DNA from: Knoellia flava TL1
Lineage (GTDB): Bacteria > Actinomycetota > Actinomycetes > Actinomycetales > Dermatophilaceae
Direction of reading: 5' to 3'
NCBI RefSeq assembly: GCF_000768675.1
Contig: NZ_AVPI01000028.1
Coordinates: forward strand, 1 to 54,624
Length of the DNA: 54,624 nucleotides
Positions 1 through 54,624 of the stretch are shown here, one piece after another. Under the pieces are notes generated by a model that saw only the letters and a list, made by a program, of their open reading frames with translations, did not search any database and was not told the origin of the DNA. Each line of letters opens with the position of its first letter. Positions within the stretch are counted from its first letter, which is position 1. The position numbers and the translations under genes were made by a program.

Positions 1-96
1 CGGCTGCGCGCCCTGCGCCGGGCCGTCGTCCCCGCGGCCCGCGTGGCCCCCGGCGTCTTCCGGGCCGCGGTCAACCAGCTGGCGCGGCCGGCATGA
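1..96 (+). CDS. C-terminal end of an unidentified protein (partial)
   Basis: An open frame enters from the left edge and stops at TGA 94-96, which overlaps the idi start as ATGA. The last 31 residues are basic and alanine-rich and end in NQLARPA. Nothing in them identifies a family. The ATGA overlap implies translational coupling with idi, so an isoprenoid gene such as a prenyl transferase or phytoene synthase would fit the context, but that is inference from position only. Confidence 0.6.
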   Translation, partial: RLRALRRAVVPAARVAPGVFRAAVNQLARPA

Positions 97-635
97 GCGC
101 GCACCCCGGCACCGAGGAACGCGTCGTCCTGCTGTCCGAGGACGGGCAGCCCATCGGCGACGCCCTCAAGAGCGAGGTGCACCACACGGACACGCCGCTG
201 CACCTCGCGTTCTCCTGCTACGTCCTCGACGACGCGGGGCGCCTCCTGGTGACGCGGCGCGCGTGGTCGAAGCTCACGTGGCCCGGCGCCTGGACCAACA
301 GCTGCTGCGGCCACCCCGCACCGGGCGAGGAGGTCGAGGACGCCGTGCGCCGACGGCTGCGGCAGGAGCTCGGCCTCGAGGTCGAGGGACTGCGCGCCGT
401 GCTGCCCGACTTCCGCTACCGCGCGGTGATGCCGGACGGCGTCGTCGAGAACGAGGTGTGCCCGGTCTTCGTCGCGCGGTGCACCGACCCAGGCTCGGTC
501 GCGCCCGACCCCGACGAGGTGGCCGAGCACGAGTGGGTCGACTGGGCGACGTTCCGCGCCGACGCCCTCGAGGGGCGCCGTGAGGTCAGCCCGTGGTGCC
601 TGCTCCAGCTCGACGTCCTTCCGCCCGAGCTCTGA
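93..635 (+). CDS. idi: Isopentenyl-diphosphate delta-isomerase, type 1
   Basis: Cytosolic Nudix-fold enzyme interconverting isopentenyl and dimethylallyl diphosphate, the C5 units of isoprenoids and carotenoids. At 180 residues it has the normal length of bacterial type 1 enzymes. The catalytic-cysteine motif TNSCCGHP lies near residues 69-75, and the second cysteine aligns with the active-site Cys of the family motif TNSxCGHP. The Nudix-like helix RRLRQELGLEVEG follows, and VENEVCPVF supplies the conserved acidic residue near position 117. The ATG overlaps the TGA of the preceding frame, so the two are probably one operon. The 3' end overlaps by about 50 bp the end of the convergent SRPBCC gene. 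Confidence 0.93.
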   Translation: MSAHPGTEERVVLLSEDGQPIGDALKSEVHHTDTPLHLAFSCYVLDDAGRLLVTRRAWSKLTWPGAWTNSCCGHPAPGEEVEDAVRRRLRQELGLEVEGLRAVLPDFRYRAVMPDGVVENEVCPVFVARCTDPGSVAPDPDEVAEHEWVDWATFRADALEGRREVSPWCLLQLDVLPPEL

Positions 636-1014
636 TCCGCCGCAGGCCAAGCCACAGGACGGGCGCGTAGGCGCTCGCCCACCACGGGGCCGACAGCTCC
701 ACGCGGCACCCGGACCCCCGCTCCCTCACGGTGTGTCCCGTGGCCGGTATGCCGCCCACGCGCCACGACCAGTGCCGCACCGCTCCCTCGGGGACCCAGT
801 CCTCGACCCGGAAGGGAAGTGTGGGACCGGCCACGGTCCGGACGTGCCCGGTCGCGCCGGCGGTGAGGACGCCGCTTCCGTCGTCGAGCGTGGCCGCGCG
901 CACGGTCGGCCCCCACGTCGGCCACTCGGCGAGCCGGACGAGCAGGTCCCACGCGACGTCGGCGGGCGCCTCGACGTCGAGGCCGAGGGTGAGGGAGGCG
1001 GTCGGAGGTCTCAC
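586..1014 (-). CDS. SRPBCC family protein (START/Bet v1-like fold)
   Basis: A 142-residue protein read leftward. It begins with the helix-grip signature of the polyketide cyclase/SRPBCC superfamily: LGLDVEAPADVAWDLLV, then EWPTWGPTVRAATL, a TGHVRTVAGPTLPFRV strand pair, the WVPEGAVRHWSWRVGG strand and a C-terminal amphipathic helix. Members bind hydrophobic ligands in a central cavity. Ligand and role here are unknown. I chose the GTG at 1014 because the superfamily domain begins a few residues later and the frame upstream is arginine-rich shadow sequence. The 3' end overlaps idi tail to tail by 50 bp, which is unusual but both reading frames look genuine. Confidence 0.75.
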   Translation of the reverse strand: MRPPTASLTLGLDVEAPADVAWDLLVRLAEWPTWGPTVRAATLDDGSGVLTAGATGHVRTVAGPTLPFRVEDWVPEGAVRHWSWRVGGIPATGHTVRERGSGCRVELSAPWWASAYAPVLWLGLRRIRARAEGRRAGAGTTG

Positions 1015-1131
1015 GGCCGCCCCAGTCTCGCAGCACGAGAGGGCCGGTGGGCAGCGAGCGAGGACGGGTCGGGGCCGACCGGCCGACGGGTGGCGGACCG
1101 GGCCCGCCGCGCGCTGCCTACGCTGGGAGCC

Positions 1132-3108
1132 ATGAGCACCGCGCCCGCCACCGCCCGCACACCGATCGGCCCCGCGGCCGTCGTGGGTGTGAGCGGCCTC
1201 GTCGTCGCCCTCGTCGCGGCGTCCCTCGCGGGTGTGCTCGCGCCGCTCGTCCTCGACGACCCGGGCCCGCTCGTGCGCTGGGCGCTGCCTCTCGTGCGCG
1301 TCGTGAGCGACCTGTCCTCGGCCGCAACCTTCGGCCTGCTCGTCCTCGCTGCCTTCCTCGTGCCGGAGCGACGCACGACCGAGCGCCGCGTCCAGGCCTC
1401 GCGCCTCGCCGCCGTCACCGGCGTCGTCTGGTTCGTCGCCGCGGGGCTCGGCGTCTTCCTCACCTTCGCCTCGCTCGCCGGCCTCCGCCTCGGCGACCCC
1501 GAGCTCGGCCGGCAGTTCCTGACCTTCGTGTGGTCGCTCGAGGTGACCCGCGTCCTCTCGATCTCGACCGGTGTCGCCCTCGTCGTCACGACTGGCGCGC
1601 TCCTCGCACGGACGCGGACGGCATACGCGTGGCTCGCCGCCGTCGCGCTCGCGGGCATCGTCGTCGTCGCGCTCACCGGCCACTCGGCCGGCAGCGCGAG
1701 CCACGAGGACGCGGTCAACTCTCTCGGCGTGCACCTCCTCGGCGTCACCGTCTGGGTGGGCGGGCTCCTCGCCATCGCCCTTATGCAGCCCCGCATCGGT
1801 CAGGACCTCGCCGCGACCGTCTCCCGCTACTCGGTGCTCGCGGGGTGGGCCTACGCCGCGGTCGCGGTCACCGGTCTCCAGCAGGCCGTCATCCGGCTCG
1901 GCGGGCCGTCGGGCGTCGCGTCCGCCTACGGCGCGATGGTCGTCGCCAAGACCGTCATCCTCGTGACGCTCGGCGTCATCGGCTGGCAGCAGCGGCGCCG
2001 GGTCATCGTCTCGATCAGCCGCGACGGCAGCGGGTTCGCCCGTCTCGTCCTCGTCGAGCTCGGGCTCATGGGAGCGGCGTTCGGGCTGGGCGCCGTCCTC
2101 AGCCGGACGCCCCCGCCCGTCCCCGACTCCGAGCAGTCGCCGAGCGCGGTGCTCTCGATCACCGGCTTCCCCGACCCCGGACCGATGTCGACGTCCGACT
2201 GGCTCACCCAGTGGCGGCCGAACTGGCTCATGCTCGCGATCGCCGCCGTCGCGGTCGGGCTCTATCTCGCCGGTGCCCGCCGCCTCGCCCGCCGCGGCGA
2301 CTCGTGGCCGGTCCATCGGGTCGTGCTGTGGACCCTCGGCTGGCTCGCCTTCGTCTGGGCCACGAGCGGAGCGCCGGACATCTGGGGCCGCGTGCAGTTC
2401 TCGGTGCACATGGTCATGCACATGGTCGTCGCGATGATCGTGCCGCTACTGCTCGTGCCCGCGGCCCCGCTCACCCTCGCGCTGCGTGCCCTGCCCGCGC
2501 GACCCGACCGCACCTGGGGACCGCGGGAGGTCATCCTCCAGGTCGTCCACTCGCGGGCGATGCAGCTCTTCGCCAACCCGGTCGCCGCCGCCGTGCTCTT
2601 CTTCGGCAGCCTCGCCGCCTTCTACTGGTCGCCGCTCTTCGAGCTGGCCCTGACGACGCACACCGGGCACCTGCTCATGCTGGCCCACTTCCTCCTCACC
2701 GGCTACCTCTTCACTTGGGTGCTCATCGGCATCGACCCCGGTCCGCCGAAGTGGTCGCCGGCGATCCTGCTGCTCATCCTCTTCGCGACGATCACCTTCC
2801 ACGCCTTCTTCGGGGTCGCGCTCACGGGCACGTCGTTCGTCCTCGCACCCGACTTCTTCGAGCAGATCAACCTGCCGTGGGGTCCCGACCCGCTCGCGGA
2901 CCAGCAGCGCGCCGGCGAGATCGCCTGGGGCTTCGGCGAGGCGCCGACCCTGGTCCTCGCGATCCTCGTCGCCCGGCAGTGGTTCCGCCGCGAGAGGCAG
3001 GAGAGCGTGCGGCTCGACCGGCAGGCCGACCGTGACGACGACGCCGCGCTGCGCGCCTACAACGAGCGGCTCCAGCGGCTCGGCTCGCAGGCCAAGGAGG
3101 TCGACTGA
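1132..3108 (+). CDS. CopD-CtaG fusion: copper resistance D / cytochrome c oxidase assembly membrane protein
   Basis: A 658-residue polytopic membrane protein. Roughly residues 10-340 are a CopD-like bundle with the sequence NSLGVHLLGVTVWVGGLLAI, typical of copper-uptake CopD. Residues about 370-625 are a CtaG-type bundle with VQFSVHMVMHMVVAMIVPLL, where the histidines and methionines fit copper handling, and WGPDPLADQQRAGEIAWGFGE near the end. Such fusions are common in actinobacteria and are thought to deliver copper to the aa3 oxidase or handle copper import. The ATG at 1132 precedes the first hydrophobic segment. The in-frame sequence upstream is compositional shadow. The stop lies two bases before the next ATG, so the downstream hydrolase is probably cotranscribed. 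Confidence 0.9.
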   Translation: MSTAPATARTPIGPAAVVGVSGLVVALVAASLAGVLAPLVLDDPGPLVRWALPLVRVVSDLSSAATFGLLVLAAFLVPERRTTERRVQASRLAAVTGVVWFVAAGLGVFLTFASLAGLRLGDPELGRQFLTFVWSLEVTRVLSISTGVALVVTTGALLARTRTAYAWLAAVALAGIVVVALTGHSAGSASHEDAVNSLGVHLLGVTVWVGGLLAIALMQPRIGQDLAATVSRYSVLAGWAYAAVAVTGLQQAVIRLGGPSGVASAYGAMVVAKTVILVTLGVIGWQQRRRVIVSISRDGSGFARLVLVELGLMGAAFGLGAVLSRTPPPVPDSEQSPSAVLSITGFPDPGPMSTSDWLTQWRPNWLMLAIAAVAVGLYLAGARRLARRGDSWPVHRVVLWTLGWLAFVWATSGAPDIWGRVQFSVHMVMHMVVAMIVPLLLVPAAPLTLALRALPARPDRTWGPREVILQVVHSRAMQLFANPVAAAVLFFGSLAAFYWSPLFELALTTHTGHLLMLAHFLLTGYLFTWVLIGIDPGPPKWSPAILLLILFATITFHAFFGVALTGTSFVLAPDFFEQINLPWGPDPLADQQRAGEIAWGFGEAPTLVLAILVARQWFRRERQESVRLDRQADRDDDAALRAYNERLQRLGSQAKEVD

Positions 3109-3110
3109 CG

Positions 3111-4028
3111 ATGCGCATCGCCCTGGTCCAGGTGGCCTACGACGACGACGAGACGCTCGACGCCCGGGTCGAGCGGGTATCGACGATGGTGCGCTCGCTT
3201 GCGTCCGCAGATGTGGGGGCCAGGTCGTCAGAACGCCGGACGCAAGGGGCCCCGTCTTCCGTTGCGTCCGCAGGTGTGGTGGGTATGCCGTCAGAACGCC
3301 GGACGCAAGGGGCGTCGGGGGTTCCTGACCTCGTCGTCCTGCCCGAGCTCTGGGCCCCCACCGGGTTCGACTACCGGCGCTGGGAGGACGCGGCCGAGCC
3401 TCTCGACGGCCCGTGGGTGCAGGCGATGACGGCGCTCGCGGCCGAGACCGGGGTCACCCTGCACGCCGGCTCCTTCGTCGAGCGGCTGCCCGAGCCCGGG
3501 GCCGACGGGCGAACCCTCGCCAACACCTCGCTGCTCGTCACCGCGGAGGGTGGGCGGACGGCATACCGCAAGATCCACCGGTTCGGGTTCGGGTCGGGTG
3601 AACCCAAGCTGCTCGAGGCCGGCGCAGACGTCGTCACGGCCGAGGTGCCGTCGGGCGGCGACGGGTCGGTCACCGTGGGGCTGTCGACCTGCTACGACCT
3701 GCGCTTCCCCGAGCTCTACCGCCGGCAGGTCGACGCGGGCGCGCAGGTCTTCCTCGTGCCGGCCGCGTGGCCGGCAGCCCGCGTCGGGCACTGGACCCTG
3801 CTCGGCCGTGCCCGGGCCATCGAGGACCAGGCGTTCGTCGTGCAGTGCAACACCGCGGGCACGCACGCCCGCACCGAGATGGGTGGTCACAGCCAGGTCG
3901 TCGCTCCGACCGGCGAGGTGCTGGCCGAGGCCGGCAGCGGTGAGGAGGTCCTCATCGTCGACATCGACCCGGGGCTCGTCGCGAGCACGCGTGAGGGCTT
4001 CCCGGTGCTCCCCGACCGCCGTCTCTGA
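3111..4028 (+). CDS. Carbon-nitrogen hydrolase (nitrilase superfamily) with internal repeat insertion
   Basis: A 305-residue nitrilase-fold amidohydrolase that cleaves a C-N bond through a Glu-Lys-Cys triad. The triad is visible as E79 in VVLPELW, K154 in YRKIHRF and C194 in LSTCYDLRFPELY, the last being the omega-amidase/Nit-type signature. Between the first helix and the VVLPEL strand there are about 42 extra residues containing SERRTQGA twice, encoded by two 63-bp units described separately. Homologues normally pass directly from the first helix to the glutamate strand. All three catalytic residues remain, so activity may survive if the insert loops out. It starts two bases after the CopD/CtaG stop. 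The substrate cannot be named, though an omega-amidase-like role is possible. Confidence 0.88.
   Translation: MRIALVQVAYDDDETLDARVERVSTMVRSLASADVGARSSERRTQGAPSSVASAGVVGMPSERRTQGASGVPDLVVLPELWAPTGFDYRRWEDAAEPLDGPWVQAMTALAAETGVTLHAGSFVERLPEPGADGRTLANTSLLVTAEGGRTAYRKIHRFGFGSGEPKLLEAGADVVTAEVPSGGDGSVTVGLSTCYDLRFPELYRRQVDAGAQVFLVPAAWPAARVGHWTLLGRARAIEDQAFVVQCNTAGTHARTEMGGHSQVVAPTGEVLAEAGSGEEVLIVDIDPGLVASTREGFPVLPDRRL
3198..3309 (+). repeat. Two tandem palindromic repeat units inside the nitrilase gene
   Basis: Unit 1 has arms TTGCGTCCG at 3199-3207 and CGGACGCAA at 3237-3245. Unit 2 has the same arms at 3262-3270 and 3300-3308. The repeat period is exactly 63 bp, which keeps the reading frame and duplicates a 21-residue segment. 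The inner part shares GTCAGAACGC in both units. This looks like a REP-type palindrome captured and duplicated inside a coding sequence. Confidence 0.85.
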
Positions 4029-4055
4029 GGCTGTCGCGGAGCCCTCGAGAAAATT

Positions 4056-4076
4056 CTTGTACAAAGTTTGTCCAAG
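4056..4076. promoter_or_regulatory. AT-rich overlapping palindromes upstream of the fasciclin gene
   Basis: TTGTACAA (4057-4064) and ACAAAGTTTGT (4061-4071) are perfect overlapping palindromes within an outer CTTG...CAAG pair. AT-rich symmetric sequence is rare in this GC-rich window and it lies just upstream of the proposed SigK-type promoter, so an operator is plausible. No regulator is identified. Confidence 0.4.
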
Positions 4077-4078
4077 GT

Positions 4079-4109
4079 GCATCCCTGCGTGGGGTCGGCC
4101 CGGAAGTAG
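4079..4109 (+). promoter_or_regulatory. Candidate SigK-type promoter of the fasciclin gene
   Basis: GCATCC (4079-4084), a 16-base spacer, then CGGAAGTAG (4101-4109). As I recall it, mycobacterial SigK promoters have CCATCC and a CCGAATA-like -10 with a similar spacer, so this is close but not identical. It lies 48 bp before the fasciclin ATG, and the sigma gene is encoded in the same cluster. Confidence 0.5.
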
Positions 4110-4156
4110 GGGCATGGACGCCTCCCCGGCGCCCCCGAACCCAGGGAGTACCACCG

Positions 4157-4804
4157 ATGTCAGCTCGCAGGATCCTTTCCGCCCTCGCCGTGGCCGGCCT
4201 CGCCGGTGCGCTCGCCGCCCCCGCCGCGTCCGCCGCCCCGACGTCCACGACCGCACCGACCGGGACGCGTAGCCTCGCCGCCGTCCTCACCGCGGACGGC
4301 AACCAGTTCGACCGCAACTGGTACGACTACGACATCGTCACCGAGGCGGCCCTCGCCGTCCTCGGCGCCAAGCCGACGAGCAAGGTCGGCGTCCTCGCCG
4401 ACGGCACCGTCCCGCTCACCGCCTTCCTCCCCAACGACCGGGCGTTCCAGTCGCTCGTCGCCGACGTCGCGGGCTCGCGGTTGTCGTCCGAGAAGGCCGT
4501 CTTCGACGCCGTCGCCGGGCTCGGGATCGACACGGTCGAGACCGTGCTGCTCTACCACGTCGTGCCGGGCGCGACGATCACGTCGAAGCAGGCCGTCGCC
4601 GCCAACGGCGCGGTCCTCACCACCGCCCAGGGCGGCACCCTCACCGTCCGCTCCTACAGCCGCTACCTCCCGATCATCGAGCTGCGCGACAAGGACACCG
4701 ACGACCGCAACCCCTTCGTCAACCCGTTCGCCCTCGACGTCAACAAGGGCAACAAGCAGATCGCCCACGGCATCACGGGCGTCCTGCGTCCGGTCAACCT
4801 CTGA
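4157..4804 (+). CDS. Secreted fasciclin (FAS1) domain protein
   Basis: A 215-residue exported protein with a clear signal peptide (basic MSARR, hydrophobic ALAVAGLAGALAAPAA, cleavage near ASA-AP). One FAS1 domain follows: LAAVLTADGNQFDRNWYDYDI, FLPNDRAFQSLVADV, ETVLLYHVVPGATITSKQ and an IAHGITGVLRPVN end. FAS1 domains mediate adhesion. The closest functional parallels known to me are MPT70/MPT83 of Mycobacterium tuberculosis, which are controlled by SigK. Here too a SigK/RskA pair lies downstream, which supports a shared regulon. It is followed after 41 bp by the DUF4397 gene. There is no sorting motif or membrane anchor, so the product is probably released or loosely wall-bound. Confidence 0.88.
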   Translation: MSARRILSALAVAGLAGALAAPAASAAPTSTTAPTGTRSLAAVLTADGNQFDRNWYDYDIVTEAALAVLGAKPTSKVGVLADGTVPLTAFLPNDRAFQSLVADVAGSRLSSEKAVFDAVAGLGIDTVETVLLYHVVPGATITSKQAVAANGAVLTTAQGGTLTVRSYSRYLPIIELRDKDTDDRNPFVNPFALDVNKGNKQIAHGITGVLRPVNL

Positions 4805-4845
4805 CGCCAACCACCGCACCACCACCAACCCGACAGGAGAACGCC

Positions 4846-5658
4846 ATGCGCACCACCCGAACCCTCGCAGTCCTCGCCGTCTCCACCGGTCTCGGCGCCG
4901 TCCTCGCCGTCCCGGCCCACGCCGCCGACGCCAAGGTCTCGATCCTGCACGCCGTGCCGGGAGCGACCGTCGACGTCTATGCCAATGGTGACGCCATCCT
5001 CGAGGACTTCACGCCCGGCACCCTCACCGACCCGCTCACCCTCCCCGAGGGCAGCTACGACCTCAAGGTCACGGCCGCCGGCGCCGGTCCGGACGGGGCG
5101 GCGGTCATCGAGGCCAACGACGTCGCCGTCCCCGGTGGCGCCAACGTCACCGTCGTCGCCCACCTCAACGCGAGCGGCACTCCCATCCTTACTCCCTTCG
5201 TCAACGACACCAAGGCGACGAAGGCCGGTCAGGCGCGCATCACGGTGCGCCACACCGCTGCTGCGCCTGCGGTCGACGTGCGTGCCAACGGTGAGGTCGC
5301 CTTCGAGGGACTCACGAACCCCAAGGAGGCCAAGGCGGACCTGCCCGCCGGAGCCATCAAGGCCGACGTCGTGCTCGCCGGCACCGACACGGTCGCGATC
5401 GGCCCGGCCGACGTCGACCTCAAGGAGGGCACGAACACCATCGTCTACGCGTGGGGTTCGGCCGCCGACGACAACCTCGAGCTCGCGGTCCAGACCATCG
5501 ACGGCCTGCACAGCGCCCCGAGCGGCGTCCCGAGCGGTGTCGGCGGCAAGGCGGACACGAACTCCTGGCAGCCGCTGACCCTCGTCGGTGGTGCCGCGTT
5601 CCTCGCCGGTGGGATCGCGCTCCTCGCGACCCGCCGCCGCCAGGAAGTGCGCGGCTGA
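4846..5658 (+). CDS. Secreted, C-terminally anchored DUF4397 protein
   Basis: A 270-residue surface protein: signal peptide (residues 1-26, cleavage after AHA), then two DUF4397-like beta modules (VSILHAVPGATVDVYANGD and ITVRHTAAAPAVDVRANGE), a linker rich in Gly/Ser, one hydrophobic helix (LTLVGGAAFLAGGIALLA) and a basic tail TRRRQEVRG. The hydrophobic helix plus basic tail is the layout of a sortase substrate and a sortase gene follows immediately, but no LPxTG-like pentapeptide is visible before the helix (the sequence there is KADTNSWQP). Either this sortase uses an atypical signal or the protein is simply membrane-anchored. The sortase GTG starts one base after the stop. Confidence 0.85.
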   Translation: MRTTRTLAVLAVSTGLGAVLAVPAHAADAKVSILHAVPGATVDVYANGDAILEDFTPGTLTDPLTLPEGSYDLKVTAAGAGPDGAAVIEANDVAVPGGANVTVVAHLNASGTPILTPFVNDTKATKAGQARITVRHTAAAPAVDVRANGEVAFEGLTNPKEAKADLPAGAIKADVVLAGTDTVAIGPADVDLKEGTNTIVYAWGSAADDNLELAVQTIDGLHSAPSGVPSGVGGKADTNSWQPLTLVGGAAFLAGGIALLATRRRQEVRG

Positions 5659-5659
5659 C

Positions 5660-6406
5660 GTGAGCCCCTCGTGGAGCTCCGGCCCGAGGAGGGCGGTCGT
5701 CGTCTTGGCGGCCGCTCTCCTCGCCGGGCTGCTCGCCTGGGGCACGTATGCCGTCCTCTCACCCGAGCGGCTCACCGACCCTGCCGACGTGACGGCCGCC
5801 CTCGACCCGACGCCCACCGCGTCGGGGTCGACGGAGGCGCCGTCCGCCGCGCCGTCGCCGACGGGACGCCCCTCACCGTCGGCGACGGCCTCCGGCGGAC
5901 CTGTCGCGGTGCCCGTGCGACCGGCAACGCCATCACCTCCGCGCGACCGGCGCCAGACCAGCACCGGCTTCGAGCTCGCGATCCCCTCACTCGACGTACG
6001 CATGCCCGTCGTCCCCGTCGGCGTGGCGGAGAACGGCCAGATGGCGTTGCCGGACGATCCCGACGTCGCCGGGTGGTACCGCTTCGGCCCGGCGCCGACC
6101 TCGGCCGAGGGGGCCAACGTCATCTCGGCGCACGTCGACTCCCGCGACGGGGTCGGTCCGCTGGCGAAGCTGCCGAAGCTCGACGTCGGCGCCCGGATCG
6201 TCGTCACGGTCGACGGCGCGCGGGTCGAGTACGTCGTCGAGCGCGTCGACCAGTACGCCAAGAAGGCGCTCGACGTCGACGCGCTCTTCGCCCGATCCGG
6301 CCCCGCTCGGCTGCACCTCGTGAGCTGCGGCGGCGAGTGGAACCCGAGGACCCGCCACTATGACGACAACGTCGTTGCGATTGCCCGCCGCGCCTCCGTC
6401 GCGTGA
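5660..6406 (+). CDS. Class F-like sortase
   Basis: A 248-residue membrane-anchored transpeptidase with an N-terminal membrane helix (AVVVLAAALLAGLLAWGTYAV), a Pro/Ser/Thr-rich spacer to about residue 105, then the sortase beta barrel. Catalytic residues are visible: His in NVISAHVDSRDG, Cys in LHLVSCGGEW and Arg in NPRTRHYDDNVVA. The GTG at 5660 starts one base after the DUF4397 stop. Earlier starts would run antiparallel through that gene's end. The SD-like sequence is weak, so translational coupling is likely. The neighbouring anchored DUF4397 protein is the natural substrate. The 3' end overlaps the sigma gene by up to 47 bp. Confidence 0.88.
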   Translation: MSPSWSSGPRRAVVVLAAALLAGLLAWGTYAVLSPERLTDPADVTAALDPTPTASGSTEAPSAAPSPTGRPSPSATASGGPVAVPVRPATPSPPRDRRQTSTGFELAIPSLDVRMPVVPVGVAENGQMALPDDPDVAGWYRFGPAPTSAEGANVISAHVDSRDGVGPLAKLPKLDVGARIVVTVDGARVEYVVERVDQYAKKALDVDALFARSGPARLHLVSCGGEWNPRTRHYDDNVVAIARRASVA

Positions 6407-6986
6407 GGTGTCGCCTATCGTGAGGTGGGTGCGAAGTGATGCGCCCCCCGAGACGAGTGACGCCGAGCTGATGCAGCGCGTCGCCGACGAGGACCGGGAC
6501 GCGCTCGCGGAGGTCTACCGCCGGTTCGGGCCGCTCGTCCACACCATCGCGGTGAGGTCGGTCGGCAGCCACCACGACGCCGAGGACGTCACCCAGCAGG
6601 TCTTCGTCGCGCTGTGGCGCAGCCGCCACTCGCTCGACCCCTCGGCCGGCTCGCTGGCCGGGTGGCTGGCCACGGTGACCCGCCGCCGGTGTGCCGACCA
6701 CCACGCGCAACGCAGTCGGCGGGAGCGGGACGAGCGGGTGATGTCGGTCCCGTCCGAGGTCGCCACCGGGGCGCACCCGGAGGACGCCGCGGATCGAGTC
6801 CTCCTGGCCCGGGAGCTCGACGCCCTGGGAGAGCCGCGGGGCACGATCATCCGGATGGCGGTCGTGGAGGACCGTCGGCAGCAGGACGTCGCCGACGCGC
6901 TCGGCCTGCCGCTGGGAACCGTGAAGAGCCACATCCGCCGCGGTCTGCTCGACCTGCGCGCCCGACTCGAGGAGGTGACGGCATGA
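6360..6986 (+). CDS. sigK: ECF RNA polymerase sigma factor, SigK type
   Basis: A 208-residue ECF sigma factor. Region 2 is visible in LAEVYRRFGPLVHTIAV and DAEDVTQQVFVALWRS, and region 4 in DVADALGLPLGTVKSHIRRGLLDLRARLEE. The downstream overlapping gene encodes a zinc-motif anti-sigma factor and the upstream gene set includes a fasciclin protein, the same arrangement as the SigK-RskA-MPT70/83 regulon. The start is uncertain: ATG at 6360 overlaps the sortase by 47 bp, while GTG codons at 6420 and 6429 would give a length nearer the roughly 187 residues of mycobacterial SigK. The stop overlaps the next ATG (ATGA). Confidence 0.85.
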   Translation: MTTTSLRLPAAPPSREVSPIVRWVRSDAPPETSDAELMQRVADEDRDALAEVYRRFGPLVHTIAVRSVGSHHDAEDVTQQVFVALWRSRHSLDPSAGSLAGWLATVTRRRCADHHAQRSRRERDERVMSVPSEVATGAHPEDAADRVLLARELDALGEPRGTIIRMAVVEDRRQQDVADALGLPLGTVKSHIRRGLLDLRARLEEVTA

Positions 6987-7927
6987 TCCGCCCGCCCGCC
7001 CACACCCGAGGTGACGTCCTGCCCACGGAGCACCTCGCCGACGAGCGCCTCGTCGACCTCGCGCTCGACGAGGACGCGCTGACTCACGAGCGCGCGCACC
7101 TGGGTGTGTGCGCCCTGTGCCGCGACGCGCTGGCCTCCCTGAGCCGCACGGTGGGTGTGACGCGCGAGGCCTCGTCGGTCGAGCTCGTCACGCCCGGTCC
7201 GGGGCTCTGGTCACGGATCGAGGCCGCCCTCGATGACCCCGCCCTCGACGATCCCCACGCCGTCGACCCCGACATCGTCGACCCGGGCGTCGACGACCCG
7301 GGCGTCGACGACCCGTCCGCGGCGCCGGACGAGGTCCCGGTGCCGGCGGCGCTCCGCACCGAGCCGATGCCGGACGTCGCCGTCCTGCCCCCGGCGCCGA
7401 CCGAGGCCTCCGCGTCCCCTGAGGTCGTCGTGCCCCTGCGCACCGCGGGCGGCAGAGGCCAGGCGAGTCGTCCCCGCCCTGCGCTCGGGTGGCTCGCAGC
7501 CGCCTGCGCCGCCGGCGTCCTCCTCGGCGCGGGTGGCATCGTCGTCGCCGACCGCCTCCGGGAGCCCGCGGTCGACCCGGCGCGCACGGTGGCGACCGCG
7601 GAGCTCGACACGCTGGACACGGCCCAGCGCCTCGGCACGGCGACGGTGAGCGAGCGCGCCGATGACGTGACGCTCGAGGTCGCGGCCCGCGACCTGCGCC
7701 CCGCCGACGGCGGCTACGTCGAGGTCTGGCTCATCAACCGCGACCTCCAGCGGATGGTGTCGGTGGGGGTCCTCGACGAGAAGAGCGCCGACCAGACGTT
7801 CCCGATCTCGCGCAGGCTGCTCGACGAGGGCTACGTCATCGTCGACCTGTCGCGCGAGCAGTTCGACGACAAGCCGCAGCACTCCGGCGACAGCCTCGTG
7901 CGCGGCTCGTTGACGACCCGGGCCTGA
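6983..7927 (+). CDS. rskA: Membrane anti-sigma factor, RskA family
   Basis: A 314-residue single-pass membrane protein. The cytoplasmic N-terminus carries HLGVCALC (HX3CX2C), the zinc-binding anti-sigma motif, near residues 39-46. A proline/aspartate-rich linker contains tandem DDPGV/DDP-type pentads encoded by near-identical DNA around 7270-7320. One membrane helix follows (LGWLAAACAAGVLLGAGGIVVA), then an extracytoplasmic RskA C-terminal domain (YVEVWLINRDLQRMVSVGVL, QTFPISRRLLDEGYVIVDLS, HSGDSLVRGSL). It should hold the co-encoded sigma factor inactive until regulated proteolysis. The linker is longer than usual for the family. Confidence 0.88.
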   Translation: MIRPPAHTRGDVLPTEHLADERLVDLALDEDALTHERAHLGVCALCRDALASLSRTVGVTREASSVELVTPGPGLWSRIEAALDDPALDDPHAVDPDIVDPGVDDPGVDDPSAAPDEVPVPAALRTEPMPDVAVLPPAPTEASASPEVVVPLRTAGGRGQASRPRPALGWLAAACAAGVLLGAGGIVVADRLREPAVDPARTVATAELDTLDTAQRLGTATVSERADDVTLEVAARDLRPADGGYVEVWLINRDLQRMVSVGVLDEKSADQTFPISRRLLDEGYVIVDLSREQFDDKPQHSGDSLVRGSLTTRA

Positions 7928-7961
7928 CAGCGGCCGTCTCCACCGCAGCCTCGCGCCCCGG

Positions 7962-7990
7962 TGACCGGCTCGTCGCTCGAGGGCCGGTCA
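7962..7990. terminator. Hairpin between convergent rskA and deacetylase genes
   Basis: TGACCGGC (7962-7969) pairs with GCCGGTCA (7983-7990). It lies between the rskA stop and the convergent deacetylase stop and overlaps the latter. It could act in both directions. There is no T-tract, so the call rests on position and symmetry. Confidence 0.4.
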
Positions 7991-8797
7991 GCCGGCGTCG
8001 AGGTCCTCGAACGGCCAGCCCTCGACCATCCCGGGCGCGCGCCCGGGCTCGATGTAGAACTCGGTGCCGAACCACTCGCGGAACACGTCCTCCGGCATCT
8101 GGAGCATCATCCCGACGTCGCTCGTCTGGCTCGCGTGGCAGGCGAGGGCCGCGCGCTTGGCCTCGAGGTCCGGGCTGACGTCGACCCGCCACGAGATCTG
8201 CGCCTCGGGCGTGCCGAGGGGCTCACCACCGTCGATCGGCTCGTCGGGGTCCCAGCTCTGGTCGGCCTGCCCGGCCTCGACGGCGCGCTCGTAGCCCTTG
8301 CGCATCTCGTCGCGGTTCATCGTCGACTCGAGCAGCCGAGGCCGCTGCGCCGCGAGGTCGGCGGCGCGATGGACGACGTGGTGGACCTTGACGTGGTCGG
8401 GGTGGCCGTAGCCACCGTGCCAGTCGTAGCCGACGAGGACGTCGGCGTCCTCCTCGTCGAGCACCTCGACCAGGCGGCCGGCGGCCTCGTCGAGGTCGGC
8501 GCCGTGGAACGAGCCGTCGTGGCCGTTCTGCTCCCAGCCGTGCATGCCGGAGTCGTGATAGCCCAGCCAGACGATGCGCTCGGTGCCGGTGACCCGGGCC
8601 GACGCCTCGGCCTCGCTACGACGGAAGTCGGCGAGGGTGCTGCCCTCGGGCAGGTCCTCGGGCGAGGTGCCGAGCTCGCCGCCTGTGCCGTAGACGACGA
8701 CCACGCGATGGCCCTCGCGCGACAGCCGGGTCATCGTGCCGGAGGTGCCGGACGCCTCGTCGTCGGGGTGGGCATGGAGGAAGACGATCGTGGCCAT
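7988..8797 (-). CDS. PIG-L/LmbE deacetylase, MshB/Mca-like
   Basis: A 269-residue zinc-dependent deacetylase of the LmbE family. The metal-binding AHPDDE motif lies at residues 9-14, and a second ligand motif GHPDHVKVHHVVHRA lies near residue 130. In actinobacteria this family includes MshB (mycothiol biosynthesis) and Mca (mycothiol S-conjugate amidase). The WHGGYGHPDH region and the C-terminal HASQ stretch resemble both, so I do not choose between them, and a general PIG-L deacetylase is possible. The start at 8797 is an ATG directly before the first beta strand. The gene is monocistronic and convergent with rskA. Confidence 0.82.
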   Translation of the reverse strand: MATIVFLHAHPDDEASGTSGTMTRLSREGHRVVVVYGTGGELGTSPEDLPEGSTLADFRRSEAEASARVTGTERIVWLGYHDSGMHGWEQNGHDGSFHGADLDEAAGRLVEVLDEEDADVLVGYDWHGGYGHPDHVKVHHVVHRAADLAAQRPRLLESTMNRDEMRKGYERAVEAGQADQSWDPDEPIDGGEPLGTPEAQISWRVDVSPDLEAKRAALACHASQTSDVGMMLQMPEDVFREWFGTEFYIEPGRAPGMVEGWPFEDLDAG

Positions 8798-8863
8798 GCG
8801 CCCATCCTGCCGTGCGCCTCGGACACCGTGACCCGTGCCGGATACGCCTGCAGCGAACCCGCC

Positions 8864-9538
8864 TCAGCCTCCGAGGATCGCCGCGACCTCGGTCTGGCCC
8901 CGGTCGCGGGCGTGATCGAGAGCGGTGACTCCGTCGCGGTCGGGGATCGATGGGTCGGCGCCTGCGTCGAGCAGGATCCGCACGATCTCCTGGTGGCGCG
9001 GCCCGCCGTCGCCGAGGATGACCGCCTCGAGCAGCGCGGTCCACCCGAGGTCGTTGACGTGGTCGACGTCGATGCCGGTCTCGACGACCCGACGGACGTA
9101 GTCCACGTGGCCGCGCTCGCTCGCCGGGATGACCGAGACGCCGCCGTAGCGGTTGCGGATCGTGAGGTCGGGCCCGGCGGGCAGCAGCGCCTCGAGCATG
9201 GCGACGCTGCCGGTCACACCGGTGACGAGCCACGGGGTGTCGTGGCGGTCGTCGAGGGCGTCCGCCGACGCGCCCCGCTCCACGAGGACCTCGGCCACCT
9301 CGACGTGGTCGTGGGTCGCGGCGAGCAGCAGTGCGGTGCGCCCCTGCTCGTCGCGCCTCTCGATGTCGGCGCCGGCCTCCAGCGCGGCCCGCACCCCCTC
9401 GACGTCTCCGGACGAAGCGGCGGCGAGGAGGTCGGTCGCGGGACTTGTCACGTCGTCATCCTGCCGTGCCGTGCACCCGCCCACGAGCAGCAGGCACCCC
9501 ATCGCGAGGGCGAGGACGGCGACGACGAGCCGGCGCAC
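8864..9538 (-). CDS. Ankyrin-repeat lipoprotein
   Basis: A 224-residue exported protein. The GTG at 9538 is preceded by a strong AGGAGGTGA ribosome binding site, which fixes the start. A lipobox-type signal (VVAVLALAMGCLLLVGGC) predicts lipid attachment at the cysteine. Four to five ankyrin repeats follow: ATDLLAAASSGDVEGVRAAL, RTALLLAATHDHVEVAEVLV, a degenerate one with SVIPASERGHVDYVRRVV, then GWTALLEAVILGDG and DGVTALDHARDRGQTEVAAI. Ankyrin proteins bind other proteins. No partner is evident from neighbouring genes. Confidence 0.85.
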   Translation of the reverse strand: MRRLVVAVLALAMGCLLLVGGCTARQDDDVTSPATDLLAAASSGDVEGVRAALEAGADIERRDEQGRTALLLAATHDHVEVAEVLVERGASADALDDRHDTPWLVTGVTGSVAMLEALLPAGPDLTIRNRYGGVSVIPASERGHVDYVRRVVETGIDVDHVNDLGWTALLEAVILGDGGPRHQEIVRILLDAGADPSIPDRDGVTALDHARDRGQTEVAAILGG

Positions 9539-9601
9539 GGGGTCACCTCCTGGTCGGGCTCCGACGGGCACTCCCAGTGTCCCCGTTCCTAGGATGACCG
9601 G

Positions 9602-10996
9602 GTGACCGATCGCAGCGCCGCCGTCGCAGAGCTCGCCTCCTCCCTGCCCGAGGGGGTCGTCGCCACCCGCCCGGAAGCGCTCGAGAAGTACCGTTTCGAC
9701 TGGGCCAAGGACCCCGAAGCCGGTATGCCGTGTGCGGCCGTCCGTGCCGAGACCGCCGAGCACGTCCAGGTGGCCGTGCGCTGGGCCGCGAGCCACGGCA
9801 TACCCGTCGTGCCCCGCGGAGCGGGGTCGGGGCTCAGCGGCGGAGCCTCGGCCGTCGAGGGCGGGATCGTCGTCAGCCTCGAGCGGATGACCGCGATCGA
9901 GATCGACCCAGCGGCGCGCTGCGCCGTCGTCGAGCCGGGAGCGTTCAACGCCGCCGTCAAAAAGGCCGCGGCCGAGCACGGCCTCTGGTACCCGCCGGAC
10001 CCGAGCTCGTTCGAGATCTGCTCGATCGGCGGCAACGTCGCGACCAACGCCGGCGGGCTGTGCTGCGTGAAGTACGGCGTGACGACCGACTACGTCCTCG
10101 GGCTCGACGTCGTCCTCGCCGACGGGCGCCTCGTCACGCTCGGTGGCAAGACGATCAAGGACGTCGCCGGCCTGTCGCTGCTCAAGCTCTTCGTCGGCAG
10201 CGAGGGCACGCTCGGCATCGTCACGAGGGTGACGCTCCGTCTCGTCCCCGCGCAGCTCGCTCCCTCGACCCTCGTCGCCACCTTCGATACCGTGCGGGCC
10301 GCGGCCGACGCCGTCGTCGCGATGGGCCGGGTCGTGCGGGCCTCCATGGTCGAGCTCATGGACCGTCCCACGGTCAACCAGGTCGAGGACCACGCGCCCA
10401 TGGGGCTCGACCGCGACCGCGCGCTCCTCCTCGTCCAGTCCGACGCCCCCGAGGGCGCCCGGGAGCAGGAGATGGCGGTCATCGAGAAGGCCTGCGTCGA
10501 GGCCGGGGCGGTCGACGTCTTCGCGACGCACGACCCGGCCGAGGGCGAGTCCTTCGTCCGGGCCCGGCGCCTCGCGTTCCCCGCCGCGGAGGCAGCCGGT
10601 TCGCTGCTCCTCGAGGACGTCGGTGTGCCGGTGCCGCAGCTGCCCGACCTCGTCGCCCGCGTCGAGCAGATCGGTGTCGAGCGAGGCGTCGACGTCGTCT
10701 GCGTCGCGCACGCCGGCGACGGCAACACCCACCCGATCGTCATGTACGACGCCGCCGACGAGGACTCGACGACCCGCGCCCGCGCGGCGTTCGAGGACAT
10801 CCTCACGGCGGCGATCGAGCTCGGCGGGACCATCACCGGCGAGCACGGCGTCGGACGGCTCAAGCGCGACGCGCTGCCCGCGATGCTCGGGCCCGACGTC
10901 ATGGAGCTCAACTCCCGGATCAAGGCCGCCCTCGACCCCCAGGGCCTGTTGAATCCGGGGGCTCTCCTCCCCGTCGTTCCCGCAGGTCAGGGGTAG
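9602..10996 (+). CDS. FAD-linked oxidase, GlcD/D-lactate dehydrogenase type
   Basis: A 464-residue flavoprotein of the VAO/PCMH fold, FAD-binding oxidase C family, oxidising a 2-hydroxy acid such as glycolate or D-lactate. The FAD-binding segment is VVPRGAGSGLSGGASAVEGG (about residues 71-90) followed by SSFEICSIGGNVATNAGG and GSEGTLGIVTRVTL. The C-terminal domain has CVAHAGDGNTHPIV and GTITGEHGVGRLK, matching the histidine-containing signatures of the family. The start is GTG at 9602. It is 63 bp from and divergent to the ankyrin lipoprotein. No iron-sulfur partner (GlcF/LldE) is adjacent. Confidence 0.88.
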   Translation: MTDRSAAVAELASSLPEGVVATRPEALEKYRFDWAKDPEAGMPCAAVRAETAEHVQVAVRWAASHGIPVVPRGAGSGLSGGASAVEGGIVVSLERMTAIEIDPAARCAVVEPGAFNAAVKKAAAEHGLWYPPDPSSFEICSIGGNVATNAGGLCCVKYGVTTDYVLGLDVVLADGRLVTLGGKTIKDVAGLSLLKLFVGSEGTLGIVTRVTLRLVPAQLAPSTLVATFDTVRAAADAVVAMGRVVRASMVELMDRPTVNQVEDHAPMGLDRDRALLLVQSDAPEGAREQEMAVIEKACVEAGAVDVFATHDPAEGESFVRARRLAFPAAEAAGSLLLEDVGVPVPQLPDLVARVEQIGVERGVDVVCVAHAGDGNTHPIVMYDAADEDSTTRARAAFEDILTAAIELGGTITGEHGVGRLKRDALPAMLGPDVMELNSRIKAALDPQGLLNPGALLPVVPAGQG

Positions 10997-11049
10997 AGTC
11001 GGGGCCGATCCGGGCACCCTGCGCCCGGACACGGCCACAAGGAGTGACC

Positions 11050-11310
11050 ATGTACATCGGACTCGGAATCGTCCTCATCGTCCTCGGCGCGATCCTCGCG
11101 TTCGTCCTTCAGGTGGACATCCCCGGCATGGATGACGGCATGCTCGGCTGGATCCTCATCGCCGCCGGAGTCCTCGCGATCCTCCTCTCGTTCGCGATGC
11201 GCGGCCGCACCCGGCCCGCGGGCTACACGACGACCCGCTCCTCACAGGTCGACCCCGCCTCGGGCTCGCGCATCGAGGAGACCCGCGTCGACCCCGACTC
11301 GCGCCTCTGA
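11050..11310 (+). CDS. Small two-helix membrane protein (DUF6458-like)
   Basis: An 86-residue protein with two predicted membrane helices (IGLGIVLIVLGAILAFVLQ and LGWILIAAGVLAILLSFAM) separated by a short loop with VDIPGMDDGM, then a basic and Ser/Thr-rich cytoplasmic tail. The layout and the ID-I-PGMDD loop match the small actinobacterial family usually listed as DUF6458, whose function is unknown. AAGGAG at about 11039-11044 is a good ribosome binding site. A perfect 15-bp hairpin follows the stop. Confidence 0.8.
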   Translation: MYIGLGIVLIVLGAILAFVLQVDIPGMDDGMLGWILIAAGVLAILLSFAMRGRTRPAGYTTTRSSQVDPASGSRIEETRVDPDSRL

Positions 11311-11333
11311 CGCGAGCGCACGACGCGCGCACC

Positions 11334-11365
11334 GAGACCCCGGCGACCACGGTCGCCGGGGTCTC
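11334..11365 (+). terminator. Strong hairpin terminator
   Basis: Perfect 15-base arms GAGACCCCGGCGACC (11334-11348) and their complement (11351-11365) around a 2-base loop, 23 bp after the small membrane protein's stop. There is no T-run, as is common in actinobacterial terminators. Confidence 0.75.
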
Positions 11366-11505
11366 GCGCGTCCGGGCCGGCGCACCCGCACGCCGTGCAG
11401 GTCCAGGGGAGCGCTCCCCATCGACAGGGTCCGGTGGCGCTGGAAGGGTTGGCACCAGAGCGGATCGGGGGAGCCGCTGTCCGGCCCTCGGGTCGGGCGA
11501 CGACC

Positions 11506-11541
11506 GAGGCGCCTGCTCGTGGAGGGGAGAGCAGGCGCCTC
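11506..11541. terminator. Second hairpin before the hemerythrin gene
   Basis: GAGGCGCCTGCTC (11506-11518) pairs with 11529-11541 around a 10-base loop. It stands 73 bp before the hemerythrin ATG in a 300-bp stretch with no recognisable gene. It may be a further terminator or a leader structure. Confidence 0.45.
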
Positions 11542-11613
11542 GCCCGTCCGTGCCAGACGGCGTCATCCGCACGAGGTGTACTCGCCTCGTCCGGTGGCCG
11601 CTACGTTCGGACG

Positions 11614-12246
11614 ATGGCCGAGATGAGCATGAACGAGATCATCCACGCGGCGGTCCGACGCGACCTCGAGCGGTTCGAGTCCGCGCTGCGCTCGTTCCCC
11701 GCCGGTGACGCCGGCCGTGCCCGCCAGCTGCGCCGAGCCTGGGCCACCGTGGACCGGCAGCTGCACCACCACCACGAGACCGAGGACGCCTACGTCTGGC
11801 CCTACGTCCGCAGCCTCGACGTCGCCGACCCCGCACTGCTCGACGACATGGAGGGCGAGCACCGGGCGATGGCGCAGGGCCTGGGCGCCGTCTCGGCAGC
11901 CCTGGACGCCCTCGTCGCCGACCCCACCGCCGAGCGCGCAGCGGCCGCGGCGGACACCGTGGCCGAGACGGCGCGGGTGACCAACGGCCACCTCGCCCAC
12001 GAGGAGTCAGACGTCATGCCGATCATCAACGATCGCCTCGAGACGCCGGAGTGGAAGGCCGTCGAGCGGCAGCTGCGCAAGGGCAGCCCGGCGATGGCCG
12101 GCGAGCTCTTCGCGTGGATCCAGGATGGCGGCGACCCCGCGGCCCAGGCCTCGCTGGCGCGCACGGTCCCCGCTCCGGTGCGCTTCGTCCTCGCACGCAT
12201 CATCGGACGCGGCTACCAGCGCGAGGTCGCCCCGGTCTGGCGCTGA
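11614..12246 (+). CDS. Hemerythrin-like (HHE) domain protein
   Basis: A 210-residue cytosolic protein. The HHE cation-binding fold is seen from iron-ligand positions: an N-terminal helix with IIHAAVRRDLERF, then LHHHHETEDAYVWP, MEGEHRAMAQGL and GHLAHEESDVMPIIND. Such proteins bind a di-iron centre and have been linked to oxygen or nitric oxide sensing and storage. The C-terminal 60 residues form a second helical segment seen in many actinobacterial members. The ATG at 11614 is used. A second in-frame ATG lies four codons on. Function here cannot be refined. Confidence 0.85.
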   Translation: MAEMSMNEIIHAAVRRDLERFESALRSFPAGDAGRARQLRRAWATVDRQLHHHHETEDAYVWPYVRSLDVADPALLDDMEGEHRAMAQGLGAVSAALDALVADPTAERAAAAADTVAETARVTNGHLAHEESDVMPIINDRLETPEWKAVERQLRKGSPAMAGELFAWIQDGGDPAAQASLARTVPAPVRFVLARIIGRGYQREVAPVWR

Positions 12247-12264
12247 CCGCCCTTCAGAGACGCG

Positions 12265-12618
12265 TCACAGCTCCGGGACCGCCCCGAACCTGCGGACCTC
12301 CTGCGGCCAGCCGCAGCCCTCGGCCACCCGCCCCGCCCACATCTTCGCCGTCTCGTCGTTGGGGACCTCGACGACGCAGAACCCACCGAGCTGCTCGGTC
12401 GTCTCCACGTAGGGCCCGTCGGTGATCGTCACCTCGCCGCTCGTCGCGTCGGCGGCGTAGACCGGCGCGCCCTCCTCGAGTCCGCCGGCGAAGACGTAGA
12501 CCCCCGCGGCCTTCATCTCGTCGATGACCGCCATCGACGGCCGCACCCGCGAGAGGAACCACTCCTGCGAGTGGTCGCCGACCCACTGCTGGTTGAAGTA
12601 GATGAGGTACTGCGCCAT
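12265..12618 (-). CDS. YCII-related domain protein
   Basis: A 117-residue protein with the ferredoxin-like YCII/DGPF fold: MAQYLIYFNQQWVG at the start, MKAAGVYVFAGGLEE in the middle, ITDGPYVETTEQLGGFCVVEV carrying the DGPY motif, and the ending WPQEVRRFG. In actinobacteria these proteins often accompany ECF41-type sigma factors, but none is adjacent here. The exact role is unknown. The start at 12618 has AAGGAG-like sequence 6-10 bp upstream. The gene is followed by a convergent hemerythrin gene 18 bp away. Confidence 0.82.
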   Translation of the reverse strand: MAQYLIYFNQQWVGDHSQEWFLSRVRPSMAVIDEMKAAGVYVFAGGLEEGAPVYAADATSGEVTITDGPYVETTEQLGGFCVVEVPNDETAKMWAGRVAEGCGWPQEVRRFGAVPEL

Positions 12619-12721
12619 GTCGTGCTCCTTCGTCGTCGACGGACCCGTCGCCCGTCCCGCCCCGATGACGATCGGACCGCGCCGGTTTCGACACCCATCC
12701 TCGACGAACCTGCCCCAAAAG

Positions 12722-12764
12722 GCCGGTATGCCGGCCGCGCGAGGTGCGCGGCCGGCATACCGGC
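12722..12764. repeat. Perfect 19-bp inverted repeat built on GTATGCCG
   Basis: Arms at 12722-12740 and 12746-12764 are exact complements around the loop GAGGT. Each arm contains CCGGTATGCCGG. It lies in a 230-bp gene-free stretch between the YCII gene and the acyl-CoA dehydrogenase gene. It could terminate transcription from the dehydrogenase side. It also contains two copies of the window-wide octamer. Confidence 0.8.
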
Positions 12765-12776
12765 GGTCGTGCTCTC

Positions 12777-12842
12777 TCGACTTCTTGCCCGGATGGGACA
12801 GGCTCGCTGGCGCTCGCCTGTCGCATCCGGGCAAGAAGTCGA
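12777..12842. terminator. Long hairpin after the acyl-CoA dehydrogenase gene
   Basis: A 19-bp outer stem (12777-12795 with 12824-12842, core CTTCTTGCCCGGATG) continues after one mismatch into a 7-bp inner stem GACAGGC/GCCTGTC. It ends 5 bp before the dehydrogenase stop on the minus strand, so it is placed as its terminator. The stem is longer than a usual terminator. Confidence 0.65.
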
Positions 12843-12847
12843 AGCTG

Positions 12848-14719
12848 TCAGAAGGCGGACTCGGGCACGTCCATGAGCTCGTTGTCGGTCGCCTCGGCCA
12901 TGGTGCGCTCGGCGGCGAGGCGGGGGAGGACCTGGCGGGCGTAGAACTGCGCGGCCGCGACCTTGCCGGTGTAGAAGTCCTTGTCCTTCTCCGACACCTC
13001 GCCCTCGAGGGCCTTGAGCGCGACGTCGGCCTGGCGCAGGAGCAGCCAGCCGACGACGAGGTCACCGGCACCGAGGAGGAGACGCGTGGTGTTCTGGCCG
13101 ACCTTGTAGAGGTTGGCGACGTCGCCGCCCTGACGCGGGTCGGACTTCATGAGCTCGCCGACCATGTAGCCGAGGATGCCCTGGACGTTCTCGAGGGCCT
13201 CGCCGAGCAGCTCACGCTCACGGTCGATCTTGCCGTCGTGGCCGCCGAGGTCCTTGGCGAACTCCTGGATCTGCATGGCGATCGTCGTGAGGGCCTGGGC
13301 CTTGTCCTTGATGATCTTGCGGAAGAAGAAGTCGAGGCCCTGGATCGCGGTCGTGCCCTCGTAGAGGGTGTCGATCTTGGCGTCGCGGACGTACTGCTCG
13401 ACCGGGTAGTCCTGGAGGAAGCCGGAGCCGCCGAACGTCTGGAGCGACTCGGTGCCGAGGAGCACCCAGGCACGCTCGGAGCCGAGGCCCTTGACGATGG
13501 GCAGGAGCAGGTCGTTGACGCGGTTGGCGAGCCCGGCGGCGGAGTCGTGCTCGACCTGCTCGGCGCCGGTGCGCAGCTGCTCGGTGTCGACGACGTCCTG
13601 CTGGCTGGCGGTGAAGAGGACGAGCGCGCGCAGGCCCTCGGCGTAGGCCTTCTGCAGCATGAGGCTGCGGCGCACGTCGGGGTGGTGGGTGATCGTCACG
13701 CGCGGGGCGGACTTGTCGGTCTGCTGGGTGAGGTCCGCGCCCTGCACGCGCTCCTTGGCGTACTCGAGGGCGTTGAGGTAGCCGGTCGACAGGGTGGCGA
13801 TGGCCTTGGTGCCGACGAGCATGCGGGCGTTCTCGATGACGCGGAACATCTGGGCGATGCCGTCGTGGACGTCGCCGAAGAGCGTTCCGGTGGCGGGCTT
13901 CTCGCCGCCGAAGGTGAGCTCGCAGGTCGTCGAGACCTTGAGTCCCATCTTCTTCTCGACGTTGGTGACGTAGACCCCGTTGCGTTCGCCGAGCTCGCCG
14001 GTCTCGAGGTCGACGGCGTACTTCGTGAGGATGAAGAGTGACAGGCCCTTGGTGCCGGGGCCGGCCCCCTCGGGGCGGGCGAGGACGAAGTGGACGACGT
14101 TGTCGACCATGTCGGACTCGGCGCTCGTGATGAAGCGCTTGACCCCGGTGATGTCCCAGGTGCCGTCCTCGTTCTGCGTGGCCTTCGTGCGGCCGGCGCC
14201 GACGTCCGAGCCCGCGTCGGGTTCGGTGAGGACCATCGTGCAGTGCCAGTCCTTCTCGATGATCCAGCGCGCGAGCTTCTTCTGGTCGTCGGTGCCGAGC
14301 AGGTAGAGGAGCTTGGCGAAGGAGTAGGACGCGTTGAACATCGCGAGCGCCGGGTTGGCGCCGAGGACGAGCTCGTTCATCGCCCAGCGCAGGCTCGGCG
14401 GGGCGACGGTCCCGTCGAGCTCGCCGGGGACGTCGACGTTCCAGAAGCCGCTCTCGCGGTAGGCGGCATACGACTTCTTGAAGGACTCCGGCATCGTCAC
14501 GGCCTGGGTCTGCGGGTCGTAGACGGGCGGGTTGCGGTCGGCGTCCTGGAAGGACTCGGCGATCTCGTTCTCGGAGAGGCGCGCCACCTCCTTGAGCATC
14601 TCGCGCGCGGTGTCGGTGTCGACGTCGGCGTAGGGGCCCTGCCCCAGGACGTCGCCGCGACCGAACACCTCGAAGAGGTTGAACTCGATGTCGCGCAGGT
14701 TGCTCTTGTAGTGGCCCAT
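12848..14719 (-). CDS. Acyl-CoA dehydrogenase, FadE5-like
   Basis: A 623-residue flavoenzyme for the first step of beta-oxidation. The acyl-CoA dehydrogenase body is visible: [21 protein letters not shown] (FAD/substrate region, near residue 165), [47 protein letters not shown] and [17 protein letters not shown] with the likely catalytic Glu. The N-terminal extension starting [17 protein letters not shown] and the extra C-terminal helical domain match the long mycobacterial FadE5 type (about 611 residues). A palindromic operator lies 56 bp upstream of the ATG, and a similar one precedes the EtfD homologue in this window, suggesting common control. It ends in long hairpins. Confidence 0.92.
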
Positions 14720-14774
14720 GCAGCCATGGTGCTACCGACGAGTAGCGAGCGGCAAGATGAGCGACCGGTTTGTG

Positions 14775-14792
14775 ACTAAGCGCACGCTTAGT
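14775..14792. promoter_or_regulatory. TetR-type operator upstream of the acyl-CoA dehydrogenase
   Basis: ACTAAGCG-CA-CGCTTAGT is a perfect 18-base palindrome (core TAAGC-N4-GCTTA), 56 bp upstream of the dehydrogenase ATG. Its form is typical of operators bound by TetR-family fatty-acid regulators. No tetR gene is in the window. A one-mismatch relative lies at 42257-42270. Confidence 0.7.
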
Positions 14793-14818
14793 GGGCTGGG
14801 TCACGTCGCGGACATGGC

Positions 14819-14847
14819 CGGCATACGGTCGATGACGCCGTATGCCG
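14819..14847. repeat. Intergenic hairpin of paired CGGCATAC/GTATGCCG
   Basis: CGGCATACGG (14819-14828) and CCGTATGCCG (14838-14847) form a 10-bp stem with a 9-base loop in the region between the dehydrogenase start and the next rightward gene. It is one of three intergenic hairpins made from the same octamer. Confidence 0.7.
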
Positions 14848-14896
14848 TGTGTGCCGGTCCTCATCTCGGGTGCACGCGTGTGGTTCGCTGGCTGTC

Positions 14897-15598
14897 ATGC
14901 CCGCCGGACCCAGCGACCCCGCACGCCGAACACAGGACGAGGACGCGACGACCGCGTCGGCCCCGACGACCGCGACCGCCAAGAAGGTAGCCGCCGAGAA
15001 GGCTCCTGCCACGGTCCCCGCGAAGGCCGAAGAGAAGGCCGCCGCAGATAAGGCAGCGGCCGAGGCCCCGGCGAGCAGCGCCGCGGTGACCGAGGCGACC
15101 GCCGCCGTCGAGCGCCGGGAGCTGTGGGTGGCCCGCGACGTGCTCGCCGCGCACGTGCGCGAGGAGCGTGACATCGAGGCGCTGCGCCTGCTCGGCGAGG
15201 TGCACCACGGGATGGGCGACCTGCCCGCCGCGGGCGCTGCGTGGTTCGGCGCCGGCGTCAAGGGCCCCGAGGTCGACGCGGCCGTCGAGGCCTGGCGCGC
15301 GTCGCACGGTGACGACTTCGCCGCGATGTGGCGCTCGCTGCCCCGGTCGGTCCGCCAGGAGCCGCGGTCCAAGAAGGTCGAGGCGCTGCGCGCCAAGGCG
15401 CTCGAGGCGCGCGACGCCCAGGACGCCGCGGCCTCGGCGTCGTCGAGCGCCGTGGTCCCGGCCGCCGCGGGCGAGTCTCCGGGCAGCGGAGGCATCGACG
15501 CGGCCCAGATCATCGCCTGGGTCATCGCGGCGTTCGTCGTCGTATGCGCGGTCGTGGGACTCGTCCAGATCCTGCGCTGGATGGTCCCCGGGGGCTGA
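14897..15598 (+). CDS. Alanine-rich protein with C-terminal membrane helix, unknown function
   Basis: A 233-residue protein. The first 70 residues are low-complexity Ala/Lys/Glu/Thr (AKKVAAEKAPATVPAKAEEK), probably disordered or coiled. Residues about 80-185 form a helical module: RRELWVARDVLAAHVRE, EALRLLGEVHHGMGDLPAAGAAWFGAG and WRSLPRSVRQEP. This is TPR-like and reminiscent of actinobacterial DUF6584 proteins. A C-terminal membrane helix (AAQIIAWVIAAFVVVCAVVGLVQILRW) ends the protein, so it is tail-anchored with the bulk in the cytoplasm. The ATG at 14897 begins the low-complexity part. An upstream in-frame start is unlikely given the hairpin there. No function is assigned. Confidence 0.75.
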   Translation: MPAGPSDPARRTQDEDATTASAPTTATAKKVAAEKAPATVPAKAEEKAAADKAAAEAPASSAAVTEATAAVERRELWVARDVLAAHVREERDIEALRLLGEVHHGMGDLPAAGAAWFGAGVKGPEVDAAVEAWRASHGDDFAAMWRSLPRSVRQEPRSKKVEALRAKALEARDAQDAAASASSSAVVPAAAGESPGSGGIDAAQIIAWVIAAFVVVCAVVGLVQILRWMVPGG

Positions 15599-15610
15599 TC
15601 GACGTCGGTT

Positions 15611-15652
15611 CGCACGGACGCGGACCGCACGGACGCGGACCGCACGGATGGG
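15611..15652 (+). repeat. Short 15-bp tandem repeat
   Basis: CGCACGGACGCGGAC occurs twice head to tail (15611-15625, 15626-15640) with a third partial copy. It lies in the gene-free stretch 15599-15912, which otherwise holds only the hairpin at 15668-15699 and presumably the kinase promoter. Confidence 0.75.
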
Positions 15653-15667
15653 CGACGGGCGACCCTC

Positions 15668-15699
15668 CGGCATACGCCGCTCTTCGTGCTCGTATGCCG
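15668..15699. repeat. Intergenic hairpin of paired CGGCATACG/CGTATGCCG
   Basis: 9-bp arms at 15668-15676 and 15691-15699 with a 14-base loop, between the alanine-rich protein gene and the kinase gene. It is the third intergenic hairpin using the octamer. Confidence 0.65.
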
Positions 15700-15912
15700 T
15701 CCGCGCGCCGCGCGTGGCGACGTCCGGGTAGGTGAATGTTTGACCACTTCGCCGTGCTCGATGTCCACCGAACGGGCCGCGACCTGCGACAATGGGTTCA
15801 GCCGTCCCTCCGTTGTGGAGGGCGCCCACCCTGCCAGGACTTCCGTGAACTCCGCTCTCCCCTGCTTCCCGATGTTCGGCGCCTTCCGCGCCGGCGTCGC
15901 CGGTTCCCCCTC

Positions 15913-16839
15913 GTGAACTACGTACCGGGACTCCTGCTCAGCGACCGCTATCGCCTCGAAGAGGTCATCGCCGAGGGCGGGATGGGCCAGATCTGGCGCG
16001 CCCTCGACGAGCGGCTGCAGCGACCCGTCGCCGTCAAGGTCCTGCGACCCGATGCCGGCGGCGACGACACCTTCATGGAGCGGTTCCGGATCGAGGCGGT
16101 CAACTCCGCCGCGCTCCAGCACCCCAACATCGTCACCGTGCACGACTTCGGCGAGGGAGAGACCTCGGCGTTCCTCGTCATGGAGCTCATCGAGGGCCGG
16201 CCGCTGTCGACGATCATCCGCGAGCGGGGTCCCCTTCCCGCCGACCAGGTGAGCGATATCCTCCAGCAGTCGGCGTCCGCGCTCCAGGCCGCCCACGACG
16301 CCGGGGTCGTCCACCGCGACGTCAAGCCGGCGAACATCCTCGTCGACGACGACGGCTATGCGCGGCTCACGGACTTCGGCATCTCCAAGGCGATGGCCGG
16401 CTCCGCGCTCACCCAGACCGGGGAGATGCTCGGCACCGCGCACTACCTCTCACCGGAGCAGGTGCAGGGTCGTCCCGCGACGCCCGCCAGCGACCTCTAC
16501 GCACTGGCGGTCGTCGGGTTCGAGATGATCACGGGCAGCCGGCCGTTCGCCGGGGAGTCGATGATCGTCACCGCGCTCGCGCACGTCGGGCAGCCGGCGC
16601 CCGAGCTGCCCGACTCGGTGCCCGAGCCGCTGCGCACGACCGTGCTCTCCGGACTCGCCAAGCTGCCGGAGAAGCGGCCGAAGGACGCCTCGGCGTTCGC
16701 CGACGCGCTGCGCCTGCCGGCGGGCACGGTGCCGGAGGAGCTGGTGGAGGGTGCCGAGTCCGCGGTCGGACCCGTCGTGGCCGGGCTCCCGGACGGGATG
16801 TTCACGCCCTACCCGCCGCAGCGCGCCGAGGGCGCCTGA
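15913..16839 (+). CDS. Soluble Hanks-type serine/threonine protein kinase
   Basis: A 308-residue protein kinase. Seen in order: glycine loop IAEGGMGQIWRA, VAVKVL with the ATP-anchoring lysine, LQHPNIVTVHDF, catalytic loop VVHRDVKPANILVDDDG, the DFGISKAM magnesium motif, GTAHYLSPEQ and DLYALAVVGFEMITG. After the kinase domain there are only about 60 residues, without a membrane helix or PASTA domains, so unlike PknB it is cytosolic. The GTG at 15913 immediately precedes NYVPGLLLSDRYRLEE, the usual beginning. The longer open frame upstream is non-conserved. Targets are unknown and no phosphatase is adjacent. Confidence 0.87.
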   Translation: MNYVPGLLLSDRYRLEEVIAEGGMGQIWRALDERLQRPVAVKVLRPDAGGDDTFMERFRIEAVNSAALQHPNIVTVHDFGEGETSAFLVMELIEGRPLSTIIRERGPLPADQVSDILQQSASALQAAHDAGVVHRDVKPANILVDDDGYARLTDFGISKAMAGSALTQTGEMLGTAHYLSPEQVQGRPATPASDLYALAVVGFEMITGSRPFAGESMIVTALAHVGQPAPELPDSVPEPLRTTVLSGLAKLPEKRPKDASAFADALRLPAGTVPEELVEGAESAVGPVVAGLPDGMFTPYPPQRAEGA

Positions 16840-17063
16840 CCGTCGGGTTGCCGGCCGGTGGGAGTGGCCCGTCGGGGCCATGAGCCACGCCCACTGACGG
16901 CTCCTTCGCGCGCCGGCGCGTGGGTCGCACTGGCTCTGGTCGCGCCGAGTCGCCGGTCCGACACTGGCCTCGTCGGCACCGAGAGGGGGTGCTGACCGGA
17001 GGAGCGTCGGGTTGGCGACGGCTCCCCGCGCCCACGTGCCCCACCTGACCACCGGAGCCGGCG

Positions 17064-18044
17064 ATGGCTGTCACCGCACGCACCCGACCCGCATTCGTCC
17101 ACAGGCTCGTCGCAGCCGTCGCCGTCGCGGCCGTGCTGTCCGGGGTGCCGGCCCTGGGTCCACCCGGTCTCGCTCCCGGCGCCCGGGCCGCGGTGCAGTC
17201 GTGCTCGTCGAGCACACCGATCGCCGACCGACCGACGCTGCGGCGTGGCGACACGGGCAGCTGCGTCCGGGTCCTCCAGCAGCTGCTCCTCGCGAAGGGC
17301 TACTCGGTGGGCAGCGCCGGGGCCGACGGGTCCTTCGGCGGGGCGACGTGGCTGGCGGTCCGGCGCTTCCAGTCCGACCACATCAACCTGGCGATCGACG
17401 GGGTCGTGGGCCCGCAGACGTGGCGCACGCTCGTGCTCGGCGGCACGCGCTACTCCCGGACACGTGGACCCAACCTCACGAGCAGGGTGGTCCTCAGCTT
17501 CGACGACTGCCCCAGGAGCTACACCGCGTTCCAGAGCGCGGTGCTCGGTGCCGAGCGCCTCGGCGTGGCCCTCGTGCTCTTCCCGACGGGGAACTGCCTC
17601 CTCTCGGGCCGTTTCAGTGCGGCCTACGCCCGCAGCCACGGGCACTACGTCTTCAACCACTCCGTCTCGCATCCCGACCTGAGGACGTTGAGCTACTCGG
17701 GTGTGCTCTCCCAGCTCGGGTCGCCGGGTGTGGTGACGTCCTACGGGCGGCCGCCATACGGGGCCTACAACACCACCGTGCTCAACGGCTACGCCGCCAA
17801 GGCGATGCGCGTGTGGACGTGGACCGTGGACACGCAGGACTGGACCGGCAGGACCCAGTCGGCGGTGGTGTCCCACGCGGTGTCGTCCTCGAGCGCCGGG
17901 GGGACGGTCCTCATGCACATGGCGTGGAACGCGTTCAACACCACGGCGATCTCACAGATGAAGTCCGGCCTCGCCAACCATGGGCTCGGAGTGTGCCGCA
18001 ACCTCGGCCCGACCGCCGTGGCGCCACGGACGCTGTCCTGTTGA
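17064..18044 (+). CDS. Secreted polysaccharide deacetylase with peptidoglycan-binding domain
   Basis: A 326-residue exported protein with a signal peptide (residues 1-43, ending ARA), then a PG_binding_1 domain (RPTLRRGDTGSCVRVLQQLL ... FGGATWLAVRRFQ ... GVVGPQTWRTL), then a NodB-type domain. Metal-binding motifs are present: SFDDCP (usual TFDDGP) and FNHSVSHPDL with the HX3H pair. The RPPYGAYN and TVDTQDW motifs follow, and a late histidine LMHMAW. It probably removes acetyl groups from cell-wall polysaccharide, with the first domain tethering it to peptidoglycan. The 16840-17063 stretch before it has no gene. Confidence 0.87.
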   Translation: MAVTARTRPAFVHRLVAAVAVAAVLSGVPALGPPGLAPGARAAVQSCSSSTPIADRPTLRRGDTGSCVRVLQQLLLAKGYSVGSAGADGSFGGATWLAVRRFQSDHINLAIDGVVGPQTWRTLVLGGTRYSRTRGPNLTSRVVLSFDDCPRSYTAFQSAVLGAERLGVALVLFPTGNCLLSGRFSAAYARSHGHYVFNHSVSHPDLRTLSYSGVLSQLGSPGVVTSYGRPPYGAYNTTVLNGYAAKAMRVWTWTVDTQDWTGRTQSAVVSHAVSSSSAGGTVLMHMAWNAFNTTAISQMKSGLANHGLGVCRNLGPTAVAPRTLSC

Positions 18045-18105
18045 GGACCTGACCCCGAGCCGACCGCTGCGTGCCAGCCCCGGCCGCCGATCAGCCGGCC
18101 GTCGG

Positions 18106-19884
18106 TCAGCGGGGCGGTCCCGCTGCGGTGAGCCGCCACACCTTCGCGCCGTTGCGTTCGGCGACGACGCGGAAGTCCTCGGGGAAACGGAGGTCGCAGC
18201 TCGTCAGGGCGGCCTGCAGGCGACGGGTCTCGGTCCTGATGAGGGCCCTGGGGGTGACGGGCTGGATGACGAAGAGGTCCTCGGGCGTCTCGCGGCGGCA
18301 GCTGCGTGCGATCGACGCCTGCCAGGAGCCTCCGGCCCACGGGCTCGCCCATCCGCTGCGGTTGAACATGAAGAGGTATCCGGGCGTCGCCATGGCCACT
18401 GCCGGCACACCCTCCGCCTCCTGCTCGATCGCCGTGGCGTGCAGCCAGTTCGCCACGGCGGCCTGGTCGTCGTTGAGCGCGATGCCACGCAACGGTGGCA
18501 CGCTCGTCGGCGATGTCTGGTCGAGCAGGGGGAACGAGCGGTAGGGGTGGACCGTGACCTCCTCGAGGACCGCCGCGGTCGCGAGGGCGACGACTGCGCC
18601 CGCGAGGAGCACGGGAGCGGCGCGCACGACCGGTGGGGCGACGCGGGCGAGCAGGCAGAGAGCCACGCCGCACAGGACCGCCCACGGCATGGCCGAGAAG
18701 ACGGTGTGAGCCCAGATGGCGTTGTTGGTGCCGATGGGTGCGATGAGTGGGGTGGCCAGGGCGAGCAGCACCACGAGCACCAACCGCCACGGTCGTGGTC
18801 CGGCGGAGGCTCGCGACGACTCGGTGCGGGCCACCACCGCGAGGGCGCCTCCTGCACCGAGGCCGAGGCTCGTGGCGATGGCGCCGAGACCGGGGAACGT
18901 GCCTTCCACGGCCGCTCCGGCCTGGACCGCGACGAAGGCGGCCGCCAGCACGCCGGCGGCAATGACGGCGAGCCACCGACGCCGGCCGGACAGGGTGCAC
19001 ACCAGGGCGAAGGCCAGCAGCAGCAGCAGCGGCAGGACGACGGCCCGCAAGGTGGTGCGCGTGGAGTCGAGGTAGGTGTGGATGATGACGTCGATCGAGT
19101 GACGGCTCGCCTGCTGGGCGGAGCTGTCCGTGAGCATGTGCAGGGCATTGCGAGTCACGGTGACGAAGGGGACCCCGAGAAGCCTCATGACGCCGAGGCA
19201 GAGGACCGCGCCCGCGGTGGCGCCCGCGAGCCGCATCCATCTCGCGCTTCCGGTGACCGGCAGGGCAAGGGCCACGAGAAGGACGACCATCCACACGACG
19301 GCTGCCGTGAACTTCGCCATGGTGAGCGGCACCACGAGAAGGCCGGCTACGAGCCAGGGAGCGACACGTCGTCTCCGGTCGTCGTCCTCGAGCGGCACGA
19401 GACCCACGGCGAGTGCAGCGCAGAGGAGCGCGCTGAGCCACGCCGAGAGCTCGTTGTAGCCGAGATAGCGCGGCGGGTATGTCCAGACGAGCAGCGTTCC
19501 GGCCTGGGCCACGAGCAGGACGAGCCCGCGCTCCCGTCGGTTGAGCCGCACGCCGGCCGCGGTGAGCACCCGGATCGCTGCCCACGTGACTACGACCGAC
19601 ACGGCGAGGTAGCCGAGCAGCCGCAGGACGCGCATCGTGAGGACCGTCTCCCCGGTCAGCGTCCACACGGGATGCAGCAGGTGCTGGAACCCCCAGGCCT
19701 CACCGGCCGCCACGCGGTCACTGGCGATCATCGTCCAGACGAAGGCCTCGTCGCTCCAGTCCATGCCGTGGGGGAGGCCTGCCACCACGAGGGCGATCCC
19801 CGACAGGGCGGCAAGCCCGGCAGGGACCAGCAGCACCGGGTGCCACCGACCCTCCCGAGGCAACACAGAGACCCTCTGTGCCAT
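18106..19884 (-). CDS. Polytopic membrane protein, GT-C glycosyltransferase-like
   Basis: A 592-residue protein with roughly ten or more hydrophobic helices. Near the N-terminus GMDWSDEAFVWTM carries an acidic pair in the first extracytoplasmic loop, the position of the catalytic Asp/Glu in GT-C mannosyl- and arabinosyltransferases. YPPRYLGYNELSAWLSALLC follows. The C-terminal 110 residues are soluble (NDDQAAVANWLHATA ... SWQASIARSCRRETPEDLF). I infer transfer of a sugar from a polyprenyl-phosphate donor at the outer face, but the family cannot be named and a non-enzymatic role remains possible. The ATG at 19884 precedes a short basic leader. The stop faces the polysaccharide deacetylase stop 60 bp away. 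Confidence 0.75.
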   Translation of the reverse strand: MAQRVSVLPREGRWHPVLLVPAGLAALSGIALVVAGLPHGMDWSDEAFVWTMIASDRVAAGEAWGFQHLLHPVWTLTGETVLTMRVLRLLGYLAVSVVVTWAAIRVLTAAGVRLNRRERGLVLLVAQAGTLLVWTYPPRYLGYNELSAWLSALLCAALAVGLVPLEDDDRRRRVAPWLVAGLLVVPLTMAKFTAAVVWMVVLLVALALPVTGSARWMRLAGATAGAVLCLGVMRLLGVPFVTVTRNALHMLTDSSAQQASRHSIDVIIHTYLDSTRTTLRAVVLPLLLLLAFALVCTLSGRRRWLAVIAAGVLAAAFVAVQAGAAVEGTFPGLGAIATSLGLGAGGALAVVARTESSRASAGPRPWRLVLVVLLALATPLIAPIGTNNAIWAHTVFSAMPWAVLCGVALCLLARVAPPVVRAAPVLLAGAVVALATAAVLEEVTVHPYRSFPLLDQTSPTSVPPLRGIALNDDQAAVANWLHATAIEQEAEGVPAVAMATPGYLFMFNRSGWASPWAGGSWQASIARSCRRETPEDLFVIQPVTPRALIRTETRRLQAALTSCDLRFPEDFRVVAERNGAKVWRLTAAGPPR

Positions 19885-19970
19885 GGAGACGATGGTGGCG
19901 CGATGTCCGGTCGCAACGCCACCCCCTCCGAAGGGTTTCGGTTGGGCGATGCGCTGGTGACGAGCCGTGG

Positions 19971-20044
19971 TGGAGCCGGTGACGGGAATCGAACCCGCGT
20001 GTCCAGCTTGGGAAGCTGGCGCTCTACCATTGAGCTACACCGGC
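19971..20044 (-). tRNA. tRNA-Gly (anticodon CCC)
   Basis: Read leftward, the 74-nt sequence folds as a tRNA: acceptor GCCGGTG/CACCGGC, D-arm GCTCAATGGTAGAGC, anticodon stem CCAGC/GCTGG with loop TTCCCAA giving anticodon CCC, T-arm CGGGTTCGATTCCCG and an encoded CCA end. It decodes GGG. Confidence 0.95.
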
Positions 20045-20076
20045 AAGCGCCCCCGTTCGAGGGCGCCGACGAGAGT

Positions 20077-21078
20077 TTAACCCACCGTCCCGGCCGTCCC
20101 GCGACCACCGTCGGCAACCGCCGCCGCGAAGTTCGTCGCCCACGACGCCATCGCGTCGCGCACCTCGGCGTCCGCCTCCTCGACCGTGAACGGGGCACCC
20201 GCGAGCCCCATGCCGAGCAGCAGGAACCCGATCTCGCGCGTCTCGGCCTCGACCCGGCAGCGTCCGTCGCCCAGGTCCGTCACCGTCGTCCACCGGCCGA
20301 TCCGCTGCTCGACCTCGACGGCCGGCGCGGACACGACCGTGACCAAGCGGTGGGCCTCGGTGCGCCCTTGCAGCCCCGCCCGCACGTATGCCGCCGCGTC
20401 GCCGCCCGGGATCTCTCGCCGCCGGAAGAGCGACTTGGTCCCCTGTGGCTCGGTCAGCCGGTCGAGCCGGAACGAGCGCCAGTCGGAGCGCTCGAGGTCG
20501 AACGCCAGCAGGTACCACCGCCGCCCGACGGTGACGAGCTGGTGCGGCTCGACGTGGCGTCGCGCCTCCGCCCCGGCAGCGACTCCGCCACGAGCGGTGT
20601 AGGAGAACCGGATCCGCTCCGAGTCGCGGATGGCCTGCGCGATCGCACCCAGCACCGAGGCCTCGACCTCCGGCGCCTCGGCGAACGGCGCGTCGACGGT
20701 CGCCGAGCGCAGCGCCTCCGCACGACGACGCAACCGGGCAGGCAGCACCTGGACGACCTTGGACAGGGCGGACAGTGTCGAGTCGGCCAACGCACCCGAC
20801 TGCGCCGAGGCGGTCTGGCCCAGCGCGACGACCATCGCGATCGCCTCGTCCTCGTCGACGACGAGCGGCGGCATCGACCCGCCCGCCCCGAGCTGGTAAC
20901 CGCCCTCCACCCCGCGCGACGACGAGACGGGGTAGCCGAGCTCGCGAAGCCGGTCGATGTCACGGCGCAGGGTGCGCTCGGACACCTCGAGCCGCGACGC
21001 CAGCTCGCCGCCCGGCCAGAACCGGTGGGTCTGGAGCAGCGACAGCAGCCGGAGGGTGCGAGAGCTCGTGTTCGCCAT
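20077..21078 (-). CDS. WYL-domain transcriptional regulator (DeoR/YafY type)
   Basis: A 333-residue regulator. The N-terminal winged helix is RTLRLLSLLQTHRFWPGGELASRL plus VSERTLRRDIDRLRELGYPV. The central WYL domain shows the arrangement RRWYLLAFDLERSDWRSFRLDRL and a C-terminal WCX-like extension follows. WYL domains bind small ligands or nucleic acid. The ATG at 21078 is right before the HTH. A longer start would add an unrelated basic leader. It is divergent from an MFS exporter gene with only 62 bp between, so that pump is the likely target. Downstream, 32 bp away, is tRNA-Gly. Confidence 0.88.
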   Translation of the reverse strand: MANTSSRTLRLLSLLQTHRFWPGGELASRLEVSERTLRRDIDRLRELGYPVSSSRGVEGGYQLGAGGSMPPLVVDEDEAIAMVVALGQTASAQSGALADSTLSALSKVVQVLPARLRRRAEALRSATVDAPFAEAPEVEASVLGAIAQAIRDSERIRFSYTARGGVAAGAEARRHVEPHQLVTVGRRWYLLAFDLERSDWRSFRLDRLTEPQGTKSLFRRREIPGGDAAAYVRAGLQGRTEAHRLVTVVSAPAVEVEQRIGRWTTVTDLGDGRCRVEAETREIGFLLLGMGLAGAPFTVEEADAEVRDAMASWATNFAAAVADGGRGTAGTVG

Positions 21079-21140
21079 GGATCCAGAGTCGCAGACACAG
21101 CGGACAGAAAGTGGCCGGAATGCTGAATAGCGTCGTTGAC

Positions 21141-22655
21141 ATGACCACAGCAACAGCACCCGAAGCCGCCTCCTCGCCCGTCGCCGACGCCCAAGCCGTC
21201 GCCGACACCCGAGCCGTGGCCGACACCCCGATCAGCGGCCGCGCGCGCACCCTCGCGCTCGTCAGCCTCCTCCTCGCCTCGATGATGGAGCTCATCGACA
21301 TCACGATCGTCAACGTCGCCCTCCCGACGATCGAGTCGACCCTGAGCGCGAGCGCGGGCATGCTCCAGTGGGTCGTCGCGGCCTACCCGCTCGCGTTCGG
21401 CGTCTCGCTCATCACCGGCGCGCGCCTCGGTGACCGGTTCGGCCGTCGCCGGCTCTTCCTCGTCGGGCTCGTCGGCTTCACCGTCGCCTCGGCCGCGTGC
21501 GGGTTCGCTCCGGGCATCGAGACGCTCGTCGCCTCCCGCGTCCTCCAAGGCGTCGCTGCGGCGGCGATGGTGCCGCAGGTCCTCACGAGCATCCAGGTGA
21601 TGTACGCCCCGCACGAGCGCGGCACCGCGATGGGCATCTTCTCCGGGCTCGCCGGCATCTCCGCCGTCCTCGGCCCGATCCTCGGTGCCGTCCTCACCGA
21701 GGCGGCCGGCTGGCGCTGGGTCTTCCTCGTCAACGTCCCGATCGGCGTCGTCGCCCTCCTCGCCGCGCTGCGCTTCGTCCCCGAGTCGCGCGCCGCCCGC
21801 GCCCCGCGCATCGACCTGCGCAGCGCCGCGATCCTCTCGGCGGGCCTGCTCGCCGTGCTCTACCCGCTCGTCATGGGTCACGAGCTCGGCTGGCCGACCT
21901 GGACGTATGCCGTCATGGCAGCGGGTGTCCTCGTCCTCGCCGCCCTCGTCCGCTCGCAGCACCGTCAGGGCCGTCGCGGTGACGACCCGATGATCGCGAC
22001 CGAGCTCTACGCCGGCCGGGCCTTCACCGGCGGCACCGTCGTCGGCGCCCTCCTCTTCGTCGCCAGCGCGGGCTACTTCCTCGCCAACACGCTCTACTTC
22101 CAGCTCGGGCTCGGCTGGAGCGTCCTCAAGGCCGGCCTCGTCGGCATCCCGTTCGCCGTCGTCTGCACGGTCACCGCGGGTCTCGGCGCGGCCGTGCTCA
22201 TGCCGAAGGTCGGCCGGGCCGTCCTCAGCCTCGGCGCGGTCGTCATGGCGCTCGGTGCCGGACTCACCGCGGTCGCGGTGGTTGGCGCCACGCCCACGAC
22301 GAGCTTCTGGGTCTTCGTCCCGGGCATCGTCGTCATCGGCGCCGGCTTCGGCTTCGTCGTCTCCTCGACCGCTCCGCTCGGGCTCATGCACGTCGAGGGA
22401 CGCCACGCCGGCGCGGCCTCGGGCCAGTTCAACACCACCGGCCAGCTCTCCAACGCGGTCGGCGCGGCCGCGCTCGGCACCCTCTTCTTCGAGGTGGCGA
22501 GCCGGCAGAGTGGTGAGGTGCCCACGGACCTGCTCGGGCCGGCATACGTCGTCGTGCTCGTCGTCGTCGCAGCGCTCTCGCTCGTGACGGCGGTCGCGAC
22601 CCGGATCATCCCGGCGGACGCGCACGTCGGCGCGGACCCCACGCAGGCGCACTGA
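21141..22655 (+). CDS. MFS drug:proton antiporter, EmrB/QacA (DHA2) type
   Basis: A 504-residue transporter with about 14 hydrophobic helices. Family motifs: MMELIDITIVNVALPTIE in helix 1 (motif D1), GARLGDRFGRRRLFLVG (motif A, loop 2-3), LQGVAAAAMVPQVL and GPILGAVLTEAAGWRWVF (motif C region). It probably expels toxic compounds using the proton gradient. An ATG also lies at 21120, seven codons earlier. I chose 21141 because the family starts close to the first helix and the leader is already long. The divergent WYL regulator gene suggests ligand-induced expression. Confidence 0.88.
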   Translation: MTTATAPEAASSPVADAQAVADTRAVADTPISGRARTLALVSLLLASMMELIDITIVNVALPTIESTLSASAGMLQWVVAAYPLAFGVSLITGARLGDRFGRRRLFLVGLVGFTVASAACGFAPGIETLVASRVLQGVAAAAMVPQVLTSIQVMYAPHERGTAMGIFSGLAGISAVLGPILGAVLTEAAGWRWVFLVNVPIGVVALLAALRFVPESRAARAPRIDLRSAAILSAGLLAVLYPLVMGHELGWPTWTYAVMAAGVLVLAALVRSQHRQGRRGDDPMIATELYAGRAFTGGTVVGALLFVASAGYFLANTLYFQLGLGWSVLKAGLVGIPFAVVCTVTAGLGAAVLMPKVGRAVLSLGAVVMALGAGLTAVAVVGATPTTSFWVFVPGIVVIGAGFGFVVSSTAPLGLMHVEGRHAGAASGQFNTTGQLSNAVGAAALGTLFFEVASRQSGEVPTDLLGPAYVVVLVVVAALSLVTAVATRIIPADAHVGADPTQAH

Positions 22656-22670
22656 CGCAGACCGACGCGA

Positions 22671-22703
22671 CGTCCGGTGGGCAGCCCGGCTGCCCACCGG
22701 ACG
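22671..22703 (+). terminator. Hairpin terminator after the MFS gene
   Basis: Perfect 14-bp arms CGTCCGGTGGGCAG (22671-22684) and 22690-22703 with loop CCCGG, 15 bp after the transporter stop and 30 bp before dcd. Confidence 0.75.
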
Positions 22704-22733
22704 CGCGGCGTGCTCGCCGACTACTGTGGCGTC

Positions 22734-23309
22734 GTGCTGCTGAGCGACCGTGACATCAGGACCGAGATCGACAACGGACGGGTCGTCCTCGACCCGTGGG
22801 ACCCCGAGATGATCCAGCCGAGCAGCATCGACGTGCGCCTCGACCGCTACTTCAGGCTCTTCGACAACCACAAGTACCCCTACATCGACCCCTCCGAGGA
22901 CCAGCCCGACCTCACCCGCCTCGTCGAGGTCGAGCCCGACGAGCCGTTCGTGCTCCACCCCGGCGAGTTCGTCCTCGGCTCGATCTTCGAGACCGTCACG
23001 CTCCCCGACGACGTCGCCGCCCGCGTCGAGGGCAAGTCGAGCCTCGGCCGTCTCGGCCTCCTCACCCACGCGACGGCGGGCTTCGTCGACCCGGGCTTCA
23101 GCGGTCACGTCACCCTCGAGCTGAGCAACGTCGCCACGCTGCCGATCAAGCTCTGGCCGGGCATGAAGGTCGGCCAGCTGTGCTTCTTCCGCCTCTCGAG
23201 CTCGGTCGAGAACCCCTACGGGTCGTCGAAGTACGGCTCGCACTACCAGGGCCAGCGCGGACCCACCGCCAGCCGCAGCTTCAAGAACTTCCACCGCACG
23301 CAGGTCTGA
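22734..23309 (+). CDS. dcd: dCTP deaminase
   Basis: A 191-residue homotrimeric enzyme that deaminates dCTP. In actinobacteria the family member often also hydrolyses dUTP to dUMP. Motifs: [12 protein letters not shown] at the start, [53 protein letters not shown] (nucleotide site, catalytic Glu in the last segment) and [20 protein letters not shown]. The length equals mycobacterial Dcd (about 190). The GTG at 22734 gives VLLSDRDI. The start lies just past a terminator, so a promoter must lie within or after that hairpin. cutA follows two bases after the stop. Confidence 0.93.
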
Positions 23310-23310
23310 C

Positions 23311-23649
23311 GTGTCCGGCGGCAGCAGCCTGCTCGAGGTCCGCATCGCGGCCCCGGCCGACGACGCGCCCCGCATCGCCCGGCTGCTCGTCGAGGAGCGG
23401 CTCGCGGCCTGCGCCCAGGTCCTGCCCGGCATGACGTCGACCTTCCGCTGGGACGGGGAGGTGACGACCGCCGACGAGCACCTCGTCCTCGCCAAGACCA
23501 CCCGTTCGCGCTTCGACGCCATCCTCGACCGCGTCGGCGAGGTGCACCCCTACGAGACGCCCGAGATCATCGCCGTGCCGATCGTCGAGGCGAGTGCCGC
23601 GTATGCCGCGTGGCTCGTCGACGAGGTCTCCGCGACCGAGCGCTCGTGA
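23311..23649 (+). CDS. cutA: CutA divalent-ion tolerance protein
   Basis: A 112-residue trimeric protein of the CutA1 family with a ferredoxin-like fold. Motifs: RLLVEERLAACAQVLPGMTSTFRWDG and VHPYETPEIIAVPIVE, the family signature. Linked to copper tolerance in E. coli, although its role in most bacteria is unsettled. Starts with GTG at 23311, two bases after dcd, and its TGA overlaps the next GTG (GTGA), so dcd, cutA and the hydrolase form one operon. Confidence 0.92.
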   Translation: MSGGSSLLEVRIAAPADDAPRIARLLVEERLAACAQVLPGMTSTFRWDGEVTTADEHLVLAKTTRSRFDAILDRVGEVHPYETPEIIAVPIVEASAAYAAWLVDEVSATERS

Positions 23650-24296
23650 AGGACCCCCTGCGCCGGCTCGTCGCCCACGACCTGCGGGGCACGATGCCGC
23701 CCGCGCCCGAGGGTGTCGTGCTCGTCCTCCACGGCGGGGGCGAGAAGGGCTTCGGCCCGATGCCGTGGTGGGAGGGGCCGGTGCTGCGCATGTGGCCGTT
23801 CGCGAAGGCGATCGAACGGCGGGCCGGCGACCGGCTCGCCGTCGTCCGGCTCAAGAACCGCTACTTCGGCTGGAACGGCACCGAGCAGACCCCGCTCACC
23901 GACGCCCGCTGGGCGCTCGAGCGCATCCGCGAGAGGTATGCCGGCCTGCCCGTCGCGGTCATCGGTCACTCGATGGGTGGCCGGGTCGCGACCCACCTGG
24001 CCGCCGAGCCCGACGTGACGACCCTCGTCGGTCTCGCCCCGTGGGTCGAGTCCGGCGACCCGCGCCCCGGCCGGCCGGGGCTGCGCGTGCTGCTCATGCA
24101 CGGCGTCGACGACCGGACGACCGACCCCGCACGCACCGTCCGCCTCGGCGACGAGCTGCGCGCCAAGGGGGCCGACGTCACGTGGCGACCCGTCGACGGC
24201 GAGGGCCACTCGATGCTGCGACACGCACCGACGTGGCACCGCGAGGTCGCCGAGTTCGTCACGGACTCGCTGCTCGACGGACCGGATGGGGCCTAG
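23646..24296 (+). CDS. Alpha/beta hydrolase
   Basis: A 216-residue serine hydrolase with [12 protein letters not shown] after strand 3 (oxyanion HGGG) and the nucleophile elbow [15 protein letters not shown] near residue 110. The acid is likely in [14 protein letters not shown] and the histidine in [12 protein letters not shown]. Dienelactone hydrolase-like in size. No substrate can be named. The GTG at 23646 overlaps the cutA stop. Its own stop overlaps by four bases the stop of the truncated ABC ATPase coming from the other side, so the right boundary of this operon is a rearrangement junction or simply convergent. Confidence 0.8.
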
Positions 24297-24670
24297 GCGC
24301 TCGGGATAGCCGACAGCAGCTCGCGCGTGTAGTCCGCCTGCGGGTCTCCGAACAGGGCCTCGGGAGAACCGGACTCGACGATCCGGCCCCGCTGCATGAC
24401 GTGCACCTCGTCCGAGATCATCCGCACGACGGCGAGGTCGTGGCTGATGAAGAGATAGGCAAGCCCGAGCTCGGACTGGAGCCGCGCGAGCAGCTCGAGG
24501 ATCTGCTGCTGCACGAGCACGTCGAGCGCGGAGACCGCCTCGTCGAGGACGACGAGGTCCGGCTCCAGCGACAGGGCCCGCGCGATCGCCACGCGCTGGC
24601 GCTGCCCACCCGAGAGCTGGTGCGGGTGGCGGTCGACGGCATCGGCCGGCAGGGCGACCTGCTCGAGCAG
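24293..24670 (-). pseudogene. 5'-truncated oligopeptide ABC transporter ATPase (DppF/OppF type)
   Basis: The last ~125 residues of an oligopeptide-transporter ATPase: [19 protein letters not shown] (ABC signature), [20 protein letters not shown] (Walker B and D-loop), [21 protein letters not shown] (switch histidine) and a proper C-terminus with [11 protein letters not shown]. The ABC core before the signature is missing: no Walker A (GxxGxGKS/T) and no Q-loop can be found in any frame just upstream. Recognisable sequence begins about 24670. Beyond it, toward 24800, the DNA is unusually AT-richer and leads into dispersed 34-bp repeats. No permease or binding-protein genes of this system are in the window. 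I read this as a deletion remnant. Confidence 0.85.
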
Positions 24671-24803
24671 GGGCGGGCGATGCGGATCATCGTCGATCTC
24701 CTGTGCCTTCGGGTGCTGTCGCAAGGGCGGGCGACCGGAGAAGCCCTACAGTTGCTCTCTCGCGAGCGAAAGATTCCTACATCGCTGTCTCGCCGGCGCC
24801 GGG

Positions 24804-24837
24804 GTGCCGAACGGGAGGAATTGGTGAGTTGTGCACG
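24804..24837 (+). repeat. Dispersed 34-bp repeat, copy A
   Basis: Consensus begins GTGCCGAACGGGAGG and ends GAGTTGTGCACG. Copy A differs from copy B at one base. It lies in the 24671-24883 gap between the truncated ABC ATPase and the end of the MFS gene. Confidence 0.85.
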
Positions 24838-24858
24838 TCACCCCGGCAGGCCCGAGGC

Positions 24859-24892
24859 GTGCCGAACGGGAGGAATTGGTGAGTTATGCACG
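24859..24892 (+). repeat. Dispersed 34-bp repeat, copy B
   Basis: The second copy begins 55 bp after copy A, with ATGCACG in place of GTGCACG. It overlaps the stop codon of the leftward MFS gene at 24884-24886, so the repeat supplies that gene's last codons and stop. Confidence 0.85.
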
Positions 24893-26311
24893 CACGGTCT
24901 CGTCGTCGGGCGCCGTCTGGGAGGTGCCCGCGAGGCCGAACCAGCTGACGACGCCACCGGTCGTGAGGAGCACCGCGCACACGACCATCGCCGCCCGGAA
25001 GCCCGAGGTCATCGCCGCAGCCTGCTGGTAGTCGTCGCCCGAGAGGCCGACGATCGCCGGGAGGGCGGCGACCGCGAGGAGGGACCCCGCGCGGGCGACG
25101 GCGTTGTTGACGCCGCTGGCGACACCGGCATACCGGTCCGGCGCGGCCGCGAGGACGGTCGAGGTGAGCGGGGAGACGAGCAGGGCCAGCCCGAGCGCGA
25201 AGACGACGAGGCCGGGGAGCACCGTCCACCACGTCGCCCCGCGCCCCGCGGGGAGCAGGAGGAGCGCGCCGACCGCGCACACGACCGGCCCCACCGACAT
25301 CGGGATCCTCGGCCCGATCCGCTCGGCGAGCTGGGAGGCCCGCGACGACAGGAACATGAGGGCGATCGTCACGGGCAGCCCGGTGAGGCCGGCCGACAGG
25401 GCGGACCACCCGGCGGAGACCTGGAGCTGGAGGACGAGGATGAAGAAGACGACGCCGAGCGCGCCGTAGACGACGAAGGTCATCGCGTTGGCCGCGGAGA
25501 AGACACGGTCGCCGAAGAGCGACAGCTGGACGAGCGGCGTGTGCGCGCGCGACTCGACGACGACGAACCCCACCGCCGCGACGACGGCGACGACGGACAC
25601 GGCGACGAGCAGCGGCCGGCTCATCGTCGCCGACGCGGTGAGCGCGTAGGTGAGGCCGCCGAGCGCGAGCACGGTGAGTGCGGCGCCGAGGACATCGAAC
25701 CCACGCCCGGTCGCCTCGGTGTCGCGCGACTCCGGCGTGGCATAGAGCGTGAGCGCGATGACGGCGAGGCACAGCGGGACGTTGATGCCGAAGATCCACC
25801 GCCAGCCGCCGTTGTCGACGAGCCAGCCGCCGACGAACGGGCCGATGGCGGCCGCGATGCCGGACAGCCCAGCCCACGTGCCGATCGCGGCGGCGCGGTC
25901 CTCGCGCCGGAAGGCCGACTGGATGATCGCGAGCCCGCCGGGGGTGAGCAGGGCGGCACCGATGCCCTGGAGGACCCGGGTTCCGACGAGCTGACCCGGT
26001 GTCTGCGCGACGGCGCACAGCGCGCTCGCCACGAGGAACCACACCATCCCGACGAGGTAGACCCGGCGCCGGCCGAGCCGGTCACCGAGCGCACCGCCGA
26101 CGAGGACGAGCGAGGCGAGCGCGAGCATGTAGCCGTTGATGACCCACTGGAGCTGCTCGAGCGAGGCGTCGAGCTCGGTGCCGATGGTGCGCAGCGCGAC
26201 GTTGACGACCGAGCCGTCGAGGATCGCGATGCCCGACCCGAGGGTCACGGCCGTGAGGGTGAGGCGGCCGCGGGTCTCGTCCCGGGCGAGGAGTTCGGTC
26301 ACACCGGCCAT
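24884..26311 (-). CDS. MFS drug:proton antiporter, EmrB/QacA (DHA2) type
   Basis: A 475-residue transporter with about 14 helices. Motifs: GIAILDGSVVNVALRTIG in helix 1, GGALGDRLGRRRVYLVGM (motif A), LQGIGAALLTPGGLAIIQ and GPFVGGWLVDNGGWRWIFGINVP (motif C). ATG at 26311. A GTG two codons earlier at 26317 is possible. The C-terminus ends DDETVRA directly in a dispersed repeat, so the original end may have been altered. It is divergent from an amidase gene, with a perfect palindrome between them that probably controls one or both. The substrate is unknown, and it is only a distant paralogue of the MFS pump at 21-22.6 kb. Confidence 0.87.
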   Translation of the reverse strand: MAGVTELLARDETRGRLTLTAVTLGSGIAILDGSVVNVALRTIGTELDASLEQLQWVINGYMLALASLVLVGGALGDRLGRRRVYLVGMVWFLVASALCAVAQTPGQLVGTRVLQGIGAALLTPGGLAIIQSAFRREDRAAAIGTWAGLSGIAAAIGPFVGGWLVDNGGWRWIFGINVPLCLAVIALTLYATPESRDTEATGRGFDVLGAALTVLALGGLTYALTASATMSRPLLVAVSVVAVVAAVGFVVVESRAHTPLVQLSLFGDRVFSAANAMTFVVYGALGVVFFILVLQLQVSAGWSALSAGLTGLPVTIALMFLSSRASQLAERIGPRIPMSVGPVVCAVGALLLLPAGRGATWWTVLPGLVVFALGLALLVSPLTSTVLAAAPDRYAGVASGVNNAVARAGSLLAVAALPAIVGLSGDDYQQAAAMTSGFRAAMVVCAVLLTTGGVVSWFGLAGTSQTAPDDETVRA

Positions 26312-26320
26312 TGTCACTGG

Positions 26321-26334
26321 CTACCGTCCGGTAG
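26321..26334. promoter_or_regulatory. Palindromic operator between MFS and amidase genes
   Basis: CTACCG-TC-CGGTAG is a perfect 14-base palindrome in the 32-bp gap between the two divergent starts, 9 bp before the amidase ATG. TACCG/CGGTA symmetry is typical of TetR-family operators. Bound protein would block both starts. No regulator gene is adjacent. Confidence 0.6.
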
Positions 26335-26343
26335 GACTGGGGC

Positions 26344-27783
26344 ATGACTGCTGCGACGCGGATCAGCGCGTTCACCGACGACGCCCTCGGCACAGACGAC
26401 GCGAGTGGGGTCGCCGCCCGGATCGCCTCGGGTGAGATCTCGGCCCTCGAGGCCGTCGACGCGGCCATCGCACGGGTCGAGGCGGTCAACGGCGAGCTCA
26501 ACGCCGTCGCCGCGTGGGACCGGGACCGCGCCCGTCGTCGCGCCTCGTCCGGACGGGTCCGCGGTGCCTTCGCAGGCGTCCCGACCGCGACGAAGGAGAA
26601 CATCCACGTCGCCGGTATGCCGTCCGCCATGGGTTCGCGGGCCGTCCCGTCCGCGCCCGGCGAGGTCGACGGCGCCTTCACCCGACAGCTCCTCGACGCC
26701 GGGGTCGTCCCGGTCTGCTCGACGACGATGCCCGAGTTCGGGTGGACGGCGTCGACCGAGCGTGTGGGCGGTGACGTCACGCGCAACCCGTGGGACACGG
26801 CATACAGCAGCGGTGGCTCGTCAGGAGGCTCGGCCGCGCTCGTCGCGTCCGGCGCGCTTCCGATCGCCCACGGCAATGACGGCGGAGGCTCGATCCGGAT
26901 CCCGGCGGCCGCGTGCGGTCTCGTCGGGCTCAAGCCGTCGCGCGGCCGCCTGCGGCTCGACGAGGGCAACGCCACGATGCCGGTCAAGGTCGTCGTCGAC
27001 GGGGTGCTCACCCGGTCGGTGCGGGACACCGCACGGTTCTTCGAGGCGGCGGAGCGGAGCTGGCGCAACCCTCGGCTCCAGCCGATCGGGCGGGTGGACG
27101 ACGGGCCAGCGCGCCCGCTGCGGGTCGGCGTCATGACCGACTCGCCCTTCGCGCCGCCGTCGGACGACGACACCCGGGCCGCGGTCGAGCGGACCCGCGA
27201 CCTGCTGGAGTCACTGGGGCACACCGTCGTCGAGTACGCCCCGCCGATTCCGAGGTTCTTCAAGACCGACTTCGAGGACTACTGGTCGCTGCTCGCCTGG
27301 GCGGTCTCGAGGAACCGGGGTGGCATGTTCGGGCCGGACTTCGACGCGGCTGCCCTCGACCCGCTCACGCTCGGGCTCGCGAAGCGGTTCCGGCGACGCG
27401 CGCACAGGGCACCGCTCTTCGTCACGCGGCTCGCGGCCTCGGGGCGGGTCCAGGAACGGACCTTCGGCGACGTCGACCTCGTCCTCACGCCGGTCCTCGC
27501 CCACACGCCGGTCCTCGCCCACACGCCGCCGCGGATCGGGCACCTCGGGGCGGACCAGTCGTTCGAGGAGCACTTCGAGAAGCTCGTCGCCTACGCCGCC
27601 TTCACGCCCCTTGCCAACGCGACGGGCGCCCCGGCGATCTCGCTGCCGCTCGGCCGCACCGGCGACGGCCGCCCGGTCGGGGTCATGCTCTCCGCACGCC
27701 TCGGGGACGAGCGACGCCTCCTCGAGATCGCGCTGGATCTCGAGGAGGCGTCACCGTTCCCGTCGCTGGCCGACGTCGGCTAG
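26344..27783 (+). CDS. Amidase signature family hydrolase
   Basis: A 479-residue amidase. The Ser-cisSer-Lys triad is visible: Lys in GVPTATKENIHVAG (about residue 84), the glycine/serine stretch AYSSGGSSGGSAALVASG containing the cis-serine and GNDGGGSIRIPAAACGLVGLKPSRGR with the nucleophile. The family hydrolyses amides ranging from simple nitrile-derived amides to peptides. The context (divergent efflux pump) suggests detoxification but does not define a substrate. An 18-bp exact tandem duplication at about 27487-27522 encodes TPVLAH twice, lengthening a surface loop. It is the only gene of its transcript, and a leftward gene set ends 14 bp past its stop. Confidence 0.9.
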   Translation: MTAATRISAFTDDALGTDDASGVAARIASGEISALEAVDAAIARVEAVNGELNAVAAWDRDRARRRASSGRVRGAFAGVPTATKENIHVAGMPSAMGSRAVPSAPGEVDGAFTRQLLDAGVVPVCSTTMPEFGWTASTERVGGDVTRNPWDTAYSSGGSSGGSAALVASGALPIAHGNDGGGSIRIPAAACGLVGLKPSRGRLRLDEGNATMPVKVVVDGVLTRSVRDTARFFEAAERSWRNPRLQPIGRVDDGPARPLRVGVMTDSPFAPPSDDDTRAAVERTRDLLESLGHTVVEYAPPIPRFFKTDFEDYWSLLAWAVSRNRGGMFGPDFDAAALDPLTLGLAKRFRRRAHRAPLFVTRLAASGRVQERTFGDVDLVLTPVLAHTPVLAHTPPRIGHLGADQSFEEHFEKLVAYAAFTPLANATGAPAISLPLGRTGDGRPVGVMLSARLGDERRLLEIALDLEEASPFPSLADVG

Positions 27784-27796
27784 CGCTGGGTGGGGG

Positions 27797-29227
27797 TTAC
27801 TCGACCGAGGAGTTGTACTGGTCGATCTGGCTCTTGAGCGACTCGGCGGCCTTGGTCATGGCCTCCTGGGGGTCGGTGCCGTTGAGCGCGGCCTCGAGAC
27901 CGTCCTCACTGGCCTTGCGAGCCTGCGGCATGACGCCGAGGAGGCACCCCTGCGTGGCCTTGCTCAGCTTGGTGTTCTCGAGCTGCTTGACGGCGACGTC
28001 GAAGAGCGGGTTGGCCTTGCGGTACTCGACGTCCGACGGCTCCTCGAGCGCGCCCTTGCTGATCGGGAAGTAGCCGGTGCCGATGTGCCACTGGGCCTGG
28101 CTCTTCTTGTCGGCGAGGAACTTCACGAAGCGCCACGCCGCCTCCTTGTTGGCGTCCTCGTGGTTCTCGCCGTTGATCCACAGCGACGCGCCACCGATGA
28201 TCGGACCGCCCTCCGTGCCCGCCTTGATGTGCGGGTAGTTGGCGGCGCCGAGCTCCCAGCCGCCCTCCTTGGCGGCCTTGCTGAAGCCACCGAGCTGTCC
28301 GGTCGACTCGAGGGTGATCGCGAGCTGGCCGGACTTGAAGGCCGCCTGCGCCGCCTTGGTGTCACGACCGGTGTTGGCGGCGAGGCCGTCCTTGACCATC
28401 GTCTGCCACCACTTGACGACCTCGACCGACTCGGGTGAGTCGAACTGGACCTTGGTGGCCTTGCCGTCGCGGCCGTTGCCCTGGTCGCAGTACTCCTTGC
28501 CGTCCGTGGCGATGAACTGCTCGAGGAGCCAGCCGTAGATCGCGGCGCCGAAGCCGTAGTCGGCGGGCCCGCCGGCCTTCTTGGACAGCTTCTCGGCGGC
28601 GGTGCGGATCGCGACGAGGTCCTGCGGCGGCTTCTCGGGGTCGAGGCCGGCCTTCGTGAAGAGCGACTTGTTGTAGTAGAGCACCGGCATCGAGGTGTTG
28701 AACGGCATCGAGTTGAGCTTGTCGTCGATGCTGTAGTAGCCGGTGATGTTGGGCTGGAGGTCGCTCACGTCGAGCTTGTCGCGGTCGATGAAGGCCTGCA
28801 TCGGGATCGTCTGCTTGGCGTCGATCATGAAGCGGGTACCGATGTCGTAGATCTGGATGACGTCGGGCGTGGACTTGCTCTGGATCGCCGCCTTGTACTT
28901 CGTGATGGCGTCGTCGTACTTGCCCGCGTAGGTCGCCTTGACCTCGATCTTTCCCGTGTTCTGGGCGTTGAAGTCGGAGACGAGCTTGGTGAGCGCCTCG
29001 GCGTTGGTGCCGTCCATGGCGTGCCAGAAGGCCACCGTCGTCACGCCGCTGGCCTTGTCGAGGACGTCGGCTGCGGGAGCTCCTGAGCTGCCCCCGTCGC
29101 CGCCGTCTCCGCCATCCCCCGAGCCGCCGCCGCAGGCGGCGAGGAACAGTGACGCGGACGCCACGGCCGCGGGGACGGCATACCGAAGCCTCGTGCGCCT
29201 CGCGGCGCTGGAAGTCGTCGTTCTCAC
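27797..29227 (-). CDS. Sugar/glycerophosphodiester ABC transporter, substrate-binding lipoprotein (UgpB-like)
   Basis: A 476-residue extracellular binding protein. The signal is VPAAVASASLFLAACGGGSG, with lipidation expected at the cysteine, then a Gly/Asp-rich linker. Cluster-1 solute-binding features: VTTVAFWHAMDGTNAEALTKLV, KYKAAIQSKSTPDVIQIYDIG, MPFNTSMPVLYYNKSLFTKAGLD and GGPIIGGASLWINGENHEDA. These resemble UgpB (sn-glycerol-3-phosphate). Another sugar is possible. The GTG at 29227 follows an AAAGGAG ribosome site. It is the last gene of a leftward operon permease-permease-binding protein, which lacks an ATPase gene, so a shared MsmK/UgpC-type ATPase encoded elsewhere is expected. Confidence 0.88.
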   Translation of the reverse strand: MRTTTSSAARRTRLRYAVPAAVASASLFLAACGGGSGDGGDGGDGGSSGAPAADVLDKASGVTTVAFWHAMDGTNAEALTKLVSDFNAQNTGKIEVKATYAGKYDDAITKYKAAIQSKSTPDVIQIYDIGTRFMIDAKQTIPMQAFIDRDKLDVSDLQPNITGYYSIDDKLNSMPFNTSMPVLYYNKSLFTKAGLDPEKPPQDLVAIRTAAEKLSKKAGGPADYGFGAAIYGWLLEQFIATDGKEYCDQGNGRDGKATKVQFDSPESVEVVKWWQTMVKDGLAANTGRDTKAAQAAFKSGQLAITLESTGQLGGFSKAAKEGGWELGAANYPHIKAGTEGGPIIGGASLWINGENHEDANKEAAWRFVKFLADKKSQAQWHIGTGYFPISKGALEEPSDVEYRKANPLFDVAVKQLENTKLSKATQGCLLGVMPQARKASEDGLEAALNGTDPQEAMTKAAESLKSQIDQYNSSVE

Positions 29228-29256
29228 GTGAAACTCCTTTGTTCTCTGAGCGGTGC

Positions 29257-30132
29257 TCACTTGACGGCGCCAGCGGTGAGCCCGCGGACGATGAAGCGCT
29301 GCCCGAAGATGACGAGCAGGAGGGTGGGGAAGAGCGCGAGCATGACGCCGGCGAGCACCATGCCCGGGGAGTCGGAGTCCGAGCTCTGCAGCTGGCTGAT
29401 GCCGATCTGGATCGTCTGGTGCTTCGGGTCCTCGGTGGCGAGCAGCGGCCAGAAGTACATGTTCCAGGCCGAGAGCGCCGACCAGATGCCGAGGGCGGCG
29501 AGGCTGGGACGCGACAGCGGCAGCAGGATCGAGAAGAGGAAGCGGAAGTGCCCGGCGCCGTCGACGCGCGCCGCGTCGCGCAGCTCCATCGGGAACGACA
29601 GGAACGACTGCCGCAGCAGGAAGGTCCCGAAGCCGGTCGCGAGGAACGGGAGGGTGAGGCCGGCGATCGTGTCCTTGAGGCCCCACTGCGAGATGAGCAG
29701 GTAGTTCGGGATGATGATCGACTCGAACGGGATCATCATCGTCGAGAGGAAGACCCCGAACCAGAACGCCCGCCAGCGCAGGTTGAGGAAGACGAAGGCG
29801 TAGGCCGCGAGGGCGCTCGTCACCATCTGGCCGAGGGTGATGCCGAGGGTCTGCAGGACGCTCGTGAGGTACTGGTTGCCCAGCGGGATGATGTCGAGCG
29901 CGTTGGAGTAGTTCTCGGGGTGCAGGCCGTTCTTGGGCCACAGCGCCGGAGGGAAGCTGTTGGTGTCGCGCTCGCCCATGAACGACCCGACGAGGCCGTA
30001 GTAGACGGGGAAGAGCACGACGAGGAAGAGCACCCCGAGGATGAGGTAGGTGCCGATGTTCGACGGCTTGGTCGACGAGCGCCGCTTCGGCTTCTGCGTC
30101 GAATTCGTCGTCGTCTGTGAGGCGGTGGTCAC
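29257..30132 (-). CDS. Sugar ABC transporter permease (UgpE-like)
   Basis: A 291-residue inner-membrane permease with six helices: IGTYLILGVLFLVVLFPVYYGLV first, then a long extracytoplasmic loop with PPALWPKNGLHPENYSN, SVLQTLGITLGQMVTSALAAYAF, IPFESIIIPNYLLISQWGL and the EAA loop MELRDAARVDGAGHFRFLFSILLPLSRP that contacts the ATPase. Ends in MLALFPTLLLVIFGQRFIVRGLTAGAVK, the canonical MalG-family ending. The GTG at 30132 overlaps the previous gene's TGA. An N-terminal Thr/Lys/Arg-rich tail precedes the first helix. Confidence 0.9.
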   Translation of the reverse strand: MTTASQTTTNSTQKPKRRSSTKPSNIGTYLILGVLFLVVLFPVYYGLVGSFMGERDTNSFPPALWPKNGLHPENYSNALDIIPLGNQYLTSVLQTLGITLGQMVTSALAAYAFVFLNLRWRAFWFGVFLSTMMIPFESIIIPNYLLISQWGLKDTIAGLTLPFLATGFGTFLLRQSFLSFPMELRDAARVDGAGHFRFLFSILLPLSRPSLAALGIWSALSAWNMYFWPLLATEDPKHQTIQIGISQLQSSDSDSPGMVLAGVMLALFPTLLLVIFGQRFIVRGLTAGAVK

Positions 30133-31103
30133 CGGTAGAACACCTTCCTCTCGAGGACGCCGAACTGCAGCGCGGTGATGATGAGCACGATGATGAGCAG
30201 CACCATCGCCTGGGCCGACGCGTAGCCGTAGTTGCTGTTGTTGTTGGCGAACGCCTGCTCGTAGATCGAGTAGACGAGCGTCGTCGTCCGGTCCTCGGGC
30301 CCGCCGACGGTGAGGATCTTGATCTGCCCGAAGCTCTGCAGCGAGTGGATCGTCCCGACGACGACGAGGAAGAACAGCTGCGGCGTGAGCAGCGGCATGA
30401 CGATGCTGCGCTGAAGCCGCAGGCCGGAGGCGCCGTCGAGCCGGGCCGCCTCGAGGACGTCCTCGGGGAGGGCGCCGAGGCCGGCGGAGAGGACGAGCAG
30501 GTTGTAGCCGATCTGCATCCACACGGTCGCGCCCGAGACCGACCAGAGAGCGAGGTCGGGGTTGGTGAGCCACTGGACCTTGTCGACGCCGAAGGTGTTG
30601 AGGATGCCGTTGAGGACGCCGCTGGCCGGGTTGAAGAGGACCCCGAAGATCACCGACGCCGTCGCCACCGAGAACGCGAACGGCAGCGCGAAGGCCGTGC
30701 GGAAGAACCGAACTCCGCGGATGCGCGACTGGAGCAGCAGCGCGATGAGGAGGGCGATGGCGATGCTCGGGATGACGGTGAGCACGGTGAACGCGAACGT
30801 CACCCACAGCACCTGGAGGAAGTCCGGGTCGCCGAAGAGCCGCGTGTAGTTGACGAACCCGACGAACCCGCTCGGGTTGCCGAGGATGTCCGTGCCCTGC
30901 ACCGACAGCAGGATCGACTTCACGAGCGGCCAGAAGATGAAGAGCCCGAAGATCACGAGGGCCGGCAGCAGGTAGCCCAGCGCCACCCACCGCTCCCGCT
31001 TGGCCCCGCTGCCTGCCGCGTTGTTCGACTGCGCCTGCGGTGGTTGGTTCGGCCGGTCGGGGTCGTGCTCGGCGAGCACCGGTTCACCGGTCGTCGTCGT
31101 CAC
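30129..31103 (-). CDS. Sugar ABC transporter permease (UgpA-like)
   Basis: A 324-residue inner-membrane permease, partner of the UgpE-like protein. A 35-residue hydrophilic N-terminus is followed by YLLPALVIFGLFIFWPLVKSI, typical of MalF/UgpA-type permeases, and an EAA loop of the form LPEDVLEAARLDGASGLRLQRSIVMPLLTP. First gene of the leftward operon. The 186-bp gap to the divergent opuCA start must hold both promoters. No sequence-specific regulator is adjacent. Confidence 0.9.
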   Translation of the reverse strand: MTTTTGEPVLAEHDPDRPNQPPQAQSNNAAGSGAKRERWVALGYLLPALVIFGLFIFWPLVKSILLSVQGTDILGNPSGFVGFVNYTRLFGDPDFLQVLWVTFAFTVLTVIPSIAIALLIALLLQSRIRGVRFFRTAFALPFAFSVATASVIFGVLFNPASGVLNGILNTFGVDKVQWLTNPDLALWSVSGATVWMQIGYNLLVLSAGLGALPEDVLEAARLDGASGLRLQRSIVMPLLTPQLFFLVVVGTIHSLQSFGQIKILTVGGPEDRTTTLVYSIYEQAFANNNSNYGYASAQAMVLLIIVLIITALQFGVLERKVFYR

Positions 31104-31289
31104 GTCACACCTGCTCCCTCGTCGTTGTGGGTGGTCGGCGTCATGCTAGGCGGGTTCCTCCACTTTCTGTCGCTCCGGGATGACTACACGGGGGTTTTCT
31201 TCCCGGCGATTCGCAGCGTCCTGAACAGCGTGTATGCCGTGTGCCCCGGTTAGTTTGGAGGTCACCATCCGTTCGGCGAGGGGCACAGC

Positions 31290-32408
31290 ATGATCCGGTT
31301 CGACGGCGTGACAAAGAAGTACCCGGATGGGACGGTCGCCGTCGACGACCTCAGCCTCACCGCTCCCACGGGCAAGATCACCGTCCTCGTCGGCCCGTCG
31401 GGATGTGGCAAGACGACCTCGCTGCGCATGATCAACCGGATGATCGAGCCGACGAGCGGGCTCATCTCGCTCGACGGCCAGGACACCGGCCGCATGAACG
31501 AGGCCCAGCTGCGCCGCGGCATCGGCTACGTCATCCAGCACGCCGGGCTCTTCCCTCACCGCACCGTCGTCGACAACGTCGGCACCGTCCCCCGCCTGCT
31601 CGGCTGGGACAAGAAGGAGACGCTCGAGCGCTCGCGCGAGCTGCTCGACCGGGTGGGGCTGGCGCCAGAGCTGGCCGACCGCTATCCCTCGCAGCTCTCC
31701 GGTGGCCAGCAGCAGCGCGTCGGGGTCGCCCGGGCGCTCGCAGCCGACCCGCCGGTCATGCTCATGGACGAGCCGTTCAGCGCGGTCGACCCGGTCGTGC
31801 GCGACCAGCTCCAGGACGTCTTCCTCGACCTGCAGTCCGAGCTCGGCAAGACGATCGTCTTCGTCACCCACGACATCGACGAGGCGATCAAGCTCGGTGA
31901 CCAGGTGGCGGTGCTCCGTGTGGGAGGCAAGCTCGCGCAGATCTCCGACCCGGCATACCTCCTCGCCCACCCGGTCGACGACTTCGTGGCGGACTTCGTG
32001 GGACGGGACCGGGGCTACCGGTCGCTGCAGTTCCAGCCCGCGCCGAAGCTGCCGCTCACCTCCGAGCGCACGCTGCTCCTCGGCGAGTCGACGGCGGGCG
32101 TGAGTGGCGACTGGGTGCTCGTCGTCGACGACTCGCACCGACCGCTGGGTTGGGTCGAGCCCGCGCGGGTCTCGGGCGAGGTCACGAGCGAGCACCTGCA
32201 CCGTGGTGGGACCGTGGCGCGGGCGTCCGGGTCCTTGAGGGGTGCGCTCGACGCGGCGCTGTCGTCACCGTCGCGGCGTGGGGTCGTCGTCGACGACGAG
32301 GGTGAGCTCGTCGGCACGGTGCGCGCCCACGAGGTCCTCTCGCTCATCGAGGCGACCGACCGACCCGACGAGGACCGCGCCGACGCCTTCGCGGAGGAGG
32401 GCGCCTGA
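31290..32408 (+). CDS. opuCA: Glycine betaine/carnitine/choline ABC transporter ATPase
   Basis: A 372-residue ATPase driving compatible-solute uptake. Walker A VGPSGCGKTTS (about residues 35-45), Q-loop GYVIQHAGLFPHRTV, signature YPSQLSGGQQQRVGVARALAA, Walker B VMLMDEPFSAVDPVV and switch HDIDEAI. A C-terminal regulatory region (about 250-360) with the CBS-like stretches LLLGESTAGVSGDWVLVVDDSHRPLGWV and SSPSRRGVVVDDEGELVGTV would sense ionic strength, as in OpuA. First of four genes in the order ATPase, permease, permease, binding protein. A GAGGGG ribosome site lies 6 bp upstream of the ATG. Confidence 0.92.
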   Translation: MIRFDGVTKKYPDGTVAVDDLSLTAPTGKITVLVGPSGCGKTTSLRMINRMIEPTSGLISLDGQDTGRMNEAQLRRGIGYVIQHAGLFPHRTVVDNVGTVPRLLGWDKKETLERSRELLDRVGLAPELADRYPSQLSGGQQQRVGVARALAADPPVMLMDEPFSAVDPVVRDQLQDVFLDLQSELGKTIVFVTHDIDEAIKLGDQVAVLRVGGKLAQISDPAYLLAHPVDDFVADFVGRDRGYRSLQFQPAPKLPLTSERTLLLGESTAGVSGDWVLVVDDSHRPLGWVEPARVSGEVTSEHLHRGGTVARASGSLRGALDAALSSPSRRGVVVDDEGELVGTVRAHEVLSLIEATDRPDEDRADAFAEEGA

Positions 32409-32409
32409 G

Positions 32410-33057
32410 ATGGAGTGGGTCAACGACCACTGGGGCGACATCTTCGCGCTCGCCCGCAGCCACGTCTGGCTCGCGGGGCTGCCCTTGGTTCTCGGGTTGC
32501 TCATCGCGCTGCCGCTCGGGTGGGCGGCACGGCGCTGGTCGCGCCTCTATCCGGTGCTCATCTCGGCGTCGGGTCTGCTCTACACGATCCCGTCGCTGGC
32601 GCTGTTCGTCCTCATGCCGCTCATCCTCGGGACACGCGTCCTCGACCGGGCCAACGTCGTCGTCGCGATGACGATCTACACCGTCGCGCTGCTCGTGCGG
32701 ACGGTCGCCGACGGGCTGGGGTCGGTGCCCGAGGCGACGCTCCAGGCTGCGCGAGCCATGGGCTACAAGGGTTTGCGGCGGTTCTTCGGGGTCGAGCTGC
32801 CGCTCGCGGTGCCGGTCATCGCGGCGGGCCTGCGGGTCGCGGCGGTGTCGAACGTCAGCATCGTGTCGGTCGCCTCGCTCATCGGCGTCTCGCAGCTCGG
32901 CAACCTCCTCACCGACGGCTACGACCGGTTCATCACCGCCGAGATCGTCGCGGGGATCGTCGCGTGCGTGGTGCTCGCCCTGCTCTTCGACGGGCTGATC
33001 CTGCTGGGCCAGCGGCTGCTCACGCCGTGGGTCCGGGCGCAGGGAGGCCGGGCATGA
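32410..33057 (+). CDS. opuCB: Compatible-solute ABC transporter permease 1
   Basis: A 215-residue permease with five to six helices. Features: AGLPLVLGLLIALPLGWAARR, SGLLYTIPSLALFVLMPLI, the EAA-like loop VPEATLQAARAMGYKGLRRFFGVELPLAVPVI and NVSIVSVASLIGVSQLGNLL, all typical of the OpuCB/OpuCD family. Its ATG directly follows the opuCA TGA with one base between. It pairs with the second permease to form the channel. Confidence 0.9.
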   Translation: MEWVNDHWGDIFALARSHVWLAGLPLVLGLLIALPLGWAARRWSRLYPVLISASGLLYTIPSLALFVLMPLILGTRVLDRANVVVAMTIYTVALLVRTVADGLGSVPEATLQAARAMGYKGLRRFFGVELPLAVPVIAAGLRVAAVSNVSIVSVASLIGVSQLGNLLTDGYDRFITAEIVAGIVACVVLALLFDGLILLGQRLLTPWVRAQGGRA

Positions 33058-33872
33058 TCGCCAGCATCCTCGAGTGGCTGACGTCCTCGGCGACGTGGTC
33101 GGGGGAGGCCGGGCTGGGCGCGCGGATCGTCGAGCACCTCTGGTACTCGCTGCTGGCCGTCGTCATCGCCGCTGCCGTCGCTGTCCCGTTGGGGCTGTGG
33201 GTCGGTCACACCGGCCGCGCCCGCTGGCTCGTGTCACTGGCGAACTCGCTGCGCGCCGTGCCGACGCTCGGCCTGCTCTTCGCGGTGGCGCTGTGGCTCG
33301 GCCCGAAGATCTCCGGTGAGCTTGCGTTCCTCATCCCGAGCGTCGTCGTCCTCGTGATCCTCGTGATTCCGCCGATCCTCTCCGGCGTGTATGCCGGCGT
33401 CGAGGCCGTCGACCCCGCCACCCGTGACGCCGCGCGCGGCATGGGAATGCGCGGGATGGAGGTCGTCCGGCAGGTCGAGATCCCGAACGCGCTGCCGCTC
33501 ATCCTCTCCGGCCTGCGCTCGGCCTTCCTCCAGGTCATCGCGACGGCGACAGTCGCGGCATACATCGGTCTGGGTGGGCTGGGGCGCTACCTCGTCGACG
33601 GGATCAAGACCGGCGACTACGTGTCCACGGCCGGTGGCGCGGTCGTCGTGTCCGTGCTGGCGTTGCTGGTCGACGGCGTGCTCGCCCTCGTGCAGCGGCT
33701 CGTCGTCTCGCCCGGGCTCACCGGCGGTCGCACGGGTCGGACCCGGCGGGGACGGTCCGAGCCGACGACCGCGTCGACATCGCCGACCACGTCGACCGGC
33801 TCGAGCACGAGATCACCCGCGCGATCCGGAATGTCGGCGGGCGATGGTGGAGTTGACTCCCATGCGACGTGA
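33054..33872 (+). CDS. opuCD: Compatible-solute ABC transporter permease 2
   Basis: A 272-residue permease. The body (residues 1-225) has AVPTLGLLFAVALWLG, VDPATRDAARGMGMRGMEVVRQVEIPNALPLILSGLRSA (EAA loop) and TATVAAYIGLGGLGRYLVDG. The start overlaps the opuCB stop (ATGA). The final 45 residues are an unusual Ser/Thr/Arg/Gly-rich tail (GGRTGRTRRGRSEPTTASTS...) beyond the normal end of the family, possibly cytoplasmic and disordered or the result of a lost stop codon. Confidence 0.88.
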   Translation: MIASILEWLTSSATWSGEAGLGARIVEHLWYSLLAVVIAAAVAVPLGLWVGHTGRARWLVSLANSLRAVPTLGLLFAVALWLGPKISGELAFLIPSVVVLVILVIPPILSGVYAGVEAVDPATRDAARGMGMRGMEVVRQVEIPNALPLILSGLRSAFLQVIATATVAAYIGLGGLGRYLVDGIKTGDYVSTAGGAVVVSVLALLVDGVLALVQRLVVSPGLTGGRTGRTRRGRSEPTTASTSPTTSTGSSTRSPARSGMSAGDGGVDSHAT

Positions 33873-34022
33873 CCCCGCGCGGCGATGTCGCACGCTCGAC
33901 CGTCGTGGTCGCGTTGACCGCCTTGTCCGCTGCACCGTGCCGTCTCCGTTCGTCCCTCCCGACCCGCTCCACGTCTCGTCCCCAGCACCGCCGTCAGACC
34001 GATCGCAACCGAAGGACACCCC

Positions 34023-34946
34023 ATGAAGCGCATGACTGCCGTACTCGCTCTCACCACCACCGCGATCCTCGGTCTGTCGGCCTGCGGTGGCGGCGGTGAC
34101 CCGCTCGCCTCCGAGTCGCCGACCGCCTCGGGCTCGGGCTCGTCCGGTGGTGGCGGCAGCGTCGTCGTCGGCTCCGCCGACTTCCCCGAGTCCGAGCTGC
34201 TCGCCGAGATCTACGCCGGCGCCCTCAAGGCCAAGGGAGTCGATGCGACGACGAAGCCGCGCATCGGCTCGCGCGAGATCTACCTCAAGGCGCTCGAGGA
34301 CGGGTCGATCCAAGCCATCCCGGAGTACACCGGCGCCCTGGGCTTCTTCTACGACAAGAACTTCAAGGAGACCGACCCCGAGAAGGTCTACACCGCGGTC
34401 GAGGGTCTCCTGCCCGCCGACTTCGCGATGCTCGAGAAGTCGGCCGCTGAGGACAACGACTCCATCGTCGTCACCAAGGAGACCGCCGACTCCAAGAAGC
34501 TCAAGACCATCGCGGACCTCAAGGCCTCCGCCGGCGAGATGTCGCTCGGTGCCCCGCCGGAGTTCCAGAAGCGCCCGCAGGGTGTGCCCGGTCTCCAGTC
34601 GACCTACGGCGTGACGTTCAAGACGTTCCGCCCGCTCACCGGCCAGGGGCTCGTCCAGGCGCTCAAGAACGGTCAGGTCGACGCCGCCAACATCTTCACG
34701 ACCGACCCGTCGATCGCGGAGAACGGCTTCGTCTCGCTCGAGGACACCGAGAAGCTCTTCGGTTCGCAGAACATCGTCCCGCTCGTCGCCAAGGACCAGT
34801 CCGAGCAGATGGCGCCGGCGCTCAACGCGGTCTCGAAGGCCCTGACGACCGAGGTCATCGCCGAGCTGCTCAAGCAGACGGTCATCGACAAGAAGGACGC
34901 CAAGGACGTCGCGGCCCAGTTCCTCAAGGACAACAACCTCGGCTGA
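34023..34946 (+). CDS. opuCC: Compatible-solute ABC transporter substrate-binding lipoprotein
   Basis: A 307-residue lipoprotein: signal MTAVLALTTTAILGLSAC with lipid-attachment Cys, Ser/Gly linker, then an OsmF/OpuCC-type domain: VVVGSADFPESELLAEIYAGAL, PRIGSREIYLKALEDGSIQAIPEYTGALGFF and ALKNGQVDAANIFTTDPSIAENGFVSLED. Binds a quaternary amine such as glycine betaine or choline. It lies 150 bp after the permease, in a stretch without another gene, which may hold an internal promoter. Followed by a strong terminator. Confidence 0.92.
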   Translation: MKRMTAVLALTTTAILGLSACGGGGDPLASESPTASGSGSSGGGGSVVVGSADFPESELLAEIYAGALKAKGVDATTKPRIGSREIYLKALEDGSIQAIPEYTGALGFFYDKNFKETDPEKVYTAVEGLLPADFAMLEKSAAEDNDSIVVTKETADSKKLKTIADLKASAGEMSLGAPPEFQKRPQGVPGLQSTYGVTFKTFRPLTGQGLVQALKNGQVDAANIFTTDPSIAENGFVSLEDTEKLFGSQNIVPLVAKDQSEQMAPALNAVSKALTTEVIAELLKQTVIDKKDAKDVAAQFLKDNNLG

Positions 34947-34965
34947 CCCGTCCCCTCGCTCGTCC

Positions 34966-35003
34966 CTGACGCCCCTCCCGACCCGGTCGGTGAGGGGCGT
35001 CAG
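34966..35003 (+). terminator. Terminator of the opuC operon
   Basis: CTGACGCCCCTC (34966-34977) pairs with 34992-35003. The 14-base interior itself has CCGAC/GTCGG, extending the stem. It lies 20 bp after the opuCC stop. Confidence 0.75.
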
Positions 35004-35020
35004 GCTGTCAGACTGCGAGC

Positions 35021-36550
35021 ATGCAGATCCCCGACCCGGCGCTGGTGCTGCTCGTCGGTGCGGCCGGCTCGGGGAAGTCGACCTGGGCCGCGGAGCACTA
35101 CCGACCGACCGAGGTCGTCTCGTCCGACGCCCTGCGTGCGCTGGTCGGGAGCGGAACCGCCGACCTCGACGCGTCGAACGACGCCTTCGAGATCCTCGAC
35201 CGAGTGGTGACCGGACGGTCCCGTCGCGGTCTCACCGTCGTCGTCGACACCCTGGGTCTCGACGCCCAACGGCGTGCCGCGTGGGCGGCGCTGGCCCGCA
35301 GCGCCGGCCTCCCGACCGTGGCGGTCGTGTTCGACACCCCAGCCGCTGTCTGCCGTGCGCGGAACGCGGCGCGGGACCGGCCGGTCCCCGCGTCGGTGCT
35401 CGGCACGCAGCTGCAGCGCGTGCGTGACGTCCGCACCGAGCTCGAGGCGGAAGGGTGGGAGGTGCACGTCGTCGGTGGCGAGGCGTCCGAGCCCTCGTCG
35501 CTGGGGTCCCCGGCATCCTCGTCGTCGACGGGCTCCTCGGCGGCCACGACGACGCCTTTGCCGACGATGGTGAAGGCGGCGAAGACGGGGGCGCAGCCCT
35601 CGCCGGTGCTGCCGTCGGGCGCCCACGGACCACGGGTGATGCTCCAGATCTCGCGCTTCCCGTGGGGGGAACACCCTCTCGACTGGCTGCGTGGCATCGC
35701 ACTCGCGGCGGACGAGGCCGGTTTCGCCGGCCTCGCCCTCATGGACCACCTCATCCAGATCCCACAGGTCGGGCGGGCCTGGGATCCGATCCCGGAGCCC
35801 TGGGTGACGTTGGGCGCGCTCGCCGCCCTCCCCACCGACCTCCTGCTCGGCACGCTCTGCACGCCGGCCACCTACCGCCCAGCGGGCATCATCGCGAAGG
35901 CGGCGGCCACCCTCGATGTCCTGAGTGGAGGGCGCGCCTTCTGCGGGGTGGGCGCGGGTTGGTGGGAGCGAGAGCACTCGGCGTTCGGCGTGGGCTTCCC
36001 CTCCACGACCGGTCGGGTCGACGAGCTCGATGCGGCCGCGGAGACCTTGCGGGCTCTGTGGGCACCCGGCACCAAGGCCTACAACGGCGAGCGGGTCTCG
36101 CTGCCCGAGACCACGTGCTACCCACGCCCCGTCGGCTCGCTGCCACTCATCATCGGCGGGGGTGGCGAGCAGCGCACGTTGCGCATCGCGGCCACATGGG
36201 GCGACGCCTGCAACGTGCAAGGAGACCTGGACGTCGTCAGGCACAAGATCGACGTCCTGCGTCGCCACTGCGACGAGGTAGGACGACCCCGCGACGAGGT
36301 AGAGGTCACGGTGCTCGACGTCGCCGTCGTCGGCTCCGACCGTGATGACACCTGGACGAGAGTCGAGCGGCTGCGCGGACGCACCAAGGCGGCGGTGTAT
36401 GCCGCCAGACACCACGCGGGAGAGGTCGCGGCTCACCGTGAACGGCACGACCGGCTCTTCGAGGCCGGGGTCGGAACGGTGTTCCTGGCGCTGCCGGACC
36501 TGGCAGGAGCGCGCGACGTCGAGAGGGTCGCTGCGCTGGCCCGGCGCTGA
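35021..36550 (+). CDS. Fusion of P-loop kinase-like domain and luciferase-like (LLM) flavin oxidoreductase
   Basis: A 509-residue two-domain protein. Residues 1-155 are a P-loop NTPase of the polynucleotide-kinase-like group: LVLLVGAAGSGKSTWAAEHY (Walker A), VVSSDALRALVGSG, TVVVDTLGLDAQRR (Walker B). A Ser/Thr/Ala-rich linker covers about residues 155-200. Residues 205-509 are an LLM oxidoreductase of the F420/FMN-dependent type: MLQISRFPWGEHPLDWLRGIALAADEAGFAGLALMDHL, TYRPAGIIAKAAATLDVLSGGRAFCGVGAGWW and PLIIGGGGEQRTLRIAATWGD. There is no frameshift between halves. How an ATP-dependent kinase helps the oxidoreductase is unknown. It could phosphorylate the substrate. Monocistronic. Confidence 0.85.
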   Translation: MQIPDPALVLLVGAAGSGKSTWAAEHYRPTEVVSSDALRALVGSGTADLDASNDAFEILDRVVTGRSRRGLTVVVDTLGLDAQRRAAWAALARSAGLPTVAVVFDTPAAVCRARNAARDRPVPASVLGTQLQRVRDVRTELEAEGWEVHVVGGEASEPSSLGSPASSSSTGSSAATTTPLPTMVKAAKTGAQPSPVLPSGAHGPRVMLQISRFPWGEHPLDWLRGIALAADEAGFAGLALMDHLIQIPQVGRAWDPIPEPWVTLGALAALPTDLLLGTLCTPATYRPAGIIAKAAATLDVLSGGRAFCGVGAGWWEREHSAFGVGFPSTTGRVDELDAAAETLRALWAPGTKAYNGERVSLPETTCYPRPVGSLPLIIGGGGEQRTLRIAATWGDACNVQGDLDVVRHKIDVLRRHCDEVGRPRDEVEVTVLDVAVVGSDRDDTWTRVERLRGRTKAAVYAARHHAGEVAAHRERHDRLFEAGVGTVFLALPDLAGARDVERVAALARR

Positions 36551-36628
36551 TGCCGCGCTGCCGAACTGCAGAAGCCCCCAGGCATGCCGGTGCCCCCGGC
36601 GCCTGTGTGGCGTCGGGTGCGGGCGGGG

Positions 36629-38068
36629 TCATGGTCGGTGTCGTCGTTCGTGTTCGCCGGCCGCGGGGCGGTGGTGGTGCGCGTTGGGCGGGGCTTGCTG
36701 GCGTGTGGCGAGGGCGTCGTCGTAGGAGCCTCGGGTGAGGTCCCAGGTGACGTGTTGTCGTCCGTCGGTGTCGGTGGTGAAATGCCCGTGGAGGCGTCTG
36801 CTGTGGACGATGGTGTGGTGGCGTTGGCAGAGCAGGGCGGCGTTCGACAGGTCGGAGGCGCCGCCGTCGGCCCAGTGGGTGAGGTGGTGGGCGTCGGTCC
36901 AGGCGGCCGGGGCGTCGCAGCCGGGGTAGGTGCAGTGCCGGTCGCGTAGCCAGAGGCGTTTGATCTGGGCAGGGGTGAAGAGGCGGGTCGCTCGGCCGAG
37001 GTCGACGACGTCGCCGACCGGGTTGAGGACGGTGGGGATGATCGTGGCGTCGCAGGTCCAGCGGCGGACGGTGTCGGGGGTGACGAGGTCGCCGCTGGTG
37101 AGCGCGCCGAGCAGGGTCCCGGCACCGGCCGTACCGCAGGCACCTGCGGCATCGGCTGGTTCGGTGGCGCCGCTGTGCTGGGTCCGGTGGGTCTGGTGGG
37201 TCTGGAGGTCGCTGAGGGCGATGGTGACGAAGACCTGGGCCTTGGTCGAGGACCAGGTGCTGTCGCCGGCCTTGAGGGCGCGGGAGACGACGGCAACCAG
37301 GGCTTCGGCGCGCCTTTGCGCCGCGGGGCGTTCGTCGGGTTCGCCGTCGGGTCCGGGCGCGGGTGCGGATCCGGGGCCGATGGCGGCTTCGAGCAGGGCG
37401 CGGCCTTCGCGGGTGACGCGCAGCAGGTACTCGTACGTTCCGGGGGCGATCTGTCGCCCGGGGGTGAGGGCGGCGCCGGGTCGGGCTTTGTCCTCGCTGT
37501 CGTCGAAGGCGTCGTCGCGGCCGTGGGCGGCCAGGAGCCGTTCGCGCAGCTGCCGGACGGTGCGGGTGTCGTGACACTCGCCGAGGGTCATGAGGGCGCG
37601 CCAGATGGTGTCGACGGCGTCGGGGTTGTCGGGGTTGAGGTGGGGTCGCAGGAGCCGCATCTCGGTGAGCGCGACCTGCGCGGCGACGACGCCGACCCGT
37701 CCGGAGATGACCGCGTCGGCGAGGATGGCGTGGCGGGGGTCGCGGCAGGCGTCGGCGACGGCGACGAGTCGGGAGGCTCCGGCGACGGCATACCGGCGGT
37801 GATGACTCATGACCCACTCGCGTGAGCTCTGCGGTGGTGAGGCGCAGCCGGGTTCGCCGCGGTCGATGGCGTCGCGGGTGATCGCGACCTCGGCTCCCTC
37901 GCACACGGCGGCGAGCTCGCCAAGCGCTTCCATCCCGGCGGCGAGGTCGGCGCCGGACGCCTGCCACAGCACCGTCGGCAGGGCGGCGGCGGCTTCACGC
38001 GCGGCCTCGAGCCGGCGCACGCACTCGGCGTACCCCAGGCTCGCTGTTGGCGTGGTCCCCTCCGTCAT
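36629..38068 (-). CDS. DUF222/HNH endonuclease domain protein (13E12 type)
   Basis: A 479-residue protein. The N-terminal two-thirds is DUF222 (LEAAREAAAALPTVLWQASG, EWVMSHHRRYAVAGASRLVAVADAC, SGRVGVVAAQVALTEM), the C-terminal part an HNH nuclease: LWLRDRHCTYPGCDAPAAWTDAHHLTHWADGG and LSNAALLCQRHHTIVHS, with the zinc-binding Cys pair and catalytic His. Such genes are present in many copies in actinobacteria and behave like selfish or recombination-prone elements. Their target is unknown. An Arg/His-rich tail follows. The start is ATG at 38068. Confidence 0.88.
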   Translation of the reverse strand: MTEGTTPTASLGYAECVRRLEAAREAAAALPTVLWQASGADLAAGMEALGELAAVCEGAEVAITRDAIDRGEPGCASPPQSSREWVMSHHRRYAVAGASRLVAVADACRDPRHAILADAVISGRVGVVAAQVALTEMRLLRPHLNPDNPDAVDTIWRALMTLGECHDTRTVRQLRERLLAAHGRDDAFDDSEDKARPGAALTPGRQIAPGTYEYLLRVTREGRALLEAAIGPGSAPAPGPDGEPDERPAAQRRAEALVAVVSRALKAGDSTWSSTKAQVFVTIALSDLQTHQTHRTQHSGATEPADAAGACGTAGAGTLLGALTSGDLVTPDTVRRWTCDATIIPTVLNPVGDVVDLGRATRLFTPAQIKRLWLRDRHCTYPGCDAPAAWTDAHHLTHWADGGASDLSNAALLCQRHHTIVHSRRLHGHFTTDTDGRQHVTWDLTRGSYDDALATRQQAPPNAHHHRPAAGEHERRHRP

Positions 38069-38228
38069 GAACCCAACCTACGAGCCGCCACCGACAGCCA
38101 CCGGCACGCGAATACGGCTGTGGCGCAGCCTTATTCGTCCGTAGGCATGGATCGAGCCACTCGCGTCACACTCGTCGCAGGGGTTGCGCTTCGGGTGGGA
38201 AAGTCGCGCCCGAAAGTGGATGGACATA

Positions 38229-38269
38229 CATCGAGCCCCCACCGGCATGACGCCGGTGGGGGCTCGATG
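38229..38269 (-). terminator. Terminator of the EtfD-like gene
   Basis: An 18-bp perfect stem (38229-38246 with 38252-38269) with loop ATGAC, 13 bp after the leftward stop at 38282. The stem core is GAGCCCCCACCGGC. A second, weaker possibility is that it also blocks readthrough from the right. Confidence 0.78.
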
Positions 38270-38281
38270 CAGGAGCGCCGG

Positions 38282-41200
38282 TCAGTCCCAGGGGTCGGGT
38301 GCGTTGAGCAGCTCCTCGGCGTTGGCCGGAGTGGCCGGGGCCTCCGGCTTGCGGCTCGCCTCGTCCTCGGCACCCGCGTCCCCGTCGCTCGTCCCGACGT
38401 CGTTCTGGGTGTCGACGCTCGCGGTCTCGGCCTGGTTCTCTGCAGGCTCAGGCGAGGCCGTCTGGTTCTCGGTCTCGGTCGCGGTCTGGGACTCAGTCTC
38501 GGAGTCGGTCTCGTCCTCCGACTCGGACGTCTCTTCTGTGCCTTCTGCCGCGACCTCGTCGGGTGCCGTGCCGACGGGTGCTGCGGGGTCATCCGTCGAC
38601 GCGGACGCAGTCACAGGGTCGGCGTTGGAGTCGGCGTTGGAGACCTCCGTGGCTGCTTCGCTCGTGACGGTGGCCCGCTCGGACAGGTCGCTGGCGTCGT
38701 CCCACGGGTCGGGGGATGCCAGCAGCTCGTCACGGTTGGATGCGTCCCCGGGCACGGCTGAGTCGGACAACTCGGCGGCTGGCTGCTCCGATGCTCCTTC
38801 GTTGGCCGCCGAGGACGTCTCGGTCTGGACTCCGGAGTCGGACTGCGGCACCTCGGCCACGGGGGTCGGAGTGGCCGGCTCGTCCCACGGGTCGACGTCG
38901 TCGGGGGACGCAGCAGTCGGGGAGGTTGCGTCGTCCTCCGCTGCGGCCCGATCGACCTCGCTCGGCTCGGCCGTCGGCTCCTCGGCCGTTGCCTCGGCGC
39001 CGGTACCGGCCTCGTCCAGGGCTCCTGCGGGCGTGACTGGTTCGTCCCAGGGGTCGACGTCGTCGCTGGCTGGTGCCGTGACGGGGGAGGCCGGCTCGTC
39101 CTTCGGCTCCTCGGACTTGGCGGCAGGGGTGGCGGGCTCGTCCCAGGGGTCGACGTCATCAGTCGAGGCCGCGGCTGCGGTCTCCAACTTCTGTGGGGAG
39201 GGTGCGCCCTCGGACGCGGATGCCTTCGCCTCGGTCTCGGGCGCCTCTGCCTTGGAGGCCGGGACGGACGGCTCGTCCCACGGGTCGACGTCCTCGGCCG
39301 GTGCGGCAACCGCCGGCCCCTGGGTCTGCGCCGTCGCTTCTGGGGTGGTGGGGTCGTCCCACGGGTCTGCCTCGGCGGCAGCGGCGGCGGGAGCCTCGGC
39401 CTTGGGCTCCTCGGCCTGCGTGGGCTTGGCGGCGGGGGTGGCGGGCTGGTCCCACGGGTCTGCCTCGGCGGCAGCGGCGGCGGGAGCCTCGGCCTTGGGC
39501 TCCTCGGCCTGCGTGGGCTTGGCGGCGGGGGTGGCGGGCTGGTCCCACGGGTCTGCCTCGGCGGCAGCGGCGGCGGGAGCCTCGGCCTTGGGCTCCTCGG
39601 CCTGCGTGGGCTTGGCGGCGGGGGTGGCGGGCTGGTCCCACGGGTCCGCCTCGGCGGCAGCAGCGGGAACCTCAGTCTTGGGCTCCTCAGCCTGTGCAGG
39701 CGTGGCGGCGGGGGTGGCGGGCTCGTCCCACGGGTCCGCCTCGGCGGCAGCAGCGGTGGGAGCCTCGGCCACGGGCGCCTCGGCCACCGTGGCCGTCCCG
39801 ACAGCAGCACCAGCACCAACCCCAGCCGCAGCGGCACCGGCGGCGGCAGCGGAACCGGACTGGCCGGCATACGACTCCGACTCGGAGGCGACGGCAGCGG
39901 CAGCCGACTCGTCGACCGCAACGTCAGCAGTCCCGTCCTCGGACCCGCGACGCACGGCAGCCAGCAGCATCTGCGCGACGTCGACGACCTCGACGTCCTC
40001 GCCGACGCCCTCGGACTGCTTGGCCGTCAACCCGTCGGAGATCATGACGCGGCAGAACGGGCAACCGATGGCGATGCGCTCGGCACCGGTGGCCAGGGCC
40101 TCCTCGGTGCGGTTCATGTTGATGCGACCGCCGAGCTTCTCCTCCATCCACATGCGGGCACCACCGGCGCCGCAGCAGAACGACTTCTCCTTGAAGCGCT
40201 CCATCTCGCGCAACTCGACGCCGGGCAGCGCGCCGATGAGCTCGCGCGGCGGGGCGTAGACGTTGTTGTGGCGACCGAGGTAGCAGGGGTCGTGGTACGT
40301 GACGGACGGGGCGGTCGAGGCCGCGTTCTTCGCCGACGACATTCCCGGGGCATCGGCCGGACGGGCGACGGGCACGAGCTTCTTGTCGCGCACGAGCCGG
40401 TTGAGCAGCTGCGTGTGGTGGACGACCTCGAACGAGCCGCCGAGGTCGGGGTACTCGTTCTTGATCGTGTTGAAGCAGTGGGCGCAGGTGACGACGATCT
40501 TCGTCGCGCCGGCGTCGTTGAGGGTCGCGACGTTCTGCTCGGCGAGCATCGAGAAGAGGATCTCGTTGCCCGCACGTCGCGCGGAGTCACCGGTGCAGGT
40601 CTCGCCGTCACCCAGCACCGCGAAGGACACACCGGCGGTATCGAGCAGCTCGGCGACAGCGCGGGTCGTCTTCTTGGCGCGGTCCTCGTAGGCACCGGCG
40701 CAGCCGACCCAGAAGAGCCAGTCCACCTCGGACGCGGACTCGACGTCCTTGCCGAGGATCCTGACCTCGAACGGCAGGTCCTTGGCCCAGTCGAGGCGGG
40801 CGCGCGCACCCATGCCCCACGGGTTGCCCTTGGACTCGAGGTTCTTGAAGAGGCCGCCGAGCTCGGACGGGAACGCCGACTCGATGAGCGTCTGGTAGCG
40901 CCGCATGTCGACGATGTGGTCGACGTGCTCGATGTCGACCGGGCACTGCTCGACGCACGCGCCACACGTCGTGCACGACCACAGGACGTCCTCGTCGATG
41001 ACCGCGGTCGGCTCACCGTCGGGACCGAAACCGAGAGCGTTGTATGCCGTGAGCGGGCTGTCGAGGTCGTAGCCGGTCTGCCCGACGAGCGGGACCTCCG
41101 CGAGTGCCGTCGTGGCCGCGGGGAGCGACGCGCGCGCCTCCTCGGAGGCCGTGAGCCACGGTGACTTCGCGTTCGCGTGGTCGCGCAGCGTCATCATGAG

Positions 41201-42235
41201 CATCTTGGGCGAGAGCGGCTTGTCGGTGTTCCACGCGGGACACTGCGACTGGCAGCGGCCGCACTCGGTGCAGGTGGAGAAGTCGAGCAGGCCCTTCCAC
41301 GTGAAGTCCTCGACCTTGCCGACGCCCAGCACCGGCTCAGCAGCGGACTCGTCCTCGGACTCTCCGAGGGCCTCCATGGCCTCCATCGAGAACGGCCGGC
41401 CGTCGCCCATGGTCATCGGCTTGAGGTTGCCGAGAGCGGTCCGGCCCGAGGCCTCGCGCTTGAACCAGATGTTGGGGAAGGCGAGGAAGCGGTGCCAGGC
41501 GACGCCCATCGTCGGCGTGAGCGAGATGGTGATCATCCACGCGAACGAGATGAGAATCTTGATGGCCGCGACGACGACGATCCACGCCTCAAGCGCGCCG
41601 ACCGACGTGCCGGAGAAGAGGCCCGACAGCCATCCAGTGAGCGGGAAGTGCAGCCCGACGGACTCCTCCGGGTGCTCGACCTTGGTCAGCGCGGCCTCGA
41701 GGACGCGCAGGGTGAGGATGCACAGCGTGACGCCGAGGATCGTGAGCTCGACGTAGTAGGCCTGCCACCAGGTCGACCCGAAGAAGCGCGAGCGACGCCC
41801 GTCGACACCGGCCGCCGAACGGGGGTGCTTGAGCTGGCGGATGACGATGAGCACGACGATGCCGACGAGGCCGGTCCACGCGAAGACCTCGGTGAGCCAC
41901 TCGTAGGGCGGGAAGTGACCGATGAGCGGCAGCTGCCAGCGCGGCTCGATGAGCTGGCCGAAGGCGGTGACGAGGGTGCCGAAGAGCAGGAGGAACGACA
42001 GCGCGGTGAACCAGTGCGCGACGGCGACGACCGGCAGCCGCGACATCCGGGTGTGGCCGAGGAACTCCTTGGCGAGCGTCCACGTGCGCGACATCGGGGC
42101 GTCGCTCCGGCGCGGATCCGCCTGTCCCACACGGTAGAGCGCGACGAAGCGCCCGATCTGTCGGAAGAGCAGGGCCCAGCCGACGAGCATCAGCGGGAAG
42201 CAGATGGCGGCGGCGACGATCTGGAGCGCGGACAT
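38282..42235 (-). CDS. EtfD-like membrane iron-sulfur oxidoreductase with long DPWD-repeat tail
   Basis: A 1317-residue protein. Residues 1-250 are a five- to six-helix NarI-like membrane domain. Then comes a dicluster ferredoxin domain (CTECGRCQSQCP and CTTCGACVEQCPVDIEH). Two CCG domains follow (TCAHCFNTIKNEYPDLGG, HDPCYLGRHNNVYAP, KSFCCGAGGARMW), as in heterodisulfide reductase subunits. This core matches the mycobacterial membrane protein Rv0338c, proposed as EtfD, which passes electrons from electron-transfer flavoprotein to menaquinone during fatty-acid oxidation. Residues from about 772 on form an acidic low-complexity tail of ~545 residues with eleven DPWD motifs. The ATG at 42235 is the start. 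The in-frame GTG at 42271 would sit in an operator-like site. Confidence 0.85.
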   Translation of the reverse strand: MSALQIVAAAICFPLMLVGWALLFRQIGRFVALYRVGQADPRRSDAPMSRTWTLAKEFLGHTRMSRLPVVAVAHWFTALSFLLLFGTLVTAFGQLIEPRWQLPLIGHFPPYEWLTEVFAWTGLVGIVVLIVIRQLKHPRSAAGVDGRRSRFFGSTWWQAYYVELTILGVTLCILTLRVLEAALTKVEHPEESVGLHFPLTGWLSGLFSGTSVGALEAWIVVVAAIKILISFAWMITISLTPTMGVAWHRFLAFPNIWFKREASGRTALGNLKPMTMGDGRPFSMEAMEALGESEDESAAEPVLGVGKVEDFTWKGLLDFSTCTECGRCQSQCPAWNTDKPLSPKMLMMTLRDHANAKSPWLTASEEARASLPAATTALAEVPLVGQTGYDLDSPLTAYNALGFGPDGEPTAVIDEDVLWSCTTCGACVEQCPVDIEHVDHIVDMRRYQTLIESAFPSELGGLFKNLESKGNPWGMGARARLDWAKDLPFEVRILGKDVESASEVDWLFWVGCAGAYEDRAKKTTRAVAELLDTAGVSFAVLGDGETCTGDSARRAGNEILFSMLAEQNVATLNDAGATKIVVTCAHCFNTIKNEYPDLGGSFEVVHHTQLLNRLVRDKKLVPVARPADAPGMSSAKNAASTAPSVTYHDPCYLGRHNNVYAPPRELIGALPGVELREMERFKEKSFCCGAGGARMWMEEKLGGRINMNRTEEALATGAERIAIGCPFCRVMISDGLTAKQSEGVGEDVEVVDVAQMLLAAVRRGSEDGTADVAVDESAAAAVASESESYAGQSGSAAAAGAAAAGVGAGAAVGTATVAEAPVAEAPTAAAAEADPWDEPATPAATPAQAEEPKTEVPAAAAEADPWDQPATPAAKPTQAEEPKAEAPAAAAAEADPWDQPATPAAKPTQAEEPKAEAPAAAAAEADPWDQPATPAAKPTQAEEPKAEAPAAAAAEADPWDDPTTPEATAQTQGPAVAAPAEDVDPWDEPSVPASKAEAPETEAKASASEGAPSPQKLETAAAASTDDVDPWDEPATPAAKSEEPKDEPASPVTAPASDDVDPWDEPVTPAGALDEAGTGAEATAEEPTAEPSEVDRAAAEDDATSPTAASPDDVDPWDEPATPTPVAEVPQSDSGVQTETSSAANEGASEQPAAELSDSAVPGDASNRDELLASPDPWDDASDLSERATVTSEAATEVSNADSNADPVTASASTDDPAAPVGTAPDEVAAEGTEETSESEDETDSETESQTATETENQTASPEPAENQAETASVDTQNDVGTSDGDAGAEDEASRKPEAPATPANAEELLNAPDPWD
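38285..39920 (-). repeat. Low-complexity tail region with DPWD repeats
   Basis: This part of the EtfD-like gene encodes an Ala/Pro/Glu/Asp-rich tail with 11 DPWD motifs. The best units are 93 bp (31 residues): TCCCACGGG-containing starts at 39357, 39450, 39543 and 39636, then 90 bp to 39726. The units are nearly identical at the DNA level, showing recent tandem expansion. The protein ends exactly in PDPWD. Confidence 0.88.
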
Positions 42236-42254
42236 GTCGGCGAGTCTAACGAGG

Positions 42255-42272
42255 GCTAAGCGCTTGCTCACC
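42255..42272. promoter_or_regulatory. Second TAAGC-N4-GCTCA operator-like site, upstream of the EtfD-like gene
   Basis: TAAGC-GCTT-GCTCA (42257-42270) differs by one base in the second half-site from the operator TAAGC-GCAC-GCTTA at 14775-14792. Placed 20 bp before the ATG (42235), it would overlap the promoter/RBS region. This strengthens the operator reading. Confidence 0.6.
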
Positions 42273-42338
42273 GCTCAGTGACGGCCCTCGCACCTCTGTG
42301 TCAGGACTCACGAGACGGCTGTCGGACCTCCGCGAGCA

Positions 42339-42415
42339 TGCGCATATCTCGCCATTGCCTCCCGTTCGGTACGACGGCCATGTACCGAACGGGAGGAATT
42401 GGTGAGTTGTGCACG
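42339..42415. repeat. Dispersed 34-bp repeat: copy C with a diverged inverted partner
   Basis: Copy C at 42382-42415 matches copies A and B at 24.8 kb except GTAC for GTGC. A diverged inverted copy (42339-42372, about 26 of 34 bases matching) faces it across GACGGCCAT, so the whole forms a 77-bp palindromic unit. It lies in the 42272-42449 gap between the EtfD-like start and an LLM gene's stop. Confidence 0.8.
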
Positions 42416-42449
42416 GGAGGTGGGTGCAGGAGGCCGGTGCATGGGTGAG

Positions 42450-43427
42450 TCAGCGGCGCAGGCGCTCCAGCAGGGGGCCGGCAGCCTCGGCGAGGAACTG
42501 CTCCTGGTGGTCGCCGCCGATCTGGACGAGCGCGAGGTCGGTGAAGCCGGCCTTGTCGAACTCGGCGACCGCCTCGGCGATGGCGTCAAGGTCCGGTCCG
42601 CACGGAATCGACTCGGCGACGTCCTCGGGCCGGACGAACTGGGTGGCACCCGCGAACCCGGCCGTCGTCGGGAGGTCGGCGTTGACCGCCCACCCGCCGG
42701 CGAACCACCGGAACTGCTCGTGGGCGCGCTCGACGGCGGCCTTCTCGTCGGGGTCCCAGCAGATCGGGATCTGCCCGATGGCGCGCGCCCCGCCATCGCC
42801 GATCGTCGGCGCACCCTCGGTCGAGTTCCACCCGTCGAGCAGCTTCTTGTCGGGCTCCGTCGTGATCATGTGGTCGGCCAGGGGGGAGAACCGGGCGATG
42901 GACTCCTCGCCGCTCACCGCGACGCCGATCGGCACCCCGCCGTCGGGCAGGTCCCAGATCCGTGCGGACTCGACGGTGAACCACTCCCCGTGGTGGTCGA
43001 CGAGCTCGCCGGTGTGCAGGGCGCGGATCACCTCGATGGCCTCCTCGAGGAGGTCTTGCCGGGTCGCGACGGCGGGCCAGCCCTCGCCGACGACGTGCTC
43101 GTTGAGGTTCTCGCCGCTGCCGAGCCCGAGCGTGAACCGCCCGTCGGCGAGCAGCTGCACGGTCGCGGCCTTCTGGGCGACGACCGCCGGGTGGTAGCGG
43201 ATCGTCGGACATGTCACGTAGGTCATGAGGTCGACCCGCTCGGTGGCGTGGGCGACGGCCCCGAGGACCGACCAGGCATAGGGCGCGTGACCCTGCGCCG
43301 ACAGCCACGGGAAGTAGTGGTCGCTCATGACCTCGAAGTCGAACCCGGCCTCCTCGGCGCCCACCGCCCACCGCACGAGGTCCTTCGGGCCGCTCTGCTC
43401 GGTCATGAGGGTGTAGCCGATGCGCAT
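42450..43427 (-). CDS. F420-dependent LLM oxidoreductase (F420-G6PDH-like, TIGR03557-type)
   Basis: A 325-residue TIM-barrel oxidoreductase. Starts MRIGYTLMTEQSGPKDLVRWA. Then come AGFDFEVMSDHYFPWLSAQGHAPYAWSVLG and GRFTLGLGSGENLNEHVVGEGWP. All are characteristic of the group around F420-dependent glucose-6-phosphate dehydrogenase, which uses the deazaflavin F420. The substrate is unknown. The ATG at 43427 has a GGAGGAG ribosome site and directly begins the barrel. A long upstream leader would not be conserved. The neighbouring EtfD-like gene is separate. Confidence 0.88.
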   Translation of the reverse strand: MRIGYTLMTEQSGPKDLVRWAVGAEEAGFDFEVMSDHYFPWLSAQGHAPYAWSVLGAVAHATERVDLMTYVTCPTIRYHPAVVAQKAATVQLLADGRFTLGLGSGENLNEHVVGEGWPAVATRQDLLEEAIEVIRALHTGELVDHHGEWFTVESARIWDLPDGGVPIGVAVSGEESIARFSPLADHMITTEPDKKLLDGWNSTEGAPTIGDGGARAIGQIPICWDPDEKAAVERAHEQFRWFAGGWAVNADLPTTAGFAGATQFVRPEDVAESIPCGPDLDAIAEAVAEFDKAGFTDLALVQIGGDHQEQFLAEAAGPLLERLRR

Positions 43428-43686
43428 CCATGCTCCTCCGGTAGGGGCGGTCTTCCCTCTCGACCGTAGGTCCGCGAGGCGCAGGGCGCACCCTCCCAAG
43501 GGAGGGGCGCGGCACGCAGGCGAGCACCCGGCATACGAGATGTGTCCCGCACTGCGGAACCTTCAGGGATAACGTGGTGTTGGAATGCACATAAGCAGGA
43601 CCAACGTTTCTGGAACACTTGGCTCGACAACCACCACTGTCCGCACCCGGCCACCGCGCCGGTCGACACGAAGCAACGGAGACCCC

Positions 43687-44622
43687 ATGCCCATCCTCGA
43701 TGACGTCACCCAGGCCGTCGGCAACACCCCGCTGGTGCGGATCAACCGCATCATCGAGGCGCCCGAGGGCACGACGGTCGCCGCGAAGCTCGAGTTCTAC
43801 AACCCGGCCAGCTCGGTCAAGGACCGCATCGGCGTCGCGATCATCGACGCGGCCGAGGCCTCGGGTGCCCTCAAGGAGGGCGGCACGATCGTCGAGGCGA
43901 CGTCGGGCAACACCGGCATCGCCCTCGCGATGGTCGGCGCGGCCCGCGGCTACAAGGTCGTCCTCGCGATGCCCGAGTCGATGTCGAAGGAGCGCCGCGC
44001 GCTGCTGCGGGCCTACGGTGCGGAACTGGTCCTCACCGACCCCTCGACGGGCATGAAGGGCGCGGTCGCCAAGGCCGACGAGATCGTCGCCGAGCGTGAG
44101 GGCGCCGTCCTCGCGCGGCAGTTCGCCAACGAGGCCAACCCCGAGATCCACCGCCGCACGACCGCCGAGGAGATCTGGAAGGACACCGACGGCCAGGTCG
44201 ACATCGTCGTCGCGGGCATCGGCACCGGTGGCACGATCACCGGCGTCGGCCAGGTCCTCAAGGAGCGCAAGCCCGACGTGCGGATCGTCGCCGTCGAGCC
44301 CGAGGAGTCCGCGATCCTCAACGGCGGCCAGCCCGGCCCGCACAAGATCCAGGGCATCGGCGCCAACTTCGTCCCCGAGATCCTCGACACCGAGATCTAC
44401 GACGAGGTCATCGACGTCAACGCCGGCACCGCCGTCGAGTGGGCGCGCAAGGCCGCCACCGACGAGGGCCTGCTCGTCGGCATCTCCTCCGGCGCCGCCC
44501 TCGCCGCGGCCAACGAGGTCGCGACCCGTCCCGAGAACGCCGGCAAGACGATCGTCGTCATCATCCCGAGCTTCGGCGAGCGCTACCTCTCGACCGTCCT
44601 CTTCGAGGGCCTCGTCGACTGA
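43687..44622 (+). CDS. cysK: Cysteine synthase A (O-acetylserine sulfhydrylase)
   Basis: A 311-residue PLP enzyme making L-cysteine from O-acetylserine and sulfide. PLP lysine in [15 protein letters not shown] (K45), phosphate-binding [30 protein letters not shown] and [12 protein letters not shown]. Length as in CysK. Its ATG follows CGGAGACCCC. An upstream in-frame ATG at 43585 would add 34 basic unconserved residues and is rejected. cysE starts five bases after the stop. The 160-bp leader from 43500 presumably holds the promoter. Confidence 0.95.
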
Positions 44623-44626
44623 CGCG

Positions 44627-45259
44627 ATGCTCACCCCACCACCTTCCGGTATGCCGTTCGCCCGCCTGCGCTCGCGCCTCGCGCGGGCGCGGGCGAGCGT
44701 GCGCGCGGACGTCGACGCGGCGATCGCACGCGACCCGGCAGCGATGTCCCGGACCGACCTCGTGCTCAACTCCCCCGGCCTGCACGCCATCTGGTCCTAC
44801 CGGGTCGCACACAAGCTGTGGCAGCGCGAGCACCTCAAGCCCGCGGCGCGGGTGCTGTCGACGGCGACCCGGGCGGTCACCGGCGTGGAGATCCACCCGG
44901 GCGCGACGATCGGCAAGAGGTTCTTCATCGACCACGGCATGGGCGTCGTCATCGGTGAGACGGCGGAGGTCGGCGACGACGTGATGCTCTACCACGGCGT
45001 CACGCTCGGTGGCCGCTCGCTCGCGAGGGTCAAGCGCCACCCCACCGTCGGCAGCCGCGTGACGATCGGCGCGGGTGCGCGCATCCTCGGTCCGGTCGAG
45101 GTCGGCGACGACGTGCAGATCGGTGCCAACTCGGTCGTCGTCAAGGACGTGCCGTCGGGTGCGATCGCCACCGGCGTCCCGGCGCGGATCCGCTACCCCG
45201 ACCACGCGGGCGAGGACCCCTACGAGGCGCTCTTCCGCGAGCCCGCGCTCTTCATCTGA
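44627..45259 (+). CDS. cysE: Serine O-acetyltransferase
   Basis: A 210-residue left-handed beta-helix acyltransferase making O-acetylserine, the CysK substrate. N-terminal helices ([44 protein letters not shown]), then hexapeptide repeats: [44 protein letters not shown], and [41 protein letters not shown]. Shorter N-terminus than E. coli CysE, as is normal in actinobacteria. Forms an operon with cysK. It ends five bases before the convergent CHAT gene. Confidence 0.94.
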
Positions 45260-45264
45260 CGCAC

Positions 45265-47838
45265 TCAGTCGGTCTGCCAGGTGCTGCCGTAGGCGCAGAA
45301 TGCCTCCGCTCCCGGCACCGCCTGCGCGGTCAGCCGCAGCGCGGACGCGACGTCGACGCCGACCGCCAGCCGCCTGTGCAGGTCGACCATGGCGGCTGCC
45401 GCGACGTCGTCGTGCACCGGGTTCGTCGCCGCGACGACGCACTGCACCCCGAGCCCGAGCAGCGCGGCCGCGAGGCCGAGCGGTTCGTCGCCCGGTCGTC
45501 CGCGGCTGCGGCCGACGTCGCACGCCGACAGGACGACGAGCTCGGCGGCGAGGGGAGCCCGCAGCTCGTGCGCGAAGACCGGGCCGTCGGCGAGGTCGAG
45601 CGACGAGAAGAGCGGGCTCTGGTCGACGTGGTGCCCGTGCGCGGCCAGGTGCACGACGCTCGCCGTCGCGAGGGCCGAGCGCACGTCGGCCGTGACCGCC
45701 GCGCCCTCCGCGACGACGGCCGCCCCGGCCTCGCCGGTCTGGACCGTGCTCGCCGTGCTGCGTGGTCGGACCCCCGAGCCGTCACCCGTATGCCGGCCCC
45801 ACGCCTCGGCGACCGCGCGCACCTCCTCGCGCGCCCGCGGGAGACCAGGCCCCCACAGGGCGCCGATGGTCGGGTCGGCGCTCGCCGTGACCGGTCGGCG
45901 CACCCACGCCGTCGCCGACGGCGCTGCGACGACGGGGTGTTCGCGCAGCGTGGGCAGCGCCCGCCACGGGAGTGACGCGAGCCCGACCGTGGGGACCACG
46001 ACGACCGTGCCCGAGAGCTCGACACCGCGCAGCAGCAGCCCGTCGACCTCGCGCAGCGAGGACTCGCGGGCACGGGCGAGGAAGGCCGCCATCGACGGCC
46101 TCGCGACGGCATACGCGCGCATGTCGGAGGTGAGGCGTGCACTCGCGGAGGCGACGTCGCGGACCGGGCCGAGGACGCTCTGGGCGGCTGTGCCGGAGCG
46201 GTCGACGACGAGCCGGACGACGGTGCCGCGGACCTCGTGGAAGGTGACGAGCGTGGCGTCACGCTCGGCGACCGCCCGCGCCGCCGCCTCGAAGGCGACC
46301 GCGCGGACGTCGGCTTCGTCGCGCTCCCCTCGGGCAGCGCGCAGCCGTTCGGTGATCTCGCTTTGGAGGAGGACGACCTCGCGCTGGGCGCTCGACAGGG
46401 GGGTGTCGTCCGCGCTCCGCCGCAGGCGGCGCAGGCGGCCGACGAGCGCTGCGGTCTCCTCGTCCTCGGGCGGGCGCAGGGGCGGGGCGCGGTGCGACGC
46501 GGCTCGCCACCGCTCGACGCTCTCGAAGAGCGCGGGCAGCGACCCGGAGTCGGTCGCGGCCTCGACGTCGGCGTCTCGGATGCGCGCGGCGTGGAAGGCC
46601 AGCCCGGCCCGGATCTCCATGCTGTGCACGCCGCCCTGGTCGAGGGCGAGCTGCTCAGCGGCCTCCTCGAGGATCCGCGTCGCCCGGTCGGCGTCACCGT
46701 CAGCGGCGGCGAGCCTCGAGGCGAGGAGGTGCTCGTGGAGACGGGCGCCGAGCGGCTGGGGCTGGTCGCTGCGCAGGCGCTCGAGCTCCACCCGCGCGGC
46801 CTGCCGGTCGTTGTGCGCGAGCGCCACCTCGGCGCGGATCCGGGTGGCGAGGCGTTCGGGCGGGGTCACCGGGGTGGTGGTGTCCCACTTCGCCGCGACG
46901 CGGGACGCGCGGGTGAGGCTGCGGCCGACGCCGAGGTCGACGGCCGCGCCGAAGAGCTCGACCTCCTCGGTCCGGCCGTCGGCGTGCAGCGCCCGGAAGG
47001 TGCGCACGGCGTGCCCCGCCCGGACCCGGGCCTGCGCCACGTCGCCGCGGAGCAGGGCCGAGCGGGCGAGGTCGAGCTGGACGTCTCCGCGCTCGAGCGG
47101 CTGCCGGTCCCGCCGCGCGGCGTCGAGCCCGCGGGCGAGGACGTCCTCGGCCTCGTCGATGAGACCGGCGTCGAGGAGCACCTTGCCGAGGTCGAGCAGG
47201 CCGCGGGCGCTCGTGATGTCGAGCGGCATGTCGGCGGCCTCGCGCATGAGCGCCAGTGCGCCGGGGATGTCGCCGGCGATCCACGCGACGCAGCCGAGGT
47301 TGTGCCGCGCCTTGTACTCCTGCGCCACGAAGCCGTGCTCGACGGCGATGTCGAGGGCGCGGTCGAGGTCGGCCCGTCCGTGCTCGAGGTCGCCGAGCGA
47401 GACCGACGCGAGCCCCCGGTTGAGCAGGGCCGAGCAGCGTTCGCGCGGCACGAGCTCGTCGAGGTGGGGCTCGACGTGGCCGAGCTCGTCGAGGGACTCG
47501 ATCCAGTTGGAGCACATGACGTGGATCGCCCCGGCCTGCAGGTGCGCTTGCACCTCGAGCAGAGGGGCGTCGTGGCGGCGGGCGAGGTCGCGCACCGAGC
47601 CGAGGAGCGCGAGGGCGGCATCCGGTCCGTCGATGCCGAGGCGCGACACGGCCCGGGTGATGAGGACCCGTGCCCGCAGACGGGCGAGGTCCCGCGCCTC
47701 GTCGGCGCCCGCTGGCGTGACGGCGTCGAGGGCCGTGAGGGCGCGCGACAGCGCGGCGTCGGCTCGTCGGTAGTGTCCCGCCGAGTTCTCGGCCTTCCCC
47801 CTCTCGTGGAGGTCGCGAATGCTGTCGAGCGTCGTGGT
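45265..47838 (-). CDS. TPR-CHAT protease; start codon unclear
   Basis: A large cytosolic protein, about 795 residues from the GTG at 47649 and about 858 counted from 47838. The first 450 residues are TPR helices (ALLNRGLASVSLGDLEHGRADLDRAL, KARHNLGCVAWIAGDIPGALALM, LARSALLRGDVAQARVRAGHAV). The C-terminal 300 residues are a CHAT caspase-fold protease with His in VVHLAAHGHHVDQSPLFSSL and Cys in ELVVLSACDVGRSRG, so both catalytic residues are there. Clear TPR coding continues upstream of 47649 in frame (LDSIRDLHERGKAEN, HYRRADAALSRALTAL) with no ATG, GTG or TTG. The likely true start lies around 47820-47838, where only ACG/ATT codons exist. Last gene of a leftward protease operon. Confidence 0.82.
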   Translation of the reverse strand, partial: TTTLDSIRDLHERGKAENSAGHYRRADAALSRALTALDAVTPAGADEARDLARLRARVLITRAVSRLGIDGPDAALALLGSVRDLARRHDAPLLEVQAHLQAGAIHVMCSNWIESLDELGHVEPHLDELVPRERCSALLNRGLASVSLGDLEHGRADLDRALDIAVEHGFVAQEYKARHNLGCVAWIAGDIPGALALMREAADMPLDITSARGLLDLGKVLLDAGLIDEAEDVLARGLDAARRDRQPLERGDVQLDLARSALLRGDVAQARVRAGHAVRTFRALHADGRTEEVELFGAAVDLGVGRSLTRASRVAAKWDTTTPVTPPERLATRIRAEVALAHNDRQAARVELERLRSDQPQPLGARLHEHLLASRLAAADGDADRATRILEEAAEQLALDQGGVHSMEIRAGLAFHAARIRDADVEAATDSGSLPALFESVERWRAASHRAPPLRPPEDEETAALVGRLRRLRRSADDTPLSSAQREVVLLQSEITERLRAARGERDEADVRAVAFEAAARAVAERDATLVTFHEVRGTVVRLVVDRSGTAAQSVLGPVRDVASASARLTSDMRAYAVARPSMAAFLARARESSLREVDGLLLRGVELSGTVVVVPTVGLASLPWRALPTLREHPVVAAPSATAWVRRPVTASADPTIGALWGPGLPRAREEVRAVAEAWGRHTGDGSGVRPRSTASTVQTGEAGAAVVAEGAAVTADVRSALATASVVHLAAHGHHVDQSPLFSSLDLADGPVFAHELRAPLAAELVVLSACDVGRSRGRPGDEPLGLAAALLGLGVQCVVAATNPVHDDVAAAAMVDLHRRLAVGVDVASALRLTAQAVPGAEAFCAYGSTWQTD

Positions 47839-47848
47839 CGGCCGCCCC

Positions 47849-48352
47849 TCAGATCTCGATCCCGGGCGTGATGACCGGGCGGGCGCCCGGCTCGTCGTGG
47901 CGCCTGATGACGAGGTGGACGGTTCCGCGTTCGACTCCCTCGAAGACGAAGCGCCCCTCGTCGTCGGCCGTCGTCGTCGCGGACCGGGCGCGCTCGCGCA
48001 GCTCGACCTCCGCGCCCGGCGCGGTGACCCACCCGCGCACGGTGGTCGTGCCGCGGTCGGCGTCCTCGAGCGTGACCATGATGCTCAGCCCGTCGCTCTC
48101 GAACGTCACCGTCGTGGCGCGGTCGTACTCCGTGGTGCGGACCGTGCCGGCCGGGGCGCCCTCGTTGATGATGTGGGCGACCTCCGCCTCGAGGCTGGCG
48201 ACCGTCATCGCGAACTTCACGCGCTCGGCGAGGCCGCTGGGCACGGGGTCGGCGGCGGCGAGGTGCGTGCGGACGAGGGCAAGGGCGCGCTCGTCGTCGG
48301 CGTCCATCGGCTGGCCAGCGAGGACGTCCTCGGCCGGGTTCGGGGTGTTCAT
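47849..48352 (-). CDS. Small protein of two parts, helical N-terminus and beta-sandwich-like C-terminus; regulator-like
   Basis: A 167-residue protein of unknown function. The first 65 residues are helical (ERALALVRTHLAAADPVPSGLAERVKFAMT), resembling the N-terminal segment of small anti-sigma-like proteins, though without the HX3CX2C zinc motif. Residues 75-167 are a strand-rich module (TVTFESDGLSIMVTLED, TTVRGWVTAPGAEVEL, GRFVFEGVERGTVHLVIRR) like a carboxypeptidase-regulatory or transthyretin-type domain. Its ATG overlaps the sigma-factor stop, so coupled translation is expected. I infer that it controls the sigma factor or links it to the CHAT protease. That is not proven. Confidence 0.72.
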   Translation of the reverse strand: MNTPNPAEDVLAGQPMDADDERALALVRTHLAAADPVPSGLAERVKFAMTVASLEAEVAHIINEGAPAGTVRTTEYDRATTVTFESDGLSIMVTLEDADRGTTTVRGWVTAPGAEVELRERARSATTTADDEGRFVFEGVERGTVHLVIRRHDEPGARPVITPGIEI

Positions 48353-48978
48353 GCCGTCACCTCCCAGGCGGGGTCGGACGTGAGGGCGAGCCTCAGCTTG
48401 GCGAGGCACCGACCGCGCGTGGGCCCGATGCTGCCGACGGGCATCCCCAGCGCGGCGCTCACGGCGGCGTAGTCGGGGCGGTCGACGAAGGCGACGAGCC
48501 GGAGGAGCTGCTGGCAACGCTCGGGGAGGCGCTCGATGTGCCGCCAGATGACACCGGCGAGCTCGGACTCCTCGGTCGCGACGGCCGGGTCGGGGACGGT
48601 CGCCGCGGCGGTCGGGTCGAGTGTGGGCGTCTCCTCCCACGGCTCCCTCGGCACGGTCCGCCGACCGCGGCGCACCGCGCTCCAGGCCTCGCGCTTCGTC
48701 GTCATGAGCAGCCACTGGAGCACGGCCTGCGGGTCGGCGATGTCGTGGGTGTGCTCGACGAGCTTGAGCCACGTCGTCTGGACGACGTCCTCGGCGAGGG
48801 CCGGGTCAGCTCCCTGCGACCGGGCGGTGTGCCAGAGCAGCGGTGTCACGTCGTCGACGAGACGGTCCATCGCACTGGAGTCGCCCTCGCGGTGCAGGGT
48901 GAAGGCCCGCGCCGCGGTGAGGGCGAGGCTCGGCGCCGCACCCGCGGTGCCGGGCTGCTCGTCGCGTGCGGTGCTCAC
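48349..48978 (-). CDS. ECF-like RNA polymerase sigma factor of the protease operon
   Basis: A 209-residue sigma-70 family protein. Region 2: WHTARSQGADPALAEDVVQTTWLKLVEHTHDI and VLQWLLMTTKREAWSAVRRGRR. Region 4: IERLPERCQQLLRLVAFVDRPDYAAVSAALGMPVGSIGPTRGRCLAKLR. The GTG at 48978 overlaps the subtilase stop (GTGA) and the stop overlaps the next ATG. Encoding a sigma factor between two protease genes implies dedicated, probably autoregulated, transcription. There is no zinc anti-sigma gene in this operon, only the small two-part protein. Confidence 0.87.
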   Translation of the reverse strand: MSTARDEQPGTAGAAPSLALTAARAFTLHREGDSSAMDRLVDDVTPLLWHTARSQGADPALAEDVVQTTWLKLVEHTHDIADPQAVLQWLLMTTKREAWSAVRRGRRTVPREPWEETPTLDPTAAATVPDPAVATEESELAGVIWRHIERLPERCQQLLRLVAFVDRPDYAAVSAALGMPVGSIGPTRGRCLAKLRLALTSDPAWEVTA

Positions 48979-50552
48979 GGCTTCTCCTCGAGGGCCTTGG
49001 CCGCGGAGGCGAGGACCTGCTCGACGACCTCGCGGGCGCGGGACCCGAGCTCGTCGGCCCCCTTGGCGCCGTGACCGGCCAGACCGGACGCGATGTCGCC
49101 GGCGAGGGCCGGTGCGGCGAACGAGGTCCCGCTCCACAGCCCGAACCCGCCGCTGTAGTCGTCGGTGTCGACGGCGCCCCGCGTGGGCACGGAGGGGAGC
49201 ACGCTCGCGTTCGCCTGCTTGAGGACCTCGCCGCGCCGCGAGGCGTTGAAGGTCACGGGCATCGTGCTCACGACGGAGGTCGCGGCGGAGTAAGCCCTCA
49301 CCCAGCCTCCGGTGTTCGAGTAGACCGACACCGTGCGACGGTCGGGGTTGAGGGCGCCGACGCTCACCATCGGTGCACCGCTCGTCACCTGGGAGGCATA
49401 GGCGGCAGGGAAGAACTCGACGTCGCTGGAGTCGTTGCCCGCGGCCGCGACGACGGTGACACCGAGCGAGGCCAGGCCGCGCAGCACCCGGAAGAGCGCC
49501 TCCTCGTCGTCGAAGGCCCCCGGCGTCTCGTGCCGGTAGCCGAGCGAGAGCGTGACGACGTGCAGGGCCTGCGAGCGGTCGCCGCCGTCGCGCAGGGCGA
49601 CGAGCTGGCGCAGGTAGAGACCGGTGAGGGCTCGCACGACGTCGGTCTCGTCGGCGACGCCGTCGCCCCACATGACCGGGACGGACAGGATCCGGGCGTC
49701 GGGACAGTGCTGGCGGATGACCCCGGCGATGAACGTCCCGTGCCCGGCAAGCCGGTCGAGGCGGCCGTTGACCGGGTCGGTCGTCACGCCGGCGTCCTCC
49801 GGGTCGTGCCCCGCCGGGAAGGTCACGCCGAGCGACCCCGCCGAACCGTCCGGGTGCCGCTCGACGCCGGTGTCGAACCACGGGTGCTTGCCCAGCCCGG
49901 TGTCGAGCACGGCGACGACCGGTCCGTCCTCGCTGCGTGGCCCCACGACCGGCGCCGACCACACGACCGGGATGCGGCCGCCGGACCCGCGACCGATGCC
50001 GTCGCCCCAGCCGATGCCGTCACCCCAACCGATCCCGTCCCCCCAGCCGATGCCGTCGCCCCAGCCGATGCCGTCGCCCCAGCCGATCCCGTCGCCCCAG
50101 CCTGCCGCTGTCATGACGTGGGCCAGGCCGATGCCGCGCGCCCCACGGGTCCGGGTCGACTGGAGGATCTCCCAGGCGTCCGCCGGGGCGGAGTCGCGCT
50201 GGGCGGGCACGAGCCGGACGGCCGTCTGCCCCACCGCGTCGAGCTGCTCCAGGAGGTCGTTGCGCCGCGCCAGACCGAGGAGGCCGTCGTCGGGAACCGG
50301 CTCCACGGCATACCCGCGTTCCTTTGCCGTCTCGGCGAGCACACTGAAGCGCTCGTCGAAGGAGAAGCCCTCGAGACCACTCACGAGCAGGACGTCGGCG
50401 ACGTATGCCGTGGGGTCCGGCGCGCGCCCGTCGACCCGGACAGCGGTGGTCGGGTCGAGGAAGCGGGCGCCCAGGCGACGCACGGCCGTGCCCGGGACGA
50501 CGGTGGTGGGGATGCGTCGCATGGCCCTGTCGGGGCGTTCGTCGTGGTTCAT
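48975..50552 (-). CDS. Intracellular S8 family serine protease (subtilase) with hexapeptide repeats
   Basis: A 525-residue subtilase. Residues 1-150 are an N-terminal domain without a signal peptide. Residues 151-186 are six copies of GWGDGI, and the catalytic domain follows with Asp in PVVAVLDTGLGKHP (near D217), His in LAGHGTFIAGVIRQHCPDA, oxyanion Asn in VTVVAAAGNDSSDVE and Ser in LWSGTSFAAPALAGDIA. All three residues of the triad are intact. Absence of a signal and the nearby CHAT protease indicate work in the cytoplasm. The ATG at 50552 has GGAAGG 5 bp upstream. It is the first gene of the operon S8, sigma, two-part protein, CHAT. Confidence 0.9.
   Translation of the reverse strand: MNHDERPDRAMRRIPTTVVPGTAVRRLGARFLDPTTAVRVDGRAPDPTAYVADVLLVSGLEGFSFDERFSVLAETAKERGYAVEPVPDDGLLGLARRNDLLEQLDAVGQTAVRLVPAQRDSAPADAWEILQSTRTRGARGIGLAHVMTAAGWGDGIGWGDGIGWGDGIGWGDGIGWGDGIGWGDGIGRGSGGRIPVVWSAPVVGPRSEDGPVVAVLDTGLGKHPWFDTGVERHPDGSAGSLGVTFPAGHDPEDAGVTTDPVNGRLDRLAGHGTFIAGVIRQHCPDARILSVPVMWGDGVADETDVVRALTGLYLRQLVALRDGGDRSQALHVVTLSLGYRHETPGAFDDEEALFRVLRGLASLGVTVVAAAGNDSSDVEFFPAAYASQVTSGAPMVSVGALNPDRRTVSVYSNTGGWVRAYSAATSVVSTMPVTFNASRRGEVLKQANASVLPSVPTRGAVDTDDYSGGFGLWSGTSFAAPALAGDIASGLAGHGAKGADELGSRAREVVEQVLASAAKALEEKP
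49995..50102 (-). repeat. Six 18-bp tandem repeats encoding GWGDGI
   Basis: Six exact-length 18-bp units within the S8 gene, between its N-terminal domain and its catalytic domain. The units are nearly identical at the DNA level (differences at third positions only), which indicates recent expansion. Confidence 0.92.
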
Positions 50553-50787
50553 CTGTGCCTTCCGTGAGCTCACGTGCTGACTCGCGGCGGCTGGTGCCGT
50601 CAGTTCAGCGTAGGGATTGGCCGGTCACGTGGAAAGGAGTTCGGCAAAGCCGTCCAGATACGCGATCGGCACACGAATCTGTGCAAAAAGTCGCCGCCCC
50701 GCCGATGTATCTGGCCAGACGGGGCGGACTCCTTCTCGCTGTCGGGGCCGTGCAGGGGCGGCCCCGCACCCAGCCCGAGGAGCAGTC
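50553..50787. promoter_or_regulatory. Divergent promoter region of the two protease operons
   Basis: 235 bp without a gene. It holds an inverted repeat CCAGATAC (50654-50661) / GTATCTGG (50707-50714), and a hairpin CCGCCCCG (50694-50701) / CGGGGCGG (50720-50727), the second arm followed by ACTCC. AT-rich TGCAAAAAG lies at 50682-50690. The exact promoters cannot be assigned, but a shared regulator, perhaps the operon's own sigma factor, is plausible. Confidence 0.5.
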
Positions 50788-52230
50788 ATGGCAACACAAC
50801 CCGAACAGGCCGCCCAGCGCGCGGCGATCAGGCCGGTCAAGGAGTCCGTCGAGGACGAGCTCATCGCCAGGCCCGGCGTCGTCGCCGTCGACATCGCCGA
50901 GAAGGAGACCGACGGCAGGAAGACCGGCGAGCTGAGCATCGTCGTCTTCGTCGAGGAGAAGAAGCCGAAGGGCAAGCTCGGCAAGGGGGCCCTCATCCCG
51001 GCGGAGATCGACGGTGTCAAGACGGACGTCCAGGAGCTCGAGATCGAGCTCCAGCCGGCCTTCAAGCAGGTCGACGAGACCGAGCTGCTCGTCGACCCGG
51101 CCAACTACCCGACCCTCGCCGGCGGCATCAGCATCGGCCCGCGGCGCAGCGTCTTCCTCTCGCCGCCGGACGTCCCGGCGCCGGGGAACTACGTCTTCGT
51201 GGGCACGCTCGGTGCGATGGTCCGTGACCGGGCGACGGGGGCGACGATGGCCTTGACGAACTTCCACGTCGCGTGTGTCAACAACACGTGGAGCGTCGGC
51301 GACCGCATGGTCCAGCCCTCGCTCGTCGACGGCGGTGCGCCCACCGGGGAGTTCGGCTCGCTCACGCGAGCGGTCCTGTCCGACAACGTCGACGGCGCCG
51401 TCATCACCGTCGACACGTCGGAGCCGTGGACGGCCACCGTCACCGGGATCGGCGACGTCGTGGGCAGCACCGCGGCCACGGTCGGCATGGCCGTGCAGAA
51501 GCGGGGGCGCACGACCGAGCACACGTTCGGGACCGTCGCCTCGACCGACTTCACCGTCACGGTCGACTATGGGAGCGACGTCGGCTCGCGCACGCTGCGC
51601 CACCAGATCCGCATCGACACCGACACCGCGCGCAACCCGCGGTTCTCCAACACCGGTGACTCCGGGTCGGTCATCCTCGACGGCTCGCGCAACGTCGTCG
51701 GGCTGCTCTTCGCCGGTGCGACGAACGGGTCGATGACCTTCGCCAACCCCATCCAGGCCGCCCTCGACGAGCTCGCCGTCGACCTGCTCGTCCCGACGGC
51801 GCTCGTGACGCGACCCATCTCCTCGTGCCTCAACACCCGGATCTCGATCTGCCTGCGGACCCGTCCGGAGGTGTCGTGCCCGACGATCAGGACGCGGATC
51901 GCGGCGCTGTGCCCGACCCTGCTCACCCGGTCACCGATCTGCGACGCCGTCACCCGGCCGACGCTGTGCGACGTCACCCGGCCGGCGCTCTGCGAGATCG
52001 AGGTCACCCGGTTCGGCTGCCCGCTCCCGACCCGTGCGTGCGGCGGCGAGTGGGAGCGTCCGCCGGTGGAGTGGTCGATCGGCGGCCGGAGGAGCGCCTA
52101 CGGCGCGTCCACGGACGACATCGAGTCCGCCGCCGACGAGGCGTTCTGGACCGGCTACCGCGCCGCGCTCGAGGAGGTCGAGACCCTCGACTCCGCCACC
52201 GACGGGTCCGGCCACCCGGGTGGTGCCTGA
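50788..52230 (+). CDS. Trypsin-fold serine protease with Thr-Arg...Cys repeat tail
   Basis: A 480-residue protein without signal peptide. Residues 1-100 form an N-terminal module (VEDELIARPGVVAVDIAEKE, LSIVVFVEEKKPK). Residues 115-335 are a trypsin-like domain with His160 in LTNFHVACVNN, Asp202 in SDNVDGAVITVD and Ser292 in NTGDSGSVILDG. Residues 341-418 contain nine units of Thr-Arg followed by Cys within 3-6 residues. Nine of the protein's ten cysteines lie here. The last 60 residues are acidic. The ATG at 50788 has GAGGAG 6 bp upstream. The next gene starts two bases after the stop. The tail's layout and the downstream kinase, HopA1-like and LanC-like genes suggest that this protein is also a lanthionine-modification substrate. 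Confidence 0.85.
   Translation: MATQPEQAAQRAAIRPVKESVEDELIARPGVVAVDIAEKETDGRKTGELSIVVFVEEKKPKGKLGKGALIPAEIDGVKTDVQELEIELQPAFKQVDETELLVDPANYPTLAGGISIGPRRSVFLSPPDVPAPGNYVFVGTLGAMVRDRATGATMALTNFHVACVNNTWSVGDRMVQPSLVDGGAPTGEFGSLTRAVLSDNVDGAVITVDTSEPWTATVTGIGDVVGSTAATVGMAVQKRGRTTEHTFGTVASTDFTVTVDYGSDVGSRTLRHQIRIDTDTARNPRFSNTGDSGSVILDGSRNVVGLLFAGATNGSMTFANPIQAALDELAVDLLVPTALVTRPISSCLNTRISICLRTRPEVSCPTIRTRIAALCPTLLTRSPICDAVTRPTLCDVTRPALCEIEVTRFGCPLPTRACGGEWERPPVEWSIGGRRSAYGASTDDIESAADEAFWTGYRAALEEVETLDSATDGSGHPGGA
51808..52047 (+). repeat. Nine Thr-Arg...Cys units (tail of the trypsin-fold protein)
   Basis: Thr-Arg pairs at residues 341, 350, 358, 369, 380, 389, 397, 407 and 415 are each followed by one Cys at 347, 355, 364, 375, 385, 394, 402, 411 and 418. 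The period is 7-11 residues. Two neighbouring units (about 51950-51995) are nearly identical at the DNA level (GTCACCCGGCCG), so the array has grown by duplication. Confidence 0.9.
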
Positions 52231-52232
52231 CC

Positions 52233-53159
52233 GTGGCCGCGTCGCCCAGCCTGCTCGGCGCGGCCGTCCGTCACGGGCTCGTGCCCGTGGCGGACGTCCG
52301 TGCCGGCCGCGTGCGGGTGCGACCGGTGTCCCGCAGCAACGCCGTGCACGCGGTCGAGCGGGCCGGGGTCGCCGTCGGCTTCGTCAAGCAACCCGGCACG
52401 GCGGCGCGGCTCGACGGTGACGACACCGCCGCCGTCGAGGCCCGCATCCTGGGCGCCATCGCGCCCCTCCGACTCGCACCGGCCCCGATCCTGCAGGGGG
52501 GATCGGGGTCGGTGTGGATGACCGCGCTGCCGGGGGTCGAGCTCGCGGGCGTCGTCGGGGGCGCGATTCTCCGCCCCGTCGCCATCGATGTCGGGCGCGC
52601 GCTCGCCCGGCTCCACCGCTTCCCGGTCGCCGGGTCGGGCCTGCCCGAAGCGGCCACGCCCTGGCCGCTGCTGGACGCGCTGCCCGTCTCGATGGAGGGT
52701 GGCCGCGTCCGGCCCGACACCCGCGTCGTCCTCGACCGCCTCGCCGACCCGGCCTTCCGGCGTGCCGTCGATGTGGCCCGCGCACAGTGGCGGCCGACCC
52801 ACCTCGTGCACGGCGACGTCGCGGCCGGCAACGTCATGGTCGAGACCTCGCCGGCCGGGGGCGTGCGGATCGCCCTCCTGGACTTCGAGCTCGGCGGACT
52901 CGGCAGCCCTGAGCACGACCTCGCCTCTGCCGCAGCGATGTTCGCCGCCCTCTCGCCTTCCGGCCTCGACCTGGCGGCGCTCTGCCTCGAGTCCTACTGG
53001 GCCGCCTGCGGCCCGGCCGAGCTCACGCCCGCGTGGCGCTGCGTGCGTGCCGTCATGACGGCCTGGCAGGTCGCCTTGGGTCGCGGCGACGCCGGCGCGG
53101 CAGAGGTCGCCCGGCTGCTCGCGGTCGCCGAGGCCGCCGCGGCCGAGGTGCCGTCATGA
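52233..53159 (+). CDS. APH-like kinase (phosphotransferase family)
   Basis: A 308-residue protein of the aminoglycoside-phosphotransferase/choline-kinase fold. Seen: VGFVKQPG with the ATP lysine, the catalytic loop THLVHGDVAAGNVMVE (HGD motif, near residue 190), IALLDFELGGLGSPEHDLASA with the metal-binding Asp. GTG at 52233, two bases after the protease stop. In class V lanthipeptide pathways and thioamitide pathways, an APH-like protein acts beside a HopA1-like protein to phosphorylate and eliminate Ser/Thr. The next gene here is HopA1-like, so that role is inferred. Resistance to an aminoglycoside is much less likely given context. Confidence 0.78.
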   Translation: MAASPSLLGAAVRHGLVPVADVRAGRVRVRPVSRSNAVHAVERAGVAVGFVKQPGTAARLDGDDTAAVEARILGAIAPLRLAPAPILQGGSGSVWMTALPGVELAGVVGGAILRPVAIDVGRALARLHRFPVAGSGLPEAATPWPLLDALPVSMEGGRVRPDTRVVLDRLADPAFRRAVDVARAQWRPTHLVHGDVAAGNVMVETSPAGGVRIALLDFELGGLGSPEHDLASAAAMFAALSPSGLDLAALCLESYWAACGPAELTPAWRCVRAVMTAWQVALGRGDAGAAEVARLLAVAEAAAAEVPS

Positions 53160-54052
53160 GCACGTGGGCGCCGGAGCACGCGAGCCGGGTGCTCACGGCA
53201 TACAAGGTTCTTCGCGAGGCTCCCACGGACGCCTCGCCCGCCGACGTCCTCTATCGCGACTGGTATGCCGTCCGCCCACCTCGCAGCGCCCCTCATGACC
53301 GCTGGGCCGCGCCGGTCGCGGGCACGGCGCGGGCCGCCCACGCGGGGTCGGCACGCTGGTCGCAGGAGGACACCGAGGTCGTCGCCACGGGCATCGCCGG
53401 GATCGTCGTCGTCGCGACGCCGACTGGGCGCCGGGCCCTGTGCCGCGGCGAGTACGTCACGACCCGGGGCAGGCCCGGGTTCCCGCCACGCACCGGGGAC
53501 CGCGTGCGGGTCCTCGACCGCCCCGGATCGGTCATCCAGGAGGGGTGGTGGCGGACCTGGGGCGGTCGATGGGACCCGAGCTCGGTGCCGGCGGGGCTGG
53601 TGCGCGTCTATCTCCGGCCCGCGGCCGGCGAGGTCGGCCGGCTCGTGCGCGCCGTGACCTCGGTGCTCGACGCCGACGGGTTGTGGATGCTCAAGGTCGC
53701 CGCCTCCGCCGAGCAGCTCGACCGGCCCGACGCCGTCGTGCTCTACCTCGCCGGACCGCGGCGCCACCGGGTGCGGCGCGCCGTCGTCGAGGCCCTCACC
53801 GGTCTCACGACAGGGGAGCCCCCGGCCCTCACGGCCCGGCTCGGCGAGGGCATCGGGTGGGCCGAGGACCCCGGGACGGGTGCGAGCTTCGGCGAAGTCC
53901 GGTGCGCGGCGGTCGCCACGGCATACGCTCGACTCGCCGGGGAGGTCGTCGACGCCGGAGCGTGGCTCGACCTCGTCGCCGACGAGCTGCGGAGCACCGG
54001 GGTGGACCCCTCTGCACCTCACCGGGGCACGCGGGCGACGGAGTCGGCGTGA
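53156..54052 (+). CDS. HopA1-like protein (putative phospho-Ser/Thr lyase)
   Basis: A 298-residue protein. Residues 120-215 resemble the T3SS effector HopA1 family: VRVYLRPAAGEVGRLVRAVTSVL, then a hydrophobic LWMLKVAASAEQLDRPDAVVLYLAG, the family's pattern of a basic strand, K-x-hydrophobic strand and R-x-DA-V-LY motif. C-terminal FGEVRCAAVATAYARLA fits too. The start overlaps the kinase stop (ATGA). Known relatives work as lyases in class V lanthipeptide and thioamitide biosynthesis, where they remove phosphate from phosphorylated Ser/Thr to give dehydro residues. The N-terminal 50 residues are unfamiliar. HopA1 identity is by pattern memory, so moderate confidence. Confidence 0.7.
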   Translation: MSTWAPEHASRVLTAYKVLREAPTDASPADVLYRDWYAVRPPRSAPHDRWAAPVAGTARAAHAGSARWSQEDTEVVATGIAGIVVVATPTGRRALCRGEYVTTRGRPGFPPRTGDRVRVLDRPGSVIQEGWWRTWGGRWDPSSVPAGLVRVYLRPAAGEVGRLVRAVTSVLDADGLWMLKVAASAEQLDRPDAVVLYLAGPRRHRVRRAVVEALTGLTTGEPPALTARLGEGIGWAEDPGTGASFGEVRCAAVATAYARLAGEVVDAGAWLDLVADELRSTGVDPSAPHRGTRATESA

Positions 54053-54624
54053 TGAGGGCCGCCCTGACCGAGACGGAGCACGACCTGATGCCAGGGAGCG
54101 ACCCCACCGACGAGCCTGCCGATCAGCGCGCCGTCGTGCTCGCGGCCGCCCACCGGTGCGTCGACCTCCTCGTGCGCACCGCGATCCTCGACGACGACGG
54201 CGACCCGACCTGGCCCGCCTGGGAGACCGGACCAGAGGGCGCCATCGGTGTCGTCGCCGGCCGGCGCTCCCTCTACGACGGCGATGCCGGGGTGGTGTGG
54301 TCGCTGACCCACCTCGGCGAGGCCCTCAACCGCCCCGACGCCGTCGAGCTCGCCGCGTCGGGGATGCGAGCGCTCCTGCGATCGCGTCCTGACGAGCCGG
54401 ACGCCCCCGCAGGGCTGCTCGTCGGCGAGGCCGGGGTCGACCTGCTCCGTCGCGGGCGCGCCTCGCGCGGCTGGTCCGACGGGAGCGACCTCACCGACGG
54501 GCTCGCCGGGATCCTGCTCTCACTGGCGCGAGCCCGCCACCACGAGGAGCACGCCGCCGCCGTTGTCGCCGAGCTGCGCCACCGCGCGCGCGTCGAGCCG
54601 TGGGGCCGCAGCTGGCCCGACCAC
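54052..54624 (+). CDS. LanC-like protein (N-terminal part, runs off window)
   Basis: Open from ATG 54052 (overlapping the previous TGA as TGATG) to the window end, 191 codons. Contains repeated GxAG-type helical-barrel motifs typical of the lanthionine cyclase family: RSLYDGDAGVVWSLTHLGEAL, GLLVGEAGVDLLRRG and SDLTDGLAGILLSLARAR. The zinc-ligand motifs of LanC (Cys and Cys-His) would lie beyond the window, so cyclase activity cannot be judged. With the kinase and HopA1-like genes it completes the set needed to form (methyl)lanthionine. Confidence 0.68.
   Translation, partial: MRAALTETEHDLMPGSDPTDEPADQRAVVLAAAHRCVDLLVRTAILDDDGDPTWPAWETGPEGAIGVVAGRRSLYDGDAGVVWSLTHLGEALNRPDAVELAASGMRALLRSRPDEPDAPAGLLVGEAGVDLLRRGRASRGWSDGSDLTDGLAGILLSLARARHHEEHAAAVVAELRHRARVEPWGRSWPDH

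What the first reader, a model, noticed from the sequence alone, without database searches (positions are those of the whole stretch)
50788..54624. Candidate protease-linked lanthionine-modification system: APH-like kinase, HopA1-like lyase and LanC-like cyclase behind a Thr/Cys-tailed protease
Four consecutive genes, spaced by two bases or overlapping, encode a trypsin-fold protease with a nine-unit Thr-Arg...Cys tail, an APH-like kinase, a HopA1-like protein and a LanC-like protein. Separate kinase and HopA1-like lyase proteins are the hallmark of class V lanthipeptide and thioamitide enzymes, and LanC proteins close the ring. No small precursor-peptide gene is visible, and the repeat tail has regularly spaced Thr and Cys, so the protease itself may be the substrate. 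I do not know of a described system in which a protease tail is cross-linked by such enzymes.
Basis: partly seen in the sequence, partly recalled or inferred. Interest (0 to 1): 0.92.

Follow-up and report, generated by a model that had tools for sequence, protein, structure and literature searches.

The report
Protease tails built for lanthionine rings
In several actinobacteria a protease whose tail carries evenly spaced threonine/serine and cysteine residues is encoded next to the three enzymes that make antibiotic-type thioether rings, with no small peptide found nearby for them to act on, so the protease's own tail is probably what gets stapled.

Summary
Profile searches confirm an APH kinase, a HopA1 (PF17914) lyase and a LanC cyclase behind a NAL1-type serine protease with a nine-unit tail. 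LanC is cut by the contig end; its other half lies at the end of another contig and carries the zinc-ligand motifs. The four genes recur in 18 genomes. All 144 tail cysteines there have their own Thr/Ser, followed by Arg/Lys/His, 3-6 residues upstream; these Thr/Ser changed only into each other while spacer residues drift. No conserved short precursor ORF was found in 17 loci. The same enzymes follow an unrelated protease, a subtilisin, in 5 more genomes, again with Thr/Ser-Cys tails (61 of 61 cysteines). Natural controls agree: 7 related proteases with cysteine-free tails come from genomes without a HopA1 or LanC match, and in 5 genomes whose locus lacks protease and kinase the lyase has lost catalytic residues (LanC lost its zinc cysteines in the 4 loci where found). 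Best reading: a class Vb-type lanthionine synthetase that staples a protease tail, which probably stays attached. No chemistry has been shown.

The parts
50788..52230 (+). NAL1-type serine protease with C-terminal Thr/Cys tail (480 aa)
51808..52041 (+). Tail array: nine (T)R-x(1-4)-C units, the proposed lanthionine sites
52144..52179 (+). C-terminal aromatic helix FWTGYRAALEEV, conserved in 18 of 18 S1 tails; possible docking site (inferred)
52233..53159 (+). LanK-like APH kinase
53156..54052 (+). LanY-like HopA1 lyase; R150, K180, R190, Y197 invariant
54052..54624 (+). LanC-like cyclase, N-terminal 191 codons; the rest (zinc motifs) lies on contig C2 of the same genome
48975..50573 (-). Divergent S8 subtilase with GWGDGI repeats (partner gene)
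48349..48981 (-). Sigma-70-type factor
47849..48349 (-). Small conserved protein (about 166 aa), family not determined
45265..47649 (-). TPR-CHAT (caspase-like) protein
50634..50661 (-). Promoter-like GTATCTG-N14-ACTCCTT, towards the subtilase
50707..50734 (+). Promoter-like GTATCTG-N14-ACTCCTT, towards the protease

Best explanation
The kinase, HopA1 lyase and LanC form a class Vb-type lanthionine synthetase whose substrate is the C-terminal tail of the protease encoded directly upstream. LanK phosphorylates the Thr/Ser that opens each unit, LanY eliminates the phosphate to give Dhb/Dha, and zinc-bearing LanC adds the Cys 3-6 residues further on. This gives a string of up to nine small (methyl)lanthionine rings, up to 17 in the subtilisin form. 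I propose that the tail stays attached and becomes a stiff, proteolysis-resistant stalk that holds the C-terminal aromatic helix at a set distance, and that the S1-type protease works inside the cell with the divergently transcribed subtilase, sigma factor and CHAT protein. Shown: gene content, catalytic residues, the tail pattern and its conservation, co-occurrence. Inferred: the ring chemistry, attachment, the stalk role and the cellular function.
For: 18 S1-type genomes: 144 of 144 tail Cys paired (112 TR, 27 SR, 4 TK, 1 TH). T/S columns 23 of 25 invariant, the other two only T/S swaps; Cys 25 of 25; spacers 21 of 74 (16 of 18 proteins). 5 S8-type genomes: 61 of 61 Cys paired, same enzyme order. 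Lyase R/K/R/Y invariant in 19 rows and K, R, Y at the same spacing in L103 and L152-L154; kinase HGD....N in 18 of 18 S1-type loci; both LanC Cys motifs in all complete LanCs of the 23 loci, and in the C2 half for the window. No conserved short precursor in 17 loci, whereas two ordinary loci in the survey show LanA-like genes. 7 Cys-free-tailed relatives: no PF17914 or LanC match in the genome. 5 loci without protease and kinase: lyase K and Y lost in 5 of 5; LanC Cys motifs lost in 4 of 4 found. 20 other HopA1 loci: neither protease type.
Against: No mass-spectrometric or biochemical data. The genomes are related, so the counts are not independent events. Short precursors elsewhere in the genomes, inside the eight genes, or in G214 and the five subtilisin loci were not sought. 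The S8 pairing test is looser (any T/S 3-6 upstream), and 1 and 2 of 5000 shuffles match the two 8-Cys tails. The C-terminal helix also occurs where LanY and LanC are absent and is not found in L152-L154. Intracellular location rests on reading the N-termini by eye; no predictor was run. The stalk role has no direct support.
Confidence: 0.83

Rival explanations
1. The tail is a lanthipeptide precursor fused to the protease: after ring formation it is cut off, by the protease itself or the partner subtilase, and the free multi-ring peptide is the product.
For: Array lies at the C-terminal side; two proteases in the locus; every unit begins with a Thr/Ser beside a basic residue.
Against: No dedicated exporter recognised in the flanks that I read (not scanned systematically); ring sizes and a terminal helix are kept as if the whole tail matters; relatives replace the array with Cys-free repeats.
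Confidence: 0.2
2. The three enzymes modify a separate peptide encoded elsewhere; the tail cysteines serve disulfides or metal binding.
For: Unlinked precursors cannot be excluded; only the locus was searched.
Against: Selection holds the dehydratable Thr/Ser as strictly as the Cys; Cys-free tails go with absence of lyase and cyclase; two protease folds show the same pairing.
Confidence: 0.08
3. The enzymes only phosphorylate or dehydrate the tail, which then captures other thiols or stays as Dhb/Dha; LanC is a chaperone or detoxifier.
For: Four Cys-free-tailed relatives keep a LanK-like protein without LanY or LanC.
Against: One Cys per Thr/Ser at ring-size spacing; LanC zinc-ligand motifs kept.
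Confidence: 0.05

Closest known systems
Class Vb lanthipeptide synthetases (LanK PF01636, LanY PF17914, LanC)
   Same: Same three separate enzymes with catalytic residues conserved; the thioether chemistry is predicted to be the same
   Different: Substrate appears to be the tail of a large protease, not a short LanA. On a LanY tree the protease-linked and degenerate LanYs sit apart from most ordinary class V LanYs; only the twin-HopA1 loci L096/L115/L117 share their half
Class Va lanthipeptides and thioamitides (CaoK/CaoY, LxmK/LxmY, TvaC/TvaD)
   Same: APH kinase plus HopA1 lyase as the dehydratase pair
   Different: They use LanX and LanD, with no LanC reported; here LanC is present; LanX and LanD were not systematically searched for
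NARROW LEAF 1 (NAL1) serine proteases
   Same: Fold of the protease body (Foldseek E 7.6e-19)
   Different: Bacterial, with a Cys-repeat tail and a lanthionine operon
Subtilisins with Cys tails (L028, L030, L152-L154; found here)
   Same: Same operon order and Thr/Ser-Cys tails
   Different: Unrelated protease fold; CHAT, sigma and the small protein were not detected in those loci

Membership tests
Class Vb lanthipeptide gene cluster | Stand-alone APH-type LanK | tested here: met
   Pfam APH 1.9e-18; active-site residues invariant in 17. NCBIfam LxmK only E 0.0076, far below its cut-off.
Class Vb lanthipeptide gene cluster | HopA1-type LanY with lyase residues | tested here: met
   PF17914 6e-18; R150/K180/R190/Y197 invariant in 19 rows; CaoY residues from PMC9486802
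Class Vb lanthipeptide gene cluster | LanC cyclase with Cys and Cys-His zinc-ligand motifs | tested here: met
   in the window genome the gene is split over two contigs
Class Vb lanthipeptide gene cluster | Short precursor peptide gene (LanA) in the cluster | tested here: not met
   No conserved candidate of 20-130 aa within 2.5 kb in 17 loci
Class Vb lanthipeptide gene cluster | Product contains (methyl)lanthionine | not testable with these tools
   Needs mass spectrometry
Class Vb lanthipeptide gene cluster | Export and leader-removal genes | tested here: inconclusive
   None recognised in the flanks that I read, but not scanned systematically; the window ends inside LanC
NAL1-type serine protease | Chymotrypsin-type fold of the NAL1 kind with an intact His-Asp-Ser triad | tested here: met
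   Foldseek E 7.6e-19 to NAL1; H160, D202, S292 invariant in 38 rows; sequence-profile E 1.1e-5; Pfam Nal1_C only 0.0015, under cut-off

The most novel reading that the evidence does not exclude
Lanthionine synthetases are not only makers of peptide natural products: in actinobacteria a dedicated branch permanently staples the tails of working intracellular proteases, and this three-enzyme module has been paired with two unrelated protease folds.
Probability: 0.6. Interest if true: 0.95.

Novelty: new variant of a known kind. Interest (0 to 1): 0.9.

Why it matters
If true, lanthionine formation is also a protein modification with a structural or regulatory role, not just a route to antibiotics. 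It would give a natural multi-ring stapling system that works on a folded enzyme, and a testable role for HopA1/LanC genes that have no precursor peptide beside them.

Tried and rejected
A separate precursor peptide: 394 short ORFs (20-130 aa, those overlapping the eight genes left out) over 17 loci; the 15 largest conserved groups printed span at most 7 loci, lie in the outer flanks and read like shadow or antisense frames. G214 and the five subtilisin loci were not in that search. AlphaFold of the full protease with 17 rows failed (pLDDT 33.8); a 38-row alignment of the body alone worked. A known defence system: PADLOC gave only BovA E 0.0022 for CHAT, and for the L028 subtilisin a general subtilase model 2.1e-30 and IetS 3.8e-05. 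Other modifying enzymes beside the Cys-free tails: by reading, the neighbours look ribosomal or nusG-like; 4 of 7 have a LanK-like protein, and the one scanned (L106) has no Pfam hit. Plasmid carriage: 12 records match part of the protease, none over 80% of the query. Literature: the listings (each capped at 4-25 titles with abstract starts) showed no paper on protease-borne lanthionine tails; only open PMC papers are held. Pei et al. 2022 on the class Vb cyclase is not held. Two passages of PMC10885120 did not mention it either.

Full report
What is there. The four genes are real and tightly packed. Profile searches name the kinase APH (1.9e-18), the third gene HopA1 PF17914 (6e-18) and the fourth LANC_like (2.8e-4 for the fragment, under Pfam's cut-off; LanL 2.4e-7 and LanM 3e-7 in NCBIfam, both far below their cut-offs). 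The window is a complete contig of a 94-contig genome. Two genomes placed in the same genus carry contigs of the same lengths as records of Knoellia locipacati and Knoellia sp. Soil729, so the window is most likely Knoellia (inference). The LanC gene runs into the contig end; its C-terminal half (profile positions 192-415) lies at the end of contig C2 and holds GLAHG, WCHG and LCHG (the roles of these motifs are recalled from NisC). That the two halves are one gene is inferred from the relatives.

The protease. No Pfam family passes its cut-off. A 38-row alignment of the body gave a confident model (pLDDT 91.6, pTM 0.90). The best solved structures are rice NAL1 (Foldseek E 7.6e-19), then L5 protease, Streptomyces griseus protease B and alpha-lytic protease. 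A sequence profile agrees. His160, Asp202 and Ser292 are invariant over the 38 rows. A first model that included the tail failed. No signal peptide is apparent by eye; no predictor was run.

The locus is conserved. PF17914 occurs in 21 of 186 genomes of the family. In 17 of these 21 the protease, kinase, HopA1 and LanC genes stand together, with the divergent subtilase, sigma factor, small protein and CHAT gene beside them; G073 shows only the start of the subtilase because its contig begins there. Identities to the window protease are 51-84%. The other 4 are G045 and G177 (subtilisin type, below), G047 (CHAT, small protein, sigma and subtilase with a HopA1 remnant) and G185 (other). An order-wide search of 396 genomes with the protease alignment (83 with a match) added G214, the eighteenth tailed S1 protease with all three enzymes; no CHAT, sigma or subtilase gene was found on its contig. 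One genome of the same genus, G074, has no HopA1 match and only a 43-residue match to the protease profile.

The tail pattern. The 18 proteases have 144 tail cysteines. Counting T/S followed by R/K, 143 have their own such residue in the stretch since the previous Cys; allowing H, 144 of 144 (112 TR, 27 SR, 4 TK, 1 TH), at 3-6 residues. The 2000 shuffles per tail never reached the observed number. The order of distances is kept within clades: 6,5,6,6,5,5,5,4,3 in the window and 5 relatives, and 6,6,6,6,5,3,3 in all seven of genus g41. Protease bodies hold one Cys or none. At codon level (16 of 18 proteins; L029 and L103 left out, and units of unequal length dropped) T/S columns are invariant in 23 of 25, the 2 others being T/S swaps; Cys in 25 of 25; R/K in 21 of 25; spacers in 21 of 74. 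T/S and Cys columns nevertheless use 19 and 14 extra synonymous codons. This is selection on exactly the residues that a dehydratase and a cyclase need.

The enzymes look active. LanY R150, K180, R190 and Y197 are invariant in 19 rows; K, R and Y have the spacing of CaoY K219, R229 and Y236, and R150 I take to match R187. Those CaoY residues are from PMC9486802 (parts 1-3 of 5 read). K, R and Y keep that spacing in G214 and in the three further subtilisin loci. The kinase HGD....N is present in 18 of 18 S1-type loci; the subtilisin-type kinases keep the Asp and Asn in variant motifs. WCHG and [LIS]CHG motifs stand in every complete LanC of the 23 loci. In the PDB, LanY's only strong sequence match is a chain named Lyase, 9dk1 (7.7e-14), and LanC's best is LicM2 (2.2e-20).

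No precursor. Over 17 loci, 394 short ORFs were compared; the conserved groups shown reach at most 7 loci, lie in the outer flanks and read like shadow or antisense frames of neighbouring genes. As a contrast, two class V loci of another family (L130, L131) show LanA-like genes of 106-111 aa with Cys-rich ends, near a LanK and a fused LanY-LanC.

A second protease family. G045 and G177 encode a subtilisin followed by LanK, LanY and LanC. The order-wide HopA1 search (21 of 396) added G321, G532 and G442. Of its 21 genomes, 7 are S1-type, 4 subtilisin-type (with G045), 5 degenerate (below), 4 other (G185, G265, G350, G369), and G342 is a fragment that I could not place. The five subtilisin tails hold 8, 8, 11, 17 and 17 Cys; 61 of 61 have a T/S 3-6 residues upstream. 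Shuffles averaged about a third of that and reached it in 0, 0, 0, 1 and 2 of 5000. Here the residue beside T/S is less fixed. CHAT, sigma and the small protein were not found in these loci. On a LanY tree of 60 sequences (some of them repeats of one gene; about 35 loci, repeats and a few others, dropped beforehand) the S1, S8 and degenerate forms sit together, with L096/L115/L117 in the same half and the remaining ordinary class V LanYs in the other. Support for the protease-linked group itself was not printed, that for the two halves is modest (0.80, 0.86), and the rooting is by midpoint.

Natural controls. (a) Seven genomes of family f9 have the CHAT, small protein and sigma genes and a related protease whose tail is (PFTE)n or (TQPF)n with no Cys. 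No PF17914 match (E up to 1) and no LanC match was found in any of the 7 genomes. Four keep a LanK-like protein beside the protease. (b) In five f14 genomes the CHAT, small protein, sigma and subtilase genes stay, but protease and LanK are absent from the stretches fetched. By spacing, LanY there has lost K180 and Y197 in 5 of 5, and LanC, found in 4 of 5, has lost both Cys motifs in 4 of 4. (c) In 20 other HopA1 loci fetched at length, neither protease type occurs; LanC matches were seen in 3 (L130, L131, and a weak, distant one in L026). A further 11 of the 29 HopA1 genomes of the class search were seen only as loci of about 3.5 kb, checked for the S1 type but not for the subtilisin type.

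How it probably works. Phosphorylation, elimination and Cys addition unit by unit would give small (methyl)lanthionine rings. The conserved [FYW]W.GY.AA[LI] helix after the array (18 of 18) could serve as the kinase docking site: in cacaoidin a leader helix with an essential Tyr is modelled to bind the kinase. Against this, f9 genome G320 keeps a similar helix without a detected LanK-like gene. Replacement of the array by long Cys-free repeats in f9 suggests a spacer or stalk role. These last steps are inference.

Known or new. LanK, LanY and LanC as a set is class Vb (PMC12291118, passages). The precursor feature of that class was tested and not met, so I do not file this as an ordinary class Vb cluster; I say that it works like one, on a protein tail. 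The searches (listings only) showed nothing on protease-borne lanthionine tails, within open PMC.

Noticed in passing
window 50634-50661 (-) and 50707-50734 (+): Two divergent copies of GTATCTG-N14-ACTCCTT between subtilase and protease; both arms are aligned in 8 of 8 Knoellia loci, and with one mismatch allowed per half a pair is found in 7 of those 8 and in three f9 loci, single sites in some others, none in several (29 loci scanned). A relaxed form has 7 sites in the own genome (control 0); the 5 others lie within about 90 bases of a candidate start codon: a possible sigma-factor regulon.
   Followed up: partly
window 48975-50573; L029 6895-8400; L044 10540-12207: The subtilase carries GIGWGDG repeats; the L029 protease tail has GWGDGISDYGQ repeats after its Cys units, so the motif is shared by both proteases. 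In G047 the subtilase repeat is GGAWGAT.
   Followed up: partly
L104-L110: NAL1-type proteases with 23-34 PFTE repeats (6 genomes) or 13 TQPF repeats (1 genome) and no Cys in the tail; role unknown.
   Followed up: partly
L112, L155-L158: HopA1-like protein (and LanC-like protein in 4 of 5) without catalytic residues, kept next to the subtilase-sigma-CHAT genes without protease or kinase; possible pseudoenzymes.
   Followed up: partly
L167 (G000 contig C80): A small protein with an NPQPLPP motif downstream of one of the five extra promoter-like sites.
   Followed up: no
L115, L117: Two adjacent HopA1-like genes, in genomes G826 and G880, with no LanC match in the stretch fetched.
   Followed up: no
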